From Halococcus agarilyticus (GTDB lineage: Archaea; Halobacteriota; Halobacteria; Halobacteriales; Halococcaceae), in assembly GCF_000334895.1 (NCBI RefSeq), contig NZ_BAFM01000001.1:248001-312000 (forward strand): DNA of 64,000 nucleotides. Reading direction: 5' to 3'. The translations under genes were made by a program, and so were the position numbers. Each line of letters begins with the position of its first letter. Position 1 is the stretch's first letter. This document shows positions 1 to 64,000 of the stretch, in pieces. The notes beneath the pieces are model-generated. The model made no database searches. It was not told the origin of the DNA and saw only the letters and a list, made by a program, of their open reading frames with translations.

Positions 1-63
1 CCTCGCACGCGCTCGTTTCTCGCCCGGCCGCGCGCTAAAGCGTTGCGGACCGATCACGCCGGC

Positions 64-720
64 TCAGAGAACAGCGAGCCCGGTGAACTGCTCGGCGAGC
101 AAGAGGAGACCGACACCGATGCCGAGAACGGCGGCTCCGGTTTCGAGATACCGCCGGAACCCTCGCGCGAGCGCGTGATTCCAGAGCATCGAGACACCGC
201 CCATCGTCAGGATCGAGAGGAGACTGAACGCACCCAGAAAGGCGAGTCCGGTGTCGGTCGCGGGAGCCGTCGAGACCATCGCGACGACCAGCGCGCCGCT
301 CCCCGCGAACCCGTGAACGACGCCGACGAGCAACGAGTCCCCGTCGAGGTGGTGGTGAGCGCCGAGTCGAACGGGACCGACCCTGAAATGTGAGTGGACC
401 TGCTCGTCGTGCTCGTGCGTTTCCGTCCCGAACACCCCGACGAGCATCCGAACTCCGAGACCGACGAGAACCACCCCGACGACGATCTCGAACAGCTTCG
501 TCACCTGCTCGGGAAACGTGACGCCGAGCAGCAGGAAGCCGACGCCGAGCGCGACGACGGGGATCGTGTGACCGACACCCCACGAGACGCCGACGACGCC
601 GGAATGACGGTCTCGCCCGTCGTCCTCGACGAGCGTCGCGACGGCGGCGAGGTGATCGGCTTCGAGCGCGTGATACACCCCGAGCGCGCCGCCGGTGAGG
701 GCGGCCGCGGTGAGTGACAT
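64..720 (-). CDS. NicO/UreH-like nickel-cobalt transporter
   Basis: Multi-pass membrane protein (218 aa) of the NicO / UreH-like family, predicted to carry Ni2+ or Co2+ across the cytoplasmic membrane. Seen: the family signature HX4DH (HALEADH, from residue 17), a mid-protein His-rich loop ([10 protein letters not shown]) typical of metal sensing or binding, a second conserved block ([11 protein letters not shown]) and about six hydrophobic segments. The frame is open up to 879, but those residues are polar and unlike the family; ATG at 720 puts the first helix at the N terminus. The LarA-like enzyme far downstream needs nickel, but nothing links the two physically. Substrate choice (Ni, Co or other) cannot be read from sequence. 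Confidence 0.8.
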
Positions 721-839
721 ACGCCGGGGTCTCGGGTCGTCGTCATATAACCGCCGGATGTCGGCCGATCGCAGTCGGTCGAAAACGTCGAGCCCACACC
801 CGGCGCTGGCTTCAAACGGGCGGCGTTCGTCGATCGAGT

Positions 840-1364
840 ATGGACGAGCACACCCGCGACCCGACCGTGGGACCGCCAAAAGGCGATCCGGAGGGCTGGC
901 GGGCTGACAGGGCGGCTACTGCCGACGACGAGCGGGCCGAAGGGCCCGCGAGTGGCCAGTGGGAGCATGCCACCTGCCGGCGGGCGGTCGTCCACGGCGT
1001 CAGGCTCTACAACACCGGGAAATATCACGCCTCACACGACTGTTTCGAGGACGAGTGGTACAACTACGGGCGAGGGAACACCGAATCGAAGTTCTGCCAC
1101 GGGATGGTCCAGGTCGCGGCCGGCGCGTACAAGCACTTCGACTTCCACGACGATGCAGGGATGCGCTCGCTCTTTCGCACCGCACTCGATTACTTCCGAG
1201 GCGTCCCTCGGGACTTCTACGGCGTCGATCTGCTCGACGTGCGGACCACCCTGACCAACGCGCTCGACGACCCGACGGCGCTCCACGGCTGGGCGATCCG
1301 ACTCGACGGGGAATCGCCAGAAGCGCGCCCGGAGGACGTCGCGTACGCGGCAGCGCTCGACTGA
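840..1364 (+). CDS. DUF309 family protein
   Basis: Cytosolic 174-aa protein of the DUF309 family, whose biochemical role is unknown to me. Seen: the family core [19 protein letters not shown] (about residues 55-75), followed by [16 protein letters not shown], both helical segments with conserved His, Glu and Trp typical of this family. ATG at 840 is preferred over upstream starts in the frame because the preceding residues are Arg-rich noise. It is transcribed away from the NicO transporter and ends 2 bases before the convergent NUDIX gene. Confidence 0.8.
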
Positions 1365-1366
1365 GT

Positions 1367-1813
1367 TCACCAATCGAGTGCCGCGCGGCGCTCGTCGGCC
1401 ATCGTCAGGAACTCCGCGGTCCACGGCGACAGCGCCGGTCGATCGAGCGCTGCCCCGACCGACAGCCACTCCACGGCGGCGACCTCCTCGGGGGCGGCGA
1501 TCCGCGCCTCGCCCTCGTCGTGCCGACAGAGAAACACGACGTTCACGCAGGGCGTCCCGTCGTCGGTCGTGAACGCGTTGCTCTGGACGTACCGTGGATC
1601 CGTGATTCCGATGTCGACCTCCTCGCGAACCTCGCGCCGGAGCGCGCTTTCGAGGACGTCACCAGTGTCGATCGCCTCGACCGTCCCGCCGACGAGCGCG
1701 AGCGCCCCGGCGGCGTGGTCCTCGGTCGTCGCACGTTCGATAAAGAGGTACTCGCCGTCGCGGTGGATCGCGGCCTCGACGTTCACGGCGTAGCGGTCGT
1801 CGGTTCCGGTCAT
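1367..1813 (-). CDS. NUDIX hydrolase
   Basis: NUDIX-fold pyrophosphohydrolase (148 aa) acting on a nucleoside diphosphate linked to another moiety; substrate unknown. Seen: the Nudix helix GGTVE...ALRREVREEVDI, with the REVREE core intact and a longer spacer than the textbook GX5EX7REUXEEXGU between the first Gly and the helix. An N-terminal strand (VNVEAAIHRDGEYLFIER) and a C-terminal PEEVAAVEWLS element fit the fold. ATG at 1813 (MTGTDDRYAV) is chosen; an upstream in-frame start at 1879 would add 22 residues unlike the family. Converges with the DUF309 gene. Confidence 0.82.
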   Translation of the reverse strand: MTGTDDRYAVNVEAAIHRDGEYLFIERATTEDHAAGALALVGGTVEAIDTGDVLESALRREVREEVDIGITDPRYVQSNAFTTDDGTPCVNVVFLCRHDEGEARIAAPEEVAAVEWLSVGAALDRPALSPWTAEFLTMADERRAALDW

Positions 1814-1909
1814 TCGACAGCCGTCGATCGAGGGGAGCGGATCGTGCTCACGGTGCGTTCCGGCCCAGTACCGGACCACTCAAAAAGGCGGGCACGTTAG
1901 GGAGGGTAG

Positions 1910-2752
1910 ATGCGAATCGAGCAGTTGGGCGACGGTGAGCCCGAAATCGCCGTCGTCGGCGGGATTCACGGCGACGAGCCGTGCGGCGTGCGCGCGGTCG
2001 AGCACCTCCTCGACGCCAGGCCGGACGTCGACCGGCCGGTGAAGTGTATCGTGGCGAACGAGGAAGCGCTGGCTCGCGAAACCAGATACGTCGACGACGA
2101 CCTGAACCGGGTGTTCCCCGGCGACCCCGACAGCGACTCGCACGAACGACGGCTCGCCAGCCGGCTCCTTCAGGAGCTCCGGGGCTGTACGACCCTCTCG
2201 ATGCACTCGACCCAGTCGTATCCGGGGCCGTTCGCGGTCGTCGCCGACGACGAACTCGCGCTCACCCAGTCGGTCTGCCCGTATCTCACGCTCGACGCGG
2301 TGATCGACGCGGGCGCGTTCACCGAGGGGCGGCTCGTGGGGTACGCCGACGTGATCGAGGTCGAGTGTGGCTATCAGGGCACCGAGGACGCCGCGACGAA
2401 CGCGATCGCGCTCACCGAGGCGTTCCTCGCCGCGGTCGGCGCGCTGCCTGGCGGCGAGACACGCGCCGACGGCGTTCCGCTCTACCGCCTCCAGCACCTC
2501 ATCCCGAAGGGCCAGGCGTCGGGCTACGAGGTGTTCGTCACCAACTTCGAGCGCGTCGCGGCGGGGGAGACCTACGCCGCCGCGGGCGACGAGCGACTCG
2601 TCGCCGAGAAACCGTTCTACCCCGTCCTGATGTCGCCGTACGGCTACGAGGACGAGTTCGGCTACGCCGCCGAACTCGCTGGCAAGCTCGGTGGTGACCC
2701 GGTGAAGGACGCTGGCGAGGAGCGTCGCGGTCAGTCGAGATACTCCGGGTAG
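1910..2752 (+). CDS. Succinylglutamate desuccinylase/aspartoacylase family zinc hydrolase
   Basis: Zinc-dependent amidohydrolase of the AstE/AspA family (280 aa), hydrolysing an N-acyl amino acid or similar amide. Seen: the zinc-binding GIHGDE motif (H20, E23), DDDLNRVFPGD, a third ligand candidate in LSMHSTQ, and IEVECGYQG, which carries the catalytic-type Glu region. A Shine-Dalgarno-like GGAGGG lies just before the ATG. The 3' end overlaps the 3' end of the convergent cupin gene by 22 bases. The substrate is not determinable; haloarchaeal members are usually annotated only to family level. Confidence 0.85.
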   Translation: MRIEQLGDGEPEIAVVGGIHGDEPCGVRAVEHLLDARPDVDRPVKCIVANEEALARETRYVDDDLNRVFPGDPDSDSHERRLASRLLQELRGCTTLSMHSTQSYPGPFAVVADDELALTQSVCPYLTLDAVIDAGAFTEGRLVGYADVIEVECGYQGTEDAATNAIALTEAFLAAVGALPGGETRADGVPLYRLQHLIPKGQASGYEVFVTNFERVAAGETYAAAGDERLVAEKPFYPVLMSPYGYEDEFGYAAELAGKLGGDPVKDAGEERRGQSRYSG

Positions 2753-3330
2753 CGGTCGTCGTAGCCGACGCGTCGTCCCAGCGGTTCGAGCGCTCGGATG
2801 CCGAGCCGCTGCAACTCGGTGGGAACCCGGGCGAGATAGAGCATATCGTCGTACTCGTCCAAGAGCACCGCGAGTCGGAGGGCGTTGAGCGGCATCCCCG
2901 AGGGAGTCGTGGGTGCGCCGTCGCGGGCGATCCCGTAGGTGATCCGCATGAACGCCTCGGTCCGCAGGCCTGGCGTGACGCTCCCGTCGAGACGGAGTTC
3001 GTCCTCGCCCGCGTTCCAGAACCGGTGGGGCGTGTCGGCGGGGATGGTGACGGCCTCGCCGGGCCCGAGCACGCGCTCTTCGTCGCTGCAGCGCTCGCCC
3101 GATCCGTCGGCCGACGCGAACCGTGCCTCGTTCGCGAACACCCCGAGTCGACCCGCCGCGACGGCGAGGCGCTCGTCCTGTTCGGGATGGACGTGGAGCA
3201 TCGGCCCGTGACCGTCGGGTGCGAGCGTCATCACGAACCGCAGCGGGTCGGTCGCGGGGTCGTCCGGCCGGTCCACGAACCGGACGCGCTTGCCGCTGAC
3301 CGGCGTCGTGACCACGTCGTCGCGGGTCAT
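2731..3330 (-). CDS. Cupin domain protein
   Basis: Cupin-fold protein (199 aa), probably metal binding. Seen: cupin motif 1 PMLHVHPEQDERLAV (HxH and E ligands) and motif 2 GEAVTIPADTPHRFWN with its His, about residues 40-100. The C-terminal third (LAVLLDEYDDMLYLARVP) is helical and extends beyond the barrel. ATG at 3330 overlaps the stop of the upstream UPF0179 gene by 4 bases, so the two are probably co-transcribed and translationally coupled. The frame upstream of 3330 is shadow of UPF0179. Function is unknown; small-molecule binding or an oxygenase role are both possible. Confidence 0.8.
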   Translation of the reverse strand: MTRDDVVTTPVSGKRVRFVDRPDDPATDPLRFVMTLAPDGHGPMLHVHPEQDERLAVAAGRLGVFANEARFASADGSGERCSDEERVLGPGEAVTIPADTPHRFWNAGEDELRLDGSVTPGLRTEAFMRITYGIARDGAPTTPSGMPLNALRLAVLLDEYDDMLYLARVPTELQRLGIRALEPLGRRVGYDDRYPEYLD

Positions 3331-3776
3331 CCGTCCGGCGGTGCGAACTCGACGAGCGTCAGCTCGCGGTCGAGATGGCAGTAGTCGTGTGGCGGGTCGC
3401 CGATCACCTCCTGGATCCGGTACTCGGCGTCGAAGTCGGCCCCGGCGGGCTCGCAGTACTCGTGGCTCGGGCACTCGGTGTGTGGACAGGGACCCTCCAG
3501 ACGGGCCTTGCTGCCGGCGTACGCGCTCTTGGGGGAGACGTTCGCCATCACGGGTGCGGGCTCGACGTCGACCGCCCGGACGCCGGTGTCGTGGACGCCA
3601 CATTCGAGCGTCTGGGTGTTCTCCCGGACGCCGGTGATGCGGTACTTCACCCCCTCGCGCAGGTTGAGACACTGATCGCGGTAGGGACAGCCCTCGCAGG
3701 CGCTCGCCTCACCCCGATAGACGAACTCGGTGCCGACCTCCGCGAGCCGCGTGCCGACGAGCGTGATCTGTGACAT
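3327..3776 (-). CDS. UPF0179 family protein
   Basis: Archaeal UPF0179 protein (149 aa), function unknown. Seen: a Cys-rich pattern suited to metal or Fe-S binding: CEGCPYRDQC near residue 33, a central Cys, and CPHTECPSHEYC with a final Cys in the C-terminal third. ATG at 3776 (MSQITLVGTRLAEVGTEF) matches the usual family N terminus; the frame continues upstream to 3860 without family-like sequence. First gene of a two-gene unit with the cupin gene. Confidence 0.85.
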   Translation of the reverse strand: MSQITLVGTRLAEVGTEFVYRGEASACEGCPYRDQCLNLREGVKYRITGVRENTQTLECGVHDTGVRAVDVEPAPVMANVSPKSAYAGSKARLEGPCPHTECPSHEYCEPAGADFDAEYRIQEVIGDPPHDYCHLDRELTLVEFAPPDG

Positions 3777-3904
3777 ACCAGACACCACGCCGCGAGTCCG
3801 AATAAAAACACGGCTTCGACGGTGGTCGCCGGTGAGTCCCACGGACGAGTCGTGACACACCGATCCGCCGGTGGAATCAGGGATGCCGAGACCGTACGGC
3901 CCAC

Positions 3905-4246
3905 ATGAACGAGCGGATCCCGGTGAGGGTCGTCACGGAGTGCGAGGAAATCACGATCGAGGTCGAGCGCGGTGTCGTGCTCCGGGACGCGCTGCTCGAC
4001 CACGGGTTCTCGGTGTACGGCACGGTCTCGCAGTACGCCAACTGCGGCGGCCGCGGGCTGTGTGCGACCTGCACTGTCGAGGTCGACCCCGCACCGGAGC
4101 CGACTCACTGGCACGACGCCGCGGCCGTTCGGTTCGGGTACCCGCGGCTCTCGTGCTGTATCGAAGTCGAGGAGCCGCTGACGGTCCGCCTCCTCGACAA
4201 ACACGTCTGGGGCCAGGTGCTTCCGCGTCAGGCGACGCCGGAGTAG
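3905..4246 (+). CDS. 2Fe-2S ferredoxin
   Basis: Small [2Fe-2S] ferredoxin-type electron carrier (113 aa), cytosolic. Seen: a cluster loop NCGGRGLCATC (Cys-X5-Cys-X2-Cys, about residues 47-56) and a fourth ligand in the later LSCCIEV. The loop spacing is that of adrenodoxin- or putidaredoxin-like ferredoxins rather than the plant-type CX4CX2C of the main haloarchaeal ferredoxin. There is no fused domain and no obvious partner reductase next to it. Confidence 0.85.
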   Translation: MNERIPVRVVTECEEITIEVERGVVLRDALLDHGFSVYGTVSQYANCGGRGLCATCTVEVDPAPEPTHWHDAAAVRFGYPRLSCCIEVEEPLTVRLLDKHVWGQVLPRQATPE

Positions 4247-4345
4247 GCCACCATTGCGGTCGCAGTCGATCGCCTTCGTCCGTCCATCCGTTCGAGCGGG
4301 TCCACGATCGATACCGGCTGGAACCCGATACCAGCGCTGCGATCA

Positions 4346-4759
4346 CTACTCTCGTCCGGTCAGCTCGTCGAGTTTCGCGAAGTACTCCTCGCGTGGGACC
4401 TGGTACAGCCCCCGATAGTCGATCGCACCAGCGGCGAACCGTTCCGCGAGATCGATCGCGCCCGTGACGGCCGCCTCGCGCGCCTCGAACCGGTCGGCGT
4501 CGCGGTCGACGTCGGGTTCGAGGTACAGCGTGACGTACCACGAGTCACCAGTGGTGGAGCGCTCAGTTCCGGGACGGCGCGACCGCCGGCCGTGGGTGAG
4601 GTAGATCGTCGGCAGACACGGGGCCGGATAGTCATGTGTGTCGAACACGTCCGGCCGGTAGACCAGCACGCACCGCTCTTCGGACTCGTTCCAGACGGTC
4701 CATCCGGCGGGGAGCGAATCGAAGTCGGTCACGCGTGGCCGTCGGGGCCCGGTTCCCAT
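4346..4759 (-). CDS. DUF5820 family protein
   Basis: Haloarchaeal DUF5820-type protein (137 aa from this start), function unknown. Seen: the conserved core SLPAGWTVWNES, the Pro-rich APCLPTIYLTHG, and the C-terminal YQVPREEYFAKLDEL. The start is uncertain. GTG at 4732 coincides with the family core (VTDFDSLPAGW), ATG at 4759 adds nine residues, and ATG at 4831 has a good SD (GGAGGGG, 4836-4842) but adds 24 residues of unlike sequence. I give the middle choice. Confidence 0.72.
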   Translation of the reverse strand: MGTGPRRPRVTDFDSLPAGWTVWNESEERCVLVYRPDVFDTHDYPAPCLPTIYLTHGRRSRRPGTERSTTGDSWYVTLYLEPDVDRDADRFEAREAAVTGAIDLAERFAAGAIDYRGLYQVPREEYFAKLDELTGRE

Positions 4760-4841
4760 AGCCCTCGCGGTCGGCCGACAGTCCACCGGAACGGAGTTTC
4801 TGGCGAGAGTAGGGACAACGGTTTTACGCATCCAACCCCTC

Positions 4842-4874
4842 CTATATGGTAGTATCGGTGGGACGTCCTACCAT
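4842..4874 (+). promoter_or_regulatory. Candidate promoter region with inverted repeat upstream of the prkA operon
   Basis: A CCTATATGG element at 4841-4849 could serve as TATA box in either direction, between the DUF5820 gene and the prkA operon. It overlaps a perfect 7-base inverted repeat, ATGGTAG (4846-4852) and CTACCAT (4868-4874). If used for prkA, the mRNA would have a leader of roughly 180 bases. Inference only. Confidence 0.35.
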
Positions 4875-5023
4875 GCTACGCCGCCCCGAACCGCTCCGCG
4901 GACCGGCTGTCCCGACACCGACCGTCGACCGCGTCGTTCCCCGACGAGAGCGTCACGCGTGAACACATGACACGACAACGGCGCGCGCCGGTCCCCACCG
5001 GTGTGCATGCGCAGCCAGCAGCC

Positions 5024-5050
5024 CCCCGCGCGAGCGGGGCGACGAGGTGA
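5024..5050 (+). promoter_or_regulatory. Leader hairpin and Shine-Dalgarno of prkA
   Basis: A GC hairpin CCCCGC-gcga-GCGGGG (5024-5039) ends 4 bases before GAGGTGA (5044-5050), a strong anti-SD match 4 bases before the ATG at 5055. This start depends on a leader and SD, unlike most genes in the window, which look leaderless. The hairpin could affect ribosome access. Confidence 0.5.
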
Positions 5051-5054
5051 CACA

Positions 5055-7127
5055 ATGTCAGGCGACACCGAAACACTCGAAAGCCTCAGCGAGGAGTACC
5101 GGGCATCGATTCCGACGGACCTCCGCACGACCCGGCCGTTCCAGTGGTATCTCGACGAAGTCCACGACGAGCCACGCGTCGCGCGCAACGCCCACCAGCG
5201 CGTCGCGGACATGTTCGACTTCTACGGAACCGAATACGACGAGGACGACGGCGTCGTGGAGTATCACCTCGCGAGCGAGGACCCGCTCTCGGACGGCGAG
5301 AACACCTTCTACGGCCGGGAGATCCACGAGGCGATCCACGAGTTCGTCAACAAGGTCAAATCCGGCGCGCGCGGGCTCGGTCCCGAGCGCCGGATCAAGC
5401 TCCTCCTCGGCCCTGTCGGCTCGGGCAAATCCGACTTCGACAGGCAAGTGCGGCGGTACTTCGAGGACTACACCGCACGCGAGGAGGGACGGCTGTACAC
5501 CTTCCGGTGGACCAACCTGTGTGATGTCATTCCGGATCAGGACCCCGCCGACGACGTCGTTCGCTCGCCGATGAACCAGGACCCGCTGGTGCTCCTGCCG
5601 CTCGATCAGCGCACCCAGGTCGTCGAAACGCTGAACGACCACCTCGACGCCCCCTACTCCATCCGGAACGAGCAGGCACTCGATCCCGCCTCGGAGTTCT
5701 ACATGGATCGCCTTCTCGAATACTACGACGACGACCTCCAGCAGGTGCTGGAGAACCACGTTGAGGTCGTCCGCCTGGTGATCGACGAGAACAAGCGCCG
5801 CGGGATCGAGACGTTCGAGCCCAAAGACAAGAAAAACCAGGACGAGACCGAACTCACCGGGGACGTCAACTACTCGAAGATCGCGGTCTACGGGGAAAGC
5901 GATCCCCGTGCGTTCGACTATTCGGGGGCGTTCTGTAACGCCAACCGGGGAATCTTCTCGGGCGAGGAACTCCTCAAACTCCAGCGGGAGTTCCTCTACG
6001 ACTTCCTCCACGCGACCCAGGAGATGACGATCAAGCCGAAGAACAACCCCCGGATGGACATCGACCAGGTGATCGTCGGCCGGACGAACATGCCCGAGTA
6101 CAAGGAGAAGAAGGGCGACGAGAAGATGGAGGCGTTCAACGATAGAACGAAACGGATCGACTTCCCCTACGTCCTCCAGTACGGCGAGGAGGCCAACATC
6201 TACCGGAAGATGCTCCAGAACGCCGACGTGCCCGACGTCAACGTCGAGCCACACACCCTGGAGATGGCGGGTCTCTTCGGCGTGCTCACCAGGATCGAGG
6301 AGCCCGACTCCGGGACAGTGGACCTCCTTCAGAAGGCGAAGGCGTACAACGGCGAGATCGACGAGGCCGAGGACGTCGACGTGAAGAAACTGCGGGAGGA
6401 GGCGACCGAGACCGCCGAGATCGGTGAGGGGATGGAAGGAGTGAGTCCCCGATTCATCGGCGACGAGATCGCGGAGGCGATCATGGACTCGATGCACCGG
6501 GAGCGAAACTTCCTCTCGCCGCTCACCACGTTCAACCACCTCGAAGCGAACCTCGAAAACCACGGCTCGATCGCGGCCGACCTCTTCGACACGTACTACC
6601 GCTACCTCGAACTCGTGCGCGAGGAGTACAGGGAGCGTGCGATCGAGGACGTCCGGCACGCACTGGCGTACGATCTCGACGAGATCCAGCGCCAGGGCGA
6701 GAAGTACATGGACCACGTGATGGCGTACATCGACGACGACACCGTGGAGGACGAGTTGACCGGGCGCGAGCAGGGCCCCGACGAGACGTTCCTCCGATCG
6801 GTGGAGGAGAAACTCGACGTGCCGGAGGACCGGAAGGACGACTTCCGTCAGGAGGTCTCGAACTGGGTCTCCAGGAGAGCGCGCGAGGGTGACACGTTCA
6901 GTCCCCAGGACAACGACCGACTCCGGCGCGCCCTCGAACGGAAGCTCTGGGAGGACAAGAAACACAACATCAACTTCTCGGCGCTGGTCTCCTCGGGCGA
7001 GATGGACGACGACGAGCGGAGCGCGTGGATCGACGCGCTGCGCGAGCAGGGCTACTCCCGCGGGGGAGCGAAGGAGGTGCTCGAGTTCGCCGGCGCGGAG
7101 GTCGCCAAAGCCGAGATGGAGGAGTGA
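5055..7127 (+). CDS. prkA1: PrkA-type serine protein kinase (first paralogue)
   Basis: Cytosolic PrkA/YeaG-family protein (690 aa): an AAA+-like N-terminal ATPase domain followed by the PrkA C-terminal domain. Seen: Walker A LLLGPVGSGKS at about residue 118, FYGREIHEAIHEFVNKVKSGARG before it, a typical QVIVGRTNMPEYK segment (sensor region) near residue 340, and the FSALVSSGEMDDDERSAW-type end. ATG at 5055 follows an SD; the frame opens at 5001 but those residues are not family-like. The stop overlaps the ATG of the next gene (ATGA). In bacteria PrkA/YeaG acts with YeaH and SpoVR/YcgB in starvation and stress responses; the same partners follow here. Confidence 0.92.
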   Translation: MSGDTETLESLSEEYRASIPTDLRTTRPFQWYLDEVHDEPRVARNAHQRVADMFDFYGTEYDEDDGVVEYHLASEDPLSDGENTFYGREIHEAIHEFVNKVKSGARGLGPERRIKLLLGPVGSGKSDFDRQVRRYFEDYTAREEGRLYTFRWTNLCDVIPDQDPADDVVRSPMNQDPLVLLPLDQRTQVVETLNDHLDAPYSIRNEQALDPASEFYMDRLLEYYDDDLQQVLENHVEVVRLVIDENKRRGIETFEPKDKKNQDETELTGDVNYSKIAVYGESDPRAFDYSGAFCNANRGIFSGEELLKLQREFLYDFLHATQEMTIKPKNNPRMDIDQVIVGRTNMPEYKEKKGDEKMEAFNDRTKRIDFPYVLQYGEEANIYRKMLQNADVPDVNVEPHTLEMAGLFGVLTRIEEPDSGTVDLLQKAKAYNGEIDEAEDVDVKKLREEATETAEIGEGMEGVSPRFIGDEIAEAIMDSMHRERNFLSPLTTFNHLEANLENHGSIAADLFDTYYRYLELVREEYRERAIEDVRHALAYDLDEIQRQGEKYMDHVMAYIDDDTVEDELTGREQGPDETFLRSVEEKLDVPEDRKDDFRQEVSNWVSRRAREGDTFSPQDNDRLRRALERKLWEDKKHNINFSALVSSGEMDDDERSAWIDALREQGYSRGGAKEVLEFAGAEVAKAEMEE

Positions 7128-9454
7128 TGACCGACCACGACCCGTCCAGTGAGGAGCCAATCACGACGGACGGAGCGGCGGGCGAGGACTACGTTACGGC
7201 TGCCGACCGCACGCTCCGGGCGACCTACGAGGAGCCGATGAGCCTCGCGGAGTACGTGGACAGAGCGCTCGAAGAGCCCGCGATCGCCGCCCACGCCGCG
7301 AAGTACCTCGTGAGCGCGATCGAATCGGGCGGAACGCGGACCGTGATCGAGGAGGGCGAGGAGAAGGAGCGCTATCGCTTCTTCGACGACCCGCACAACG
7401 ACGGCGAGCACGCGATCCTCGGGAACACCGAGCTCCTGAACGCGTTCGTCGACGACCTCCGATCGATCGCGGCCAGACGCGGGAAGGAGGAGAAGATCAT
7501 CTGGTTCGCGGGGCCGACCGCGACCGGGAAGTCCGAACTCAAGCGGTGTCTCATCAACGGCCTGCGCGAATACTCGAAGACCGATTCGGGCCGGCGCTAC
7601 ACCGTCGAGTGGAACGTCGCGGGGGCCGGCGACGGGCCAGGCCTGACCTACGGCGACGAGTACCAGGACGACGAGGACGACTGGTATCAGAGTCCGGTCC
7701 AGTCCCATCCACTCTCGGTGTTCCCGCCCGAGATCCGCGCGGAGATCGTCGCCGCGATCAACGACCGCCGTGACGACCACATCCCGGTCGTGGCCGAGGG
7801 ACGGCTCGATCCGTTCTGCCGGGAGGCCTACGAGTTCTTGGAGGACCGGTATCGCCGCGAGGGCGTCGACGATCGGTTCTCGGCGGTCACGGACCCGCGC
7901 CACCTCCGGGTGAAGAACTACGTCGTGGACGTCGGCCGCGGGATCGGCGTGCTCCACTCGGAGGACTCGGGCAGCCCGAAGGAACGCCTCGTGGGGTCGT
8001 GGATGGCGGGAATGCTCCGCGAGCTCGAATCGCGCGGGCGGAAAAACCCCCAGGCGTTCAGCTACGACGGCGTGCTCAGCCAGGGCAACGGCCTCCTCAC
8101 GATCGTGGAGGATGCGGCCCAGCACGCCGATCTCCTCCGAAAACTGCTGAACGTGCCCGACGAGGGGAGCGTGAAGCTCGACAAGGGGATCGGGATGGAC
8201 GTCGACACCCAGCTGATGATCATCTCGAACCCCGACCTCGAAGCCCAGCTGAACCAGCACGCCGAACGCAACGGCGAGGACCCGCTGAAGGCGCTCAAGC
8301 GCCGGCTCGACCGGCGGGAGTTTCGCTACCTGACGAACCTCTCGCTCGAAGCCGAGCTGATCCGGCGCGAGCTCACGAACGAGACCGCGATCTGGCGAGC
8401 CGAGTCGGCCGCCGAACTCGAAACGAAGATCCGCGAGCCGCTCACCGTCGACGTACGCGACGAACACCGGGTCAAGACGGTGGAGCTCGCGCCGCACACC
8501 GTGTCGGCGGCGGCGCTGTACAGCGTCGTGACGCGGCTCGACGACGATCTTCCCGCGGGATTGGATCTCGTCGACAAGGCGCTCCTGTTCGATCAGGGCT
8601 ACCTCCAGCGCGGCGACGAGCGCGTCGAGGGCGACGAGTTCGACTTCGACGACGGGGCGGATGGCGAGGCCGGTATTCCGGTCACGTACACCCGGGACGT
8701 GCTCGCGGACCTGTTCTACGCCGACCGCGACCGTCACCATCCCGATCTCGCCGTGGAGGACGTCGTCCTACCTCAGGACGTGCTCGACGCGATGGCCGAA
8801 GGGCTCGCGGACGCACCGGTGTTCTCGGCGGACGAGCGCGGCGAGTTCGAGAGCCGGGTCGTGACAGTGAAAAACGAAGTGTTCGACCGCCAGGAGGAGG
8901 ACGTGCTCGACGCGATGATGCGAGACAAGCGCGTCGACGAGGACACCGTCGCGGAGTACGTCGAGCACGTCTACGCGTGGGCGACCGACGAGCAAGTCGC
9001 AAACGACCGTGGCGAGCGCGTCGATCCCGATCCGCTGAAGATGAAGATATTCGAGACCGAGCATCTGGGGCGGTTCGATCCCGAGAGTTACGACGGCAAC
9101 GAGCCTTCGCCGGCCGTCCGGGAGTTCCGCACGGAGAACATCATCACCGCGCTGAATCGCCACGCGTGGCACAGTCGCGACGAGGAGTTCCGGGCGAGCG
9201 ATGTCGCGCTCACCGAGATCCCCGTGATCGATTCGGTGCTCGGGAGCTACGACTGGGACGACGTCCGTCGCACCTTCGAGGACTTCGACCCCCGTCAGTG
9301 GGACGACCCGCCGAGCGGCACCGAGACCGCGCGCTGCAAGGAGGAGACGATCGACAACATGATCGACCTGTTCGGCTACACCGAGGCCTCGGCGGAGCTG
9401 ACGAGCCGCCACGTCATGAGCCAGGTGAGCTATCAGTGGTCACGGAGGGGCTGA
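7127..9454 (+). CDS. prkA2: PrkA-type serine protein kinase (second, divergent paralogue)
   Basis: Second PrkA-family protein (775 aa), starting inside the stop of the first. Seen: a Walker A variant [15 protein letters not shown] near residue 130 (GxTxxGKS rather than GxxGSGKS), and a sensor-like [14 protein letters not shown] near residue 370. An acidic insert [13 protein letters not shown] lies around residue 508. It is longer and more divergent than its neighbour, so the two probably form a heteromeric pair or have separate targets. The ATG at 7127 is fixed by the overlap and a GGAGG 6 bases upstream. Same operon as the YeaH-like and SpoVR genes. Confidence 0.9.
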
Positions 9455-9455
9455 G

Positions 9456-10772
9456 ATGGGACTTCAGGACGACCTCGAACGGTATCGTGAAGTCGGCGAG
9501 GAGCGCCGCGAGGACTTAGCGGAGTTCATCCAATACGGGGACCTCGGCGGAAGCCGCCCCGACTCGGTCCGGATCCCGATCAAGATCGTCGACCTGCCGG
9601 GCTTCGAGTACGACCAGCGCGACCAGGGCGGCGTGGGCCAGGGCGACGGCGACACGCCCGAGCCGGGCCAGCCGGTCGGCGAGCCACAGCCCCAGCCAGG
9701 CGACGAGGACGGCGATCCCGGCGAGGAGGGTGGCGAGCACGAGTACTACGAGATGGACCCCGAGGAGTTCGCTCAAGAACTCGACGAGCGCCTCGGCCTC
9801 GACCTCGAACCCAAGGGCAAGCAGGTCGCGGAGGAGGTCGAGGGCGATTACACCGACATCACGAACACCGGCCCGGACTCCACGCTCGACTTCGAGCGAC
9901 TGTTCAAAACGGGATTGAAGCGGAAGCTCGCGATGGACTTCGACGAGGAGTACGTCCGCGAGGCGCTCCGGGTCGACGGGATGGGGCCACAGGCGGTCTT
10001 CGAGTGGGCGCGCGCGAAGCACCTCCCGGTCTCGCGGGCGTGGATCGACGACGCCTACGCGAGCCTGCCGGCGGCCGAGCGCACGAGATGGACGAGCATC
10101 GAGGAGATGGAGGCCAACGTCGAACAGACCGACACCGCGACCCGGATTCGCCGAGAGGGGATCGATCACGTCCCGTTCCGCCGGGAGGACGAGCGCTACC
10201 GCTACCCCGAGATAATCGAGGAGTACGAGAAGAACGTCGTCGTCGTCAACATCCGGGACGTCTCGGGCTCGATGCGCGAGGGCAAACGCGAGCTGGTCGA
10301 GCGAACCTTCACACCGCTCGACTGGTATCTCACCGGGAAGTACGACCACGCGGAGTTCGTCTACATCGCCCACGACGCCGACGCGTGGCGGGTCGATCGC
10401 GACGACTTCTTCGGCATTCGATCGGGTGGCGGAACCAAGATCTCCTCGGCGTACGAACTCGCGAAGGAGGTTCTGGAGGAGGAGTACCCGTGGAGCGACT
10501 GGAATCGGTACGTGTTCGCGGCGGGCGACTCCGAAAATTCGAGCAACGACACCGAGGAGCGGGTCGTTCCGCTGATGGAGGAGATTCCGGCGAACCTCCA
10601 CGCGTACGTCGAGACACAGCCCTCGGGCAACGCGATCAACGCGACTCACGCCGAGGAGATCGAGCGGAGCTTTGCGGATGCGGGAGACGTCGTGGTGGCG
10701 TACGTCTCCTCGCCCGACGACGTGGTGGACGCGATCTACCGCGTTCTCAGCACGGAGGACGACGACGAATGA
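9456..10772 (+). CDS. YeaH/YhbH family vWA-domain protein (DUF444)
   Basis: DUF444 protein (438 aa), partner of PrkA and SpoVR in conserved bacterial and archaeal clusters. Seen: an acidic, Gly/Pro/Gln-rich linker around residues 60-95 ([20 protein letters not shown]), then a C-terminal von Willebrand A domain with MIDAS DVSGSM near residue 268 and [12 protein letters not shown] near 325. These are metal-dependent protein-binding features rather than enzymatic ones. It starts 1 base after the prkA2 stop with a GGAGGGG upstream, so it is in the same transcript. Confidence 0.92.
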
Positions 10773-10794
10773 GGACGACAGGAGGAGGACGATC

Positions 10795-12786
10795 ATGAGT
10801 GACCGCATCACCGCCCAGCGCATCGCGCGCGAACTCGAAGCACCGGTCGAGGAGGCCGCGAACCTCGCGAAGAAGCTCGGGCTCGATCCCTACCCGGTGA
10901 ACTACTGGATCGTCGATCACGACGAGATGAACGAGTTGATCGCCTACGACGGGTTCCAGACCCGGTACCCCCACTGGCGATGGGGGATGAAGTACGACCG
11001 CCAGCAGAAACAGACCCAGTTCCTCGGCGGGAAGGCCTTCGAGATCGTCAACAACGACGATCCCGCCCACGCCTTCCTCCAGGAGTCGAACGCGCTGGCC
11101 GACCAGAAGGCGGTCATCACCCACGTCGAGGCCCACGCCGACTTCTTCGCACACAACCAGTGGTTCGGCCTGTTTACGGGGGGCGAAACCCCGAACGCCG
11201 CGGCGATGCTCGCACGCCACGCCGACACCATCGACGAGTACATGTCCGATCCCGAGATCGACCGCGAGGACGTCGAGAAGTGGATCGACACGATCCAGTG
11301 TCTCGACACGAACATCGATCGCCACGAGGCGTTTTCGAGCGCGACCGAGGAGGAAGCCGAAACCGCCGAGCTCGACGATATCGCCGACCAGCTCGACGAG
11401 CTCGATCTCGAAGGAGAGGTCGTCGACGAGGTGTTCGACGAGGAGTGGCTCGAATCACAGCGCGACGACGAGGAGTCGGCGACGATCCCGGCTGAGCCCG
11501 AACAGGACCTCCTCGCCTTTTTCTGGCGACACGGGATGGCGTACGACGACGAGGCCGGCAAGGCCGTCGAGATGACCGAGTGGCAGCGCGACGTGCTCGA
11601 AATCCTCCGACGGGAGGCGTACTATTTCGCGGCCCAGCGGATGACCAAGGTGATGAACGAGGGCTGGGCGGCGTACTGGGAGTCGATGATGATGGGCGAG
11701 GAGACCTTCGCAGGGGCCGACGAGTTCCTGAACTACGCCGACCACCAGGCGCGCGTGCTCGGCTCCCCCGGACTCAACCCCTACAAGCTCGGCAAGGAGC
11801 TCTGGGAGTACATCGAGAACTCCGTCAATCGCCGCGAGGTGATCGAGCGCCTGCTCCGCGTCGAGGGGATCACGTGGCGGAACTTCCACGACGTGATCGA
11901 TTTCGATTCGGTTCAGGAGCGTCTCGCACCCGATCCGATGGTCGACGTGATTTCGTCGGAGCGACTCGCTTCGCTCGATCCCGACGATCCTCGGATCGAC
12001 GCCGCGGCGCTCGAACGCGCACGTGAAGGCGAGATCGATGTCGAACGCTATCCCTGGAAGGTGTTGGCCGAGGCGGGGATGGCCGAGCGGCACTACTCGC
12101 TCGCCAAACCCCAGAATCGCGGATTCGTCAGGCGGACGAGTCGCGAGGAACTCGAACGGGTCTCGCGGTACCTCTTCGACGGGGAGCGCTACGCGAGCGT
12201 CGAGGATGCGCTCGCCGAGGTCGACCGCTCGGCGGGCTGGGACCGGATGTTCGAGATCCGCGAGAGCCACAACGACGTCACCTTCATCGACGAGTTCCTG
12301 ACCCAGGAGTTCGTCGACGACAACGACTACTTCACTTACGAGTACACCCAGGCGACGCGGGATTTCCGCGCGACCTCGACCGACTACGAGGACGTCAAGA
12401 AGAAACTCCTGCTCCAGTTCACCAACTTCGGCAAGCCCACGATCACCGTTCACGACGGCAACTACAACAACCGCAACGAACTCCTGCTCGCCCATCACTA
12501 CAACGGCGTGATGCTCGACGTCGAGCAGGCGAAACAGACCTTGGAACGGGTGTACGACCTCTGGGGTCGGCCCGTGAACCTCAAGACCGTCGTGAAGGAG
12601 ATCGACGAGCACGATCTCGAGGTCGCGAAGCGCCGCGAGCGCGAACCAGACCCCGAGGAGCGTGGGAAGCTGATCCGCTACGACGGCGAGAGCTTCACCA
12701 CGGAGGACCTGCCGTGGGAGGCAGTCGAGGAGATCGCCGCGACGGACGTCGACTACGACACGAAACCCGACGAGTGGCTGGCGTGA
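10795..12786 (+). CDS. spoVR: SpoVR family protein
   Basis: SpoVR/YcgB-like protein (663 aa), last gene of the prkA operon. Seen: the family landmarks NYWIVDHDEMNELIAY and YPHWRWGMKYDRQQKQ near the N terminus, FFAHNQWF, RMTKVMNEGWAAYWES (about residue 285) and EYTQATRDF near the C terminus. An SD-like GGAGGAGGA precedes the ATG at 10795; the longer open frame from 10672 is shadow of the preceding gene. Biochemical role is unknown across the family. A stretch of acidic residues around 185-225 is the usual haloadaptive enrichment. Confidence 0.93.
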   Translation: MSDRITAQRIARELEAPVEEAANLAKKLGLDPYPVNYWIVDHDEMNELIAYDGFQTRYPHWRWGMKYDRQQKQTQFLGGKAFEIVNNDDPAHAFLQESNALADQKAVITHVEAHADFFAHNQWFGLFTGGETPNAAAMLARHADTIDEYMSDPEIDREDVEKWIDTIQCLDTNIDRHEAFSSATEEEAETAELDDIADQLDELDLEGEVVDEVFDEEWLESQRDDEESATIPAEPEQDLLAFFWRHGMAYDDEAGKAVEMTEWQRDVLEILRREAYYFAAQRMTKVMNEGWAAYWESMMMGEETFAGADEFLNYADHQARVLGSPGLNPYKLGKELWEYIENSVNRREVIERLLRVEGITWRNFHDVIDFDSVQERLAPDPMVDVISSERLASLDPDDPRIDAAALERAREGEIDVERYPWKVLAEAGMAERHYSLAKPQNRGFVRRTSREELERVSRYLFDGERYASVEDALAEVDRSAGWDRMFEIRESHNDVTFIDEFLTQEFVDDNDYFTYEYTQATRDFRATSTDYEDVKKKLLLQFTNFGKPTITVHDGNYNNRNELLLAHHYNGVMLDVEQAKQTLERVYDLWGRPVNLKTVVKEIDEHDLEVAKRREREPDPEERGKLIRYDGESFTTEDLPWEAVEEIAATDVDYDTKPDEWLA

Positions 12787-12860
12787 GCGGGCCAACTCCC
12801 GGAATCACGCGATCGGATTCGCGACGCCAGTAGTTGACAACAGTCGGACCAGTGATAGCC

Positions 12861-14288
12861 CTAGTCGTCCGCCGCACTCGTGGCTGCGTCCGCGCGACCA
12901 TGGCTTCGGGTGAGGTCGGCCGAACGCCACCCGCCGCGGCGGAACCACAGGTACGCGATCGTCGCGCCGGCGACGTTCGAGATCCCGAAGGAGAGCCAGA
13001 CGCCAGGCGGGCCGAGCGGCTCCGCGACGAGCCACGCGAACGGAACCCGGATCAGCCCGAGCATCAGGATGGAGATCGCGGCGGCGACGGTGGTCTGGCC
13101 GGTGCCGCGAAAGCCCCCGGTGTAGGCGTACATGATCCCGATGAACCCGAACGTCGGTGCGACGTACCGGAGGAACCGTGCGCCGATGTCGATCACCGCT
13201 GGGTCGGACGTGAACACCGCCACGATCGGGTCGGCCGCGATCCACGAGACGATCCCGAGGACGGTGAGCGCAACGAACATCGCCCTCGCTGCGAGGCGAT
13301 TGGTCTGTGCAGCGCGGTCCGGCTTACCAGCGCCCACGTTCTGTCCCGTCATCGTCTCGACGCCCTGCGAGAGCGCGATCGCGGGCAGGAACACCACCGA
13401 GAACACCCGCGTCCCGATGCCGTAGGCGGCGACCACCGAGGTCGAGAACGTCGCGATGATCACCAGCATCAGGTTGATCGAGATCGCCCGGCCGGTGCCC
13501 TCGATCGACGCCGGGATACCGATCCGGAACAGCGTCCTGGCGAACTCCGGGTCGGGAACCATGTCGCGGAGGTTGATCGTCACGCCGCGCGAGCCACGGA
13601 CCATGATCGCGAGCCCGACGACGAACGCGATCGCGCGCGAGAACACCGTCGCGATCGCCGCGCCCTCGACGCCGAGTTCGGGGACCGGTCCCCAGCCGAG
13701 GATCAAGACCGGATCGATCGCGACGTTGAGGACGACCGTCCCGGCCATCACGAGCATCGGCGTGATCGTGTCGCCGTAGCCCCTCATCAGCGAGACGAAC
13801 ATGAAGAAGCCGAACACGAACACGAGCCCGAGAGCGTAGACCCGCATGTACTCGGTCACGAGCACCGCGACGGCGGGCGACGCGCCGAGCAGCCGAACGA
13901 ACTCGTCGACGAACGGGTAGCTGAGCACGCCCAGCACGATCGAGCCGATGATCGCGATCGAAACCGTCTGGGAGGCGGCGTAGGCCGCGCGCTCCTCGTT
14001 GCCAGCGCCGGTGTGCTGGGCAACGAGGACGCTACCGGCGACCGACAGCCCGAGCGCGAGCGAGATGAGGAAAAAGACCATCGGGAACGCGAAGCTGATC
14101 GCGGCGAGCGCGTCCGTGCTGTACTGGCCGAGCCAGAACGTGTCCGCGAGGTTGTAGGCAGTCTGGAGCAGGTTCGTGATCACGAGCGGCAGCGAGAGGT
14201 AGAAGAGGGGTTTCGCGATCCCGCCCGAGGTGAGATCGAACTCCTCCTGGGACTTGAACAGTCCCGACAGCCGATCGAGAACACTCAT
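12861..14288 (-). CDS. MATE family efflux transporter
   Basis: Twelve-helix exporter of the MATE family (475 aa), expected to expel cationic or organic compounds using an ion gradient. Seen: the N-terminal LPLVITNLLQTAYNLADTFW pattern, repeated as GQNVGAGKPDRAAQTNRLA in the second half, the internal duplication typical of MatE. ATG at 14288 overlaps the stop of the TetR gene by 4 bases (ATGA), so the two genes form one unit and the regulator very likely controls the exporter. The frame continues upstream antisense to nothing recognisable. Confidence 0.9.
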   Translation of the reverse strand: MSVLDRLSGLFKSQEEFDLTSGGIAKPLFYLSLPLVITNLLQTAYNLADTFWLGQYSTDALAAISFAFPMVFFLISLALGLSVAGSVLVAQHTGAGNEERAAYAASQTVSIAIIGSIVLGVLSYPFVDEFVRLLGASPAVAVLVTEYMRVYALGLVFVFGFFMFVSLMRGYGDTITPMLVMAGTVVLNVAIDPVLILGWGPVPELGVEGAAIATVFSRAIAFVVGLAIMVRGSRGVTINLRDMVPDPEFARTLFRIGIPASIEGTGRAISINLMLVIIATFSTSVVAAYGIGTRVFSVVFLPAIALSQGVETMTGQNVGAGKPDRAAQTNRLAARAMFVALTVLGIVSWIAADPIVAVFTSDPAVIDIGARFLRYVAPTFGFIGIMYAYTGGFRGTGQTTVAAAISILMLGLIRVPFAWLVAEPLGPPGVWLSFGISNVAGATIAYLWFRRGGWRSADLTRSHGRADAATSAADD

Positions 14289-14884
14289 TCTGCGGCGACC
14301 TCCGAGCCGTCGTCGGCGAGTAGCTGGCTCCGCACGTACTCGACGAACAGCTCCCGCGTGACCTCGGCCGACTGGCCCTCGGTCACCCAGCGGACGTGTG
14401 CGCCGTTGAACAGCGTCACGAGGAAGGTCGCGACCCTGTCGGGATCGACGTCGTGGAAGACACCTTGCTCGATCCCCTCGGCGACGATCGATCGGCACTG
14501 GTCGTGGACGAACGCGTCGAACTCCCCGATCCGCTCGCCGAACGCGTCGTCGTAGGGCACCTGCGCCTTGATCGCGAGGATCGCGGTCTGGAACGCGCGC
14601 TGGTCGTCGCGCGCCGGCGGGGTGAGCGCCCGGTCGACGAACGCCACGAGCCGCTCGGCGGGGTCGTCGCCCTCGGGTTCTCGAAGTCGTGCGGTGAAGT
14701 CCTCGTAGAGGGCCGCGAGAAACGCCAGCAGGAGGTCCTGTTTGGTGTCGTAGTGGTAGTGAAGCGCGGCCTTGCTCTTGGTCGACTCGTCCGCGATGTC
14801 CTGCATCGTGAGATCCGCGTAACCGTGTCTGCAGAGCGCGGCGTAGGTCGCGTTGATGAGTTCGTCGGTGGTGTCGTCGGTCAT
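14285..14884 (-). CDS. TetR family transcriptional regulator
   Basis: TetR-type repressor (199 aa). Seen: N-terminal helix-turn-helix DLTMQDIADESTKSKAALHYHYDTK (continuing for ~45 residues, given here in part), then an all-helical ligand-binding domain including DDDAFGERIGEFDAFVHDQC-like segments. First gene of a two-gene operon with the MATE exporter, so probably an autoregulated efflux repressor. A partial palindrome lies 15 bases upstream of its ATG. Confidence 0.9.
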   Translation of the reverse strand: MTDDTTDELINATYAALCRHGYADLTMQDIADESTKSKAALHYHYDTKQDLLLAFLAALYEDFTARLREPEGDDPAERLVAFVDRALTPPARDDQRAFQTAILAIKAQVPYDDAFGERIGEFDAFVHDQCRSIVAEGIEQGVFHDVDPDRVATFLVTLFNGAHVRWVTEGQSAEVTRELFVEYVRSQLLADDGSEVAAE

Positions 14885-14899
14885 CGCTCGTTGCCCTAA

Positions 14900-14915
14900 C
14901 TGGCTGGTCAGTCAG
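14900..14915. promoter_or_regulatory. Candidate TetR operator
   Basis: CTGGCTGGTCAGTCAG is an imperfect 8+8 palindrome (6 of 8 positions match) centred 23 bases upstream of the tetR ATG, resembling CTGACTG-type operators of haloarchaeal TetR/MATE operons. Function inferred from position and symmetry. Confidence 0.5.
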
Positions 14916-15018
14916 GTAAAGGGTTTCGGAACGTGTCGTTCCACACGATCGAACGCTCGGTATCAGGTTCCGGTTCGATCCCCGATCCGGAAGAGGACGT
15001 CCACAGTCTGATTTTCCC

Positions 15019-15489
15019 TCAGAGAAACGGAAGGGCGAGCGTCGCTGTGATGGCACTGATCGCGAACCAGCCGGCGAAGTTCCACCACGGCACGCCGCGA
15101 TAGTGCGGGCCGGGCAGGCCGCCGGTGTACGTCCAGTAACCCTCGGCGACGCCCCGGTGGTCGGTGAACAGGTCGTACGTCGTGGCGAGCACGGCGGCAG
15201 CCACGACCGCCGTCCAGCCGTCGGCCACGAGCAGCGCGAGCCGGAACGCGACGTAGACCGCGGCCATCCACCCGAAGAGAACGTAGAGCGGGACGCCGAG
15301 AACCTCCGGATCGAGGTGGTGTTCGAGCCAGCCGAGGTCGACGACGACCGCCTCGGCGACGAACGCCACGAGCGCACCCCCGGCGAAGAGGGCGACCGTC
15401 GCGCCCAGTGGCCACGTGAGGAGCGCGTGAACGAGCGCACCGAGGCCGAGCACGACGGTAGTTACGGCGAAGCGGCGACTGCTGGGCAT
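15019..15489 (-). CDS. DUF422/CruF-like carotenoid biosynthesis membrane protein (short)
   Basis: Integral membrane protein (156 aa) resembling the C-terminal part of DUF422 proteins, the family of the bacterioruberin-pathway hydratase CruF. Seen: four to five hydrophobic helices and the family block YDLFTDHRGVAEGYWTYT followed by PHYRGVPWWNFAGWF. True CruF proteins are considerably longer, so this is either a short paralogue with another role or a domain-level relative. No other carotenoid gene is nearby. ATG at 15489 gives a signal-like first helix. Confidence 0.65.
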   Translation of the reverse strand: MPSSRRFAVTTVVLGLGALVHALLTWPLGATVALFAGGALVAFVAEAVVVDLGWLEHHLDPEVLGVPLYVLFGWMAAVYVAFRLALLVADGWTAVVAAAVLATTYDLFTDHRGVAEGYWTYTGGLPGPHYRGVPWWNFAGWFAISAITATLALPFL

Positions 15490-15599
15490 ATAGGGTCGTC
15501 TCTCGCCCGGAAGAAAACGTTTCAGTCGACCCGCTACGCTTTCGTGTATTTTTCCTGGGCCGACGAGTTCGGGATCGTCGTGACTACCGGACGAGTGAA

Positions 15600-15609
15600 A
15601 GAAAAATCG
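15600..15609 (-). terminator. Oligo-T terminator after cspA
   Basis: On the minus strand the sequence reads GATTTTTCTTTC about 38-48 bases past the cspA stop, a typical archaeal T-rich termination site. Confidence 0.45.
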
Positions 15610-15647
15610 GCTGTGAGTTGTTTGCTGTTCCGATGACCGCGAGCGAC

Positions 15648-15842
15648 TTACTGTCGGGTGAGGTTGGTCGCTCGGGGTCCCTTGTCTGCCTGTTCGATGT
15701 CGAATTCGACTTCGGTGTCCTCTTCGAGATCCGGGCCGCCAACGTCTTCCATGTGGAAGAACACGTCCTCCTCGGAGTCCTCAGAGTCGATGAAACCGTA
15801 GCCGCCAGTGTCGTTGAAGAAGTCGACCGTACCTGTTGCCAT
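15648..15842 (-). CDS. cspA: Cold shock protein CspA
   Basis: Small OB-fold RNA/ssDNA chaperone (64 aa). Seen: RNP1-like GGYGFI (residues 13-18) and RNP2-like DVFFHMEDV, in a more acidic version than bacterial CspA, as usual in haloarchaea. The ATG at 15842 is chosen; a GTG at 15857 is in frame but lies inside the predicted transcription start zone. A TATA-like CTTATC 28-33 bases upstream indicates a leaderless mRNA. An oligo-T stretch follows the stop on the coding strand. Confidence 0.92.
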   Translation of the reverse strand: MATGTVDFFNDTGGYGFIDSEDSEEDVFFHMEDVGGPDLEEDTEVEFDIEQADKGPRATNLTRQ

Positions 15843-15869
15843 TGCGAGTAAACACAACCCCCCTGCGGG

Positions 15870-15875
15870 GATAAG
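15870..15875 (-). promoter_or_regulatory. cspA TATA element
   Basis: CTTATC on the minus strand, 28-33 bases before the cspA ATG, the spacing expected of a leaderless haloarchaeal transcript. Confidence 0.5.
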
Positions 15876-16015
15876 GGTTCCGCGAGGGGCGGTATCACGG
15901 ATCTTCGAGTGGGTTCATCGTTCCAGTAGGGTGCCGTCGCTCCTCCATCAGCGGACTCCGTCGGTGGATCTCTCGAAGAAATGTAGATCGCTCTTCGGAC
16001 TGATTCGGTCGAAAA

Positions 16016-16121
16016 TGCTCGGTCGGGGATTTGAACCCCGGTCATCGGCTCTCTTCCAAAACGGGACGGACCCTATCTTGTCGAAAGGCCGAAATGATTG
16101 GCCGGACTACACCAACCGAGC
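16016..16121 (-). tRNA. tRNA-Glu (anticodon UUC) with a 31-nt intron at 37/38
   Basis: Folded by hand from the minus strand. Acceptor GCTCGGT pairs with ACCGAGC (7 bp, positions 16121-16115 and 16023-16017), discriminator A at 16016. T arm CGGGG-TTCAAAT-CCCCG. Anticodon stem TCGGC (16092-16088) pairs fully with GCCGA (16049-16045). The loop is C32 T33 T34 T35 C36 G37 A38, so the anticodon is UUC (Glu). The two anticodon-arm halves are separated by an intron at 16051-16081. Mature length 75 without CCA. A TATA-like TTATTAGG at 16145-16152 precedes it, and TTTT follows the 3' end. Confidence 0.9.
16051..16081 (-). other. tRNA intron with canonical bulge-helix-bulge
   Basis: 31-nt intron between G37 (16082) and A38 (16050). 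The splice motif is complete. The central 4-bp helix is CUUU (16087-16084) with GAAG (16056-16053): three Watson-Crick pairs and one U-G. Three-base bulges are CG^A (16083-16081) and AG^A (16052-16050), cut after the second base. An intron stem CAAG (16080-16077) pairs with UUUG (16060-16057). This matches the substrate of archaeal tRNA-splicing endonuclease. Confidence 0.88.
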
Positions 16122-16144
16122 GTGGCTGAATCTCGGTGTCGGCA

Positions 16145-16152
16145 CCTAATAA
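16145..16152 (-). promoter_or_regulatory. tRNA-Glu TATA element
   Basis: TTATTAGG on the minus strand, 24-31 bases before the 5' end of the tRNA; it lies in the 53-base gap after the HNH gene, so the tRNA can be expressed independently. Confidence 0.5.
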
Positions 16153-16174
16153 GCGCTGTCGTTTGCGCTTGCAC

Positions 16175-16894
16175 TCAGTCGGTATCGTTCGAGTCGGATG
16201 GATTCGCCAGACACTCCTCCAGAGAGAAGCCGCCGCTCGGTTGAACGTCGATCTGACCGTGTTCGGCCCTACTGTGACATCGCTTGCAGAGGAGAACGAG
16301 GTTTCGATCGTCGTGAGCGGCTTCGAGCGCGACTCCCTCCGTCTCTCGGAACAGTCGGACGGGAACGATGTGGTGAACATCGAGCGTTCGCTTCGCACCC
16401 TCGTGACCACAGTGCTGGCACACGCTGTCACGTCGCCATACTCGTTCACGTGCCTCCGCCCATCCGACCCCGTACCGTCTGCTGTATCCGCCACTCCAGT
16501 TCGGGTTCCGTTCTCCGGCCGTGGAACGACTCATCTTCCGACGTGTCTCCCTCGATCGAGAGATTCCCTGCAACGAACGCGAGATTTTCTGCCGGACGTC
16601 GGTCGGTAGTTCGCTACCCCGCTGCGCTTCGGCGATCCGTTCACGTGTTTCGTCGGAAAACGATCGTCCCTCCATCGTGCTGGAGATTTTCGCTTTCACC
16701 TCCTCGGTACGCTCCCGGCCGTACAGGGGATGATCCTCGCCGGCCATGTCACGGGTCGGAACCCCGAGCCGCTTCATTTGCTTGCGGACCGTGCTGGCGG
16801 AGACGCCGCACTCCTCGCCGATCTCCCGCTGTGTCAGCCCTTCGTCCCAGTACTTGATTTCGAGCCACCAGCCGTTTCGGTACCGTCGTGCCAT
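16175..16894 (-). CDS. HNH endonuclease with HTH and NUMOD3-type repeats (homing-type)
   Basis: Free-standing nuclease (239 aa). Domains in order: helix-turn-helix (LTQREIGEECGVSASTVRKQ, residues ~20-40); four short repeats of NUMOD3 type with HPLYG/SFSDETRERIAEAQRG/LPTDVRQKISRSLQG/SRSRETRRKMSRS patterns (~55-125), a DNA-binding array found in phage and intron homing enzymes; then a zinc-type HNH domain with CQHCG, DVHHIVPV and LLCKRCH (~155-215), catalytic His residues present. It ends 53 bases before the 5' end of the intron-bearing tRNA-Glu on the same strand. This context suggests a mobile homing element targeting that locus. It is less acidic and more basic than neighbouring proteins. 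Confidence 0.85.
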   Translation of the reverse strand: MARRYRNGWWLEIKYWDEGLTQREIGEECGVSASTVRKQMKRLGVPTRDMAGEDHPLYGRERTEEVKAKISSTMEGRSFSDETRERIAEAQRGSELPTDVRQKISRSLQGISRSRETRRKMSRSTAGERNPNWSGGYSRRYGVGWAEARERVWRRDSVCQHCGHEGAKRTLDVHHIVPVRLFRETEGVALEAAHDDRNLVLLCKRCHSRAEHGQIDVQPSGGFSLEECLANPSDSNDTD

Positions 16895-17005
16895 CGGCTA
16901 TCGTCTATTCGCCTCGGTTTACTACCTAAAGCCTCGGGTCGGGCCGCTTCACACGCTACCGATCGCAGTCGTCGCGCAATCGTCGAAATCGGCCGTCGAG
17001 TTCGC

Positions 17006-18973
17006 TTACTTCCCCTCGAACTCGGGCTCGGAGTCGCCCATAAAGGCCGTGACGCCCTCCATCAGGTCGTCGGTGTTGACGAGGTGGCCGAACGCCTGGG
17101 ATTCGATTTCGAGCCCCGCATCGGTGTCCTCCCAGCCCCGGAGCATGGCGCGTTTCGTGAACTTCTGGGCGATCGGCGGGCCGGCGGCGAGGGCGGCCGC
17201 CTGATCGAACGCCGTGGATTCGAGGTCCCCCTCGACCACCTCGTTCACGAACCCGAACTCCGCCATCTCGCTCGCCTCGTAGCGCTCGGCGGTCAGAATG
17301 ATCTCCTTCGCCCGCCCCATCCCCACGATCTGCTGGAGGCGCTGCGTACCGCCCCAGCCCGGCAGGAGCCCGAGGTCGAGTTCGGGCTGGCCGAACTCCG
17401 CGCGCTCGGTGGCGATCCGGAGGTCCGCACACGTCGCCAGCTCCATCCCCCCGCCGAGACAGTAGCCGTCGATGCCCGCCACGACCGGCATATCGCACTC
17501 TTGGAGCTTGCCGAACGTCTGCTGGCCCTTTCGTGAGAGTTCGATCGCGTCGAGCGGGGCGGCGCTCGCGGCCATCGACTGGACGTCCGCGCCCGCCGAG
17601 AACGCCTGGTCGCCAGCGCCGACGAGCAAGATCGCGCGCACGTCGTCGTCGGCTTCTAACTGATCGACCGCAGTCCCGAGCTCGTCGAGCAGATCGAGAT
17701 CGATGGTGTTCATCCGGTGGGTCCGATCGAGCGCGATCCTCCCCACCTGCTCACCGGGGTAGCTGACCTCGATGTTCTCGAAGGCGACGTCGTCGGTGTC
17801 GCCGTTGCGGTCGTAGAACCCGCCCGATTCGGCTGCCTCGCCGAGGTAGTCGGCGGGTTCGTACCGCGCCGCACCGGTCTCGTCGTGGAGCTCGTCGAGC
17901 GTGGCGTGGAGATCGTCGAGTCCGCGTTCGTCCGCGAGCTTCGCCGGCCCGTTCGGGAAGCCCGCGCCGAGCATCACCGCTTCGTCGATGTCGCTCGCCG
18001 GCGCGACGTCGCCGCCGATGAGCTTCGCGACCTCGTTCGCCATCACCGCAAGCAGTCGGGACTCGATCTCCTCGGTGCCGGCATCCGTCGGAATATCGGC
18101 ACCCTCGCCGTCATCGTAGTCGTAGAATCCCTTCCCTGTCTTCTTCCCGAGTTCCTCCGCCTCGACCTTCTCGGCGAGCAGCGGACTCGGCTCGTAGGCC
18201 TCACCGAGGGTCTCGTGCATGTATTCGAGGACGTGATAGCCCACGTCGATCCCGACCTGGTCCGCGAGTTCGAAGCTCCCCATCGGGAGGCCCATGTCGA
18301 ACTTGGTCGCGCTGTCGACTTCGGCGATCGTCGCCACATCGTCCTCGACCAGCCACGCGGCCTCGTTCATCAGCGGCACGAGGACTCGGTTGACGATGAA
18401 GCCCGGACTGTCCTTCCGGACGCGCACGGGCGTCTTGCCGAACCCCTCGGCGAGCGCCTCGACGGTGTCGAGGGTCTCGTCGGCGGTTTCGGCTCCAGCA
18501 ATCACCTCGACGAGCTGCATTCGCACGGGAGGATTGAAGAAGTGCATCCCGCAGAACCGCTCGGGCCGGTCGGTGACCTCCGCGAGGTCGGTAATGGAAA
18601 GCGAGGAGGTGTTCGTGACGAACAGCGCCTCATCGGGGGCGTACTCTTCGACCTCCCGGTAGACGTCCTGCTTGATGTCCATCTTCTCGGGCACGACCTC
18701 GATCACGAAGTCCACCTCGGAAACCGCGTCCTCGAGTTCGACCACCGGCGTCACGCGGTCGAGCGCGGCGTCGGCCTCCTCTTCGCTCAGTTGATCTCGC
18801 TCTTCGAGCTTGCCGAGGCTCCACTCGATGTCGTCGTAGCCGCTTTCAACCAGCTCCTCGTTGATGTCACGCAGCCTGACTTCGTACCCCGCGAGCGCCG
18901 CGACCTCGGCGATGCCGTGCCCCATGTTCCCTGCCCCCAGCACCGCGATGGTTTCGATGTCCTCGGCGTTCAT
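17006..18973 (-). CDS. 3-hydroxyacyl-CoA dehydrogenase / enoyl-CoA hydratase fusion
   Basis: Bifunctional beta-oxidation enzyme (655 aa). The N-terminal half is an NAD-dependent 3-hydroxyacyl-CoA dehydrogenase: Rossmann motif VLGAGNMGHGIAEVA at residue 10, MHFFNPPVRMQLVEV with the catalytic His near 140, PGFIVNRVL, and a second C-terminal dehydrogenase domain (~300-380). The C-terminal third (~400-655) is a crotonase domain with AFSAGADVQSMAAS and GYCLGGGMELATCADL forming the oxyanion hole, and QPELDLGLLPGWGGT with the catalytic Glu. Domain order is the archaeal one, reversed relative to bacterial FadB. An acyl-CoA dehydrogenase gene is divergent from it. Confidence 0.93.
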   Translation of the reverse strand: MNAEDIETIAVLGAGNMGHGIAEVAALAGYEVRLRDINEELVESGYDDIEWSLGKLEERDQLSEEEADAALDRVTPVVELEDAVSEVDFVIEVVPEKMDIKQDVYREVEEYAPDEALFVTNTSSLSITDLAEVTDRPERFCGMHFFNPPVRMQLVEVIAGAETADETLDTVEALAEGFGKTPVRVRKDSPGFIVNRVLVPLMNEAAWLVEDDVATIAEVDSATKFDMGLPMGSFELADQVGIDVGYHVLEYMHETLGEAYEPSPLLAEKVEAEELGKKTGKGFYDYDDGEGADIPTDAGTEEIESRLLAVMANEVAKLIGGDVAPASDIDEAVMLGAGFPNGPAKLADERGLDDLHATLDELHDETGAARYEPADYLGEAAESGGFYDRNGDTDDVAFENIEVSYPGEQVGRIALDRTHRMNTIDLDLLDELGTAVDQLEADDDVRAILLVGAGDQAFSAGADVQSMAASAAPLDAIELSRKGQQTFGKLQECDMPVVAGIDGYCLGGGMELATCADLRIATERAEFGQPELDLGLLPGWGGTQRLQQIVGMGRAKEIILTAERYEASEMAEFGFVNEVVEGDLESTAFDQAAALAAGPPIAQKFTKRAMLRGWEDTDAGLEIESQAFGHLVNTDDLMEGVTAFMGDSEPEFEGK

Positions 18974-19138
18974 GACTCACTAGTCGGTCTCGCCCGCGTG
19001 GTTTCAACGTTTCCCTCCCGTCGCTTCGTCGTGGAACGACGCCGTCTATCGAGGTGACGAGCGCCGATCTCGAAAACTATTCGTGAGTTTATTTCCGGGT
19101 GCGAAGCTACTTGTCGTCGGAGTCTGTAATGGCCGATC

Positions 19139-20293
19139 ATGGACTACGGCCTCTCGGACGAGCAACGACAGATCCGCGACGAGGTCCGGCGGTTCGCAGA
19201 GAACGAGATCGCGCCGATCGCGAGCGAGTACGATCGCGAGGAGAAGTACCCTCACGACCTGATCGACACCGCCGCCGAGATGGGGATGCTCGGTGCGAGT
19301 ATCCCGGTGGAGTACGGCGGCGCTGGCTACTCCACCCTCGAAACCGCCCTCGTCATCGAGGAGCTGTTCGCCGTCGATCCGGGGATCGGCCTCTGCGTGT
19401 CGAGCACCGGGTTCGGCAGCGAGGCGATCCGGGAGTTCGGCACCGACGAGCAGAAAGCGGAGTATCTGCGGCCGCTCGCGAACGGCGAGGCGATCATGGG
19501 CGCGGCGATCTCCGAGCCCGACACCGGCTCCGACGTCTCCTCGGTCTCGACCCGTGCCGAGAAGGAGGGCGACGAGTGGGTGATCGACGGCAACAAGATG
19601 TGGATCACCAACGGCTCCGTCGGCGATTTCTTCGTCGTGCTCTGCAAGACCGACCCCGACGCCGAGGGCCGGTACAACGGGTTCAGCCAGATCATCGTCG
19701 AAGCCGACAGAGAGGGATTCACCGCCGAGAAGATCACCGGCAAGCTCGGGATTCGGGCCTCCGATACCGCCGAACTCCTCCTCGATGGGGTTCGCGTTCC
19801 CGAAGAGAACCTCCTCGGCACCCGCGGCGCGGGCTTCCTCCAGCAGATGCAGTTCTTCGACGAGACCCGTACTGGTGTCGCCGCCCAGGGCGTCGGCATC
19901 GCCAAGGGCGCACTGGAGCGCGCGCTTGAGTACGCCCAGGAGCGCGAGCAGTTCGGCCGGCCGATCGGCGACTTCCAGGCGATCCAGCACAAGCTCGCCG
20001 ACATGCACACCACGACCGAGGCCGCCCGCCAGCTCACCTACAAGTCGGCGTGGAGCGTCGAGAACACCGACGAACAGCTCACCACGCTCGCCTCGATGGC
20101 GAAGGAGTACACCTCGAGGATCGCGGTCGAGGTCGCGGACGAAGCAGTACAAATTCACGGCGGGTCGGGTTACGTCGACGACTTCGACGTCGAGCGGTTC
20201 TACCGCGACGCCAAGATCACCCAGATCTACGAGGGCACGAGCGAGATCCAGAAAAACGTGATCGCGCGCGAACTCCTCGGGAAGGGCTTCTGA
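19139..20293 (+). CDS. Acyl-CoA dehydrogenase
   Basis: FAD-dependent acyl-CoA dehydrogenase (384 aa, standard length) for the first step of beta-oxidation. Seen: the N-terminal helical domain, [20 protein letters not shown] and [14 protein letters not shown] in the middle, [30 protein letters not shown], and the catalytic-base segment [11 protein letters not shown] with Glu in place. [16 protein letters not shown] is a family-typical start. Transcribed divergently from the hydroxyacyl-CoA dehydrogenase/enoyl-CoA hydratase gene, so both are likely beta-oxidation partners. A T-run follows the stop. Confidence 0.93.
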
Positions 20294-20300
20294 AACCCAC

Positions 20301-20306
20301 TTTTTT
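20301..20306 (+). terminator. T6 terminator of the acyl-CoA dehydrogenase gene
   Basis: TTTTTT begins 7 bases after the TGA stop, the simple archaeal oligo-T signal. Confidence 0.6.
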
Positions 20307-20522
20307 ACAGAGGGCCCTCAGTCGCTCGCGTTGCTCGCTCCTTCGAACCCTCTCCAAAAACCTGTCTCCGTGAGCGAAGCTCGACGATGACGAAAACCGA
20401 AGGTTTCCGAACCACGAACGCAGGCCGCCCAGTCCCGCACCGCCGCTGCATCGCCACCGCTGTGTGACCATCCGTCCATCGATCGGGGTTCCGAGACGAC
20501 GAGCGTTCGTCGAAAAGGGGCG

Positions 20523-20795
20523 TCAGTTCGACTGGCGTTCGTTCCACGCGATGCGCGCCTGGCGGCCCGCCGGGATGAACACCCAGAAGACGAGCGCACC
20601 GACGATGGCGAACCAGAACAGCGCCTCCCGGAGGGTGAGCGCGAGCGTCCCGAACAGTTCGAGGCCCTCGGGCGCTTCGGCGATGAGCTGGATGGGCGAC
20701 TCGAAGCTCTCGGTGGTGTACCACCCCGAGAGCACCATCCATCCGAGCAGCCCGCCGGTGAGCATCGCCAGGCCCTTGGCGAATTCGTCACTCAT
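20523..20795 (-). CDS. Small two-helix membrane protein, end of cytochrome bc operon
   Basis: Hypothetical 90-aa membrane protein with two hydrophobic helices (LAMLTGGLLGWMVLSGWY and ALFWFAIVGALVFWVFIPAG). Its start overlaps the stop of the upstream gene by 8 bases, so it belongs to the same eight-gene transcript. I do not recognise a characterised family; position suggests an accessory subunit of the halocyanin-reducing complex. No Cys or heme ligands that would indicate a redox role. Confidence 0.75.
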   Translation of the reverse strand: MSDEFAKGLAMLTGGLLGWMVLSGWYTTESFESPIQLIAEAPEGLELFGTLALTLREALFWFAIVGALVFWVFIPAGRQARIAWNERQSN

Positions 20796-21165
20796 TGCCC
20801 GAGGGTTCGTCGCTGTCGTCTTGAGCGTTCCGCATCCCCGTGGTGCGAAAGCGGGTGCCGAGCACGTACACGGCCGCTCCGAGCCCGATGAGCGCGAGAC
20901 CGAGCAGCACGAGAACGAGGCCGGCGGCGTCGGGACCGAACGGGAGCGGAACGTCGAGAAGGTCGAACAACACCGGTAGCGGCCCGGCCTCGGCGGTGGC
21001 GGCGTCGAGAAAGGCGAAGCCGAGCAGCACGCTGACGATCGCGATCAGCGTCGAGAACACCGTGACCGCCTTGTAGGTCCGCAGCGGAACGACCACCTCG
21101 CGACCGCCGCGACGGCCGTCGTCGTCGCCGTCAGCCTCGGTTCCGGACCCCGCGTCGGACCCCAC
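20788..21165 (-). CDS. Membrane protein of the cytochrome bc operon
   Basis: Hypothetical 125-aa protein with an acidic N terminus (GSDAGSGTEADGDDDG) and two strong hydrophobic segments (VFSTLIAIVSVLLGFAF and AAGLVLVLLGLALIGLGAAV). Lies 3 bases after the subunit IV-like gene. Function not recognisable; likely a structural or assembly subunit. Confidence 0.75.
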   Translation of the reverse strand: MGSDAGSGTEADGDDDGRRGGREVVVPLRTYKAVTVFSTLIAIVSVLLGFAFLDAATAEAGPLPVLFDLLDVPLPFGPDAAGLVLVLLGLALIGLGAAVYVLGTRFRTTGMRNAQDDSDEPSGNE

Positions 21166-21168
21166 GGG

Positions 21169-21981
21169 TTAGCGCGGCGGCCGGAGTCGGTAGTACCGCC
21201 GGTTCAGGTCGAACATGTACCCCTCGCGCATCGCGCGCAGCACGCCGTAGGTGATGAACCCGGCGACGAGCGGCAGCAGGAACGTGAGATCGAAGAGGAG
21301 ATGCGGGTCGATCCACGTCGGCGTGAGGTTCTTGATCGAGAGCGCGCTGATCATCGCGGCGAACACCACGCCGAACACGCCCACGGCCGCCCAGAACGGC
21401 TGCTCGACCGGCCGTCGCGCGCTCCCCTTGTTGAGGAACGGCACGATCGCGATGAACCCGACCACGACGAGGTTCGCGAGCACGCCGTACGTGGAGTCCT
21501 GGAGCAGCTTCTTGCCACCCAGAACGGCGAGCTCGGGGTTCAGCGGCCCGAGTTTCAACAGTCCAAACGACCAGTAGAGATACCAGTCCGGCAGGATGAT
21601 CGCGGGCGTCTGGCTCGGGTTCGCCGGCGCGCCGAGGTGTGGCGGCAGCGTCGCCGAGAGGAAGAGGATCAGCCCGACGAAGAAGCTCGTCAGCGCGAGA
21701 TTGCGGACCATCTCGTGGGGCCACGTCGGAAAGGCGAGCACGTCGCGTTCGACGTAGCTCGAATCGTTCCGGAGGTCTTGGTCCTCGCGGCGCGAGCGCT
21801 CGAAGTACTCGTAGGTCAGCCGCGAGAGCCCCTGCTTTCGTTCCTTCCGTTCGCGCCACGTCGGGGTCTCGTCGTCGGGCGCGACGATGCCGGTGCCGTC
21901 GGCGGCGACTTCTTTGTCCTCACCGCCGTCGGTCATGGTTTCAGTCGGTTCGTCCGTGTCGGTGGAGTTGTCTCGGGTCAT
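21169..21981 (-). CDS. petD: Cytochrome b C-terminal / subunit IV-like protein
   Basis: Membrane subunit (270 aa) corresponding to the C-terminal part of cytochrome b, separate as in b6f complexes. Seen: a long charged N terminus, then helices, with the Qo-site loop IILPDWYLYWSFGLLK (PDWY in place of PEWY) near residue 125, which contributes to quinol oxidation. It lies 4 bases downstream of the cytochrome b6-like gene. With the Rieske and halocyanin genes it would make a quinol:halocyanin oxidoreductase in the cytoplasmic membrane. Confidence 0.9.
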   Translation of the reverse strand: MTRDNSTDTDEPTETMTDGGEDKEVAADGTGIVAPDDETPTWRERKERKQGLSRLTYEYFERSRREDQDLRNDSSYVERDVLAFPTWPHEMVRNLALTSFFVGLILFLSATLPPHLGAPANPSQTPAIILPDWYLYWSFGLLKLGPLNPELAVLGGKKLLQDSTYGVLANLVVVGFIAIVPFLNKGSARRPVEQPFWAAVGVFGVVFAAMISALSIKNLTPTWIDPHLLFDLTFLLPLVAGFITYGVLRAMREGYMFDLNRRYYRLRPPR

Positions 21982-21985
21982 TGAT

Positions 21986-22798
21986 CTAGTGGGGTTCCGC
22001 GATGCCCTGCATCCAGACGATGCCGATGTGGACGGCGATGAGCGACGTCACCACGAACGGGAGGAAGAACACGTGGAGGATGTACATCCGCATCAGGGTG
22101 GCCTGGCCGAGCGAGAACCCGCCGAAGATGAGCTGGGCGACCCACTCGCCGATGAGCGGGATCGAGAGGCTCATCTCGACGCCGATCTGGCCGGCCCAGT
22201 AGGCGAGCTGGTCCCACGTCAGCAGGTAGCCGGTGTAGCCAAAGACCATCGTGAGCGAGATGAGCACGATGCCGAGGATCCAGTTGAGCTCCCGGGGCTC
22301 CTTGTACGACCCGGTGAAGTACACCCGGAGCATGTGGAGGAACACGGCAGCGGTCATCACCTGGGCCGACCACCGGTGGATCGAGCGGAGCATGAACCCG
22401 AAGTTGATGTCGGTCATGATCGCGGTGAGCGAACAGTACGCCACCGACGCGCTCTCGATCGAACAGGTCCCCGCGGCCGCCGCCGGCGAGTAGTAAAAGC
22501 CGAGCAGCGCGCCCGAGATCGCGGCGACGACGTACGCGATCGTCGAGAAGCTCCCGAGCGCGTAGAGGGGGTACCAGTACCAGAACTTGTTGTCGAGGTT
22601 GTACTGCTCGGTGTGGCTCTTCGGCATCTGGAGGTTGACCTTGTAGTAGAGGTTCTCCAGCACTTCGAGGTAATCGACGATCCGCAGCCGCTTGTCGAGC
22701 CAGAGCAGGACGGTGAGGTACGCCCCCTCGATCGGGGTCAGGTCCTTTCGCTCCATCCAGCTCTCGTGATCGTGATCGTCGCTCCGTTCGAGACTCAT
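21986..22798 (-). CDS. petB: Cytochrome b6-like N-terminal cytochrome b
   Basis: Diheme cytochrome b subunit (270 aa), N-terminal half. Seen: two His pairs for the two hemes, SIHRWSAQ...VFLHMLRVY (13 residues between) and YILHVFFLPF...IAVHIGIV (14 residues between, the b6f-type spacing), and FGYTGYLLTWDQLAYWA preceding the Qo region. About four core helices, plus an extra N-terminal cytosolic stretch of ~70 residues. Sits 3 bases after the Rieske gene. Confidence 0.92.
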   Translation of the reverse strand: MSLERSDDHDHESWMERKDLTPIEGAYLTVLLWLDKRLRIVDYLEVLENLYYKVNLQMPKSHTEQYNLDNKFWYWYPLYALGSFSTIAYVVAAISGALLGFYYSPAAAAGTCSIESASVAYCSLTAIMTDINFGFMLRSIHRWSAQVMTAAVFLHMLRVYFTGSYKEPRELNWILGIVLISLTMVFGYTGYLLTWDQLAYWAGQIGVEMSLSIPLIGEWVAQLIFGGFSLGQATLMRMYILHVFFLPFVVTSLIAVHIGIVWMQGIAEPH

Positions 22799-22801
22799 GA
22801 G

Positions 22802-23692
22802 CTACTCACCACCCTCGCTGGAGCCACCGCCCCCGCCGGTGTCCTCCGGACGGGGCAGCGACGTGAACTGCCGGCGAACGATGCTGAACGGGCTGTACAC
22901 CGACTGGTGGCATGGACAGTACACCGAGTTCGCCGCGCCGAAGTCCGCCGTCGCCTTGAAGCCAGGCACACAGCAGAAGTGGGTGCACTTGTTCAGCCAC
23001 GCGATGAATCCCTGCGACGTGCTCGCCTGCAGCCACTCCCGCACCGCTGGATCGTCCGCGTTCTGAGCGAGGTCCTCGATCCGCGTGCTCCGCATTACTT
23101 GTACTGGGACCGTCTCCTGAGGTGAGAGGTCCTGTGAGCGCCACGTCGCCGACGCGGGCTTGCCGATCCCGGCCGTCCCGATCTCGTTGCCCCACGTCTC
23201 CCAGTCGTCGAACATGTCGACGGTGAGCACATCGCCGGGACTGAGGTCGCTCTGCCACTCGTAGCCCGGCTGGGGGGCCGACTTGAACGTGTTGCTCTGG
23301 TCGGCGTCGGGCCGGATGCCGGGGTACGTCTGGACGCCGCAGTACTGGAACCACTCGCTGGAGTAGGTGGTGCCTCCGAGCTGCATCTCGGCGACCTGGA
23401 CCTCCTCGTTGTCGACCGTCCGCGTCTCGACTTCGGGCCAGACGCCCTTGATCTCCCCACTGTCGGTGATCTCGATGGGGATCTGGGGCATCGCCCGCGG
23501 GGCTGGCCCGTCGGTGTTCTCGATGCCGTAGTACTGGATCGCCCCGCCACCCTGGCCGGCGGAGGTGGTGGTGAGGTTGGCCCCGACTGCGGTCGTGATG
23601 CCCGTCGCGCCGAGCGCGGAGGCACCGACGACACCCTTGACGAACCGTCGGCGGCCCGATTCGGCTGGATACCTGTCTTCGTTTTCCGGCAT
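22802..23692 (-). CDS. Rieske iron-sulfur protein
   Basis: Rieske [2Fe-2S] subunit (296 aa), anchored in the membrane with its cluster domain outside. Seen: twin-Arg-like GRRRFVKGVVGAS followed by a hydrophobic segment (residues ~13-40), and the cluster-binding boxes CTHFCC and CPCHQS (Cys/His pairs present) near residues 235-265. Relative to bacterial Rieske proteins there is a long insertion of about 150 residues between anchor and cluster domain. ATG at 23692 is used; the frame further upstream is noise. A Gly/Ser/Glu-rich tail ends the protein. Confidence 0.92.
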   Translation of the reverse strand: MPENEDRYPAESGRRRFVKGVVGASALGATGITTAVGANLTTTSAGQGGGAIQYYGIENTDGPAPRAMPQIPIEITDSGEIKGVWPEVETRTVDNEEVQVAEMQLGGTTYSSEWFQYCGVQTYPGIRPDADQSNTFKSAPQPGYEWQSDLSPGDVLTVDMFDDWETWGNEIGTAGIGKPASATWRSQDLSPQETVPVQVMRSTRIEDLAQNADDPAVREWLQASTSQGFIAWLNKCTHFCCVPGFKATADFGAANSVYCPCHQSVYSPFSIVRRQFTSLPRPEDTGGGGGSSEGGE

Positions 23693-23694
23693 GG

Positions 23695-24081
23695 TTATCG
23701 TTTGTAGTACGGATACACGGCTCGTTTCACGGAGTCCCACGCGCCGTCGGTGGCGCTCGTCCCCGTCTGCTGTTCCTCGCGGATGTAGAGGTCCTCCCAC
23801 TTGCGGCGGCGCTTCTTCACGATCATCACGTCGGGGAGGAACTCCTTGCGGTAGAGCATCAGGATGAAGGCGAGATCGACGAACACGACCGCGAGCGCCG
23901 CGCCGAGATACATGTTGCCGAGTTCGTCGCCGCCCCAGCCGCTGACGAGGCCGAAGGCGAACAGCCCGACGAACACCACCTCCACGACCGTGAGGAGGAC
24001 GATCGCGATCGCGGCCGCGGTGCTCTCTCTGGCCGGCTCGTACCGGTGGATGTCGCCGTAGGTGCTTCCCGAAGAGCTCAT
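23695..24081 (-). CDS. Membrane protein between halocyanin and Rieske genes
   Basis: 128-aa protein with two hydrophobic helices (AAAIAIVLLTVVEVVFVGLF and MYLGAALAVVFVDLAFILML) and a basic, aromatic C terminus (VKKRRRKWEDLYIREE, AVYPYYKR). Overlaps the halocyanin stop by one base and precedes the Rieske start by 2 bases, so it is tightly co-translated with both. No known family assigned; probably an accessory subunit. Confidence 0.8.
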   Translation of the reverse strand: MSSSGSTYGDIHRYEPARESTAAAIAIVLLTVVEVVFVGLFAFGLVSGWGGDELGNMYLGAALAVVFVDLAFILMLYRKEFLPDVMIVKKRRRKWEDLYIREEQQTGTSATDGAWDSVKRAVYPYYKR

Positions 24082-24710
24082 CAGTTGTTGCCTCCCTTCG
24101 CGTTCGGCGATTCACCGTACTTCACGGTGAAGAACGTGTAGATCAGCGAGACCACCATCATCAGGATGGTGGCGATCCCGACGAAGTGGGCCTGGAAGGG
24201 GACGCCCATCTCCTCGGGGTCGACCTCCTCCTCGCCGCCCCCACCGCTGCTCTCGCCGACGGTGATGGTTCCGACCATGCCGGCAGGCTCGTGGGGATCA
24301 CAGACGTAGCCGAACGAGCCGGTCTCGGTGAACGGCGGCGTCGTGAAGCTGAAGCCCGCGTCCTCGATCGGCTGGTGGCCCCAGTCGCCGTCGTCGGGGT
24401 TGACGTTGTGGCCGCCCGAATCCCAGACGAACTTCACCGCCGTCCCCGGCGAGATGGAGAGTTCGGCCGGCTCGAACACCAAACTCCCGCTCGGTCCGAC
24501 CGTTACCTCCTCGGTGCTCCCTCCGCTACCGCCGCCCGTCTGGTTGCCACTAGATTCGTTGCCACCGGTCATGTTTCCGCTGCCGGTCGCGTTTCCACCC
24601 CCGGACTGGTTGCCGCCGGAGGCGTTGCCCTCCTGTGCGGCGGCCGCCCCGCTGGCGGCTGTGCCGCCGGCCGCGGCACTTGCTGCCAGCAGAAAATCCC
24701 GCCTGTTCAT
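24081..24710 (-). CDS. Halocyanin (type I blue copper protein), membrane-anchored
   Basis: Extracellular mononuclear copper protein (209 aa), the expected electron acceptor of the quinol-oxidising complex. Seen: Tat-type signal NRRDFLLAASAAAGG; an Asn/Gly/Ser-rich linker (~residues 25-60) with several NxS/T-like sites; plastocyanin-fold copper ligands His in GGHNVNPDD and Cys, His, Met in YVCDPHEPAGMVG; and a C-terminal transmembrane helix (IATILMMVVSLIYTFF) that keeps it on the membrane. ATG at 24710 begins right at the signal; the in-frame start at 24740 adds ten unlike residues. Confidence 0.93.
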   Translation of the reverse strand: MNRRDFLLAASAAAGGTAASGAAAAQEGNASGGNQSGGGNATGSGNMTGGNESSGNQTGGGSGGSTEEVTVGPSGSLVFEPAELSISPGTAVKFVWDSGGHNVNPDDGDWGHQPIEDAGFSFTTPPFTETGSFGYVCDPHEPAGMVGTITVGESSGGGGEEEVDPEEMGVPFQAHFVGIATILMMVVSLIYTFFTVKYGESPNAKGGNN

Positions 24711-24769
24711 GTGTGTTTGCGTTCGGGACCGGCTCCGCATAAGTCCACCGGATGCGGGGTCCGCGGCCG

Positions 24770-25660
24770 CTACGCCGACGGCCGAGAGTCCTCGGTTTCG
24801 CGCGTTTCGGACTCCCGCTCGGATCGCCCCGACTCCTGCGTTTCCCGATCCGAACCCGCGATCTCACCGGCCGGCTGTTCGCCCCCGGTGTCGCGGTACT
24901 TCTCGGGGAGGATTTCGGGGCGCTCGTCCGAGCCGACGCCGACCGCACGCAGCCGGTCGCGGTACTCCGCTGCCCGGAACGTATCCGAGAGCCGTGCGTT
25001 CGCCACCTGGAGGAACAGCAGCAACGAGAACAGGACGAACAACAGTCCGAGCACGGGAACGGCGATCGTGGTCACGCCCGCGAGTCCGACATACGCCGCG
25101 ATCAGCCCGAGACCGGCGAGGAGCTGGGCGGCGGCGACGGCCTGCAGCATCCAGTTGCCGAGCTCGCCGCCACCTTCGGGCACCGCTGCGGGATCGGGGA
25201 GCGGCTCTCCGTCCGGTGGTTCCGGCACGTCGTAGTCGTCCATCGAGCAGAGCGCGACCGTGGGTTTCACGTCGCGCAGCACGGTCCCTCGCCCCTCGAC
25301 GCTCCCATCAGGAGCGACGTGGGCGTACCCCTCGTCGGAGTACGCGAGCAGGCCGTCGTCGACGCGTTCGATCCTCGCGAACACCTCTCGGTTGGCAACC
25401 CGACTCAGGAGGTCGGCCTCGACGCGATCGAGGAGTTCCGTGCCCGTGATCCACGCCTCCTCGTCGAAGGCGGCGTCCCACTCCTCGGGGCTCATGTCGG
25501 CCATGTCCTGCGGGCCGAACGCCTCGAAGTCGTAGGTCTCCTCGACTTGTCTGCGGAGGTCGGCGGTCTCGTCGTCGGTAGCGTCCGCTCGGTCCGCCGG
25601 ACGGTCGTCCGCATCCGCGGTCCCGTCGTCGTTCGGCGACGAGGATCGGGGATCGGCCAT
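24770..25660 (-). CDS. Uncharacterised acidic membrane protein, first gene of cytochrome bc operon
   Basis: 296-aa haloarchaeal protein of unknown function. Seen: a very acidic N-terminal third, a middle segment with PEEWDAAFDEEAWITGTELL and a beta-rich AYSDEGYAHVAPDGSVEGRG, two transmembrane helices (~residues 180-235, AVAAAQLLAGLGLIAAYVGL and IAVPVLGLLFVLFSLLLFL), and a Glu/Arg/Ser-rich tail. GTG at 25663 and ATG at 25660 are adjacent; ATG is preferred. It is 59 bases upstream of the halocyanin gene in the same direction, so probably co-regulated with it. Confidence 0.75.
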   Translation of the reverse strand: MADPRSSSPNDDGTADADDRPADRADATDDETADLRRQVEETYDFEAFGPQDMADMSPEEWDAAFDEEAWITGTELLDRVEADLLSRVANREVFARIERVDDGLLAYSDEGYAHVAPDGSVEGRGTVLRDVKPTVALCSMDDYDVPEPPDGEPLPDPAAVPEGGGELGNWMLQAVAAAQLLAGLGLIAAYVGLAGVTTIAVPVLGLLFVLFSLLLFLQVANARLSDTFRAAEYRDRLRAVGVGSDERPEILPEKYRDTGGEQPAGEIAGSDRETQESGRSERESETRETEDSRPSA

Positions 25661-25752
25661 CACCTCGCTTACGCCACGGGCCGGGTTAGGCTTTCCGACC
25701 GCCCACGGACGGGTTTCGGCAGTCTTTAGCGCCCACGACGACCAGTTCGGTC

Positions 25753-26241
25753 ATGTTCGGGCTGGACGACGCGACGGTGGCGACGATCGTCGCGGCGCTG
25801 GTCACGGTCAGTTTCCCCTGTTTTCTCTACGGTGCGTGGATCATGATCGACACCGAGGCCGTAACCTGGAGCGTCCTCACCTACCACCTCAAGTTCATCG
25901 TCACCGGGCTCGCGCTCACCACGATTCCTCTTCTCGTGTGGATGCTCCCCCGCCTGTTCCAGCAGCTCGGCGGTGCGTCGGCGCTCCACGCGTTCTTGGG
26001 GCTTCAGGCCTACGCGATGCTCGCCTTCGCCTTCACGGGGATCGTCAGGATCTTCCGCGCGAAGCGCCAGCACGACCTGTATCACGACTACGACGAGGAC
26101 GTGCTCCTCAACGAGATCGGCTCCGATCGGATGGATCACTGGCGGAGCCGGCTCCGCATCGGCGTGTTCGGCTACGTGATCTTCTGGCTGCTGGCGTACG
26201 TCGTGGGGATCGCCCGGTACGCGCTCCGCTATCTGTTTTGA
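25753..26241 (+). CDS. Four-helix membrane protein
   Basis: 162-aa haloarchaeal membrane protein with about four hydrophobic helices (IVAALVTVSFPCFLYGAWIM, LKFIVTGLALTTIPLLVWML, ALHAFLGLQAYAMLAFAFTG and FGYVIFWLLAYVVGI). It is divergent from the cytochrome bc operon by 92 bases. His residues in YHLKF and LHAFLG sit in helices, so heme binding of a b561-like kind is conceivable but unproven. Family known to me only as an uncharacterised haloarchaeal group. Confidence 0.7.
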   Translation: MFGLDDATVATIVAALVTVSFPCFLYGAWIMIDTEAVTWSVLTYHLKFIVTGLALTTIPLLVWMLPRLFQQLGGASALHAFLGLQAYAMLAFAFTGIVRIFRAKRQHDLYHDYDEDVLLNEIGSDRMDHWRSRLRIGVFGYVIFWLLAYVVGIARYALRYLF

Positions 26242-26431
26242 GCCGACGTGTCAGCGAAAACCGCCGGTCCCGGTCCAGGACCGGCCGGCTGATGCCACGC
26301 ACAGCAGTGCAGCCCGGGGGTGACTGCACGCGAGCCTTCGGCGAGCATCACAAAAGTCCCCACCGGCCGTTCATCCGTTTCACGTCGAAACGGCACGGAA
26401 CCGTTCGAAACGAACGATCCTCGCTCGTCGC

Positions 26432-27115
26432 TCACCACGCCTGGCCGCTCGCGCGATCCACCTCGCTGTCGAGTTTCGAGGACGGACAGACGTCCTCCAG
26501 CACGCAGTCGGCACAGTCGGGGTTCCGCGCGGTGCAGGTCGCCCGGCCGTGGCTGATGAAAAGATGAGTGAGCGCCTGCCACTCGCTCTCCGGTACGAGC
26601 TCCATCAGGTCTTCCTCGATCTTCGCGGGACGTTCCTCGTCGGTGAGGTCGACTCGCCGCGTGATCCGCTGGACGTGCGTATCGACGACGATCCCTTCGA
26701 CGACGTCGTGGCCGTGCTGGAGGACGACGTTCGCGGTCTTGCGACCAACCCCTGGGAGCTCGGTGAGGTCGCCCATCGTGTCCGGCACCGCGCCATCGTG
26801 TTCGTCCACCACCAGCTGGGCCGACTCGCGGATGTAGCTCGCCTTGTTGTTGTAGTAGGTGATCGAGTTCAGCGCCTCGGCGAGTTCCTCCTGGGGTGCG
26901 TTCGCGAACGCTTCCGGCGATGGGTACGTTTCGAACAGTTCAGCGGTCGTTTCGTTCACCCGCTCGTCGGTACACTGCGCCGAGAGGATCACCGCGACGA
27001 GGAGTTCGAACCGCGTCGAGAAATCGAGCGAGATGGTCGTGTCGGGGTACTCGACCGCGAGGCGGTCGACGACTTCCGCGGCCTGGTCCGCGCGCGAATC
27101 GAGCGACGTTCCCAT
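26432..27115 (-). CDS. nth: Endonuclease III
   Basis: Bifunctional DNA glycosylase/AP lyase for oxidised pyrimidines (227 aa). Seen: helix-hairpin-helix ELPGVGRKTANVVL with the catalytic Lys shortly before in the fold, the catalytic Asp in VVDTHVQRITRR, and the C-terminal [4Fe-4S] loop CTARNPDCADCVLEDVC (CX6CX2CX5C). Length is normal. ATG at 27115 has no competing start. Stands alone between a membrane protein gene and the DJ-1/PfpI gene. Confidence 0.96.
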   Translation of the reverse strand: MGTSLDSRADQAAEVVDRLAVEYPDTTISLDFSTRFELLVAVILSAQCTDERVNETTAELFETYPSPEAFANAPQEELAEALNSITYYNNKASYIRESAQLVVDEHDGAVPDTMGDLTELPGVGRKTANVVLQHGHDVVEGIVVDTHVQRITRRVDLTDEERPAKIEEDLMELVPESEWQALTHLFISHGRATCTARNPDCADCVLEDVCPSSKLDSEVDRASGQAW

Positions 27116-27195
27116 ACGAACCGCTCGACCGAGCCCGGTTTGAGCCGTTCGGTTCCGGTGGCACGCGCCTGGCGCGCTCGCCGGTCGAACCCCCT

Positions 27196-27825
27196 TCAGT
27201 CGCTTCGGTACACCTCACCACGCCGCTCGTACTCCATCTCGCGGGCGACCGTCTCGACGACATCGGCACCCAGCTCCCGCTCGACGAGCCAGAGTGCGAG
27301 ATCGAGCCCCGAGGTGACGCCGCCGGCGGTGAGCACGTCGCCGTCGTCGACTACTCTGGCGTCGACCACGTTCGCTGCCGTCTCGCGGAGGTCGTCGATC
27401 GCTCCGTGGTGGGTGGTCGCCGGGCGGCCGTCGAGGACGCCGGCCGCGGCGAGGATCATTCCGCCGGTACAGACCGACGCGACGGCCGTGCCGTCGCGGT
27501 ATCGCTCCGCGACCGCATCGGGGAGCGCGCCGCGCTCGACCTCGGCCCGCGCGCCGTGCTCGGCCCCATCCGTCCAGCCGCCGCCAGGCACCACGACGAG
27601 GTCGGGGTCGCCAGCGAGGTCGTCGAGCGAACCATCGGGTTCGACGACGAGCCCGTGGCTCGCCGTCACCCGGTCGGCGGGTTCGAGCGTGGCGAGCGCG
27701 ACATCGAGATCGGCCCCGGCTTCGGCGGCGTTTTCGAGCACCTCGTAGGGACCGATGGCGTCGAGTTCGTCGAACCCCTCGTAGAGCGCGATCGCCACGG
27801 ATTCGATCGGGCGTGTTTCGGTCAT
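27196..27825 (-). CDS. DJ-1/PfpI family protein
   Basis: 209-aa class I glutamine-amidotransferase-like protein. Seen: N-terminal VAIALYEGFDELDAIGPYEVL with the conserved Glu, and the nucleophile elbow VASVCTGGMILAAAGVLDG with Cys near residue 107, followed by ATTHH. This pattern matches the isonitrile-hydratase/ThiJ subgroup; roles in the family include glyoxalase, chaperone and hydratase, so substrate stays open. ATG at 27825 is chosen because upstream frame residues are Arg-rich noise. Confidence 0.85.
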   Translation of the reverse strand: MTETRPIESVAIALYEGFDELDAIGPYEVLENAAEAGADLDVALATLEPADRVTASHGLVVEPDGSLDDLAGDPDLVVVPGGGWTDGAEHGARAEVERGALPDAVAERYRDGTAVASVCTGGMILAAAGVLDGRPATTHHGAIDDLRETAANVVDARVVDDGDVLTAGGVTSGLDLALWLVERELGADVVETVAREMEYERRGEVYRSD

Positions 27826-27987
27826 GCTATCGGCTCGTCGGCCCGAGTGAAAAGCGTTGAGCAGCCCGGTGTTCCGCCGATCGCTCACGCCAGCGTGAGA
27901 ACATGGTGAAACGAAGCCGAAACGAGGGAGTCGAAACGGGATACGGACCGCGAATGCCGAATGCGTATGAGAGACCGCTACCGCTCC

Positions 27988-28100
27988 GCAAACCGCACCG
28001 TGCCACACGCCTCCCCAACCGATTCCTTCGCTCGGGCTTCGTCCTCGCTCAGTCATCCCTCGCACGAGTCGTGCGCCTTCGGCGCACTCCCGCGCGCCAC
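27988..28100 (+). repeat. Dispersed ~105-base repeat, copy 1 (direct)
   Basis: Shares with 29229-29333 (inverted) the ordered blocks CACACGCCTCCCCAACCGAT, TCCTTCGC, GCTCAGTCATCCCTCGC and a GC hairpin at the distal end. In this copy the hairpin is perfect: GTGCGCC-ttc-GGCGCAC (28071-28087). The two copies bracket the mvaD gene in opposite orientation. Not coding in any frame that I can support. Confidence 0.75.
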
Positions 28101-28165
28101 CGCCGTCAAGGATGGACGGAGTTCCCACCGACAGCACCCGTCCGCGTGGAGCGCGGTTCCGGGAC

Positions 28166-28172
28166 GTTTATT
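28166..28172 (+). promoter_or_regulatory. mvaD TATA element
   Basis: GTTTATT lies 24-30 bases before the mvaD ATG, so the mRNA is probably leaderless. Confidence 0.55.
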
Positions 28173-28195
28173 CGCGTGTCGGCCGCCTCGCAGGT

Positions 28196-29167
28196 ATGAA
28201 AGCCACCGCGCGCGCCCACCCGATCCAGGGGCTCGTCAAGTACCACGGCATGGTCGACCAGGAGCTCCGGCTGCCGTACCACGACTCGATCAGCGTCTGC
28301 ACCGCGCCGAGCAACACCACCACCACCGTGGCGTTCAACGACACGCTCGACGAGGATCGGTACGTCGTCGATGGCGAGAGGGTGGAGGGACGGGGCCGCG
28401 AGCGCATCGAAAGCGTCGTCTCGCACGTCCGATCGCTTTCCGGCGTCGACAGTCCGGTTCGCTTCGAGAGTGCGAACGACTTCCCGACGAACGTGGGCTT
28501 CGGCTCGTCGTCGTCGGGGTTCGCGGCGGCGGCGACGGCCCTGACCGCGGCGGCAGATCTCGACCTCTCGCTGCCCGAGATCTCGACGGTCGCGCGGCGC
28601 GGGTCGGCGTCGGCGGCGCGAGCGGTCACGGGCGGGTTTTCGGACCTCCACGCGGGGCGCAACGACCACGACTGCCGCTCGGAGCGGATCGAGAGCGACC
28701 TCGAAGACGACCTCCGGATCGTGGCGGCGCTCGTGCCCGCGTACAAGGAAACCGAGGAAGCCCACCGCGAGGCCGAAGACAGCCACATGTTCGAGGCACG
28801 ACTCGCGCACGTCCACGGCCAGCTCGCCGCAATGCGCGACGCACTCCGCGAGGGCGATTTCGACCGAACCTTCGAACTCGCCGAGCACGACTCGCTCTCG
28901 CTCGCCGCGACCACGATGACCGGGCCCGCGGGCTGGGTTTACTGGCGGCCCGAAACCCTCGAAATCTTCGCCACGGTCCGCGACCTCCGGGAATCGGGCA
29001 TCCCAGTGTATTTCTCGACCGACACGGGCGCGAGCGTCTACGTCAACACCACGGCCGAGTACGTCGAGCGCGTCGAGGAGCGCGTCGCCGACTGCGGCGT
29101 CGATACCCGCGTCTGGGAGGTCGGCGGCCCCGCACGGGTGCTCGACGAGTCCGAAGCGCTGTTCTGA
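28196..29167 (+). CDS. mvaD: Phosphomevalonate decarboxylase (mevalonate-diphosphate-decarboxylase family)
   Basis: GHMP-superfamily decarboxylase (323 aa) of the isoprenoid pathway that feeds archaeal lipids and carotenoids. Seen: an N-terminal IQGLVKYHGMVDQELRLPYHD block, the ATP-binding loop PTNVGFGSSSSGFAAAATAL near residue 100, and FSTDTGASVYVNT toward the C terminus. Haloarchaeal members have been shown to act on phosphomevalonate, giving isopentenyl phosphate, rather than on the diphosphate; I assign that activity by lineage. ATG at 28196 sits just downstream of a TATA box. Confidence 0.9.
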   Translation: MKATARAHPIQGLVKYHGMVDQELRLPYHDSISVCTAPSNTTTTVAFNDTLDEDRYVVDGERVEGRGRERIESVVSHVRSLSGVDSPVRFESANDFPTNVGFGSSSSGFAAAATALTAAADLDLSLPEISTVARRGSASAARAVTGGFSDLHAGRNDHDCRSERIESDLEDDLRIVAALVPAYKETEEAHREAEDSHMFEARLAHVHGQLAAMRDALREGDFDRTFELAEHDSLSLAATTMTGPAGWVYWRPETLEIFATVRDLRESGIPVYFSTDTGASVYVNTTAEYVERVEERVADCGVDTRVWEVGGPARVLDESEALF

Positions 29168-29228
29168 GACTCGGACTCCCCACCGAATCGAGTGACGAAC
29201 CGGCTGCCGGTGCTGTGCTGTGCGGATG

Positions 29229-29333
29229 GCGCGTGCTGCGCGCCGTTTATCGGCGCGCAACACCGCGCGAGGGATGACTGAGCCGAACGGAGTGAGGCGA
29301 AGGAGTCGGCTGGGGAGGTGTGTGGCTTGCGGT
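29229..29333 (-). repeat. Dispersed ~105-base repeat, copy 2 (inverted)
   Basis: On the minus strand it reads CACACACCTCCCCAGCCGAC, TCCTTCGC, GGCTCAGTCATCCCTCGC, then a GC hairpin CGGCGCGC region containing CGCGCCG-tttat-CGGCGCG (29240-29258 plus strand). Aligns block by block with copy 1 upstream of mvaD. Confidence 0.75.
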
Positions 29334-29441
29334 TCTCATTCGCCTCGTGTGAGTAGTGTTGCTGTTTCGTCGATGCTCACCGAGTCGAGACGAACTGGAT
29401 ACATCACGTCCGATCCCACATAGCGTCGACGTTCTCAACGC

Positions 29442-29448
29442 ATTTAAC
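29442..29448 (+). promoter_or_regulatory. TATA element of the NDH-2-like gene
   Basis: ATTTAAC ends 24 bases before the ATG at 29472; leaderless spacing. Confidence 0.5.
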
Positions 29449-29471
29449 CGACGAACCCCTACGGAGCATCG

Positions 29472-30614
29472 ATGCGAATCGTCGTCCTCGGAGCCGGTTA
29501 CGCCGGTCTCACGCTCGCCAGGCAGCTCGAAAAGCGCCTCCCCGAGTCGGTCGCAATCGTCGTCGTCAACGACCGCCCGGACCACCTCGTCCAGCACGAA
29601 CTCCACCGCGTCGTCCGCCGGCCGTCGCTCGCCGACGGGATCACGGTCGATCTCGCGGACGCGCTCGACCGGGCGAGCCTCCGCGTCGCGCGGGTCACGG
29701 ACGTCGATCACGGGGCGAACGTCGCCACGCTCGACGAGGAGGAGGAACTGTCCTACGACGTCGGCGCGGTGTGTCTCGGGGCCGAAACCGCGTTTTACGA
29801 CCTGCCGGGCGTCGAGGAGCACGCCACGCCGCTGAAGCGCCTGCCCGACGCCGCCCGGACCCGCGAGGAGTACCTCGGACTCGACGCGGGCGAGCGAAGC
29901 GTGGTCGGCGGGGCGGGGCTCTCGGGCGTCCAGATCGCGGGCGAACTGGCCGCGCTCGCGCTCGAAGAGGCGCTCGACCGCGAGATCGTGCTGCTCGAAC
30001 AGCGTGACGACGTCGCGCCGAACTTCCCCGCGAACTTCCAGGAAGCGGTGCGCGAGGAGCTCGAAGCCCGCGACGTCGCCGTCAGAACGGGCACAGCGGT
30101 CGAGCGAGCGACCGACGACACCGTGGAACTCGACGGCGAGGACCTCCCGTATGGGCAGTTCGTCTGGACCGGCGGCATCCGGGGACCGGACGCGCTCGCC
30201 GGCGAGCGCCCGACCGTGCCCGACACCCTCCGGCTCGGCGGGGACACGTTCGTCGTCGGGGACGCCGCGCGGGTGACCGACGCCGACGGCGAAGCGGTGC
30301 CGGCGAGCGCCGCGGCCGCCGTCCGCGAGGCACGCAGCGTCGCCGACTCCATCGCCGGGATCGTCTCTCACCGACAGGACGGCGGCGGCGGAAACGAGGC
30401 GCTGTTCGAGCCACGGCCAGAGCGATTCAGATTCGACGCTCCGGGATGGTTGGTCAGCGTCGGCGACGGTGCGGTGGCCCAGGTCGGCCCCACCGTGTTC
30501 CGGGGGACGGCGGCGAAGGCGCTCAAGACGAGCGTCGGCGCGGGCTACCTCTCCTCGGTCGGCGCGATCGAGAACGCGGCGGGTCTCGTTCGCGAAGAGC
30601 TCGCCGGCGACTGA
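29472..30614 (+). CDS. FAD-dependent oxidoreductase, NDH-2-like
   Basis: Pyridine nucleotide-disulfide family flavoprotein (380 aa) resembling type II NADH dehydrogenases, which pass electrons from NAD(P)H to menaquinone at the inner face of the membrane. Seen: FAD-binding VVLGAGYAGLTLARQLEK at the N terminus, a second Rossmann motif SVVGGAGLSGVQIAGELAAL near residue 145, and the FAD-binding TFVVGDAARVTD near 265. No transmembrane helix; the C terminus (FRGTAAKALKTSVGAGYL) could be a peripheral membrane contact. A ferredoxin or sulfide:quinone reductase role is a weaker alternative, since no paired Cys are seen. Confidence 0.82.
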   Translation: MRIVVLGAGYAGLTLARQLEKRLPESVAIVVVNDRPDHLVQHELHRVVRRPSLADGITVDLADALDRASLRVARVTDVDHGANVATLDEEEELSYDVGAVCLGAETAFYDLPGVEEHATPLKRLPDAARTREEYLGLDAGERSVVGGAGLSGVQIAGELAALALEEALDREIVLLEQRDDVAPNFPANFQEAVREELEARDVAVRTGTAVERATDDTVELDGEDLPYGQFVWTGGIRGPDALAGERPTVPDTLRLGGDTFVVGDAARVTDADGEAVPASAAAAVREARSVADSIAGIVSHRQDGGGGNEALFEPRPERFRFDAPGWLVSVGDGAVAQVGPTVFRGTAAKALKTSVGAGYLSSVGAIENAAGLVREELAGD

Positions 30615-30719
30615 CGGCGAGTGCCGGCGACGCCCGCCTGACGTCGGGATCGATTCATTCCACCTGTGTTCACGTTCACTCATCCGCCCACGATCGACCG
30701 TCGAGAGCCCGTTTCGTCG

Positions 30720-30749
30720 CCGTTTCGGTATGAAACGGTGCCGAAACGG
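30720..30749. repeat. 9-base inverted repeat CCGTTTCGG/CCGAAACGG
   Basis: Perfect arms at 30720-30728 and 30741-30749 with a 12-base spacer, 57 bases upstream of the lipoprotein ATG. A related CCGTTTC/GAAACGG palindrome lies at 26375-26393. Confidence 0.55.
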
Positions 30750-30773
30750 TGCTCGAACGGAAAACCGACCGAG

Positions 30774-30786
30774 GGAGTTATACTCC
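30774..30786 (+). promoter_or_regulatory. Lipoprotein promoter within a palindrome
   Basis: GGAGT-TAT-ACTCC is a perfect palindrome enclosing the TATA-like GTTATACT, centred 26 bases before the ATG at 30806. Binding of a dimeric regulator here would block transcription factor B/TBP. Confidence 0.5.
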
Positions 30787-30805
30787 GGACGCGACCCGAT
30801 GGGGT

Positions 30806-31480
30806 ATGACCGGACGATTCGCGCCCGTTCTCCTCGCGGCCCTGCTCGTGCTCTCGGGGTGTTCCCAGCTCGCATCGGCACCGAACGAACTGACCGAGAC
30901 GACGACCGTCGAAACGACCACGAGCAGTCCGACGACGACCCCCACACCGACCGGGACGGCGACCACGACCGAGACCACAACGACGACCACGAGCGAGACC
31001 GCAACGACGACTGCCACGGCGACGACCGCGGGAGGTCCTCTGAGGACGAGCGCCAGCGACACACCCGCCTCGACCGCGACGCGAACGGCGACATCGACCG
31101 CGACGCGAACGGCGACACCGACCACAACGCCGACGGCGACCGCGACGCCCTCCCCGACCGCCACGCCGACGCCCGCGCTCGAATCACGGTTCGTCGTCAT
31201 CATCGGCGGCAGCCCCGACGACAAGGTCACCTACGAGTTCTCGGTCACGGGGACGATCGAGCGTCGCGGCCAGAGCTACGGTGCGCCGATCGAGGACGGG
31301 AGCGTGACGCGTGACCCCGACATCGACGTCATCGCGGCGGACGGATCGAGCGTCGAGGGACGCCTCGGCGGCGGCGGCGACGCCTACCGGATCACCGGCG
31401 AGATCACCGAGTTCGAGGCCGCCGACGAGGACGCGATCGAGGTGTACGTCGACGGCGAGCGGATCGAGATCGACGAGTGA
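30806..31480 (+). CDS. Thr-rich secreted lipoprotein
   Basis: Haloarchaeal exported lipoprotein (224 aa), function unknown. Seen: signal peptide with lipobox LLVLSGC (Cys at residue 20), then a Thr/Ser-rich, Pro-containing low-complexity stalk (~residues 30-125) likely O-glycosylated, then a small acidic beta-rich domain (FVVIIGGSPDDKVTYEF to the end, ~130-224). The stalk contains a perfect 24-base tandem duplication at DNA level (31070-31117). ATG at 30806 starts at the signal; upstream frame is noise. Confidence 0.82.
   Translation: MTGRFAPVLLAALLVLSGCSQLASAPNELTETTTVETTTSSPTTTPTPTGTATTTETTTTTTSETATTTATATTAGGPLRTSASDTPASTATRTATSTATRTATPTTTPTATATPSPTATPTPALESRFVVIIGGSPDDKVTYEFSVTGTIERRGQSYGAPIEDGSVTRDPDIDVIAADGSSVEGRLGGGGDAYRITGEITEFEAADEDAIEVYVDGERIEIDE
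31070..31117 (+). repeat. Perfect 24-base tandem duplication inside the lipoprotein stalk
   Basis: The unit TCGACCGCGACGCGAACGGC plus GACA occurs at 31070-31093 and again at 31094-31117 without a mismatch, encoding STATRTAT-type repeats. An 8-codon unit can expand or contract without a frameshift, giving length variation of the surface stalk. Confidence 0.9.
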
Positions 31481-31518
31481 CTCGGGGGCGGCCGCGTGTG
31501 GAGTGACGGCCTCTCCGA

Positions 31519-32295
31519 TCAAAACGAGAACAGGTCGATGCCGCCGGTGACGCCGACCACCTGGCCGGTGATGTAGCTCGCTTGCTCGCTGGCGAGGAAC
31601 GCGACCGTGTTCGCCACGTCGGCCTCGCGACCCAGCCGACGCATCGGCGTCGCCTTCGCGATCCGCGCGAAGTACGAGTCGACGTCTTCGAGCTCTTCGA
31701 GCGGCATGTCGGCGAGCGCCTCGACGACGATGCTCGGGGCGACGACGTTGCTCGTGACGCCCTGCTGTGCGCCTTCGAGCGCGAGCGTCTTGCCGAAGCC
31801 GATGATGGCCGCCTTCGTCGCGGCGTAGGAAAGCTGGCCGAACCCGCCCTGCCAGCCCGCCATCGACGACATGCTGACGACCCGTCCCCAGCCCCGTTCG
31901 CACATCGCGGGGAACACCTCGCGGGTGATGTTGTACGTCCCGGTGAGGTTGATGGCGACGTCGCGATCCCAGATCTCGTCGTCGTACTCTCCGACCCGCG
32001 ACCGGGCGTCCACCATCGCGGCGTTGTTCACCAGCACGTCGATCCCGCCGGTCTCCTCGCGCAGCGTCTCGACCGTCGAGGCGACCGCCTCGCGGTCGGT
32101 GAGATCACAGCCGACCGCCCGCGCCGACCCGCTCTCGGTGTCGGTCTCCGTGGCGACGGTCCCGGCAGCCTCCCTATCGACGTCGAGCACCACGACCTCC
32201 GCGCCCTCCGCCGCGAACACCCGACAGTCCTCGCTCCCGATCCGTCCGGCACCGCCGGTGATCAGTACTGTCCGATCCCCCAGTCCGAGATCCAT
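31519..32295 (-). CDS. SDR family oxidoreductase
   Basis: Short-chain dehydrogenase/reductase (258 aa), FabG-like. Seen: cofactor motif LITGGAGRIGSEDCRVF (TGxxGxIG variant), NNAAMVD at strand 4, and the catalytic SMSSMAGWQ...SYAATKAAIIGF with YxxxK. Asp after the second strand (VVLDVDRE) favours NAD(H). In the surrounding CoA-ester gene set it could act as a 3-hydroxyacyl-CoA dehydrogenase/3-oxoacyl reductase. Ends convergent to the lipoprotein gene. Confidence 0.88.
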   Translation of the reverse strand: MDLGLGDRTVLITGGAGRIGSEDCRVFAAEGAEVVVLDVDREAAGTVATETDTESGSARAVGCDLTDREAVASTVETLREETGGIDVLVNNAAMVDARSRVGEYDDEIWDRDVAINLTGTYNITREVFPAMCERGWGRVVSMSSMAGWQGGFGQLSYAATKAAIIGFGKTLALEGAQQGVTSNVVAPSIVVEALADMPLEELEDVDSYFARIAKATPMRRLGREADVANTVAFLASEQASYITGQVVGVTGGIDLFSF

Positions 32296-32453
32296 ACCGG
32301 CCGTCGATACAGCGGAGACGATCTTAATGGTTCGTGTGGGATGGGTCCGTGTCGCCGGCTCGGTGTCGGGGTCGGGCTGGTCGGCTCGCCTGGGGTCGAG
32401 TTCGCCGATGGAGCGGGTATTATGTGTGTCGTTGTGTAACGTGGAAGACGACC

Positions 32454-33671
32454 ATGGCGCAATCAGGGAAGGGTTCTGGAGTCTCGTTCGACACCACCGA
32501 GGAGACCCGTCTCGTCCTCCGGAACCTCGATACGTTCGTGGAGCGAGAGGTCGCGCCGATCGCCGAAGAACTGGGTGAGACGCTCACGAACCCGCGGCTC
32601 GGCCACGAGCCGAACGGCCGCCTGACCGACGAGGTGCTCGACGCGATCGGTCGCGTTCGTCGGAAGAGCGCCGAGGCGGGCTACTACGCGATGAACATGC
32701 CGACCGACGTCGGCGGCGAGGACGTCTCGGCGGTGACGTGGTATCGCGCGAACAGACACCTCGCGAACTCCGACGTCCCGCTCTCGAACGAGGTGCTCGC
32801 CGGGCCGGCGGGGCCGAAACCGTTGCTCACGGGGGCCGAGGGCGAACAGATCGAGCGGTATCTCGAACCGGCGATGCGCGCCGAGAAGACCACCGCGTTC
32901 GCCCAGACCGAACCGGGCGCGGGCTCCGATTCGCCGAACATGAGTACGCGCGCCGAGAAGGACGGCGACGAGTGGGTGCTCGACGGCACGAAACAGTGGA
33001 TCACGAACGCGCCCTACGCCGACTTCGTCCAGGTGTTCGCGCGGACGACCTCCCAGGAGGAGGCCGGACGCCACGGCGGGATCACCTGCTTCATCGTCGA
33101 GGACGACGAGTTCGAGATCGGGTCGCTCGACAACGCCGTCGGTGCTGTGGGCCGCCAGGCCGAGATTCACCTCGACGACGTGCGGATTCCCGACGACCGA
33201 GTTCTCGGCGACGTCGATACGGCGTTTTACGACGCGATGGGTTTCCTCGCGCTCGGCCGGCTCGAAATCGGGGCCCAGGCGGTCGGCAGCGCCGAGTGGC
33301 TGCTCGATCGGGCCACCGAGTTCGCGAACGGGCGCGAGGCGTTCGGCCGATCGATCGGTGACTTCCAGTCGATCTCGCACAAGATCGCCCGCGGACGGGC
33401 AACCGTCCACGCCGCCGACGCCGCGGGCCTGCGGTGTGCGTGGACGCTCGACCAGGGTGACGCCGCGATCGCCGACTCGTCGATCCTGAAGTGGGTCGCG
33501 ACGACGGCGTTCTGGGATGTCGCCGACGACGTGGTACAGGTCCACGGCAGCGGCGGGCTCGCGGAGGACAACCCGTTCATGGACCGGCTGCACCAGGCGC
33601 GCATCTTCCGGATCGTCGAGGGAACCGACGAAATCCAGCTCAACACCATCGCGAGCCAGTACGGGCTCTGA
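32454..33671 (+). CDS. Acyl-CoA dehydrogenase family protein
   Basis: 405-aa flavin-dependent acyl-CoA dehydrogenase. Seen: AFAQTEPGAGSDSPNMSTRAEK and QWITNAPYADFVQVF in the mid-domain, FGRSIGDFQSISHKIARG, VQVHGSGGLAEDNPF and RIVEGTDEIQLNTIA with the catalytic-region Glu. ATG at 32454 follows ACC; upstream frame is noise. It is divergent from the SDR and convergent with the CoA-transferase, so presumably part of the same catabolic neighbourhood. Confidence 0.9.
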   Translation: MAQSGKGSGVSFDTTEETRLVLRNLDTFVEREVAPIAEELGETLTNPRLGHEPNGRLTDEVLDAIGRVRRKSAEAGYYAMNMPTDVGGEDVSAVTWYRANRHLANSDVPLSNEVLAGPAGPKPLLTGAEGEQIERYLEPAMRAEKTTAFAQTEPGAGSDSPNMSTRAEKDGDEWVLDGTKQWITNAPYADFVQVFARTTSQEEAGRHGGITCFIVEDDEFEIGSLDNAVGAVGRQAEIHLDDVRIPDDRVLGDVDTAFYDAMGFLALGRLEIGAQAVGSAEWLLDRATEFANGREAFGRSIGDFQSISHKIARGRATVHAADAAGLRCAWTLDQGDAAIADSSILKWVATTAFWDVADDVVQVHGSGGLAEDNPFMDRLHQARIFRIVEGTDEIQLNTIASQYGL

Positions 33672-33734
33672 GTCGTCTACGGCTCCGCGCTCTCGGCATG
33701 GACTGCTCGTCGAGAGCGTCGTCCGCCCCGAGCC

Positions 33735-34901
33735 TCAGACGATCACGCCGTCGTCCCGGAGTCGCTCGATGGCGGCCCCGAACCCGTGTTCGCGGAGCAC
33801 CGCTTCCGTGTGCTCGCCGTGTGCGGGAACCGATGCGGGAACGTCGTCGTTCGGTGCGGAGCTCCGGACGGGAAACCCGATTCGCGGGGCCGCATCCGCG
33901 GGGGTTTCGATCAGGCCACGTGCGTCGATCTGTGGCGAATCGACCGCTTCGGCGGGCGTGTTCACCGGGCCGACCGTCGCGTCAATGGCTCCGAGCTCGG
34001 CCTCCCACTCCGCCTGCGTTCTGGCCGCAAAGACCTCTTCGAGAGTCTCGCGGAGCGCCTCGCGCGTGGCGGGGTCGTCGGTGCCGTGCTCGTCGATCAG
34101 TTCGTCGCGATCCACGGCCGTGCAGAAGGCGGCCCAGAACTTCGGCTCCAGCGCCGCGAGCGTGACGTACCGGCCGTCGGCGGTCTCGTACACGTCGTAC
34201 CACGGCAGCCCACCGGTGAGCGGGGTCTCGCCCGGTCGTGGCGATTCGCCGGTCAGCGCGCCGTGGGCGATCGACTGTGAGAACGAGAGCACGGCGTCCG
34301 TCATGGAGACGTCGAGGTGCTCGCCCGCGGTGTTGCCGAGTTCGCGCGAGCAGAGCGCTCCTAGAATTCCGAGCGCGGCGAACGTCCCGCCGGCCATGTC
34401 GCCGATCGGATAGCCGGGGATCCGCGGTGCTTCGTCCCGACTCCGTCGGGTCATGTCGAGCAGCCCCGCGGCCCCGACGTAGTTCAGGTCGTGACCGGCG
34501 CGGTCGGCGTCCGGGCCGGTCTGACCGTACCCGGTGAGCGAACAGTACACGATGTCGTCGTTGTGCTCTCGTACTGTGTCGTCGTCGATCCCGAGGCGTT
34601 CCGTGACGCCGGGCCGGAACCCCTCGACGAGAACGTCGGCCTCACGGACGAGTTCGTGGATCACGTCCCGACCCGCCGAGGTCTTGAGGTCGAGCGCGAC
34701 GCTTCGCTTGCCCCGGTTGACCGTGTCGAACAGCGCGCTGACGCCACGTTCGGTGTGTGGTGGCAACGCCCGACCGTAATCGCCGACGTCCGTGTCCTCG
34801 ATCTTGACGACGTCGGCACCGTTGTCGGCGAGCAGCTGTGTCGCGTACGGGCCGGGGAGCAGTCGCGTGAAGTCGAGGACGCGGATTCCGTCGAGTTGCA
34901 T
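33735..34901 (-). CDS. CaiB/BaiF family CoA-transferase
   Basis: Family III CoA-transferase (388 aa) moving CoA between an acyl-CoA and a free acid through an Asp-linked intermediate. Seen: N-terminal RLLPGPYATQLLADNGADVVKIED, SVALDLKTSAGRDVI, the nucleophile Asp in LDVSMTDAVLSFSQ near residue 200 and GGLPWYDVYETADGRYVTL in the small domain. Length is typical. Its substrate could be an aromatic, carnitine-like or alpha-methylacyl CoA; neighbours do not decide. Confidence 0.9.
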   Translation of the reverse strand: MQLDGIRVLDFTRLLPGPYATQLLADNGADVVKIEDTDVGDYGRALPPHTERGVSALFDTVNRGKRSVALDLKTSAGRDVIHELVREADVLVEGFRPGVTERLGIDDDTVREHNDDIVYCSLTGYGQTGPDADRAGHDLNYVGAAGLLDMTRRSRDEAPRIPGYPIGDMAGGTFAALGILGALCSRELGNTAGEHLDVSMTDAVLSFSQSIAHGALTGESPRPGETPLTGGLPWYDVYETADGRYVTLAALEPKFWAAFCTAVDRDELIDEHGTDDPATREALRETLEEVFAARTQAEWEAELGAIDATVGPVNTPAEAVDSPQIDARGLIETPADAAPRIGFPVRSSAPNDDVPASVPAHGEHTEAVLREHGFGAAIERLRDDGVIV

Positions 34902-34956
34902 CGTCGATCCGGTTCACGGACCGCCGCCATTTAACGCTACGCGCCGATCCGGCCGC

Positions 34957-36108
34957 TCACACGCGCTCGACGAGCGTGGCGATCCCCTGTCCGAAGCCGA
35001 TACACATCGCACAGAGTCCGTATCTCCCACCGCACGCGTCGAGCTGATACGGGAGTTTGCCAAGCAGCGCCGCCCCGGTCGCGCCGAGCGGATGGCCGTG
35101 GGCGATCGCGCCGCCCCACACGTTCGTCCGCTCCCACGCGGCGTCGGTCTCGTCGAGCCACGCCGCGACGACCGACGCGAACGCCTCGTTGACCTCAAAC
35201 CGGTCGATGTCGCCGATCGTCACGTCGTTGTCCGCGAGGAGCTCGTTCGTGGCCGGGATCGGCCCCGTGAGCATCGTCACCGGATCGACGCCGACGACGT
35301 GCGTGTCCACGATCCGGGCCATCGGCTCCCAGCCGTGTGCCGCACACGCCTCGCCGCTGGCGATCAGCGTCGCGGCCGCCCCGTCCACGATCCCCGAGGA
35401 GTTGCCGGCGTGGATCACGCCCTCTCCTGCCTCGCGGAACGCCAACGGAAGCCCCCCGAGCGTCTCCGCGTCCGTCTCCGGGCGGGGGTGTTCGTCCTCT
35501 TCGACCCGCGTCGTCTCGCCGTCCAGCTCCACCTCGACGGGGATCACCTGGTCGTCGTGGCGACCGGCCGCCGCGGCGTCGGCCCATCGCTGTTGAGAAT
35601 CGACGGCGATCTCGTCGAGCTCGCGCCGGGAGAACCTCCACTCCTCGGCGATCCGCTCGGCCCCTTCGCCCTGGGTCGTGAGCTCGTCGAACTCCTCGAA
35701 GTAGCTGTCGGTGATGCTGCTGCCGGCGGAGCCCATCGGCACTCGCGTCATATGCTCGGTGCCGCCCGCGACGAGGACGTCGTGAAACCCCGCGCGGATC
35801 TGGCCCGCCGCGAAGTCGATCGCCTGCTGACCCGACCCGCACATCCGGTCGAGCTGGACGCCTGGCACGCTCTCGCCCCACCCGGCGATCATCGGCGCGA
35901 GCCGCGCGATGTTGTTCGCCTGCTCGTCCACCGGGTCCACACAGCCGTAGATCACGTCCTCGATGTCGTCGGCCCCGGAAAAGCCGTTGCGCTCTTCGAG
36001 GGCCGTCAGCGGCATCGCCGCGAGGTCCTGTGGATGGGTGTCCCGGAACGACCCTCCCTGCTTCCCGAACGGCGTCCGAACGGCGTCGACGATGTACGCG
36101 TCCTGCAT
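34957..36108 (-). CDS. Thiolase (acetyl-CoA C-acyltransferase)
   Basis: Degradative-type thiolase (383 aa) cleaving 3-ketoacyl-CoA. Seen: active-site Cys in LDRMCGSGQQAID near residue 90, VNEAFASV, the His in GGAIAHGHPLGATGA, and the second catalytic Cys in LCAMCIGFGQG at the C terminus. All four conserved blocks are present at normal length. Lies 55 bases downstream of no gene on its strand; the acyl-CoA dehydrogenase at 36245 precedes it in the same direction, suggesting co-expression. Confidence 0.93.
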   Translation of the reverse strand: MQDAYIVDAVRTPFGKQGGSFRDTHPQDLAAMPLTALEERNGFSGADDIEDVIYGCVDPVDEQANNIARLAPMIAGWGESVPGVQLDRMCGSGQQAIDFAAGQIRAGFHDVLVAGGTEHMTRVPMGSAGSSITDSYFEEFDELTTQGEGAERIAEEWRFSRRELDEIAVDSQQRWADAAAAGRHDDQVIPVEVELDGETTRVEEDEHPRPETDAETLGGLPLAFREAGEGVIHAGNSSGIVDGAAATLIASGEACAAHGWEPMARIVDTHVVGVDPVTMLTGPIPATNELLADNDVTIGDIDRFEVNEAFASVVAAWLDETDAAWERTNVWGGAIAHGHPLGATGAALLGKLPYQLDACGGRYGLCAMCIGFGQGIATLVERV

Positions 36109-36244
36109 GGTACCACATCGCGCTCGACGCGCTTACCGTTTCGTGTGAACGACACTCGTGTTCGGGAGCGACGGGTTCGGTCATCCTGTTCCCCTCGCGA
36201 CCGGGAGCGGCGTGCACACCGGACAGCGGGCGTCGGTGCCTGAC

Positions 36245-37417
36245 TCAGTACGAGCGGGGGAGTCCGAGGTGGTGTTCGGCGAGGAAGTTCTTCGCCATCT
36301 CGTTCGTGACCGGCGCGGTCTGTGTCAGGCGCATGTTCTGCCAGATGTCGTACACCTCGTACTCGCGGGTGAACCCGTTGCCGCCGTGGGTCTGGATCGC
36401 GCGGTCGGCCGCCTCGGTGCCCGCCTCGCTCGTCAGGAGCTTGGCGATGTTCGCCTCCGCACCGCAGTCCTCGCCCGCATCCCACTTCCTCGCGGCCTTG
36501 TACATGATCTCACGGGCGGCCATGAGCTTGGCGTACGAGTCGGCGAGGGGGTGCTGGATCGCCTGATGCGCGCCGATCGGCTGGCCGAACACCTCCCGGT
36601 CGTTCGCATACTCAACGGCGAGGTCGACGGCCCGGAGTCCGCCGCCGAGCGAACTCGCCGCGCCGCCGATGCGCTCGGTGTTGAGCGTGTCCCAGAGCAT
36701 GTAGAGCCCGCCGTCCTCCTGGCCGAGGATCCGGTCCTCGTGGACCCGGAGCCCGTCGATGTCGACCTGGTACTGGGTCTCGAACCACGGCAGGGCGACG
36801 TCGATCGGCGTCAGGTCGATCGCGTCCTGCTCGGCGGGCTCGGGAACCAGAAACATCGATACCCCATGAGTGGGGTTCGAGCGATCGAATGCGGACGTGC
36901 GGGCGACCAGCAGCATCGCGTCGGCGTTCTCGACGCCGGAGATCCACATCTTCTGTCCCGAGAGGACGAACTCCTCGCCGTCCCGCGTGCGCTCGGCGCG
37001 GGTCTCGATGTTGAGCGTGTTCGTCCCGGCGTTGGCCTCCGTCAGCCCCATACAGAAGCGCATCTCGCCGTTCGCGATCTTCGGGAGGTACTGTGATTTC
37101 TGCTCTTCGGTGCCGTGACGGCTGATGCCGATGCCGCCGAACACGGGGGTGAGCACGAAGATGATCCCGCCCTGTCCGCCGCCGCGCGAGAGCTCCTCGA
37201 TGACGATCGCCATCTCCAACATCCCCATCCCCTCGCCGCCGTACTCCTCGGGGATGGCGACGCCGAGCCAGCCGTTGTCCGCGAGGTCCTGCCAGTACGC
37301 CTCGGGGAACGCCTTCTCGTCGACGTGGGTGCGCCAGTACTCGCTGTCGTACTCGTCGGCGATCTCCCGCGTCCCCTCCCGGATCATCCCGTGCAGCTCC
37401 GTTTCGTCGGCTCCCAT
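36245..37417 (-). CDS. Acyl-CoA dehydrogenase-like protein lacking the usual catalytic Glu
   Basis: 390-aa protein with the acyl-CoA dehydrogenase fold. Seen: FCMGLTEANAGTNTLNIETR, MWISGVENADAMLLVAR, FGQPIGAHQAIQHPLADSYA and IQTHGGNGFTREYEVYDIWQ. The C-terminal segment that normally reads IYEGTSEI is here LTQTAPVTNEMAKNF, so the standard base is missing; the base may sit elsewhere as in isovaleryl-CoA dehydrogenase, or the protein may act as an oxidase or on an atypical substrate. Upstream of the thiolase gene in the same direction. Confidence 0.88.
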   Translation of the reverse strand: MGADETELHGMIREGTREIADEYDSEYWRTHVDEKAFPEAYWQDLADNGWLGVAIPEEYGGEGMGMLEMAIVIEELSRGGGQGGIIFVLTPVFGGIGISRHGTEEQKSQYLPKIANGEMRFCMGLTEANAGTNTLNIETRAERTRDGEEFVLSGQKMWISGVENADAMLLVARTSAFDRSNPTHGVSMFLVPEPAEQDAIDLTPIDVALPWFETQYQVDIDGLRVHEDRILGQEDGGLYMLWDTLNTERIGGAASSLGGGLRAVDLAVEYANDREVFGQPIGAHQAIQHPLADSYAKLMAAREIMYKAARKWDAGEDCGAEANIAKLLTSEAGTEAADRAIQTHGGNGFTREYEVYDIWQNMRLTQTAPVTNEMAKNFLAEHHLGLPRSY

Positions 37418-37524
37418 GCCCCGTGTGAGTCACGAACACGCATAGCGGTTGTGCCGATGGTCGTTTCCGCCGCTTCGTTCGAAGCGATCGGCCGACACGC
37501 CACGCTTCGAGGTCCGTGACCCCC

Positions 37525-39171
37525 TCAGAGCTCTTCGCCGGTCGACTCCAGGGGTTCGTCGAGTCGGCTCGCAGCGTCCTCTTCGAGCTTGTACCGCTGG
37601 ACCTTCTGCGTCGCGCTCCGGGGGAGTTCGTCCACGAAGAACACGCGGCGCGGGTGGGCGTAGGTGGCGACGCGATCGAGCGCGAACCGCCGGAGCTCCT
37701 CGGCCGTGGGGTCGGCGTCCGCCTCCCTGACAACGAACGCGACCGGGGCCTCGCCCTTCACGTCGTGATCGGCGGCGACCACCGCCGCCTCCGCGACGTC
37801 GGGGTGGGCGTACAGCGCGTCCTCGACTTCGGCGGGATAGACGTTCTCGCCACCGACGAGCAGCATGTCGTCGGCGCGGTCGACGATCCAGAAGTAGCCG
37901 TCACTGTCGACGCGCGCGATGTCCTCGGTGTAGAACCAGCCCTCGTCGTCGAACGCCGCGGCGGTCGCCTCAGGGCGCTCGTGATACCCCGCGAACACCT
38001 GTGGCCCGCGAACCGCGATCTCGCCGGTGACGCGCTCCTCGTCCGCGAAGTCGATCCCGGGATCGACGAACGGTGTGAGGTCTTCCGGTGCGACGAGGGT
38101 CTCGCGGGTCGCGGGGTCGGCGAGCTTGAGTTCGATGTTCGGGACGGGTGGGCCGATGCAGCCCGCCTCCTTGCGCACGCCCCGCGACGGCTCGGTGGTG
38201 CCGGCGGGGGCGGTCTCGGTCATCCCCCAGCCCTCGGTCAGCGGGACGTTCCACGCCTCCTCGATGGCTCGGCGGGTCGAATCCGCGAGCGGCGCGGCCG
38301 CACACGTGACGTTCTCCAGCGAGGAGAGGTCGTACTGGTCGGGGTGCTCGCGGTACTCGCGGAACATCGTGGTGTACATCGCCGGGACGCCAGCGAACTG
38401 TGTGAGCGAGTGCTCGGCGATGGCGTCGAGCATCGGTTCGGCCTCGGGCTGGGGCTGGAGTACCATCTTCGCGCCCGCGTAGAGGAACGTTCCCATGATC
38501 GCGTTCAGCGCGTAGATATGGAAGAGCGGCAGCACGAGCAGGATCGAGTCCTCGGCGTCGATGTTGAGGCCACCCGTGTCGTAGGACTCGATCGTCGAGA
38601 GCAGGTTCTCGTGGGTGAGCAACACACCCTTCGGCCGCCCGGTGGTACCGGAGGTGTAGGGCTGGCAGGCCGCATCGTCGATCGCACGTTCCGGGGGATC
38701 GAACGCCGCGCTCGCCTCGTCGGTGGCGTGCGAGTAGTTCACGATCCCGTCGTCGCTGACGCCCGGCAGGAACGTGGTTCCGACGTCCGCGGCGGCGGCG
38801 AGGTTCCGGGCCTCGTCGGCGAGCAGCGGCGAGGCGATCATGCAGTCGGCGTCGCCGTCGTCGAGGACGAACACGAGCGTCTCGGGGTCCATGCGGAGGT
38901 TGAGTGGGAGCGGGACCGCCCCCGCACGGATGGCTCCGAAGTACGCGCTCGGGAACTGGAGCGTGTTCGGCACGAACAGCCCGACGCGCTCGCCCGGCTC
39001 GACGCCGTGGTCGACGAGCACGTTCGCTACCCGGTTCGCCTCGGCATCGAGCGCCGCGAACGACTGCTCCTGGCCGAAGGCGACGAACGCGGTCTTGTCG
39101 CCGTAGCGGTGGGCGGCCATCGCCGGGAGGTCGCCCATGTGCGCCAGCGGTTCGCCGTCGTGGTACTCCAT
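37525..39171 (-). CDS. Long/medium-chain acyl-CoA synthetase (AMP-forming)
   Basis: ANL-superfamily ligase (548 aa) that activates a carboxylic acid with ATP and CoA. Seen: YTSGTTGRPKGVLLTHEN (A3) near residue 165, GWGMTETAPAGT (A5), EIAVRGPQVFAGY, the hinge YTEDIARVDSDGYFWIVDR near 415 and the C-terminal catalytic Lys in PRSATQKVQRYKL. No signal or membrane segment. Probably supplies the CoA esters used by the adjacent dehydrogenase and thiolase. Confidence 0.92.
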   Translation of the reverse strand: MEYHDGEPLAHMGDLPAMAAHRYGDKTAFVAFGQEQSFAALDAEANRVANVLVDHGVEPGERVGLFVPNTLQFPSAYFGAIRAGAVPLPLNLRMDPETLVFVLDDGDADCMIASPLLADEARNLAAAADVGTTFLPGVSDDGIVNYSHATDEASAAFDPPERAIDDAACQPYTSGTTGRPKGVLLTHENLLSTIESYDTGGLNIDAEDSILLVLPLFHIYALNAIMGTFLYAGAKMVLQPQPEAEPMLDAIAEHSLTQFAGVPAMYTTMFREYREHPDQYDLSSLENVTCAAAPLADSTRRAIEEAWNVPLTEGWGMTETAPAGTTEPSRGVRKEAGCIGPPVPNIELKLADPATRETLVAPEDLTPFVDPGIDFADEERVTGEIAVRGPQVFAGYHERPEATAAAFDDEGWFYTEDIARVDSDGYFWIVDRADDMLLVGGENVYPAEVEDALYAHPDVAEAAVVAADHDVKGEAPVAFVVREADADPTAEELRRFALDRVATYAHPRRVFFVDELPRSATQKVQRYKLEEDAASRLDEPLESTGEEL

Positions 39172-39259
39172 GATACGAACTCACACATTCCTTCCAACAG
39201 TATTAACTCTTGGTGTGTTGTCGCACCACACGGCCGTTATCTCACTACACGGACCCGGA

Positions 39260-40228
39260 TTACCGGGCGTGATAGTGCGCGACGCCGTCGACGCGGTCCG
39301 CTTCGACGCGGCCGTGTGCGTCCAGATGGCGGAGCGCGGCGACCACCTCGGGGAGAACGTACGTGCTGTCGCCGCCGGCCCGTGCGTCGGCGATCGCGGC
39401 GGCCGTCCGGTGGTCGTCGTCGAGTCGCGCCTCCGTGCGGTCGAGCAGCCGGTCCAGACTCCGGCGATCGCGCTCGATAACCCGATCGAACTCGGTGTGG
39501 ACGGGACCGTGACCGGGATAGACGCGGTCGGGATCGAGGTCGGCGAGGCGATCGAGCGCGTCGTGAAAGGCGTCGATGGCGTTTTCGACGCCGCGGTCGA
39601 GACCCGAGTGGAGCACCACGGGGCGGAACGGCTCGATGGCCATGTCGCCCGCGAGAAGCGCACGCTCGTCGCCGAGTTCGACCGCGAAACAGCAGTGATC
39701 GGCCTGGTGGCCCGGCGTGTGAACCGCCTCGACCGTCGTGCCGCCGACGTCGTACGTCGCCCCGCCCTCGATCCAGACGTCGACCGCTTCGACGGGAAGC
39801 AGCGTGCGATTGCGCTCCAGCGATTCGACGGCCACGTCGACTGCACCATCGAGATCCTCGCCCGTGAGACCCGCGGCTCTCGCGGTTCGACGCACCGCGC
39901 TCCCGAGATCGTCGGGATCGCGCGCGAAGCGGTCTCTCACGCCGGCGGGCACGTGGAGCGTCGGGTCGGCCGCCTCGATCACCGTGTTCACGTACCCGAT
40001 GTGGTCGACGTGTGGGTGCGTGAGGACGAGATGTTCGACGTCGGCGAGATCGTGGCCGGCGTCGGCGAGGGTCTCCCGGAGTCGGGTTTCGCCGCCAGCG
40101 CCTGCCATTCCGGCGTCGACGAGCGTCGGTTCGTCGCACTCCACCAGGAAGCTCGCCACGTGGCCGGGTGGCCAGTCGACGTCGAACTCGATCCGGTGGA
40201 CGGGTGTCACCCGCTCGCACTGAGCCAT
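39260..40228 (-). CDS. MBL-fold metallohydrolase
   Basis: Metallo-beta-lactamase-fold hydrolase (322 aa), binuclear zinc site. Seen: LVLTHPHVDHIGYVN (HxHxDH, about residue 75), the fourth ligand region VHTPGHQADHCCFAVE near 175, the Asp in LLAGDMAI, and YPGHGPVH near 230. A helical C-terminal domain (~240-322) resembles the winged-helix tail of LACTB2/thioesterase-like members. Given its neighbours, a thioesterase activity on a CoA or glutathione-type ester is possible, but not shown. ATG at 40228; frame upstream is noise. Confidence 0.85.
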   Translation of the reverse strand: MAQCERVTPVHRIEFDVDWPPGHVASFLVECDEPTLVDAGMAGAGGETRLRETLADAGHDLADVEHLVLTHPHVDHIGYVNTVIEAADPTLHVPAGVRDRFARDPDDLGSAVRRTARAAGLTGEDLDGAVDVAVESLERNRTLLPVEAVDVWIEGGATYDVGGTTVEAVHTPGHQADHCCFAVELGDERALLAGDMAIEPFRPVVLHSGLDRGVENAIDAFHDALDRLADLDPDRVYPGHGPVHTEFDRVIERDRRSLDRLLDRTEARLDDDHRTAAAIADARAGGDSTYVLPEVVAALRHLDAHGRVEADRVDGVAHYHAR

Positions 40229-40355
40229 CGGTGTATCGGGAGCCGTCCGGGGTGAATACGCTGTCGGTCGGCATCGACGGCTGCGGGAGACTAGGGGTAT
40301 CTCGCCGTCGCTCGGGTGGCAGTAGGTTGAAATCGTGCGACTGCGAACCACGGGC

Positions 40356-42059
40356 ATGGAGATCGACATCGGCGACGAGACCGACGACGAGACCGCGCGG
40401 GCGATCGCCACCGCCGTCTCCGAACATCTCGGTCGATCGGTCGAACTCGTCGATGCGAGCGGCGAGCGGGTCGCGGACGCTGATGGGGGCGACTGGGACG
40501 GGGTCGGTGCGGTGGTGACCGATCGCGAGGAAGCGCTCCGCGGGGGGATCGAGACGATCCTCGCCGGAGGGCCGGAGCGCGGCCACGAGAAGATCGCGGC
40601 GCTCGGCAAGCTCTTCGTCCGCGATCGCCTCGACATGGTCTTCGACACCATCGAGTACGAGGACGGCACGTTCGCGCGCCACACCGACGACGACGTGCTC
40701 GCCGCCGACGGTCTGCTCACGGGCGTCGGCACCATCGACGGCCGGCGGGTGGCGTTCACCGCGAACGATTACACCGTGAAGGCCGGCTCGCTCGGCACCG
40801 AGGGCGTCGAGAAGGTCGTCCGCATCGAGGAGCGCGCGATGGACCTGGAGATTCCAATGGTCCGGCTCATCGACTCGACGGGAGCCCGCCTCGACGCCGC
40901 CGAACGCGAGCCGGGCGACACCCACATGGGTCGCTACCACGGCGGGAAGATGTTCTACAACCAGTGTCGGCTGTCGGGCCAGGTCCCCCAGATCGGCGTT
41001 CTTTATGGACCTGACATCGCCGGCTCGGCGTACACGCCCGTGTTCTGTGATTTCCTCGTCATGGTCGAGGGGATCTCGGGGATGGCGATCGCCTCGCCAC
41101 GCATCGTGGAGGCGATGACCGGCGAGTCAGTCGACATGCAGGACCTCGGCGGGCCCGACGTCCACGCGACACGGAGCGGGAGCGCCGACCTCGTGGTGCC
41201 CGACGAGGAGACCGCCGCCGAGACGGCCCGCGCCCTGCTCTCCTCTCTCCCGCAGAACTACGCCGAGAAGCCGCCGACGCGTGACCCCGCACCACCGAAG
41301 AAGAACCCGAGGAGTCTCGATGCGGTGCTCCCCGAAGCGCCGAACGAGGCCTACGACGTCCACGAGACGATCGACCGGCTCGTGGATCGTGACTCCTTTC
41401 TCGAACTCAAACCCCGATTCGCGCCCGAACTCGTCACGGGGTTCGCCCGCATCGACGGCCGGCCCGTCGGCGTGGTCGCCAACCAGCCGAACCACGTCAG
41501 CGGGGCGATCTTCCCCGACTCGGCCGACAAGGGCGCGGGCTTCGTCTGGACGTGCGACGCCTACAACGTCCCGCTCGTCTACCTGTGTGACACGCCGGGG
41601 TTCATGATCGGTTCGCAGGTCGAGCGCGATGGCGTCCTCCGGAAGGGCCGGAAGTTCATCTACGCGACCGCGAACGCCCAGGTCCCGAAGTTCTGTGTCA
41701 TCACGCGAAAGGCCTACGGTGCCGGGATCTACGCGATGTGTGGCCCCGCCTTCGGAGCGGACGCGACGCTCGCACTTCCGAGCGCCGAGATCTCCGTGAT
41801 GGGACCCGACGCCGCCGTCCACGCTCTCTTCGGCGATCAGCTCGCGGGGATGGAGGGCGAGGCTCGCGAGCAGTTCGTCGAGAGCGCGATCGAGGAGTTC
41901 GAGCAGTACGTCGACATCGAGGCCCAGGCCGCGAACATGGAGGTCGACGAGCTGCTCCCCGCCGGCGACCTGCGCGATCAGCTCGAAGCCCGTCTCGCCA
42001 CGTTCGCCACGAAACGCCGGACGGAGCGGCCCCGACACCACGGCACGGTGCTGTTCTGA
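40356..42059 (+). CDS. Biotin-dependent acyl-CoA carboxylase, carboxyltransferase subunit
   Basis: Carboxyltransferase subunit (567 aa) with N and C crotonase-like halves, as in propionyl- and methylcrotonyl-CoA carboxylases. Seen: QVPQIGVLYGPDIAGSAYTP and IVEAMTGESVDMQDLGG in the N half; IDGRPVGVVANQPNHVSGA, TPGFMIGSQVERDG, ITRKAYGAGIYAMCGPAF and LPSAEISVMGPDAAV in the C half. The GAGIYAMCG block is nearer to methylcrotonyl-type than to propionyl-type enzymes. No biotin carboxylase or biotin carrier gene is in the window. ATG at 40356 is chosen over GTG at 40335. Confidence 0.88.
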   Translation: MEIDIGDETDDETARAIATAVSEHLGRSVELVDASGERVADADGGDWDGVGAVVTDREEALRGGIETILAGGPERGHEKIAALGKLFVRDRLDMVFDTIEYEDGTFARHTDDDVLAADGLLTGVGTIDGRRVAFTANDYTVKAGSLGTEGVEKVVRIEERAMDLEIPMVRLIDSTGARLDAAEREPGDTHMGRYHGGKMFYNQCRLSGQVPQIGVLYGPDIAGSAYTPVFCDFLVMVEGISGMAIASPRIVEAMTGESVDMQDLGGPDVHATRSGSADLVVPDEETAAETARALLSSLPQNYAEKPPTRDPAPPKKNPRSLDAVLPEAPNEAYDVHETIDRLVDRDSFLELKPRFAPELVTGFARIDGRPVGVVANQPNHVSGAIFPDSADKGAGFVWTCDAYNVPLVYLCDTPGFMIGSQVERDGVLRKGRKFIYATANAQVPKFCVITRKAYGAGIYAMCGPAFGADATLALPSAEISVMGPDAAVHALFGDQLAGMEGEAREQFVESAIEEFEQYVDIEAQAANMEVDELLPAGDLRDQLEARLATFATKRRTERPRHHGTVLF

Positions 42060-42271
42060 TAGGGATTGTACTGGTTTTCAGCGCTCCCCACATCACAGGC
42101 TGTCGACTTGTTGAAATCGACGCACGAGGTACAAGGCGCGTATCTTGCAGGCTCCAGTTCATGCTTATCCCGCCAACCCTCCAGCCCCCGTAGAGGCCAT
42201 AAAAGAGCACGCAGTCACGCGGTAGGAGTTTGGCCCCCTGTTATATGTGAATAGAGCACCATGAGCAAGCC
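42060..42271. other. Gene-free stretch at left edge of AT-richer insert
   Basis: No gene seen. TATCTTGCA occurs at 42141-42149 and again at 43283-43291 on the far side of the AT-richer block. Base composition drops from GC-rich to mixed here. Confidence 0.4.
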
Positions 42272-42682
42272 ATGGTTGACTGGAGCGTGCCCGCTTCTGA
42301 GGCGAGCAACAAGCGCCTCCTGTACGAGATTGCAATCGGACTTCTCGTAATGATCTCACCTATCATTCAACTCGCCGAAAAGCAGGCTATCTCGCGGATC
42401 GGAATTGGATTTGGTGTACTCGCTATAGTTCTGATCTATGCATTTTCACGCACCTCGCTCGGAAACCGATTGGAGAAATGGTTCCGTCAAATTGAGGTTG
42501 GTGGCCGTACTATTGTTATTATTACAGTTGTGCCGATCATCATGGGAGGCCTCTGGTTACTCAAACCACCAGCAGTCCCCACGTTCAGCTTTATTATAGG
42601 AAGCATGGGTACAATTATCGTAGCGACTATTCTCCGGATTCTAAGCCGATTAAATAGCCGTAGACAGGAACATCCAGCTTAA
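42272..42682 (+). CDS. Small membrane protein in AT-richer insert
   Basis: Unrecognised 136-aa protein with four likely transmembrane helices (EIAIGLLVMISPIIQLAE, IGFGVLAIVLIYAF, TIVIITVVPIIMGGLWLL, FIIGSMGTIIVATILRIL). Ile-rich, not acidic, and with AT-ending codons, unlike nearly every other protein in the window; this suggests recent transfer. No conserved motif. It is followed 111 bases later by a second protein of the same kind in the same direction. Confidence 0.65.
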   Translation: MVDWSVPASEASNKRLLYEIAIGLLVMISPIIQLAEKQAISRIGIGFGVLAIVLIYAFSRTSLGNRLEKWFRQIEVGGRTIVIITVVPIIMGGLWLLKPPAVPTFSFIIGSMGTIIVATILRILSRLNSRRQEHPA

Positions 42683-42793
42683 GACCCAGCCTGTCAGTAG
42701 GCACTTGATTGCTGACAGGGTGAGACGAAGTTCTACATTTACGGTTGAGCTGACCGTTGCACCTATTAGGTGACACGTCTTTTCTGAAGTACG

Positions 42794-43189
42794 ATGTCGG
42801 TCATTCCAGAGGAATGGGGCGAGTTAGATTCGACCGCCGGTCTGTTCTACGAACTCGGTTGGCTCCTTTTGGTGATTGTCTTATTCGGTAGCTTTCTGAT
42901 CTTTCAGCCCTTGTTTATAGAGATCGAAATCACACCAGCTCCTGTCGTTGGCTCGGTGATCTTGGGTATAATACTTGGAATCACACTTGTTATTTCTACT
43001 GTGAACGACCGTGCTCGGCAATTCTGGAAGAGAGATCGCTATCGGTTTGCAAGTATTTTCGTCCTCGCAATGCTGATTCAGGTAGTGCTGCGTCTTGTGC
43101 CGACGTGGACTCTTCTTACTGGGATCGTTGCCTCAGTAGTCACTATCCCGGGTCGAATCGCTATCTATCTTCGAGCACAGACACCGTAG
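42794..43189 (+). CDS. Small membrane protein in AT-richer insert
   Basis: Unrecognised 131-aa protein with four hydrophobic helices (LGWLLLVIVLFGSFLIFQPL, VVGSVILGIILGITLVIST, FASIFVLAMLIQVVLRLV, LLTGIVASVVTIPGRIAI). Codon use and Ile/Leu content match the preceding gene, so both were probably acquired together. No enzymatic motif is visible. Confidence 0.65.
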   Translation: MSVIPEEWGELDSTAGLFYELGWLLLVIVLFGSFLIFQPLFIEIEITPAPVVGSVILGIILGITLVISTVNDRARQFWKRDRYRFASIFVLAMLIQVVLRLVPTWTLLTGIVASVVTIPGRIAIYLRAQTP

Positions 43190-43263
43190 ATAACTGCCTC
43201 AGCGCGGGCAGGATAAGAATCACGAGGGCCGATAAGAGAGCAAGAGATAGCGACAGAGATCAG

Positions 43264-43292
43264 GTGCAAGATACACACTCTCTATCTTGCAC
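43264..43292. repeat. Perfect 10-base inverted repeat at right edge of insert
   Basis: GTGCAAGATA (43264-43273) and TATCTTGCAC (43283-43292) with a 9-base loop. Could be a bidirectional transcription end or a mobile-element end; the right arm contains the TATCTTGCA also found at 42141. Confidence 0.6.
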
Positions 43293-43373
43293 GGCAGTTT
43301 TGACAGCCGTCGGAGAGTGTACAAACCAATGTATGGGTTTGATTGCTAACCCCGATAAAAACTCCCGTCGCGC

Positions 43374-44318
43374 TCAGTCGGCAGTCGCGTCGTCGGCCCC
43401 CTCGATCTTCACGAGCTCCTCCACAGGGGGCAGTTCGGCCTCGGCCTCGGTGAGGATCTCGATGCGCCGGGCGATCTTCTCCTGTGCGTACTCGACGAGC
43501 GGCGCGGCCTCGACCGTCATCTCATCCGACTGGACCGCGCCCGCGACGTGGCCCATCAGTTCCTGAAGGGTCGTCTGGACGACATCGGGGTCGACGTCCC
43601 CGTCCTGAATGAGGTCCCGAACCTTCTGCATCCCGAAGCCGACGTGGCGGCCCTCGTCGCTGCGGATGTAGGTGATGCCCTCGATCAATCCTTCGAGATG
43701 GACGAACTCGGCGTCGCCGAGCATCTCGGGCCCCGTCGGGCTGTAGGAGGCCTGTAGCCCGTAGTACCCGGTCTGTGCGAGCACGCTCTCGACGGTGAGG
43801 TGGTAGTGACAGTAGGCCTGCGCGCGCGTTTCGGGTGTATCGTCGGTGAGGAGGCGCTCCATCGCGGCCTCGTTCTTCTCGAACAGCGCGACGTAGTCGT
43901 CGTTGAAGTACCGCTGGTCGGTGGGTCGCGTCACCTCGAAGCCGCGCTCTTCCGCAACTGGGTCGATGACCTCCCGCCAGTAGCGATCGAAGAACTGGGT
44001 GTGTTTGGCCTCCTCGTAGAGCTGGGAGCTGATGAACAGCTGGTCGTTGACGTCCTCCAGAACGATCGCGAGCGGCGCGAGGTCTTCCGTTACTGCTTCC
44101 TCGCCCGCGCCGAACAGCGCGAGGGTGCCCCTGAGACTGTCGAACGCCGCCTCGTCCATGTCGCTCTCGACCAGCTTCCGGCGGTCCGCTTCGAGGAGCT
44201 CCCCCGGAACGTCCTCGTAGGGGTCCCAGTGGCGATAGACGGCGTTCCTGAAGTAGCCGCCGGCGAAGGAGTCCGGATCGACGCGGTGGTCGCGGCTCGC
44301 GTCCTCGATCTGGGTCAT
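43374..44318 (-). CDS. R2-like ligand-binding oxidase (R2lox-type ferritin-like di-metal protein)
   Basis: 314-aa ferritin-superfamily protein related to ribonucleotide reductase R2. Seen: metal-ligand motifs EEAKHTQFFDRYW (ExxH, about residue 98) and DEGRHVGFGMQK (ExxH, about 220), plus Glu in PLAIVLEDVND and TVESVLAQTG. No catalytic subunit (NrdA) gene is nearby, and the CoA-ester context and C-terminal length resemble R2lox rather than a true NrdB. R2lox proteins carry a Mn/Fe site with a bound fatty-acid-like ligand and are thought to do two-electron oxidations. ATG at 44318; upstream frame is noise. Confidence 0.82.
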   Translation of the reverse strand: MTQIEDASRDHRVDPDSFAGGYFRNAVYRHWDPYEDVPGELLEADRRKLVESDMDEAAFDSLRGTLALFGAGEEAVTEDLAPLAIVLEDVNDQLFISSQLYEEAKHTQFFDRYWREVIDPVAEERGFEVTRPTDQRYFNDDYVALFEKNEAAMERLLTDDTPETRAQAYCHYHLTVESVLAQTGYYGLQASYSPTGPEMLGDAEFVHLEGLIEGITYIRSDEGRHVGFGMQKVRDLIQDGDVDPDVVQTTLQELMGHVAGAVQSDEMTVEAAPLVEYAQEKIARRIEILTEAEAELPPVEELVKIEGADDATAD

Positions 44319-44398
44319 GGTGCAGGTTCCCTTGGAACCACAGCGCCCTAACGCTTCCCACGCCTCATCGGCTCGGCAAACGGTCACGGCGATCCCGA

Positions 44399-45205
44399 TC
44401 AGTCGAACGGCGTCGGCGCGAGCAACTGGCCGCCGTCGACGGTGAAGTAGCCGCCGGTGACGTAGGCGGCTGCCTGGCTACACAGAAAGAGCACGATGGG
44501 AACGCAGTCCGTGGGCGTTCCGAAGCGCCCAGCCGGGATGTCGTCGAGGAACTCTTCGGGAAGCTCGCCGCCGGCCGCCTCGATCACGCCCGGGGTTTCG
44601 ACGATCCCCGGTGCGACCGTGTTCGCCCGGATCCCGTGGGTGGCCCACTCGCTCGCCACGGTCTGGGTCAGGTTGTGTGCGCCCGCCTTCCCCGCGCCGG
44701 AGTGGGCGTGATACGGCGCGCCCCTGACGGCGTTGGTCGCCCCCATCGTCACGATCGCGCCGCCGTCGGTCGCGATCATGTGCTCGCCCACGGCGAAGGT
44801 GCAGTAGGCCGTGCCGTCGAGGATCGTGCCGACCACCGAGCGCCACCCGTTCGGCGTGAGCGATGCAGTCGGTGTCAGGAAGTTCGCGCCTGCGTTGTTC
44901 ACCAGGACGTCGATGCCGCCGAGCTCCGCGATCACCGTTTCGGTCATCGCCTCGACGGCGTCGTACTCCCGAACGTCGACCGTGGTCGCACACGCCTGCA
45001 CGCCCTTCTCTTCGATCTCCTCGACGACCGGTTCGAGGTGGTCCATGTCGCGGCTCGCGATGGCGACGTCCGCACCGCACTCGGCGAACCCGAGCGCGAC
45101 CGCCCGCCCGATCCCCGTGCCGCCCCCGGTCACGAGCGCGACCTCCTCCTCGAAGAGGTCCTCGGCGAACACCGCCGTCGCCGCCGGTGTCTCCTTCGAA
45201 CCCAT
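44399..45205 (-). CDS. SDR oxidoreductase, 2,4-dienoyl-CoA reductase-like
   Basis: 268-aa SDR. Seen: ALVTGGGTGIGRAVALGF (TGxxxGIG), ASRDMDH after strand 2 (Arg favours NADPH), NNAGANFLTPTASLT. At the active site the Tyr of YxxxK is absent: the stretch reads YHAHSGAGKAGAHNLTQ, matching the HAxxAKA pattern of decr/peroxisomal 2,4-dienoyl-CoA reductases rather than classical alcohol dehydrogenases. It directly follows the BKACE gene (0-base gap), in an operon with that and an enoyl-CoA hydratase. An unsaturated fatty-acid substrate is likely. Confidence 0.85.
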   Translation of the reverse strand: MGSKETPAATAVFAEDLFEEEVALVTGGGTGIGRAVALGFAECGADVAIASRDMDHLEPVVEEIEEKGVQACATTVDVREYDAVEAMTETVIAELGGIDVLVNNAGANFLTPTASLTPNGWRSVVGTILDGTAYCTFAVGEHMIATDGGAIVTMGATNAVRGAPYHAHSGAGKAGAHNLTQTVASEWATHGIRANTVAPGIVETPGVIEAAGGELPEEFLDDIPAGRFGTPTDCVPIVLFLCSQAAAYVTGGYFTVDGGQLLAPTPFD

Positions 45206-46084
45206 TCAGTCCAACCCCATGATCTCGCGCGCCTCGTCGGGCGTCGCCGGCTCGCGACCCACGCTCCGGGCGAGGTCGACGGCCCTTTCGACGAGTTCTG
45301 GGTTGGTGGCCATCTCGCCGTTCGGGAGGTAGAAGTTGTCCTCTAAGCCCACGCGGACGTTGCCGCCCATCGAGAGCGCGCCCGCCACGAGCGGCCACTG
45401 GTCCCGGCCGATGCCGACGACCTGCCAGGTGGCGTCGTCGGGGAGCTGGCGCACCTGGTGGGCGAGGTTCTCGATGGTGGCCGGGATCCCACCCAGGACA
45501 CCCACGATGAGGCTGAACTGGAGCGGATGGCTGAGCTCCCCCTTCTCCAGTAGAGGCCGAGTGTTTCCGACGTGACCGGTGTCGAAACACTCCAGCTCGG
45601 GCCGCACGCCCGCCGCCTCCATCGCGGTCACGAACTCCCGAATCTCGTCGAAGGAGTTCTCGAACACCATGTCGAAGACGAACTCCTCGCTGCTCTCGGA
45701 GTACTTCGCGTAGTTCATCGACCCCATGTTGAGCGCCGCGATGTCGGGTTCGACTGTCTCGACGTACTCGATGCGCTCTTCGGCGGGCACGTCGATCGCC
45801 CCGGTCGAGAAGTTGAGCAGGACGTCCGTACGGTCGCGGACCTCGTCGTGAATCTCCTGGTAGACCTCGGTCGCGTAGGTGGGGCTGCCGTTTTCGGTGC
45901 GGGCGTGGATGTGAGCGATCGCCGCACCGCTGTCCCGGGCTTTCGCTGCGTCTTCGGCGATCTCTTCGGGCGTGTACGGAATCCCCGGACACTGATCGCG
46001 GGTGGTGAGCGCGCCCGTGAGCGCCACCGACACGATCGCCTTCTCGAAGTCGTTCCCCTTTAGCGATTCTTGTTCTCTAATCAT
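45206..46084 (-). CDS. BKACE family beta-keto acid cleavage enzyme
   Basis: 292-aa zinc TIM-barrel enzyme (DUF849; 3-keto-5-aminohexanoate cleavage type) that condenses a beta-keto acid with acetyl-CoA, giving acetoacetate and a new CoA ester. Seen: VALTGALTTRDQCPGIPYTP, the zinc ligands in AAIAHIHARTENG (HxH) near residue 57, LECFDTGHVGN, and VGIGRDQWPLVAGALSMGGNVRVGLEDN at the C-terminal end. ATG at 46084 is preferred over the adjacent GTG at 46087. The exact beta-keto acid cannot be predicted; the family is known for diverse substrates. Confidence 0.9.
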   Translation of the reverse strand: MIREQESLKGNDFEKAIVSVALTGALTTRDQCPGIPYTPEEIAEDAAKARDSGAAIAHIHARTENGSPTYATEVYQEIHDEVRDRTDVLLNFSTGAIDVPAEERIEYVETVEPDIAALNMGSMNYAKYSESSEEFVFDMVFENSFDEIREFVTAMEAAGVRPELECFDTGHVGNTRPLLEKGELSHPLQFSLIVGVLGGIPATIENLAHQVRQLPDDATWQVVGIGRDQWPLVAGALSMGGNVRVGLEDNFYLPNGEMATNPELVERAVDLARSVGREPATPDEAREIMGLD

Positions 46085-46100
46085 CACGTCCTCCTGTGGG

Positions 46101-46907
46101 CTACCGTCCGCCCCATTCGGGCTGTTCGTCCATGAGAAAGGCGTTGATCCCCTCCTCGGTGTCCTCGCTCATCGCGATCAGGGCGATCATCTCGCGCATG
46201 TACGAGAGCGCCTCGCCGAAGCCCATGTCGCGCTGGGTGTAGTACGCTTGTTTGCCCATCGCGATCATCACCGGCGACGACGAGGCGAGGTCCGCGACGA
46301 GGTCGTCGAGTTCGCTCTCGAACGAGTCCGGGGCGACGACGTCGCTCGTGAAACCGATCTCGTGGGCCTCCGTCGCGCCGAAGTGCTCGCCGGTGAAGAG
46401 GTACTTCAGCCCTCGCTTCTCCGTGACGGTCCGCATGATCGGGACGAGCGCCTGGGCGGGAAAGAGTCCGACGTCGACCTCTGGCGTGCCGAAGGTCGCG
46501 TCCTCGGTGGCGACGATCACGTCACACGCCGCCGCGAGCCCCATCCCGCCGGCGAGACAGTACCCCTCGACCGCAGCGACGAGCAGCGCGCTCGTCTCGA
46601 CCATCCGTTCCATCAGCTCCGAGAGGCCGGAAAACCCCTCACGGTAGGCCTGTGCGCCCTGTCCGATCGAGGCAGCCATGCTTTCGAGATCGCCGCCCGA
46701 GCAGAACGTTCCGCCCGCTCCACGGATGACCACCACCCGCGCCGGACCGTCGTCGGCGGCCGCGAGCACGTCCGACAGCCCGTCGATCACGGCTTCGTTC
46801 AGCGCGTTTCGCTCCTCGGGCCGGTCGATATGGGCCCGAATCACGAGTCCGTCCTCGCTCTCACTCACGTCGAGATCCGCGTTCACGTCGCCGTTCTGGG
46901 CAGTCAT
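46101..46907 (-). CDS. Enoyl-CoA hydratase/isomerase family protein
   Basis: Crotonase-fold enzyme (268 aa). Seen: GTFCSGGDLESMAASIGQG and VEGYCLAGGMGLAAACDV forming the oxyanion hole, and FGTPEVDVGLFPAQAL with the Glu in the hydratase position. First gene of the hydratase-BKACE-dienoyl reductase operon (17-base and 0-base gaps). Either hydration of an enoyl-CoA or a double-bond shift fits the 2,4-dienoyl-CoA reductase partner. Confidence 0.9.
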   Translation of the reverse strand: MTAQNGDVNADLDVSESEDGLVIRAHIDRPEERNALNEAVIDGLSDVLAAADDGPARVVVIRGAGGTFCSGGDLESMAASIGQGAQAYREGFSGLSELMERMVETSALLVAAVEGYCLAGGMGLAAACDVIVATEDATFGTPEVDVGLFPAQALVPIMRTVTEKRGLKYLFTGEHFGATEAHEIGFTSDVVAPDSFESELDDLVADLASSSPVMIAMGKQAYYTQRDMGFGEALSYMREMIALIAMSEDTEEGINAFLMDEQPEWGGR

Positions 46908-49021
46908 GGCTCGATGCGTGAACGAAGACTCGCTCGGGCCGCACTTGAAGGTCCTTGACGAACGTTGACACCTTTCCGGTGCACGACGCCGAGCGTCTCA
47001 CCCAAGTCGGCGTTCGTCGACGGGGACCGATGGCGCTGATCGGGACCGTTCTCGCGGGCCATCTCGATTGCTCCGACCGTGACACCGCCGAGAGGCTCGT
47101 CCCAGACTATTTGACGCGGAACGGTCGCTTCCGGGACACGTGGAACGACGGTCAGCATGATACGGAGCGCTGGCTGACCACCTCCCTACCACGACGATCT
47201 ACGCGGCAATCGGACGTCGGACAACCGACTGCCCGTCGAACGACTGGAGAACTCGATTCGGCGGTGCTCGGACGGGGACGATTCACACCTCCGAACATCG
47301 AATCACAACCGTTTCTGGCATTCCATTAACTTCTATCGACGAACGAAAATCGATTACGCGCGACCGACACTTACAGATGGTGGTGAAACTCATTTGGCCT
47401 CAATGACAGTTAAAACTAGTTTCCCACTACGCTGCTCTAGTTGATCGATTCTTTCTCGATCCGCAGAGGACTCGTGTCCGATCGAGAGCTCCGACCGCCG
47501 CGCCGCTACCCAGATCCGGATAGAACTCCTCCAACGCCACGCAACGGACGTCTGGGGGATGAAGCCGAACACTCGAGGTCGAATACGTTGTCGACTCCCT
47601 GTCGAACAGTGGCAGTATCCGGGCCGGCAGATCGTAGCCGAACGCTGTCGGTGGACGATGGAGCGACGCTCCGAGCAGTCGATAGCTCTCGATAGACTGC
47701 TTTGGAGGCAGTTCAGGCCGATCAACGACGAGGATAATTTCTCTGACAGCGGTCTTCGAACCTACTGAGCCACCTACGGACGGCTTTGCGAACGTGGTAC
47801 CGTTCGGCGGTGTCCATCCGTGTGAGGCCAGTTTATGGCTGTGTCCGACCACGAGTCGTGGTGCTGGACCATTTGTCGACGATATCCGGTAGCGTCTGAA
47901 CTGGACGCCGCAGCGTGTTCGAAGCCGACGACAACCCGATGCAAATTGAGTCTATAGTTTTAGTTGAACTACTGTGGCCGAAATCCCATTGCTCCGTACT
48001 CAGTCAAACTTCCACCGACGAGTAATGCGAGGGTGGACTTCTTACCGCCTCCCGAAGCACCGCAGGCACGTTTTCGATGGACGGCGGAACCACTGCTCCT
48101 GATCTACGCACGATAGTGCAAAAATACTCGGATAATTCGCCGGAGAGAAATCACCGACGACTCACTCGCCCCCCACCACTCGCTCCTTCGACGAGACCAT
48201 CGTGCAATCGTCGACACCATCTCGATCGACGCCGAAACTCGGCAGTCGAGGCCGGAAAACAACGACTCGACGACGGACTGGCCGACTCGGTTCACGACTC
48301 CGATCGGCCCGCAGCACCGGCGGGGTTCGTTGCCGAGTCTGTAGAATCGTCGACTCCGAATCGGCGGGCTCCTCGAATAACACTGATATTCCTGTTACAG
48401 AGTGTATCGAAACGACGGATCGGTCGTCTCGAAGTCGTGTCACTGGCGCAGGAGCGCTCACGAAACGTAGAACAGCAGTCAGTGCAGTGCGGAACGCCGG
48501 TCGATTGCCTACATCTCTCGCTACCACTATCGGAACCATCGAGTACTGAAAAGCAGTCCCGATCGAGACACTCCGACTGAAGCACCCGCCGGATAAGCAT
48601 CGGCAGTGGTGGTCCGGTATCGCGGCTACAGGAACGTCAACAGCGGTCGATCCCAGCCGGGAACGTGAACCGGACTCCAGATTCCGACAGAAGTACTGAA
48701 CGGCGGAATCCCTGCTGGCGAGAGGCCCACTCTCTGCTGTTGAGGGGTCCCCAGGAGCGATCCCTGACTGTTGTCTCCCGAGACGGTAATTCACAGAGTC
48801 AACCGATGAAAATTGCTGTGTTATAGCTCGCCCACGTTCGAGCAATGATGGCGCTATCAGCAGTAATAAGCAAAACCCTACAGCATTGCGCAGTATGAGT
48901 CGGATATTGGTAACAGTCGATACACTACACGAGGGATGTCCAGTAATCACACTTCTCAAGTCATCATTACTGGAGCCCACTTTTATTTGACTATATTGGT
49001 GTCAAGATGGCACTTCGGTGA
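46908..49021. other. 2.1-kb region without intact genes (probable decayed DNA)
   Basis: Open frames are short, lie on both strands and carry no recognisable domain; base composition is mixed and AT-rich patches occur (47330-47410, 47940-47975, 48790-49000). Amino-acid composition in all frames lacks the acidic bias of haloarchaeal proteins. One short piece looks like a Walker A remnant (47969-48082). I see no RNA gene, IS ends or CRISPR here. Confidence 0.6.
47969..48082 (-). pseudogene. Possible ABC-ATPase Walker A remnant
   Basis: The minus-strand frame ending at the TAG at 47969 reads ACGASGGGKKSTLALLVGG, then SLTEYGAMGF. This resembles a P-loop (GASGGGKST plus one extra Lys codon) followed by the usual TxGxV stretch of ABC ATPases. 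There is no start, Q-loop or signature motif around it, so it would be a dead fragment. Chance similarity cannot be excluded. Confidence 0.25.
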
Positions 49022-49789
49022 TCAGGTATAGGTGGTGTTCAGTTCGACAACGTTGGCGACACGTTTGAGCTTCTCGGGGAGCTCTTCGCGGAACCACTCC
49101 CCCTCGAACCGACTCGCAGGGCCCGAGACGCTGATGGCTCCCTCCACGGTGTTGTTGTTGCTCACGATAGGGACGGCGACACATCGGAGTCCTTTGACGC
49201 GTGCTTCCTCGTCGAACGCGACGCCCTCCTCGCGGATGCGCTCGAGTTCGGCGAAGAGATCGTCCCTGTCGGTGATGGTGTGTTCCGTCGTCGCTGGCAT
49301 CCCGTGCTGATCGAGTATTTCGTTCACTCGGTCCTCCGGCAAGTACGCGAGGATGGCGTTCCCCAGTGCGGTGTTGTGCAAGTAGACGCGCTGACCGATG
49401 TACGAGTCGGTCATGACGGCGTTCTCCCCATGCGCGCGGTAGACGTATATCCCCTTCCCGTGCTCCTCGACCAGAAGGTTCGCCAGCTCTCCCGTCTCGT
49501 CTGCGATCTCTCTCACTTCGTCCTTTGCGATGTCGTATATCTGTTCCCCGTGGCGTGCGGCGCCGCCCAGACTGAGAAGGCGCAATCCGACGTGATACGT
49601 ATCGTCCTTTTTGACGACGTACCCGTCCCGTTCGAGCGTGGTGAGGTAGTTGTGAATGCTGCTGTTCGATAGGTCGAACGCGTCGGTCAGCTCGGTCACC
49701 GTGGCCCCGTTCCGCTGCTTGAGCGCTTCGAGTATTTCGAGCGTCGTCTGAGCCGTTTTCACCGTGGGCTGGGTCTGGTGCTTGGCCAT
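49022..49789 (-). CDS. IclR family transcriptional regulator
   Basis: IclR-type regulator (255 aa), likely controller of the adjacent catabolic locus. Seen: N-terminal winged helix with the recognition region VTELTDAFDLSNSSIHNYL (residues ~30-50) and GYVVKKDDTYHVGLRLLSLG; C-terminal effector domain with LLVEEHGKGIYVYRA, TALGNAILAYLPEDRV, EEGVAFDEEARVKGLRCVAV and VEGAISVSGPASRF. ATG at 49789 (MAKHQTQ) is chosen over a GTG three codons upstream. Effectors of the family are sugar acids or aromatic acids, which fits a fuconate-type inducer. Confidence 0.92.
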   Translation of the reverse strand: MAKHQTQPTVKTAQTTLEILEALKQRNGATVTELTDAFDLSNSSIHNYLTTLERDGYVVKKDDTYHVGLRLLSLGGAARHGEQIYDIAKDEVREIADETGELANLLVEEHGKGIYVYRAHGENAVMTDSYIGQRVYLHNTALGNAILAYLPEDRVNEILDQHGMPATTEHTITDRDDLFAELERIREEGVAFDEEARVKGLRCVAVPIVSNNNTVEGAISVSGPASRFEGEWFREELPEKLKRVANVVELNTTYT

Positions 49790-49810
49790 ACGACACACAG
49801 TCCCGCAACC

Positions 49811-49820
49811 ATAATAAATC
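49811..49820 (-). promoter_or_regulatory. iclR promoter
   Basis: GATTTATTAT on the minus strand, 22-31 bases before the ATG; the surrounding bases GATTTATTA and GG are shared with the promoter-like site before the dehydrogenase gene (51131-51140). Confidence 0.5.
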
Positions 49821-49919
49821 TGTTCCAGACTTGCTGAACGGGAGTGCAGTCAAGATCGGCAAGGAGTGAGTGATGCCAACTGGAGCGGTTCGTCGAAGTC
49901 GGGTGTCAGAGCGGTCGTG

Positions 49920-51017
49920 TCACCACGACGTGATCGGGATCTCGCAGAGAGGGGGTTCCAGGGGTACCTCGATCGTCGACCCGGTGTAGTCCGAGAGATA
50001 GAAGGCAACGATGATCTCGAGGGACCTGGCGGCCTCGGCGCCCGGCGAGTAGTTCTCGGTTTCGCCGTTCAGCAGGTCTTGAACGTGATGGGCGGCGTTG
50101 GCGAACGATCGCTTGTAGTCGTCCTCCCACGTCCACGCGCCGTCGATACCCGGAAGCGGTCGCTCCACGTGCTCGCCGTCCTCGAACGCCCAGTACCGCC
50201 ACTCACCGTCGTCGTTGTTCAGATAGAGTTTGCCTTCGGTACCGATGAAGTTCAGCATCATCGACGAGATGTCACGCGGGATCGTACAGTCGACGGTGAT
50301 GAAGGTGCCCTCGTCCATGACGAGATGTCCACCGCCACCCGAATCCGTGACTTCGGTTGCCGCGTCGAGCGAATCGACGGCCTCGTTCTCGCCGTTGATG
50401 TACCCACTGACCTGCTCTGCACGAGCGTCGAGCAGATACACCAACGTGTCCAGAACGTGTGTGGAGTTGCGCATCAGCTCCATCCGGTACTGTGTACTTA
50501 CGGACTTGACCTCGCCTAGCAAATCCTGCTTGTGGATGAGGTCGTGAAGTCGCTGAAGCTTATCGGTGAACCTGAAGGAGTGGTTGACGACCAGCTCGGT
50601 CCCGGTCTCGTCGCAGACCTCGACCATCTTCTCGGCAGCGCTCACCCGGGAAGCGATCGGCTTCTCACACCAGATCACGTCGGGATCGGCCGCAGACTGT
50701 GCGGCGTCAAGTACGTGCTCGTGGTGGAGATACGACGGCGTGCAGACCGAGATGACGTCGAGGTCTTCGGCGGCGAGCATGGCGTCGTGCCCGACGTACT
50801 GGCGCTCCTGGGGGATATCCCACGCCTGACCGAACGTCTCGAGGTTCTGTTCGTCGATGTCGGCGACAGCAACGAGGTCTATCCCGTCCGTACTGGCGTA
50901 CCCGCCCGCGTGGCTCGCGTCGATCTTCTCCTTGCCGATGACTTCCTCGTCGTGCATACCGAGAATACCCATCCCTGCGATACCGCCCGTTCCGACGACG
51001 CCTGCTTTGTGTGTCAT
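49920..51017 (-). CDS. Gfo/Idh/MocA family sugar dehydrogenase
   Basis: NAD(P)-dependent oxidoreductase (365 aa) of the sugar or sugar-acid dehydrogenase family. Seen: Rossmann GVVGTGGIAGMGILGM at the N terminus, YVGHDAMLAAEDLDVISVCT, the conserved WCEKPIASRVSAAEKM (EKP) near residue 110, then a C-terminal alpha/beta domain with NFIGTEGKLYLNNDDGEW. In this locus it could oxidise L-fucose, or 2-keto-3-deoxyfuconate. ATG at 51017 is family-typical; a possible TATA lies ~115 bases upstream, so the mRNA may have a leader. Confidence 0.88.
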   Translation of the reverse strand: MTHKAGVVGTGGIAGMGILGMHDEEVIGKEKIDASHAGGYASTDGIDLVAVADIDEQNLETFGQAWDIPQERQYVGHDAMLAAEDLDVISVCTPSYLHHEHVLDAAQSAADPDVIWCEKPIASRVSAAEKMVEVCDETGTELVVNHSFRFTDKLQRLHDLIHKQDLLGEVKSVSTQYRMELMRNSTHVLDTLVYLLDARAEQVSGYINGENEAVDSLDAATEVTDSGGGGHLVMDEGTFITVDCTIPRDISSMMLNFIGTEGKLYLNNDDGEWRYWAFEDGEHVERPLPGIDGAWTWEDDYKRSFANAAHHVQDLLNGETENYSPGAEAARSLEIIVAFYLSDYTGSTIEVPLEPPLCEIPITSW

Positions 51018-51130
51018 AGGTACGTTCACCTGCTTGTGGTGCCCGGCAGCCTCGTATCGCGTGGCACCGGGTACACCGATGGCGGGATACGCTGTTACCG
51101 GACTTCGATACCGGCCTAACCAGCCCCACC

Positions 51131-51140
51131 CTAATAAATC
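51131..51140 (-). promoter_or_regulatory. Promoter-like element upstream of the Gfo/Idh/MocA gene
   Basis: GATTTATTAG on the minus strand, almost identical to the iclR promoter core, preceded by GGTTCAA. It sits about 115-124 bases before the chosen ATG. Confidence 0.4.
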
Positions 51141-51208
51141 TTGAACCGAGTGATGGTCCTGTCGATACTCGTCGCCCAACACATCGCCGATCTGTTACGT
51201 GTTGTCCG

Positions 51209-52558
51209 TCACTGGTGCAGCGATGGTGCCGCGAACTGGCCGTCGTCGAACGCGATCGGCGTCGGCTCCGCCACCACGCGCAGATCGTCTCGGTCGCGCG
51301 CTTCCTCGACCAGCGCCGTCGACGCGTAGAGGCGGTGGAGGTGCATGGTGTCGGCCGCCCGGAGAACGCGAACGGTGTCGGGGTCGACGACGCCGATGGT
51401 CGAGAGTGCCGCAACGAGGCCTGCACGGTCGGTCTCGACGACCGGCGGGAGTTTGACCCCCCGAATCGTGCTCGCGGTGAGTGCGTTGATCAGCGTCGTC
51501 GATGCGTCTATCTCCGCGACGATGTTCTCGTGGATCACGTCGGCCGAACCGACCCCCATCGCGTTGCCGTGGGTCGTCTCCGTCAGGTTCCGGGTGAATA
51601 TGCGCTTGATCTCCGGCTCGTCTGGCGCTGGTTCGTTGATCGAGAAGGGCCGTCGGCCGATGACGTTCGTGTCCATCCCCTGTCCGCTGATCTCCTTGCC
51701 CTGTCGGTCGAGAACCACCACGTCGAGCTCCTCGAACGGGAGTGTGGGCATACAGTCGTACGCCAGTTCCAGCAGCTCCTGTTCTCGATCGAGGAACCCG
51801 CTCGGCGGAACTCCCTCGACGAGCGTCGTGTCGTCGTGCTGGTCCTCGACGATGGCGACACCGCCGACGATGGGTAGCGAGTCGAGCAACCGATCGGTGA
51901 TCTCGGGTATCATCCGTCGAAACGACCAGTCGACGGCCCACTTGTGAGCGATCTGCGCCCCGCGCTGTTTCCCCATCCCGATGACGAGCATCTTCGAGAG
52001 GCCGCTCTCGACGGAGCCGTCGAAGTCCGTGTGTGGCTTGACGCGGTTTATCGGTACGATGGCGTCGGCTGCGGCGGCGTTGGCGTCGGCGACCACGGGA
52101 ACGTCGCGGTCGGGTGTCCGGCCCACTTCGACGACGTCCATGCTGGATCGGATCTCGCAGCCGACGGCCGACTCCGTGACCCCGAGTTCGTTCAGCATCT
52201 CGCGCTGACCCGTCCCCGTGGCACCACCGTGACTCCCCATCGCCGGGAAGACGAACGGCTCGTACCCGGCGTCGACGAGCGCGCTCACGACGCCGGCGAC
52301 GATCTCGTCGATGTTCGCGATGCCGCGACTGCCGACGCCGAGTGCGACCTCGCCCCCGTCGGGAACGTCCGTCAGCGGGAGATCCTCGACGGCCCGTGCT
52401 GCCATCGTAGCGGCCCGTGCCGGGGGGATCGGATCGGTGTCCCAGACCTGCTCGACGACGCCGAGTTCCGGGAGAGGCGTCTCACCACACGCCTCGACGA
52501 TCGTGCCTTCCGGTACCGAGAGACGATCGACCACCGCGGTATCGTTTTCGCGTTTCAT
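51209..52558 (-). CDS. LarA-like nickel-pincer racemase/epimerase (DUF2088)
   Basis: 449-aa LarA-superfamily protein, expected to racemise or epimerise a 2-hydroxy acid by hydride transfer using the nickel-pincer nucleotide cofactor. Seen: the N-terminal domain with GVGSRGIANIDEIV, PAMGSHGGATGTGQRE (His of the LarA active site region) near residue 115, INRVKPHTDFDGSVESGL (catalytic His) and SKMLVIGMGKQRGAQIAHK (pincer-binding Lys region) near 190-215. LarB/C/E cofactor genes are not in the window. ATG at 52558 is fixed by a TATA 25-31 bases upstream. Substrate in this locus: lactate from fucose cleavage, or a sugar acid. Confidence 0.82.
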   Translation of the reverse strand: MKRENDTAVVDRLSVPEGTIVEACGETPLPELGVVEQVWDTDPIPPARAATMAARAVEDLPLTDVPDGGEVALGVGSRGIANIDEIVAGVVSALVDAGYEPFVFPAMGSHGGATGTGQREMLNELGVTESAVGCEIRSSMDVVEVGRTPDRDVPVVADANAAAADAIVPINRVKPHTDFDGSVESGLSKMLVIGMGKQRGAQIAHKWAVDWSFRRMIPEITDRLLDSLPIVGGVAIVEDQHDDTTLVEGVPPSGFLDREQELLELAYDCMPTLPFEELDVVVLDRQGKEISGQGMDTNVIGRRPFSINEPAPDEPEIKRIFTRNLTETTHGNAMGVGSADVIHENIVAEIDASTTLINALTASTIRGVKLPPVVETDRAGLVAALSTIGVVDPDTVRVLRAADTMHLHRLYASTALVEEARDRDDLRVVAEPTPIAFDDGQFAAPSLHQ

Positions 52559-52670
52559 ACTGCAGTCACTCGCGCGTTCCGTCATAAGCGTGTTGTCGTT
52601 CGGCGTCGACACCGCTGCTCGACGACGCCAACATCAAGATTTAAGCCCGTAGTGGCTCTCGACACACCCG
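52559..52670. promoter_or_regulatory. Divergent promoter between LarA-like and FAH-family genes
   Basis: 112-base region with one TATA per direction: GCTTATG at 52583-52589 (minus, 25-31 bases before the LarA-like ATG) and GATTTAAG at 52639-52646 (plus, ~25-32 bases before the FAH ATG). Both transcripts look leaderless and could share one regulator site between them. Confidence 0.55.
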
Positions 52671-53522
52671 ATGCAATTCGTCCGCTACACGGATGGTGCT
52701 GCTCCAACGTGGGGAGTGAAGACCGAGTCGACGATTCACGCGCTCTCCGGCGTTCCGGAGGGGGAGCCGACCCTCGGAGACGTCTCGAACCGGTCCTACC
52801 GTTCGAGAGTAGCCACGCTCGTCGAGAACGAGACGCTGACACGGGTCGATGCCGACGAGGTGTCGCTGCTCGCGCCGGTTCCTCGCCCGGGGAAGATCGT
52901 TTGCTGCGGGCTCAACTACCGGGACCACGCCGAGGAACAGGACGAGGCGATCCCCGACCAGCCGATGTTGTTCGGCAAGGCACCGACGGCGGTCACGAAC
53001 CCCGGCGATCCGATCGTCCACCCGGAGCCCGACGGTGAGGAGGAGGTCGACTACGAGGTCGAACTCGGGGTCGTGATCGGCGAACGGGGAAAGGACCTCT
53101 CCGAATCGGAAGCCTACGAGCACGTTGCGGGCTACACGGTGCTCAACGACGTCAGCGGCCGGACGGCCCAGAACGCCGACGGGCAGTTCTACCGCGGGAA
53201 GAGCTACGACACGTTCGCGCCGATGGGGCCCACACTCGTCGCCGGTACCGACTTCGATCCGAACGGCGTCGACGTCGAGCTGCGCGTCGACGGCGAGGTC
53301 AAGCAGGCTTCGAACACCGATCAGTTCATCTTCGACGTCGGGGAGCTCGTCTCCTACATCAGCCAGTCGATGACGCTTCGCGCGGGCGACGTCGTCTCGA
53401 CGGGAACGCCCGGCGGTGTCGGCATCTTCCGTGACCCGGTCGACGTCCTCGAACCCGGGCAGACGACGGCAGCGGAGATCGAGGGGATCGGCACTCTGAC
53501 GAACCCGGTCGTCGGCGAGTAA
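52671..53522 (+). CDS. Fumarylacetoacetate hydrolase-family protein (diketo-acid hydrolase candidate)
   Basis: FAH-superfamily enzyme (283 aa). Seen: KIVCCGLNYRDHAEEQDE, PMLFGKAPTAVTNPGDPIV, the metal-binding VDYEVELGVVIGERG (ExE plus Asp), YTVLNDVSGRTAQ, and LRAGDVVSTGTPGGVG. Members of this group include 2,4-diketo-3-deoxy-L-fuconate/rhamnonate hydrolases, which give pyruvate plus L-lactate, and simple beta-diketone or ureidoglycolate hydrolases. Location beside GH29 fucosidase and a sugar dehydrogenase favours the diketo-sugar-acid role. Divergent from the LarA-like gene. Confidence 0.88.
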   Translation: MQFVRYTDGAAPTWGVKTESTIHALSGVPEGEPTLGDVSNRSYRSRVATLVENETLTRVDADEVSLLAPVPRPGKIVCCGLNYRDHAEEQDEAIPDQPMLFGKAPTAVTNPGDPIVHPEPDGEEEVDYEVELGVVIGERGKDLSESEAYEHVAGYTVLNDVSGRTAQNADGQFYRGKSYDTFAPMGPTLVAGTDFDPNGVDVELRVDGEVKQASNTDQFIFDVGELVSYISQSMTLRAGDVVSTGTPGGVGIFRDPVDVLEPGQTTAAEIEGIGTLTNPVVGE

Positions 53523-53570
53523 CGGGAGGTCTCGGCTCCTCCGTCGTCCCGACCGAGACGTAGGGGTCGA

Positions 53571-55013
53571 TCAGCCGACTTCGATCCTCACCCCGTACGC
53601 GTGGTCGCAGGGCTTCGTTGCCGGGAGTTCCACGTGGAGACGGGCGTCCGCTACGCTCCACTCGACGGGATCGTCGGACCCGAGGAGTTCGACCGTGTAC
53701 TCGTCGTCGGGCCACGGAAGCGGGTCCACGTCGAGGGCAGCACCCCACCTCCCCGCCCACTGACTGCTCCGCTGGCCGACGGCGGTCTCGACGGTGACGC
53801 CGTCCTCCGGCCACCCCAGGACGAACACGTAGAGGGTATCGTCCTTTCGAGTGAACCGCTTGTCCTCCGGTGTGAAAGCGACCTGTGTCGCCTGCTCGAA
53901 TTGGCGCTCCTCGGATTTCACCTGTGTCGGGCCCTCCCCGAACGTCCACCACGGCTGGGTTCCGTCCACTCCGGCACCGTTGACGGCGAACCAGTCCCCG
54001 ATCTCGTCCAGTCGAGCCTGCGCGCCCGCCGGGATGGTCCCGTCCGCCTTCGGTCCGACGTTCAGGAAGGTACAGCCGTTCTTGCTGGCACGGTCGACGA
54101 TGCCGGTGATCAGCGTGGACACCGACTTGTAGTCCGGGTTCGATACGTGACACCACGATTCCCGGTCGATCGACGTGTCCGTGAGCCACGGCCGCTCCGC
54201 CACTCCCTCCTTTCGTGCCCGCTCGTAGTCGACGATACCGGTTCCGTGTGGCAGTTGTCGCTTGTGAACGACCTCGACCTCCCTGTCCCACTCTTCGGCC
54301 CGGTTGTAGTAGTACGCGAGGATTTCCCGCCGGTACTCGTCGTTTCGGACGAACCAGTCACTGCCGATCCCCGCGTCGAACCAGAGGAGGTCGGGACGGT
54401 AGCCGTCGATCACCTCCCGGATCTTCGCCTGCCAGTCCCGGAAGAACGACTCCGGTGGCTCGGTCCCCGGTTCGTGTGGCTCCCCGTACAGTCCGGCGTA
54501 CTCCGGGTCGGCCGTATCCCAGCCGTTAGCGTGCCGATACCACCACCAGTGGTATCCGTGGTGGAACGTCGGGACGAACTTCAGGCCGTGTTTCCGCGCC
54601 GCCCTCGACAGCTGGCCCAACACGTCCTGCTCGGGGCCCACGTTCGCCGCATTCCACTCGCTGATCTCGCTGTCCCACAGGAGGAAGCCATCGGCGTGTA
54701 CGGCAGTGACGCCGACGAACGACGCACCCGCCTCCTTGCATCGTTTCACCCACTCGTCGGCGTCGAAGCTCTCCCCGGTGAACAGGGGGACGAAGTCCTT
54801 GTACCCGAACTCCTCCTGTGGTCCCCACTCCTCGCGATGGTGACGGAACGCGTCGGAGCCCTCGATGTACATGTTCCGGGAGTACCACTCGTCTTCGAAC
54901 GCTGGGACCGCGTACGGTCCCCAGTGGAAGTACACTCCGAGCGCCGCATCGTCGAACCAGCGTGGTATCGGATGGGTCCTCAACGAGTCCCACGAGCTAT
55001 CGTACTCTGTCAC
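53571..55013 (-). CDS. Intracellular GH29 alpha-L-fucosidase
   Basis: Glycoside hydrolase family 29 protein (480 aa), retaining enzyme releasing L-fucose. Seen: GVYFHWGPYAVPAFEDEWYS near residue 26, VGVTAVHADGFLLWDSE near 100, VPTFHHGYHWWWY, the nucleophile Asp in DLLWFDAGIGSDWF near 214, and CTFLNVGPKADGTIPAGAQ; a C-terminal beta domain follows (~350-480). The usual HHDGF has Ala for the second His (HADGF), a notable change in the substrate pocket. No signal peptide, so its substrate must be imported. TATA ATTAAGTAT at 55034-55042 predicts a leaderless mRNA. Confidence 0.9.
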   Translation of the reverse strand: MTEYDSSWDSLRTHPIPRWFDDAALGVYFHWGPYAVPAFEDEWYSRNMYIEGSDAFRHHREEWGPQEEFGYKDFVPLFTGESFDADEWVKRCKEAGASFVGVTAVHADGFLLWDSEISEWNAANVGPEQDVLGQLSRAARKHGLKFVPTFHHGYHWWWYRHANGWDTADPEYAGLYGEPHEPGTEPPESFFRDWQAKIREVIDGYRPDLLWFDAGIGSDWFVRNDEYRREILAYYYNRAEEWDREVEVVHKRQLPHGTGIVDYERARKEGVAERPWLTDTSIDRESWCHVSNPDYKSVSTLITGIVDRASKNGCTFLNVGPKADGTIPAGAQARLDEIGDWFAVNGAGVDGTQPWWTFGEGPTQVKSEERQFEQATQVAFTPEDKRFTRKDDTLYVFVLGWPEDGVTVETAVGQRSSQWAGRWGAALDVDPLPWPDDEYTVELLGSDDPVEWSVADARLHVELPATKPCDHAYGVRIEVG

Positions 55014-55033
55014 GATCGGGTGTCTCGAAGACG

Positions 55034-55042
55034 ATACTTAAT
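55034..55042 (-). promoter_or_regulatory. Fucosidase TATA element
   Basis: ATTAAGTAT on the minus strand, 21-29 bases before the ATG at 55013. Confidence 0.5.
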
Positions 55043-55169
55043 CGTGCCGGTCAAACGGTTCGGTACGGCGACACCGGCGGACCCCTCCCAACGATCGCGT
55101 CGCCGAGCACACGCTCTCTGCGTCGTACGTTACGAGAAAATGACGGGTACGGTTTCGACCGACGTCGCT

Positions 55170-56252
55170 CTACGCCGTCTCGTTCACGCTGACCTCTTCG
55201 TCCCCGCCGACGGAGCTGGCGTGCTTGGCTCGCAGGCGAACGTTGAAGACGCGGTCCATGGCCTGCGAGAGGAGGATCAGTCCGAGCGAGACCAGCATGA
55301 GGAGAATCATCGGCAGGACCAGCCAGTGGAGTCGTCCGAGGTTGGTGAGGCTGGTCTGCTCGTACGCGAGGTTCATCATGACGCCCCAGTTGAGCGTCGA
55401 GAACGGCAGGATGCCGAGGAAGTAGAGGGCGACGGATTCGGCGATGATCCCCCGCGCGGAGCCGGCGAAGTTGACGCTGATGTACGGCATCATCTGGGAC
55501 AGGATGTGTTTTCGCACGATCGAGATCCGGCCGACGCCGATGACGCGAGCGGCCTCGACGTACGACTCCTCCCGGAGACTGAGGACCTGCGAGCGGATCG
55601 TCCGTGCCAGCCCGGGCCAGTTGTCGATCCCAAGAATCAGCCCGACGACCATGGGGTCACGAATGGGGAACACGGACGCGAGCACGATCACCAGCGCGAT
55701 CCCTGGGATGCCCAACACGGTGTCGGACACCGTCATCAGTGCTCTGTCCACCCTGCCGCCGAGATACCCGGCGAGCCCGCCGATGCTGGTCCCCAGGAAC
55801 GTCGACAGGACCGCACCGGCGAGGATGAGTTCCAACATTGCCGGCGTAGCGTGCACGAGCTGTGCCAGGATCGACTGCCCCTGGATGTCCGTCCCGAGGG
55901 GGTAGTGGAACTCGGGGACGATCGGGACGTCGAACGAGAGCAGACTGAGCGTGCCGAAGGTGAGCCATCCGTCGTGGAACGGTGTCGCAAAGATCGGGTT
56001 CCGAAGCGACTGCGGCTCCGGGACGATGGTGAGTCCGACCGTCCCCATGAAGATGAACATGAAGACGATCGACAAGCCGATCTTTCCGCGGATGTCGCCC
56101 CAGATGATGGCCATCGGAGCGACCACGTTCTGATCGATACCTTGCCGAACCTGGTCCAGGAACGAACGTTCGACCTCCGCGGTCGTCTCGAAGATGGAGT
56201 TCTCTACGTCGGTCGTGGCACCGGGCGTCGATGTCTCGTCGGTTGAACTCAT
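55170..56252 (-). CDS. ABC transporter permease, DppC/OppC type
   Basis: Inner-membrane permease (360 aa) of the peptide/nickel/oligosaccharide family. Seen: a long polar N terminus, first helix IGLSIVFMFIFMGTVGLTIV, HYPLGTDIQGQSILAQLVH (family-typical between TM1 and TM2), GTSIGGLAGYLGGRVDRALM, and the ATPase-coupling EAA loop YVEAARVIGVGRISIVRKHIL near residue 235. Separated from the DppB-like gene by 23 bases and co-directional, so they form a pair. Confidence 0.92.
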   Translation of the reverse strand: MSSTDETSTPGATTDVENSIFETTAEVERSFLDQVRQGIDQNVVAPMAIIWGDIRGKIGLSIVFMFIFMGTVGLTIVPEPQSLRNPIFATPFHDGWLTFGTLSLLSFDVPIVPEFHYPLGTDIQGQSILAQLVHATPAMLELILAGAVLSTFLGTSIGGLAGYLGGRVDRALMTVSDTVLGIPGIALVIVLASVFPIRDPMVVGLILGIDNWPGLARTIRSQVLSLREESYVEAARVIGVGRISIVRKHILSQMMPYISVNFAGSARGIIAESVALYFLGILPFSTLNWGVMMNLAYEQTSLTNLGRLHWLVLPMILLMLVSLGLILLSQAMDRVFNVRLRAKHASSVGGDEEVSVNETA

Positions 56253-56275
56253 TGTTTTGTGTTACTGTCTGGTGA

Positions 56276-57310
56276 TCAGTTGAACGATTCGCGGTTGTCG
56301 CCGGTCTCCACCCGCGGGTCGATCATTCCGTACGTGAAGTCGGCGATCAGGAGTCCGAGCAGCGTGATCGTCGTGAAAATGAGGAACGAGGCCATCAGCA
56401 GCGGGTAGTCGTTGTTTTCGAGCGCGTTGAACGTGATGTAACCGACCGCTGGATAGGTGAATATCGTCTCGATGATGATGCCGCTCCCGAAGATCCCCGC
56501 GACGCCCATCAGCAGTCCGGTGTATATCGGCAACAGGGCGTTCCGCCCGACGTAACGGATCGCCAGTCGTCCTTGGCCGACCCCACGGAGACGGGCGGCC
56601 CGGAGGTACTCCTCGCCGAGCACCCGAACGCAGTTGCCTCGGTAGGCAAGCGCTCCGCCGAACCCGGCGACGAACGACGAGAGTATCGGTAGCGCGGCGT
56701 GGTGCAGAACGCCGAACATGAACGGGAGGTTGAAACCGGGTGTCGTGTTCGGATTCATCCGTCCACCCGTCGGGAACCACTCCAGGTTGACGGCGAAGAC
56801 GATGATCGCGAAGATGGCGACGACGTAGTACGGAATCGAGCGATTGACGATGGAGAAGATGGTCAGCCCGGTGTCCATGCGGCTTCCCTCCTTGTACGCC
56901 ATCGCCGCCCCGAGGAGGAGGCTGGTCGTCGTTCCGAGGGCCAAGCCGTAGATACTGATGAACATCGACCAGGGGATGGCCGGCAGCAACATGTCGAAAA
57001 CCGGCTCGTTGTGCCAGATCGACGTCCCGAAGTCGGCCTGGGTGACGATTCCGACGATGTACTCGATGTACGCCCTCCATATCGGCTGATCGGGGTTGAT
57101 CCCCGTGTACGACTCCGCCAGCCTGTTGAGCTGTTGTGCCTGCGAGGCGGACATCCCTCCTCCCGACGTCGCGATCCGCTCTTGGAGGTTCGCCTTGACC
57201 GCCTCCACCGGCCCACCAGGCATCAGCCGATACATTGCGAACGAGATGGTCAGCGCCAGAAACCACACCAGCAGGAACTGACCGACCCGGCGCAAATAGT
57301 AATTCACCAT
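56276..57310 (-). CDS. ABC transporter permease, DppB/OppB type
   Basis: Permease (344 aa). Seen: N-terminal VGQFLLVWFLALTISFAMYR and RLMPGGPVEAVKANL, a large external loop, then the EAA motif YLRAARLRGVGQGRLAIRYV near residue 235 and DPRVETGDN end typical of DppB. ATG at 57310 follows the TATA GGTTTAACC (57337-57345); the longer frame to 57649 is noise. First gene of the permease pair and divergent from the binding-protein gene. Confidence 0.92.
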   Translation of the reverse strand: MVNYYLRRVGQFLLVWFLALTISFAMYRLMPGGPVEAVKANLQERIATSGGGMSASQAQQLNRLAESYTGINPDQPIWRAYIEYIVGIVTQADFGTSIWHNEPVFDMLLPAIPWSMFISIYGLALGTTTSLLLGAAMAYKEGSRMDTGLTIFSIVNRSIPYYVVAIFAIIVFAVNLEWFPTGGRMNPNTTPGFNLPFMFGVLHHAALPILSSFVAGFGGALAYRGNCVRVLGEEYLRAARLRGVGQGRLAIRYVGRNALLPIYTGLLMGVAGIFGSGIIIETIFTYPAVGYITFNALENNDYPLLMASFLIFTTITLLGLLIADFTYGMIDPRVETGDNRESFN

Positions 57311-57336
57311 TTCGAACGAGAGGTGTGTGGCAGTCG

Positions 57337-57345
57337 GGTTAAACC
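57337..57345 (-). promoter_or_regulatory. dppB-like TATA element
   Basis: GGTTTAACC on the minus strand, 27-35 bases before the ATG at 57310. Confidence 0.5.
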
Positions 57346-57940
57346 TTTGGCTTCGACCCAACACTGACCGGACGGAGATGAAACCAACAACCGGCGGAGA
57401 ACCCCTCATCGGCGGCGATTTCCCGAGGTGACTCGTTCGTGGTGCTCCGGGAAGCGACCCGAACGGCGGTCCGAGAGATGCCCGATCCGGTTCGTCGGAC
57501 GGCTCTCCACGGCCGAAAGGGACGAGAATCCGCACGAACTTTTTTGAACACCTCAACGGGACGAGGGACAGGGTCACCACAACGACCTGCCTCTCGTCGG
57601 CTTCGAGCCGAACTCCGTCGACGTGTCCGCTGTCACGGTGGGCGAACAATCGAGGGAGACGGCTCCGTCTTCTCCGAACTGATCCACGTCCGCCTGCGAA
57701 CGAGCCACGCGGGTGCGGCCGTCTCGAACAGCTGACGACCGAACCCGGTTCGCGGACGAGGGGACGCTCGCCACCACGAACGCCGTCGACATCCGGACAG
57801 GGTATCCCTCACAGAACCGAGGGTATCCGTCTTCGTGTCGTCACCGAGCAACAGCGCCGCTCGAACCGTCACGACGTCCCCACTTATCATCAGCAATAGC
57901 GCAACGCTAAACCAAGACTCGTCCTCCGGTGAGACTGATT

Positions 57941-57953
57941 GAAAAGACTTATC
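57941..57953 (+). promoter_or_regulatory. Binding-protein gene promoter (BRE + TATA)
   Basis: GAAAAG (57941-57946, BRE-like) followed by ACTTATC (57947-57953), 26-32 bases before the ATG at 57979. Confidence 0.55.
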
Positions 57954-57978
57954 AGACTCCGGAAGCAGGTAGCAAACC

Positions 57979-60015
57979 ATGAGGAATAGTGACGCATCCT
58001 CAGACCAGACTGGGAGAGCGCTGAGCCGTCGCAAGTGGCTCGCATTGTCGGCGGCGTCGGTCGCCGGGTTGGCTGGCTGTAGCGGGGGTAACCCTTCGTC
58101 CGGCAACGCCACGTCCAGCAATGGTACGTCCGGCAGCGCCACGTCCCAGTCCGAGGCAAGCGCACAGACGAACAGCAGTACGAGCAACGCAACGGCGGCG
58201 ACGACCGGAGAGCTCGGCGAACCGGTCGAACCCGTCGCCGACCTCGCCCTCGACTGGGGATGGCAGCCCCAGGAGTCGAACTTCAACATCTTCAGCGTGG
58301 TCGGCAACATCCCCTGGACGGAACGGGTTCTGTACCTCAACGAGAAGCAGAAGTACGACTACAGGAGTCGCGAGTGGAAGCCCATCGCGACCGAAAAGGT
58401 CCCGGAAGTGAACGACTGTGAGACGGTCATCTCGCTCGATTCCGACTACTCGTGGTGGGACGACACCCCGCTCCGGGCGGACGACGCGATCGCGAGCTGG
58501 AAGCTGGGGTACTGGTACAACCAGGGGAACCCGGAGACCGCCCCGGTCGACTACGAGAAAGTCGACGAGAAGACGTACAGGATCCTTCGGGATGGGCCCC
58601 AGTCGCGGAACGTCGCTCTGGACAACACTGCGGGACCGATCACCGCTCGAAAAGAGGTCGCCGAGCCGTGGCTCCAGAAGTTCCGGGACGCGAGCGGCGA
58701 TCAGGCCATCGAGGACGTCCGGACGGAGCTCAACAACCAGAAGTGGAGCTTCGACTTCCTCAAGGAGAACGACATGGGGTACGGTCTCTGGTACCCCGAG
58801 ACGGTCGAAACGACCGAGGTCGTCCACACGAAACACGAGGGACACCCGGCAGCGGAGCGAACGAACATCGAGAAGTTCCGTCAGCCGGTCGTGCCCGACA
58901 GCCAGAAGCGCGGGCAGCTCGTCCAGCGGGACAGGCTCGATCTCGGTGTCCTCTCCGATCCGTACGCGAAGGGACCGGACTACCTCAAGCCCGTGGCACA
59001 GTTCCAGAAACCACAGCCGATCAGTCTCGGGTTCAACATCGGGAGCGAGCAGAACTCCCTCGCCCTCCGTCGGGCCATCGCGTACCTGGTGGACCTGCCC
59101 GGACTCCAGCGGATCGTCCAGAACGGGTACGACCTGAAGCGGCAGACCTGCAACGGGCACAACACCCTCCACACTCCGCAGTCGGCGAAGGAGCAGCTGC
59201 CGCAGTCCTTTCGGGACAAGCTCATCGACTACGGCAAGCGAGCTCAGCCGGAGAAGGCCGCAGAGGAGATGCGGAAGGCAGGGTACACGAAGAAGAACGG
59301 CGTCTGGCGGACACCCGACGGGAAGAAACTCGACGGCTACAAGGTCATCACGCCGAACTGGACGTGGTGGACGCTGGTCACCGAGACGGTCGCGGGCTGG
59401 ATCAACGACTTCGGTATCGGGACGGACTTCGTCACCCCCGGAAGCTTCTTCAACACGCTTCGGAACGGGGACTTCGACGTCTCCATCCTCTCGAAGGGCT
59501 GGGGGAACTTCCCGGGTCCATCCCAGACGTACTTCCTCTGGCACCACCGCGGGATCGGCGATTACATGGGTTCGACGAAGACCAATCCCGAAGAGGAAGA
59601 GGACGACACGTGCGAGTACACCCCGCCGGTACCCGGCGAGGACTTCACGTTCACCGACGACCGTTCGGTGAACTTCGAGCATCCCGTCGACCCGAGATCG
59701 GAGGCCGGGAAGCAGTGGTTCGCCTATCCGAACGAAGTCGGTTCCAAGGAGATCTCCGGCAGCGGGCAGATGCTGAAGCCGTACGAGTACGCGTCGGTGC
59801 TCGAGAGCGTGCAGGACGAAGAGCGCCGACAGAACGCCATCAACCAGTTCGCACACTGGTCCAACTACAAGGTACATACGGTCGATATGATCGTCCAGAA
59901 GGGTGGCGTCTGGATGGATACGAAAAACTTCAACCTCGTCGAGAACCACGATCTCTACACCCACCCGGGGACCAACCTCATGGCAACCGGTCAGATCGTC
60001 GGCGAGAGCAAGTAA
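57979..60015 (+). CDS. ABC transporter substrate-binding lipoprotein (family 5)
   Basis: Extracellular binding protein (678 aa) of the peptide/oligosaccharide family (SBP_bac_5). Seen: Tat signal SRRKWLALSAASVAGLAGC with lipobox Cys near residue 37, an Asn/Ser/Thr-rich linker (SSGNATSSNGTSGS...) with N-glycosylation-type sites (~40-75), then a two-lobed domain containing LDSDYSWWDDTPLRADDAIASW and LRRAIAYLVDLPGLQRIVQNG. Some members bind plant oligosaccharides rather than peptides (for example xyloglucan or arabinan importers of archaea). Length is above average because of the linker and insertions. Aromatic-rich lobes fit sugar stacking. Confidence 0.92.
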   Translation: MRNSDASSDQTGRALSRRKWLALSAASVAGLAGCSGGNPSSGNATSSNGTSGSATSQSEASAQTNSSTSNATAATTGELGEPVEPVADLALDWGWQPQESNFNIFSVVGNIPWTERVLYLNEKQKYDYRSREWKPIATEKVPEVNDCETVISLDSDYSWWDDTPLRADDAIASWKLGYWYNQGNPETAPVDYEKVDEKTYRILRDGPQSRNVALDNTAGPITARKEVAEPWLQKFRDASGDQAIEDVRTELNNQKWSFDFLKENDMGYGLWYPETVETTEVVHTKHEGHPAAERTNIEKFRQPVVPDSQKRGQLVQRDRLDLGVLSDPYAKGPDYLKPVAQFQKPQPISLGFNIGSEQNSLALRRAIAYLVDLPGLQRIVQNGYDLKRQTCNGHNTLHTPQSAKEQLPQSFRDKLIDYGKRAQPEKAAEEMRKAGYTKKNGVWRTPDGKKLDGYKVITPNWTWWTLVTETVAGWINDFGIGTDFVTPGSFFNTLRNGDFDVSILSKGWGNFPGPSQTYFLWHHRGIGDYMGSTKTNPEEEEDDTCEYTPPVPGEDFTFTDDRSVNFEHPVDPRSEAGKQWFAYPNEVGSKEISGSGQMLKPYEYASVLESVQDEERRQNAINQFAHWSNYKVHTVDMIVQKGGVWMDTKNFNLVENHDLYTHPGTNLMATGQIVGESK

Positions 60016-60126
60016 CGGAACGCGCCTGTCGCCTTTCCTGCCGGTGGTTTTCGACGAGCTTCGTTCGTCCGGAGCGCTTCTACCGGGCCGTCCCGGTTCA
60101 GTATAATTGATAACATACCGTAACGG

Positions 60127-60133
60127 CTTTAAC
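60127..60133 (+). promoter_or_regulatory. TATA element of the fused ATPase gene
   Basis: CTTTAAC, 25-31 bases before the ATG at 60158. Confidence 0.5.
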
Positions 60134-60157
60134 TCTGGTGCCGGCTACGGTACGTCA

Positions 60158-62359
60158 ATGGCAACCAATGTAGCTCAGTCGGGGGACCCGAGCGAGTCGA
60201 CGGACGACTACATCTTGGAGGTGTCGAACGCGGAGGTCATGTTCGACATGGATCGGGGCCAGTCGCGGGTGTTGGACAACGTCAGCATCGACATCGAACG
60301 CGGGGAGGCCATGGGGATCGTCGGGGAGAGCGGCAGCGGGAAGTCGATGTTCGCCTCGGCGCTTCTGGACGCCGTCGTCGACCCCGGTCAGCTCCGGGGA
60401 GAGATCATGTACCACCCGAAAGACGGCCCGTCGGTGGATCTGACGACCCTGAGTACGGACGAGGTCTCGAACTACCGGGGGGAGGAGCTGGCGATGGTTC
60501 TCCAGGGCGCACAGAGCGCGTTCAACCCCACGATGACCATCCGCGGGCACTTCGAGGAGACGCTGATCGCCCACAACGAGGACGTCGAGGAGGGGCTGTC
60601 GAGGGCCAGACAGCTGCTGTCCGATCTCTACTTGCAGGCGGATCAGGTGCTCGATTCGTATCCACACGAACTCAGCGGGGGGATGAAACAGCGCGCGCTC
60701 ATCGCACTGAGTCTGGTCCTCAACCCGAGCGTGCTGGTGATGGACGAGCCCACGGCTGCGTTGGACCTCCTGATGCAGCGGTCCATCGTCAGCCTCCTCA
60801 ACGAGATCAGGGAGGAGTACGACATCACCATGCTGTTCATCACCCACGACATCTCCCTCGTCTCCGACATCTCCGATCGGATCGCCGTGATGTACGCCTT
60901 CGAGTTCATCGAAATCGGGACGCCCGAAGACACCCTACAGAACCCGTCACATCCGTACACGCGTGCGCTCGTGAACGCGATACCGAACCTGGACACCTCC
61001 ATCGACGAGATGCAGCCGATCGCCGGGTCCAGTCCGGACCCGGTCGAGACCCTGAAGGGGTGTTCGTACCACCCACGCTGCCCCCTGGCCGACGATCGCT
61101 GTCGCTCGGAGGACCCCGGACTGCTGGATGTCGACGAGACCCACGCCGCGGCGTGCTTCTACCGGGACGAAGCCAGGGAGGAGATCCCGCTCGTCAGCGA
61201 GCGCGAAGGGACGGGCGTCGAGGACCGTTCGGCGGGTTCGAGCGTCTCGTCCGAACCCCGATCCGATGAACCCGTGGTGTCGCTCGACGACGTGGAGGTG
61301 CACTTCGAGAACAGTCGCCTGTTCGGGCTGGCACGCTCCAACACGGTGAAGGCGGTCGACGGTGTCTCCCTCGACATATACGAGAACGACGTCGTGGTGC
61401 TGGTCGGCGAGAGCGGGTGCGGAAAGACGACGCTCGGGAAGACGGCCATCGGGCTGCAGCGACCGACGGCCGGAACCGTTTCGTATCGCGGCCAGGACAT
61501 CCAGGAGACGAAAGGACAGAGCCTCCCCCTGCTGCACCGGCTCGGGAGAAACGGCGATCGAGAGGAGACGATCCCGTTCAAAACCATCCGTCGGGCGCTC
61601 CAGATCATTCATCAGGATCCCGGATCCGCGCTCAACTCGAACCACACGGTCGATCGGATCCTCTCCGAACCGCTGAAGCGATGGAACCCCGATCTGGATC
61701 GCGAGGACCGTCGTGCGCGGATCCACGCGATGCTGGAGCGGGTGGGAATCACGCCGACCGAGGACTACATCACGCGGTACCCGTTCCAACTGAGCGGCGG
61801 CGAGGCACAGCGGGTGGCGCTCATCCGTGCACTGCTCGTCAGTCCGGACATGATCCTCGCCGACGAGGCCGTGAGCGCGCTCGACGTCTCACTGCGGGTC
61901 GAGACCATGAACCTGATGCTCGATCTGCAGGAGTACTTCAACACGTCCTACCTGTTTATCTCGCACAACCTGGCGAACGCGCGGTATCTCGCCACGAAGG
62001 CGAACGGTCGCATCGGTATCATGTACCTCGGAGAGCTCGTCGAGATCGGTCCCGTCGACCAGATCATCAACGATCCACAGCACCCGTACACCAAGGCGCT
62101 TCACTGGGCCACGCCCGATCTGTTCGAAACCGAGATGGAGTCCCCCCCTGTCCGCGGTCTCGACATCCCGGATCCCTCCGACCAGCCGGACGGGTGTAGT
62201 TTCCACACCCGATGCCCGGAGGCGAGGGAGGTCTGCAAGAAACAGGATCCGGCACTGGAATCCGGCGACAACCCCCATGCTGCAGCGTGCTTCCGCACGG
62301 TCGAGGACCACGAGTACTGGGACAGCCCCGAGCTCGGTGAAGCGGGGAGTGGCGACTGA
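60158..62359 (+). CDS. Fused double ABC ATPase (DppD-DppF type)
   Basis: 733-aa protein joining both ATPase subunits of a Dpp/Opp importer, normally separate genes. First domain: Walker A GIVGESGSGKSMF (~residue 50), LSGGMKQRALIAL, Walker B LVMDEPTAALDL, and a C-terminal CSYHPRCPLADDRC motif (~310). Second domain: LVGESGCGKTTLGKT (~430), LSGGEAQRVALIRALL, Walker B ILADEAVSALDV (Ala for the usual Pro), and CSFHTRCPEAREVCKKQ. The Cys-rich tails are the Opp/Dpp C-terminal signature. ATG at 60158 is positioned by the TATA. Same strand as the binding-protein gene, opposite to the permeases. Confidence 0.94.
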   Translation: MATNVAQSGDPSESTDDYILEVSNAEVMFDMDRGQSRVLDNVSIDIERGEAMGIVGESGSGKSMFASALLDAVVDPGQLRGEIMYHPKDGPSVDLTTLSTDEVSNYRGEELAMVLQGAQSAFNPTMTIRGHFEETLIAHNEDVEEGLSRARQLLSDLYLQADQVLDSYPHELSGGMKQRALIALSLVLNPSVLVMDEPTAALDLLMQRSIVSLLNEIREEYDITMLFITHDISLVSDISDRIAVMYAFEFIEIGTPEDTLQNPSHPYTRALVNAIPNLDTSIDEMQPIAGSSPDPVETLKGCSYHPRCPLADDRCRSEDPGLLDVDETHAAACFYRDEAREEIPLVSEREGTGVEDRSAGSSVSSEPRSDEPVVSLDDVEVHFENSRLFGLARSNTVKAVDGVSLDIYENDVVVLVGESGCGKTTLGKTAIGLQRPTAGTVSYRGQDIQETKGQSLPLLHRLGRNGDREETIPFKTIRRALQIIHQDPGSALNSNHTVDRILSEPLKRWNPDLDREDRRARIHAMLERVGITPTEDYITRYPFQLSGGEAQRVALIRALLVSPDMILADEAVSALDVSLRVETMNLMLDLQEYFNTSYLFISHNLANARYLATKANGRIGIMYLGELVEIGPVDQIINDPQHPYTKALHWATPDLFETEMESPPVRGLDIPDPSDQPDGCSFHTRCPEAREVCKKQDPALESGDNPHAAACFRTVEDHEYWDSPELGEAGSGD

Positions 62360-62444
62360 GGGTGTCGCAATGACGCCATCTCGCCGCTCGACCGAGCGTC
62401 GAACCGTGCGCCCAGCGCCGGGGGCGGCGTTCGAATAGCCGACG

Positions 62445-62669
62445 ATGGGTGTCATCAGTGGGTTTCTGGACGAACTCTGTCAGTTCACGATCCAGCTGCG
62501 GGTGCTTCTCGTCGCCTCCCTGTTCGGGATCGGCCTCACTCTCGTCCTGTTCGTCGTGGGTGATTTCAGCAGGGCGACGAACGTCATCATAGTTCTGAAC
62601 CTCGCCGGGCTGGTCCCGCTGTCCCTGTTTTCCGGTCTCGTCCTCCTCCGGTGTCGGCGGCGGATCTGA
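62445..62669 (+). CDS. Small two-helix membrane protein
   Basis: Unrecognised 74-aa protein with two hydrophobic helices (LLVASLFGIGLTLVLFVVGD and VIIVLNLAGLVPLSLFSGLV) and an Arg-rich end. It lies 85 bases after the fused ATPase gene. No family or partner identified; coding status rests on helix content and a start after a short gap. Confidence 0.45.
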   Translation: MGVISGFLDELCQFTIQLRVLLVASLFGIGLTLVLFVVGDFSRATNVIIVLNLAGLVPLSLFSGLVLLRCRRRI

Positions 62670-62777
62670 TCGGATCACCGACGAGCACGTGCGTGATTCT
62701 CCCCCGAACCGGCATCGAACGATCGTGATCGCGGCGTCGGATACGGGTCGACCGGTGGCTTCGAACCGTGAGGTGGA

Positions 62778-62790
62778 CAAAACGCTTTTG
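62778..62790 (+). promoter_or_regulatory. Promoter palindrome upstream of the Dyp-like gene
   Basis: CAAAA-CGC-TTTTG palindrome ending 25 bases before the ATG at 62815; the CTTTTG half can serve as TATA element. Confidence 0.4.
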
Positions 62791-62814
62791 ATAGCATGAC
62801 TGTAAAGGACACAC

Positions 62815-64000
62815 ATGGACCCGGATCGGGAGCGAGAAATTCCGCGGCGACAGTTCGTGCGATCCGCAGTGGCCATCGGGGGGGCGACTGCCCTGTCGGC
62901 GTGTCTGAACCGCGAGAGGTCGATGTTGCCCGGCGACGAGACGGACGAGCCGACGGGATCGGCTCCCGAGACCGGAAACAGCTCCCCGGCAGCGTCCCGG
63001 TCTTTCCCCCGCGGCGATCCGTCGGCCGTTCCCGACGCACAACACCGGTGGAACCAGTATCTCGTGGTGGACGCCGCGGGAAACACGGTCCCGCCACAGC
63101 ACCAGCTCGTCCTCGGTCTTTCGTACGACGGATCCTCCCCCCCGACAGCGGGGGAGCGCGAGGAGGTCGACGCCGCCTTTCGCACGCTCACCGAAGCCTT
63201 TCAATGGGGAACCGGTGGTGACGCTACTGCGACGTTCAACCGGGGATTGCTCTCCCTGATCGGCTACGCTCCCAGCTACTTCGAGCAGGTCGGAGGGGTT
63301 CCCGACCGACTGATGCGCCCCGAGACGATGCTGGAGCGGGTCGGCGAGGACCCGTCGAAGACCGACGGGTTCGATGCGGTCGTGATCCTGACGAGCGACA
63401 TCGGGTCGGCGGTGCTCGCCGCCGAACAGGCGCTCCTCGGCGAGCGAGAGCGGGTCAACGGAGTCACAGTCGAGGGCTCCATCGAGGACGTTCTCTCGGT
63501 GTCCGAGCGACGGACCGGGTTCGCCGGAGCCGGGTTGCCCGCGGACAAGCTCGACGAGGAGCGGATCCCCGAACAGGCCCCCCTCTCAATGGGGTTCAAG
63601 TCCGCGTTCAAGGACAGCCTTCCCAGCGAGGACGGCGTGACGATCGCGGAGGGATCCTTCGCCGGCGGGACGACGCTGGCACTGTCACGGCTGCGGATCG
63701 AACTCGATCGCTGGTACGGACAGTCACACGAGGAACGGGTCGGGGAGATGTTCTGTCCCGCACACGATCCCGAGGAGGTCGGACCCGTGGGCCGGAACCT
63801 GGGCGACGACAGCGGCATCACCGAATCCGACGTCGAGAAGATCCCCGAACACGCCGCGGAACACGACCGGATCGGCCACTCCCAGAAGGTGGCGACCAGC
63901 CGTGACGAGGAGTTCGAGCCACGAGTGCTCCGCCGCTCCGAGGGGTTCGCGACGGACGCCCACCAGCACGTGGGGTTCAACTTCTCGTCGGTGCAGCGGG
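62815..64000 (+). CDS. Dyp-type peroxidase-like protein, exported (3' end beyond the window)
   Basis: Open to the end of the window (395 codons seen, no stop). Heme-peroxidase-like protein of a haloarchaeal Dyp-related group. Seen: a signal with RRQFVRSAVAIGGATALSAC (twin-Arg and a lipobox-like Cys near residue 30), PQHQLVLGLSYDGS, QWYGQ-like RWYGQSHEERVGEMFCPAHD near residue 300, a heme-ligand candidate His in DRIGHSQKVATSRDEEFE near 345, and VLRRSEGF...HVGFNFSSVQR matching the RRGYS...GLhFvSfQ end of Dyp enzymes. Activity and cargo unknown. It is last in the window after the importer genes and may be unrelated to them. Confidence 0.8.
   Translation, partial: MDPDREREIPRRQFVRSAVAIGGATALSACLNRERSMLPGDETDEPTGSAPETGNSSPAASRSFPRGDPSAVPDAQHRWNQYLVVDAAGNTVPPQHQLVLGLSYDGSSPPTAGEREEVDAAFRTLTEAFQWGTGGDATATFNRGLLSLIGYAPSYFEQVGGVPDRLMRPETMLERVGEDPSKTDGFDAVVILTSDIGSAVLAAEQALLGERERVNGVTVEGSIEDVLSVSERRTGFAGAGLPADKLDEERIPEQAPLSMGFKSAFKDSLPSEDGVTIAEGSFAGGTTLALSRLRIELDRWYGQSHEERVGEMFCPAHDPEEVGPVGRNLGDDSGITESDVEKIPEHAAEHDRIGHSQKVATSRDEEFEPRVLRRSEGFATDAHQHVGFNFSSVQR

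Follow-up and report, generated by a model that had tools for sequence, protein, structure and literature searches.

The closest described mechanisms to the arrangement presented here are collaborative homing, as known for F-CphI at psbA of a cyanophage (PMC6083498), and trans homing by MobE (PMC2988022). F-CphI is a free-standing endonuclease encoded beside an intron-containing gene, as is the haloarchaeal nuclease; in both cases the intron splits the presumed target, which would shield the resident allele. F-CphI is an Endo VII-type phage enzyme that accompanies a group I intron and whose cleavage was demonstrated, whereas the haloarchaeal locus combines an archaeal chromosome, a tRNA gene, a protein-spliced tRNA-type intron, a NUMOD3-HNH enzyme with putative cleavage activity and, in place of the intron at some loci, stem substitutions. 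Among tRNA-cutting homing enzymes, SegB of T-even phages (PMC2988022, PMC13096335) comes closest; it is likewise free-standing, is encoded beside tRNA genes and cuts tRNA-containing DNA. This GIY-YIG phage enzyme occurs with tRNAs of varied isotypes and has no intron link, whereas the haloarchaeal nucleases are HNH enzymes with one isotype per clade at single-copy cellular tRNA genes.

The reason for archaeal tRNA introns is a long-standing question. In H. volcanii, introns occur in tRNA-Trp, -Met and -Gln only (PMC2584109). Randau and Soll proposed that a tRNA intron protects the tRNA gene from mobile elements (cited in PMC3293823 and PMC4390854); as cited there, the proposal concerns integrases, whereas the agent here would be a nuclease of the homing type whose association with the genotype can be measured. 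According to PMC3293823, direct evidence that introns shield tRNA genes from mobile DNA was lacking. This work demonstrates the linkage of HNH nuclease genes to tRNA genes, their insertion at a conserved site with occupied, empty and remnant states, the association of occupancy with changes of the site, and purifying selection on the nuclease.

The window, i.e. the whole stretch that was analysed, comprises 64,000 nucleotides of Halococcus agarilyticus (contig NZ_BAFM01000001.1, positions 248,001 to 312,000). The original prediction placed a nuclease with HTH, NUMOD3-like repeats and an intact HNH domain directly upstream of an intron-containing tRNA, 53 bp away on the same strand. ORF, Pfam and ARAGORN results agree with it; the tRNA is tRNA-Glu(UUC) with a 31-nt intron, and the interval 16016-16894 covers both tRNA and nuclease. 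The features of the locus are:

15648..15857, minus strand: cold-shock-like small protein gene, which anchors the downstream side in most of the genus' genomes
16016..16050, minus strand: exon 2 of tRNA-Glu(UUC) (ARAGORN with introns allowed)
16051..16081, minus strand: intron of 31 nt at canonical position 37/38 (ARAGORN with introns allowed)
16082..16121, minus strand: exon 1 of tRNA-Glu(UUC), last base G37 (ARAGORN with introns allowed)
16045..16106, minus strand: putative nuclease target region, tRNA positions ~16-43, here split by the intron (per-position association scan)
16122..16174, minus strand: spacer of 53 bp between nuclease and tRNA-Glu(UUC), with box-A-like GCGCTTATTAG
16175..16894, minus strand: free-standing, intact HTH-NUMOD3-HNH endonuclease gene, 239 aa (ORF, Pfam domains and conserved residues)
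16895..17005, minus strand: upstream part of the insertion, from nuclease start to dehydrogenase stop (occupied/empty comparison), which likely carries the nuclease promoter
17006..18973, minus strand: 3-hydroxyacyl-CoA dehydrogenase/enoyl-CoA hydratase-like gene, which anchors the site upstream and is conserved throughout the order

The tRNA-Glu(UUC) gene (16016-16121, minus strand) was found by ARAGORN with introns allowed and, because of its intron, was missed by default ARAGORN and Rfam gathering scans. A single copy was found in the genome; as the sole other tRNA-Glu match is Glu(CUC), the intron-bearing gene should be functional. Pairing between GGAAG near the 3' end of the intron and CUUUC in the anticodon loop is possible and would give a bulge-helix-bulge type of structure. 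In 12 relatives the intron 3' end is a GAAG segment for which pairing with the anticodon loop is possible, and the inner helix shows compensatory changes. With its position 37/38 and this conserved predicted exon-intron pairing, the intron fits an archaeal bulge-helix-bulge intron. A nuclease encoded inside a group I (self-splicing) intron was considered and rejected: the intron is 31 nt long without an ORF, the nuclease lies outside it and there is no Rfam match.

The nuclease matches NUMOD3 (three times, 2.8e-14), HNH (8.5e-10) and an N-terminal HTH_24 (4e-6) in Pfam; both an intact HNH nuclease domain and DNA-binding modules (NUMOD3, HTH) are present. Its HNH and zinc-ligand residues are all intact and do not vary among eight homologues. 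Among intact relatives, dN/dS is ~0.04-0.23, although several pairs approach saturation of dS, and these copies are under purifying selection. The predicted structure has low confidence (pLDDT 60, pTM 0.37), and a PDB search returned weak matches only. The HNH protein gp111 of halovirus HCTV-5 is homologous to the window nuclease over most of its length (33% identity), but its gene lies among virion and other viral genes without a tRNA gene site. Searches of viruses, phages and plasmids yielded only distant HNH/NUMOD3 relatives and not the source of the Glu nuclease clade.

Among 99 relatives, the eleven closest homologues are all located upstream of tRNA-Glu(UUC) on the same strand, roughly 57-158 bp from the matched stretch. 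The pairing also occurs in nine named records and twenty further genomes, and the adjacency is not due to chance. More distant homologues adjoin tRNA-Gln(UUG) (upstream, same strand, 17 loci), tRNA-His(GUG) (downstream), tRNA-Val(UAC) or tRNA-Glu(CUC). A tRNA neighbour is present at 51/67 examined nuclease loci versus a chance expectation of ~4%, a descriptive figure given that homologous loci are non-independent. On the HNH-domain tree, the label of the partner tRNA changes five times, the lowest number possible with six labels (41.5 on average after shuffling). Support for the Glu(UUC) clade is 100/97, and HNH proteins not near tRNAs branch outside. This archaeal order contains clades of HNH nucleases that each keep to a particular tRNA gene (Glu-UUC, Gln-UUG, His-GUG, Val-UAC or Glu-CUC). 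A literature search did not turn up any account of tRNA-linked HNH genes in haloarchaea, though this does not prove that none exists.

Nucleases at tRNA-His(GUG) have an N-terminal C2H2-like zinc motif and lie just 3' of the tRNA, on the same strand in some and on the opposite strand in others (loci L012-L014, L016, L017, L019-L024, L026, L027, L032-L036, L044 and L045). At L018, the ORF of a Val-type nuclease overlaps the convergent tRNA-Val(UAC) gene by ~40 bp, and at L015 the ends of both abut. L264 (G314:C3) encodes a partial Glu-clade-like nuclease (47% identity); tRNA-Glu(UUC) was not found in the 2.5 kb examined. Three ARAGORN assignments next to Gln-type nucleases, 'Lys(ttt)' at L047 and L064 and 'Glu' at L028, were rejected in favor of intron-bearing tRNA-Gln.

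Comparison with relatives indicates that the nuclease is an insertion of ~0.8 kb between the conserved dehydrogenase gene and tRNA-Glu(UUC). The dehydrogenase-like gene is present upstream of this tRNA, on the same strand, in many families of the order, and the nuclease occupies a fixed intergenic site with empty counterparts in relatives. The gap between dehydrogenase and tRNA measures 762-1135 bp in the 25 occupied loci summarised versus 51-254 bp in 40 empty loci; three occupied loci have gaps outside the main range (427, 1812 and 2253 bp), and a few tRNA-Glu(UUC) loci without a detected nuclease have longer gaps. By eye, the spacer of the window is common to the other occupied loci of the genus and differs from that of empty loci (CGCTTAAA type). 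Since the tRNA-proximal spacers of occupied and empty loci differ, the unit that was inserted or converted seems to come with a tRNA promoter of its own.

The state of the tRNA is associated with the presence of the nuclease. In most nuclease-free genomes, the anticodon arm is intronless with G at position 42. At the first eleven nuclease loci the arm is altered in all cases, either by an intron at 37/38 (four) or by another base at 42 (seven). The G42 rule was formed post hoc on these eleven loci and then applied to the remaining genomes of a sample of 392 from the order (species-level representatives). Over the whole sample, tRNA-Glu is altered at 27/31 nuclease loci (13 introns and 14 intronless alleles with a base other than G at 42) versus 67/361 nuclease-free genomes, those with neither allele pattern being counted as unaltered without reading each tRNA (Fisher p=1e-14). 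Outside the rule-forming set, 16/20 occupied and 55/273 nuclease-free genomes are altered (p=7e-8), and the count by genus is 13/14 versus 11/81 (p=9e-9). In the ten mixed genera, 24/27 nuclease loci are altered versus a mean of 14.5 under within-genus permutation, with genera as strata serving as a coarse ancestry control (p=5e-6).

Among intronless alleles, a position scan locates the signal at 42, 27, 43, 16 and 28 and finds none in the acceptor and T arm; 27-43 and 28-42 are base pairs, so these positions are not independent. The intron site 37/38 falls inside the nuclease-associated span 16-43, and the resident allele of the window is altered at the putative target. A functionless linked haplotype, in which recombination at a single locus moves the nuclease along with the tRNA variants and the association reflects hitchhiking, would suit two genes less than 200 bp apart and a spacer that by eye is common to the occupied loci of the window's genus. 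It predicts a signal along the whole tRNA, however, and is quite unlikely in view of the silent acceptor and T-arm positions and the recurrence of different altered states (introns of 30-48 nt, T42, C42 and A42) across 13 genera.

The pattern probably reflects homing by free-standing nucleases: the intronless tRNA gene would be cut, and an intron or a stem change would protect the resident allele. The nuclease gene occupies the intergenic space just upstream of the tRNA, and its product would cut an intronless tRNA gene around positions 16-43. The resident tRNA would escape cutting by an intron at 37/38, as in the window, or by substitutions in the anticodon stem, chiefly at base 42. Recombinational repair of a cut, unprotected allele would then introduce a copy of both the nuclease and the protected tRNA allele, including its intron.

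The collaborative homing of the original prediction is a special case of such protected-allele homing. It agrees with a free-standing homing-type nuclease at tRNA-Glu, with the repeat at tRNA-Gln described below and with the co-occurrence of nuclease and intron (13/31 occupied versus 48/361 unoccupied, p=2e-4), i.e. the two were found to be correlated across relatives. The intron is not obligatory, and as the proposed partner of the nuclease it would be one of two ways of protection: roughly every second nuclease locus lacks an intron and has base 42 (plus 27/28/43) changed instead, and 48 genomes have the intron without the nuclease. Of these, 32 belong to genus g8 of family f5 (32/392 genomes), in which a 34-36-nt tRNA-Glu(UUC) intron is present throughout and no Glu-clade nuclease was detected. 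The g8 intron is either old, having outlived its nuclease, or of independent origin. Four occupied loci have an intronless G42 allele, namely G126, G136 and G324 with an intact nuclease and G135 with a broken one. The former three (L242, L241 and L253) have C at D-loop position 16 in common, an observation made post hoc; C16 could be another protective change or reflect a shifted specificity.

The spliced arm of the intron allele equals the unprotected arm, so that protection by the intron can act only on DNA or on the primary transcript, which favors a DNA target. An RNA-level anticodon nuclease that cleaves the tRNA, with the allele changes protecting the transcript, would suit the partners Glu(UUC) and Gln(UUG), both of which anticodon nucleases attack in other systems. 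Such an enzyme is nevertheless extremely improbable, as splicing restores the unprotected sequence and the intron cannot protect the mature tRNA, and the domains are those of DNA homing enzymes.

The tRNA-Gln clade is an independent repeat of the tRNA-Glu pattern. Its loci form two groups, twelve with an intron-bearing and five with an intronless tRNA-Gln. For the first Gln-type nuclease group, 15/15 occupied loci (13 nuclease genes and two remnants, G039 and G003) have a tRNA-Gln intron versus 13/66 others (p=5e-9, 99 genomes); within genera the association is less strong (p=0.014 when only nuclease genes are counted, 0.001 including remnants). G003 is the sole typed member of the window's genus with a tRNA-Gln intron, and it is adjoined by the remnant of a Gln-type nuclease. 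If, following the idea of Randau and Soll, introns and stem changes guarded the tRNA gene against integrase-mediated insertion with the nuclease being incidental, altered tRNA-Glu would be expected without a nuclease, as in 67 genomes, and intron gain with an integrated element has been reported (PMC3293823). Neither the strong within-genus dependence on nuclease presence nor the tRNA-Gln repeat is predicted by such a guard, which makes it very unlikely.

Nuclease remnants are present beside altered tRNA-Glu genes in G013, G306 and G140, and in G118 a decayed nuclease adjoins an unaltered allele. Approximately 9/31 Glu nuclease copies contain stops, frameshifts or truncations, and remnants and broken copies together fit a cycle of gain, decay and loss. 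These copies also bear on an exclusion or defence nuclease, kept by host selection, that cuts the unprotected tRNA-Glu gene or fragments thereof on incoming viruses, plasmids or integrative elements, with the altered host allele as self-immunity. Defence would produce the same genotype pattern and purifying selection, and integrases adjoining tRNA-Glu are reported for haloarchaea (PMC3119063). We consider it unlikely, since homing genes typically show what is seen here, namely a location exactly at the own putative target, many decayed copies and remnants, a NUMOD3-HNH architecture and free-standing HNH relatives in haloviruses.

The nuclease distribution is patchy and the nuclease tree mostly groups by genus, and in 167/175 between-genus pairs nuclease identity is below that of the neighbour gene. 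The comparison of nuclease with neighbour-gene identity and tree gave no support for cross-family transfer of the nuclease. Given the genus-wise tree and the lower identity, long residence with repeated loss accounts for the distribution equally well as recent transfer. The original prediction that homing explains how the intron spread is not borne out by a nuclease tree that follows genera.

The data suggest that some archaeal tRNA introns shield against, or ride along with, probably selfish nuclease genes, and that in cellular genomes a homing nuclease can be specialised for an individual essential tRNA gene. The sequence allows the agent, its probable target region and the alternative states of protection to be named, and the organisms are culturable. 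Conceivably, though slightly more doubtful than probable, haloarchaeal homing nucleases, of which every type targets a single essential tRNA gene, are the force by which tRNA introns and anticodon-stem variants are gained, maintained and spread, with the intron as immunity device against the nuclease or as its passenger.

Duplicated tRNA-Glu(UUC) genes were observed in three genomes. G226 (L267), G255 (L268) and also G389 contain two full-length non-G42 copies that flank a segment and are 5.3-5.6 kb apart. In G226, the segment encodes asparagine-synthase-like and prolyl-oligopeptidase-like proteins; it is possibly an element integrated at tRNA-Glu.
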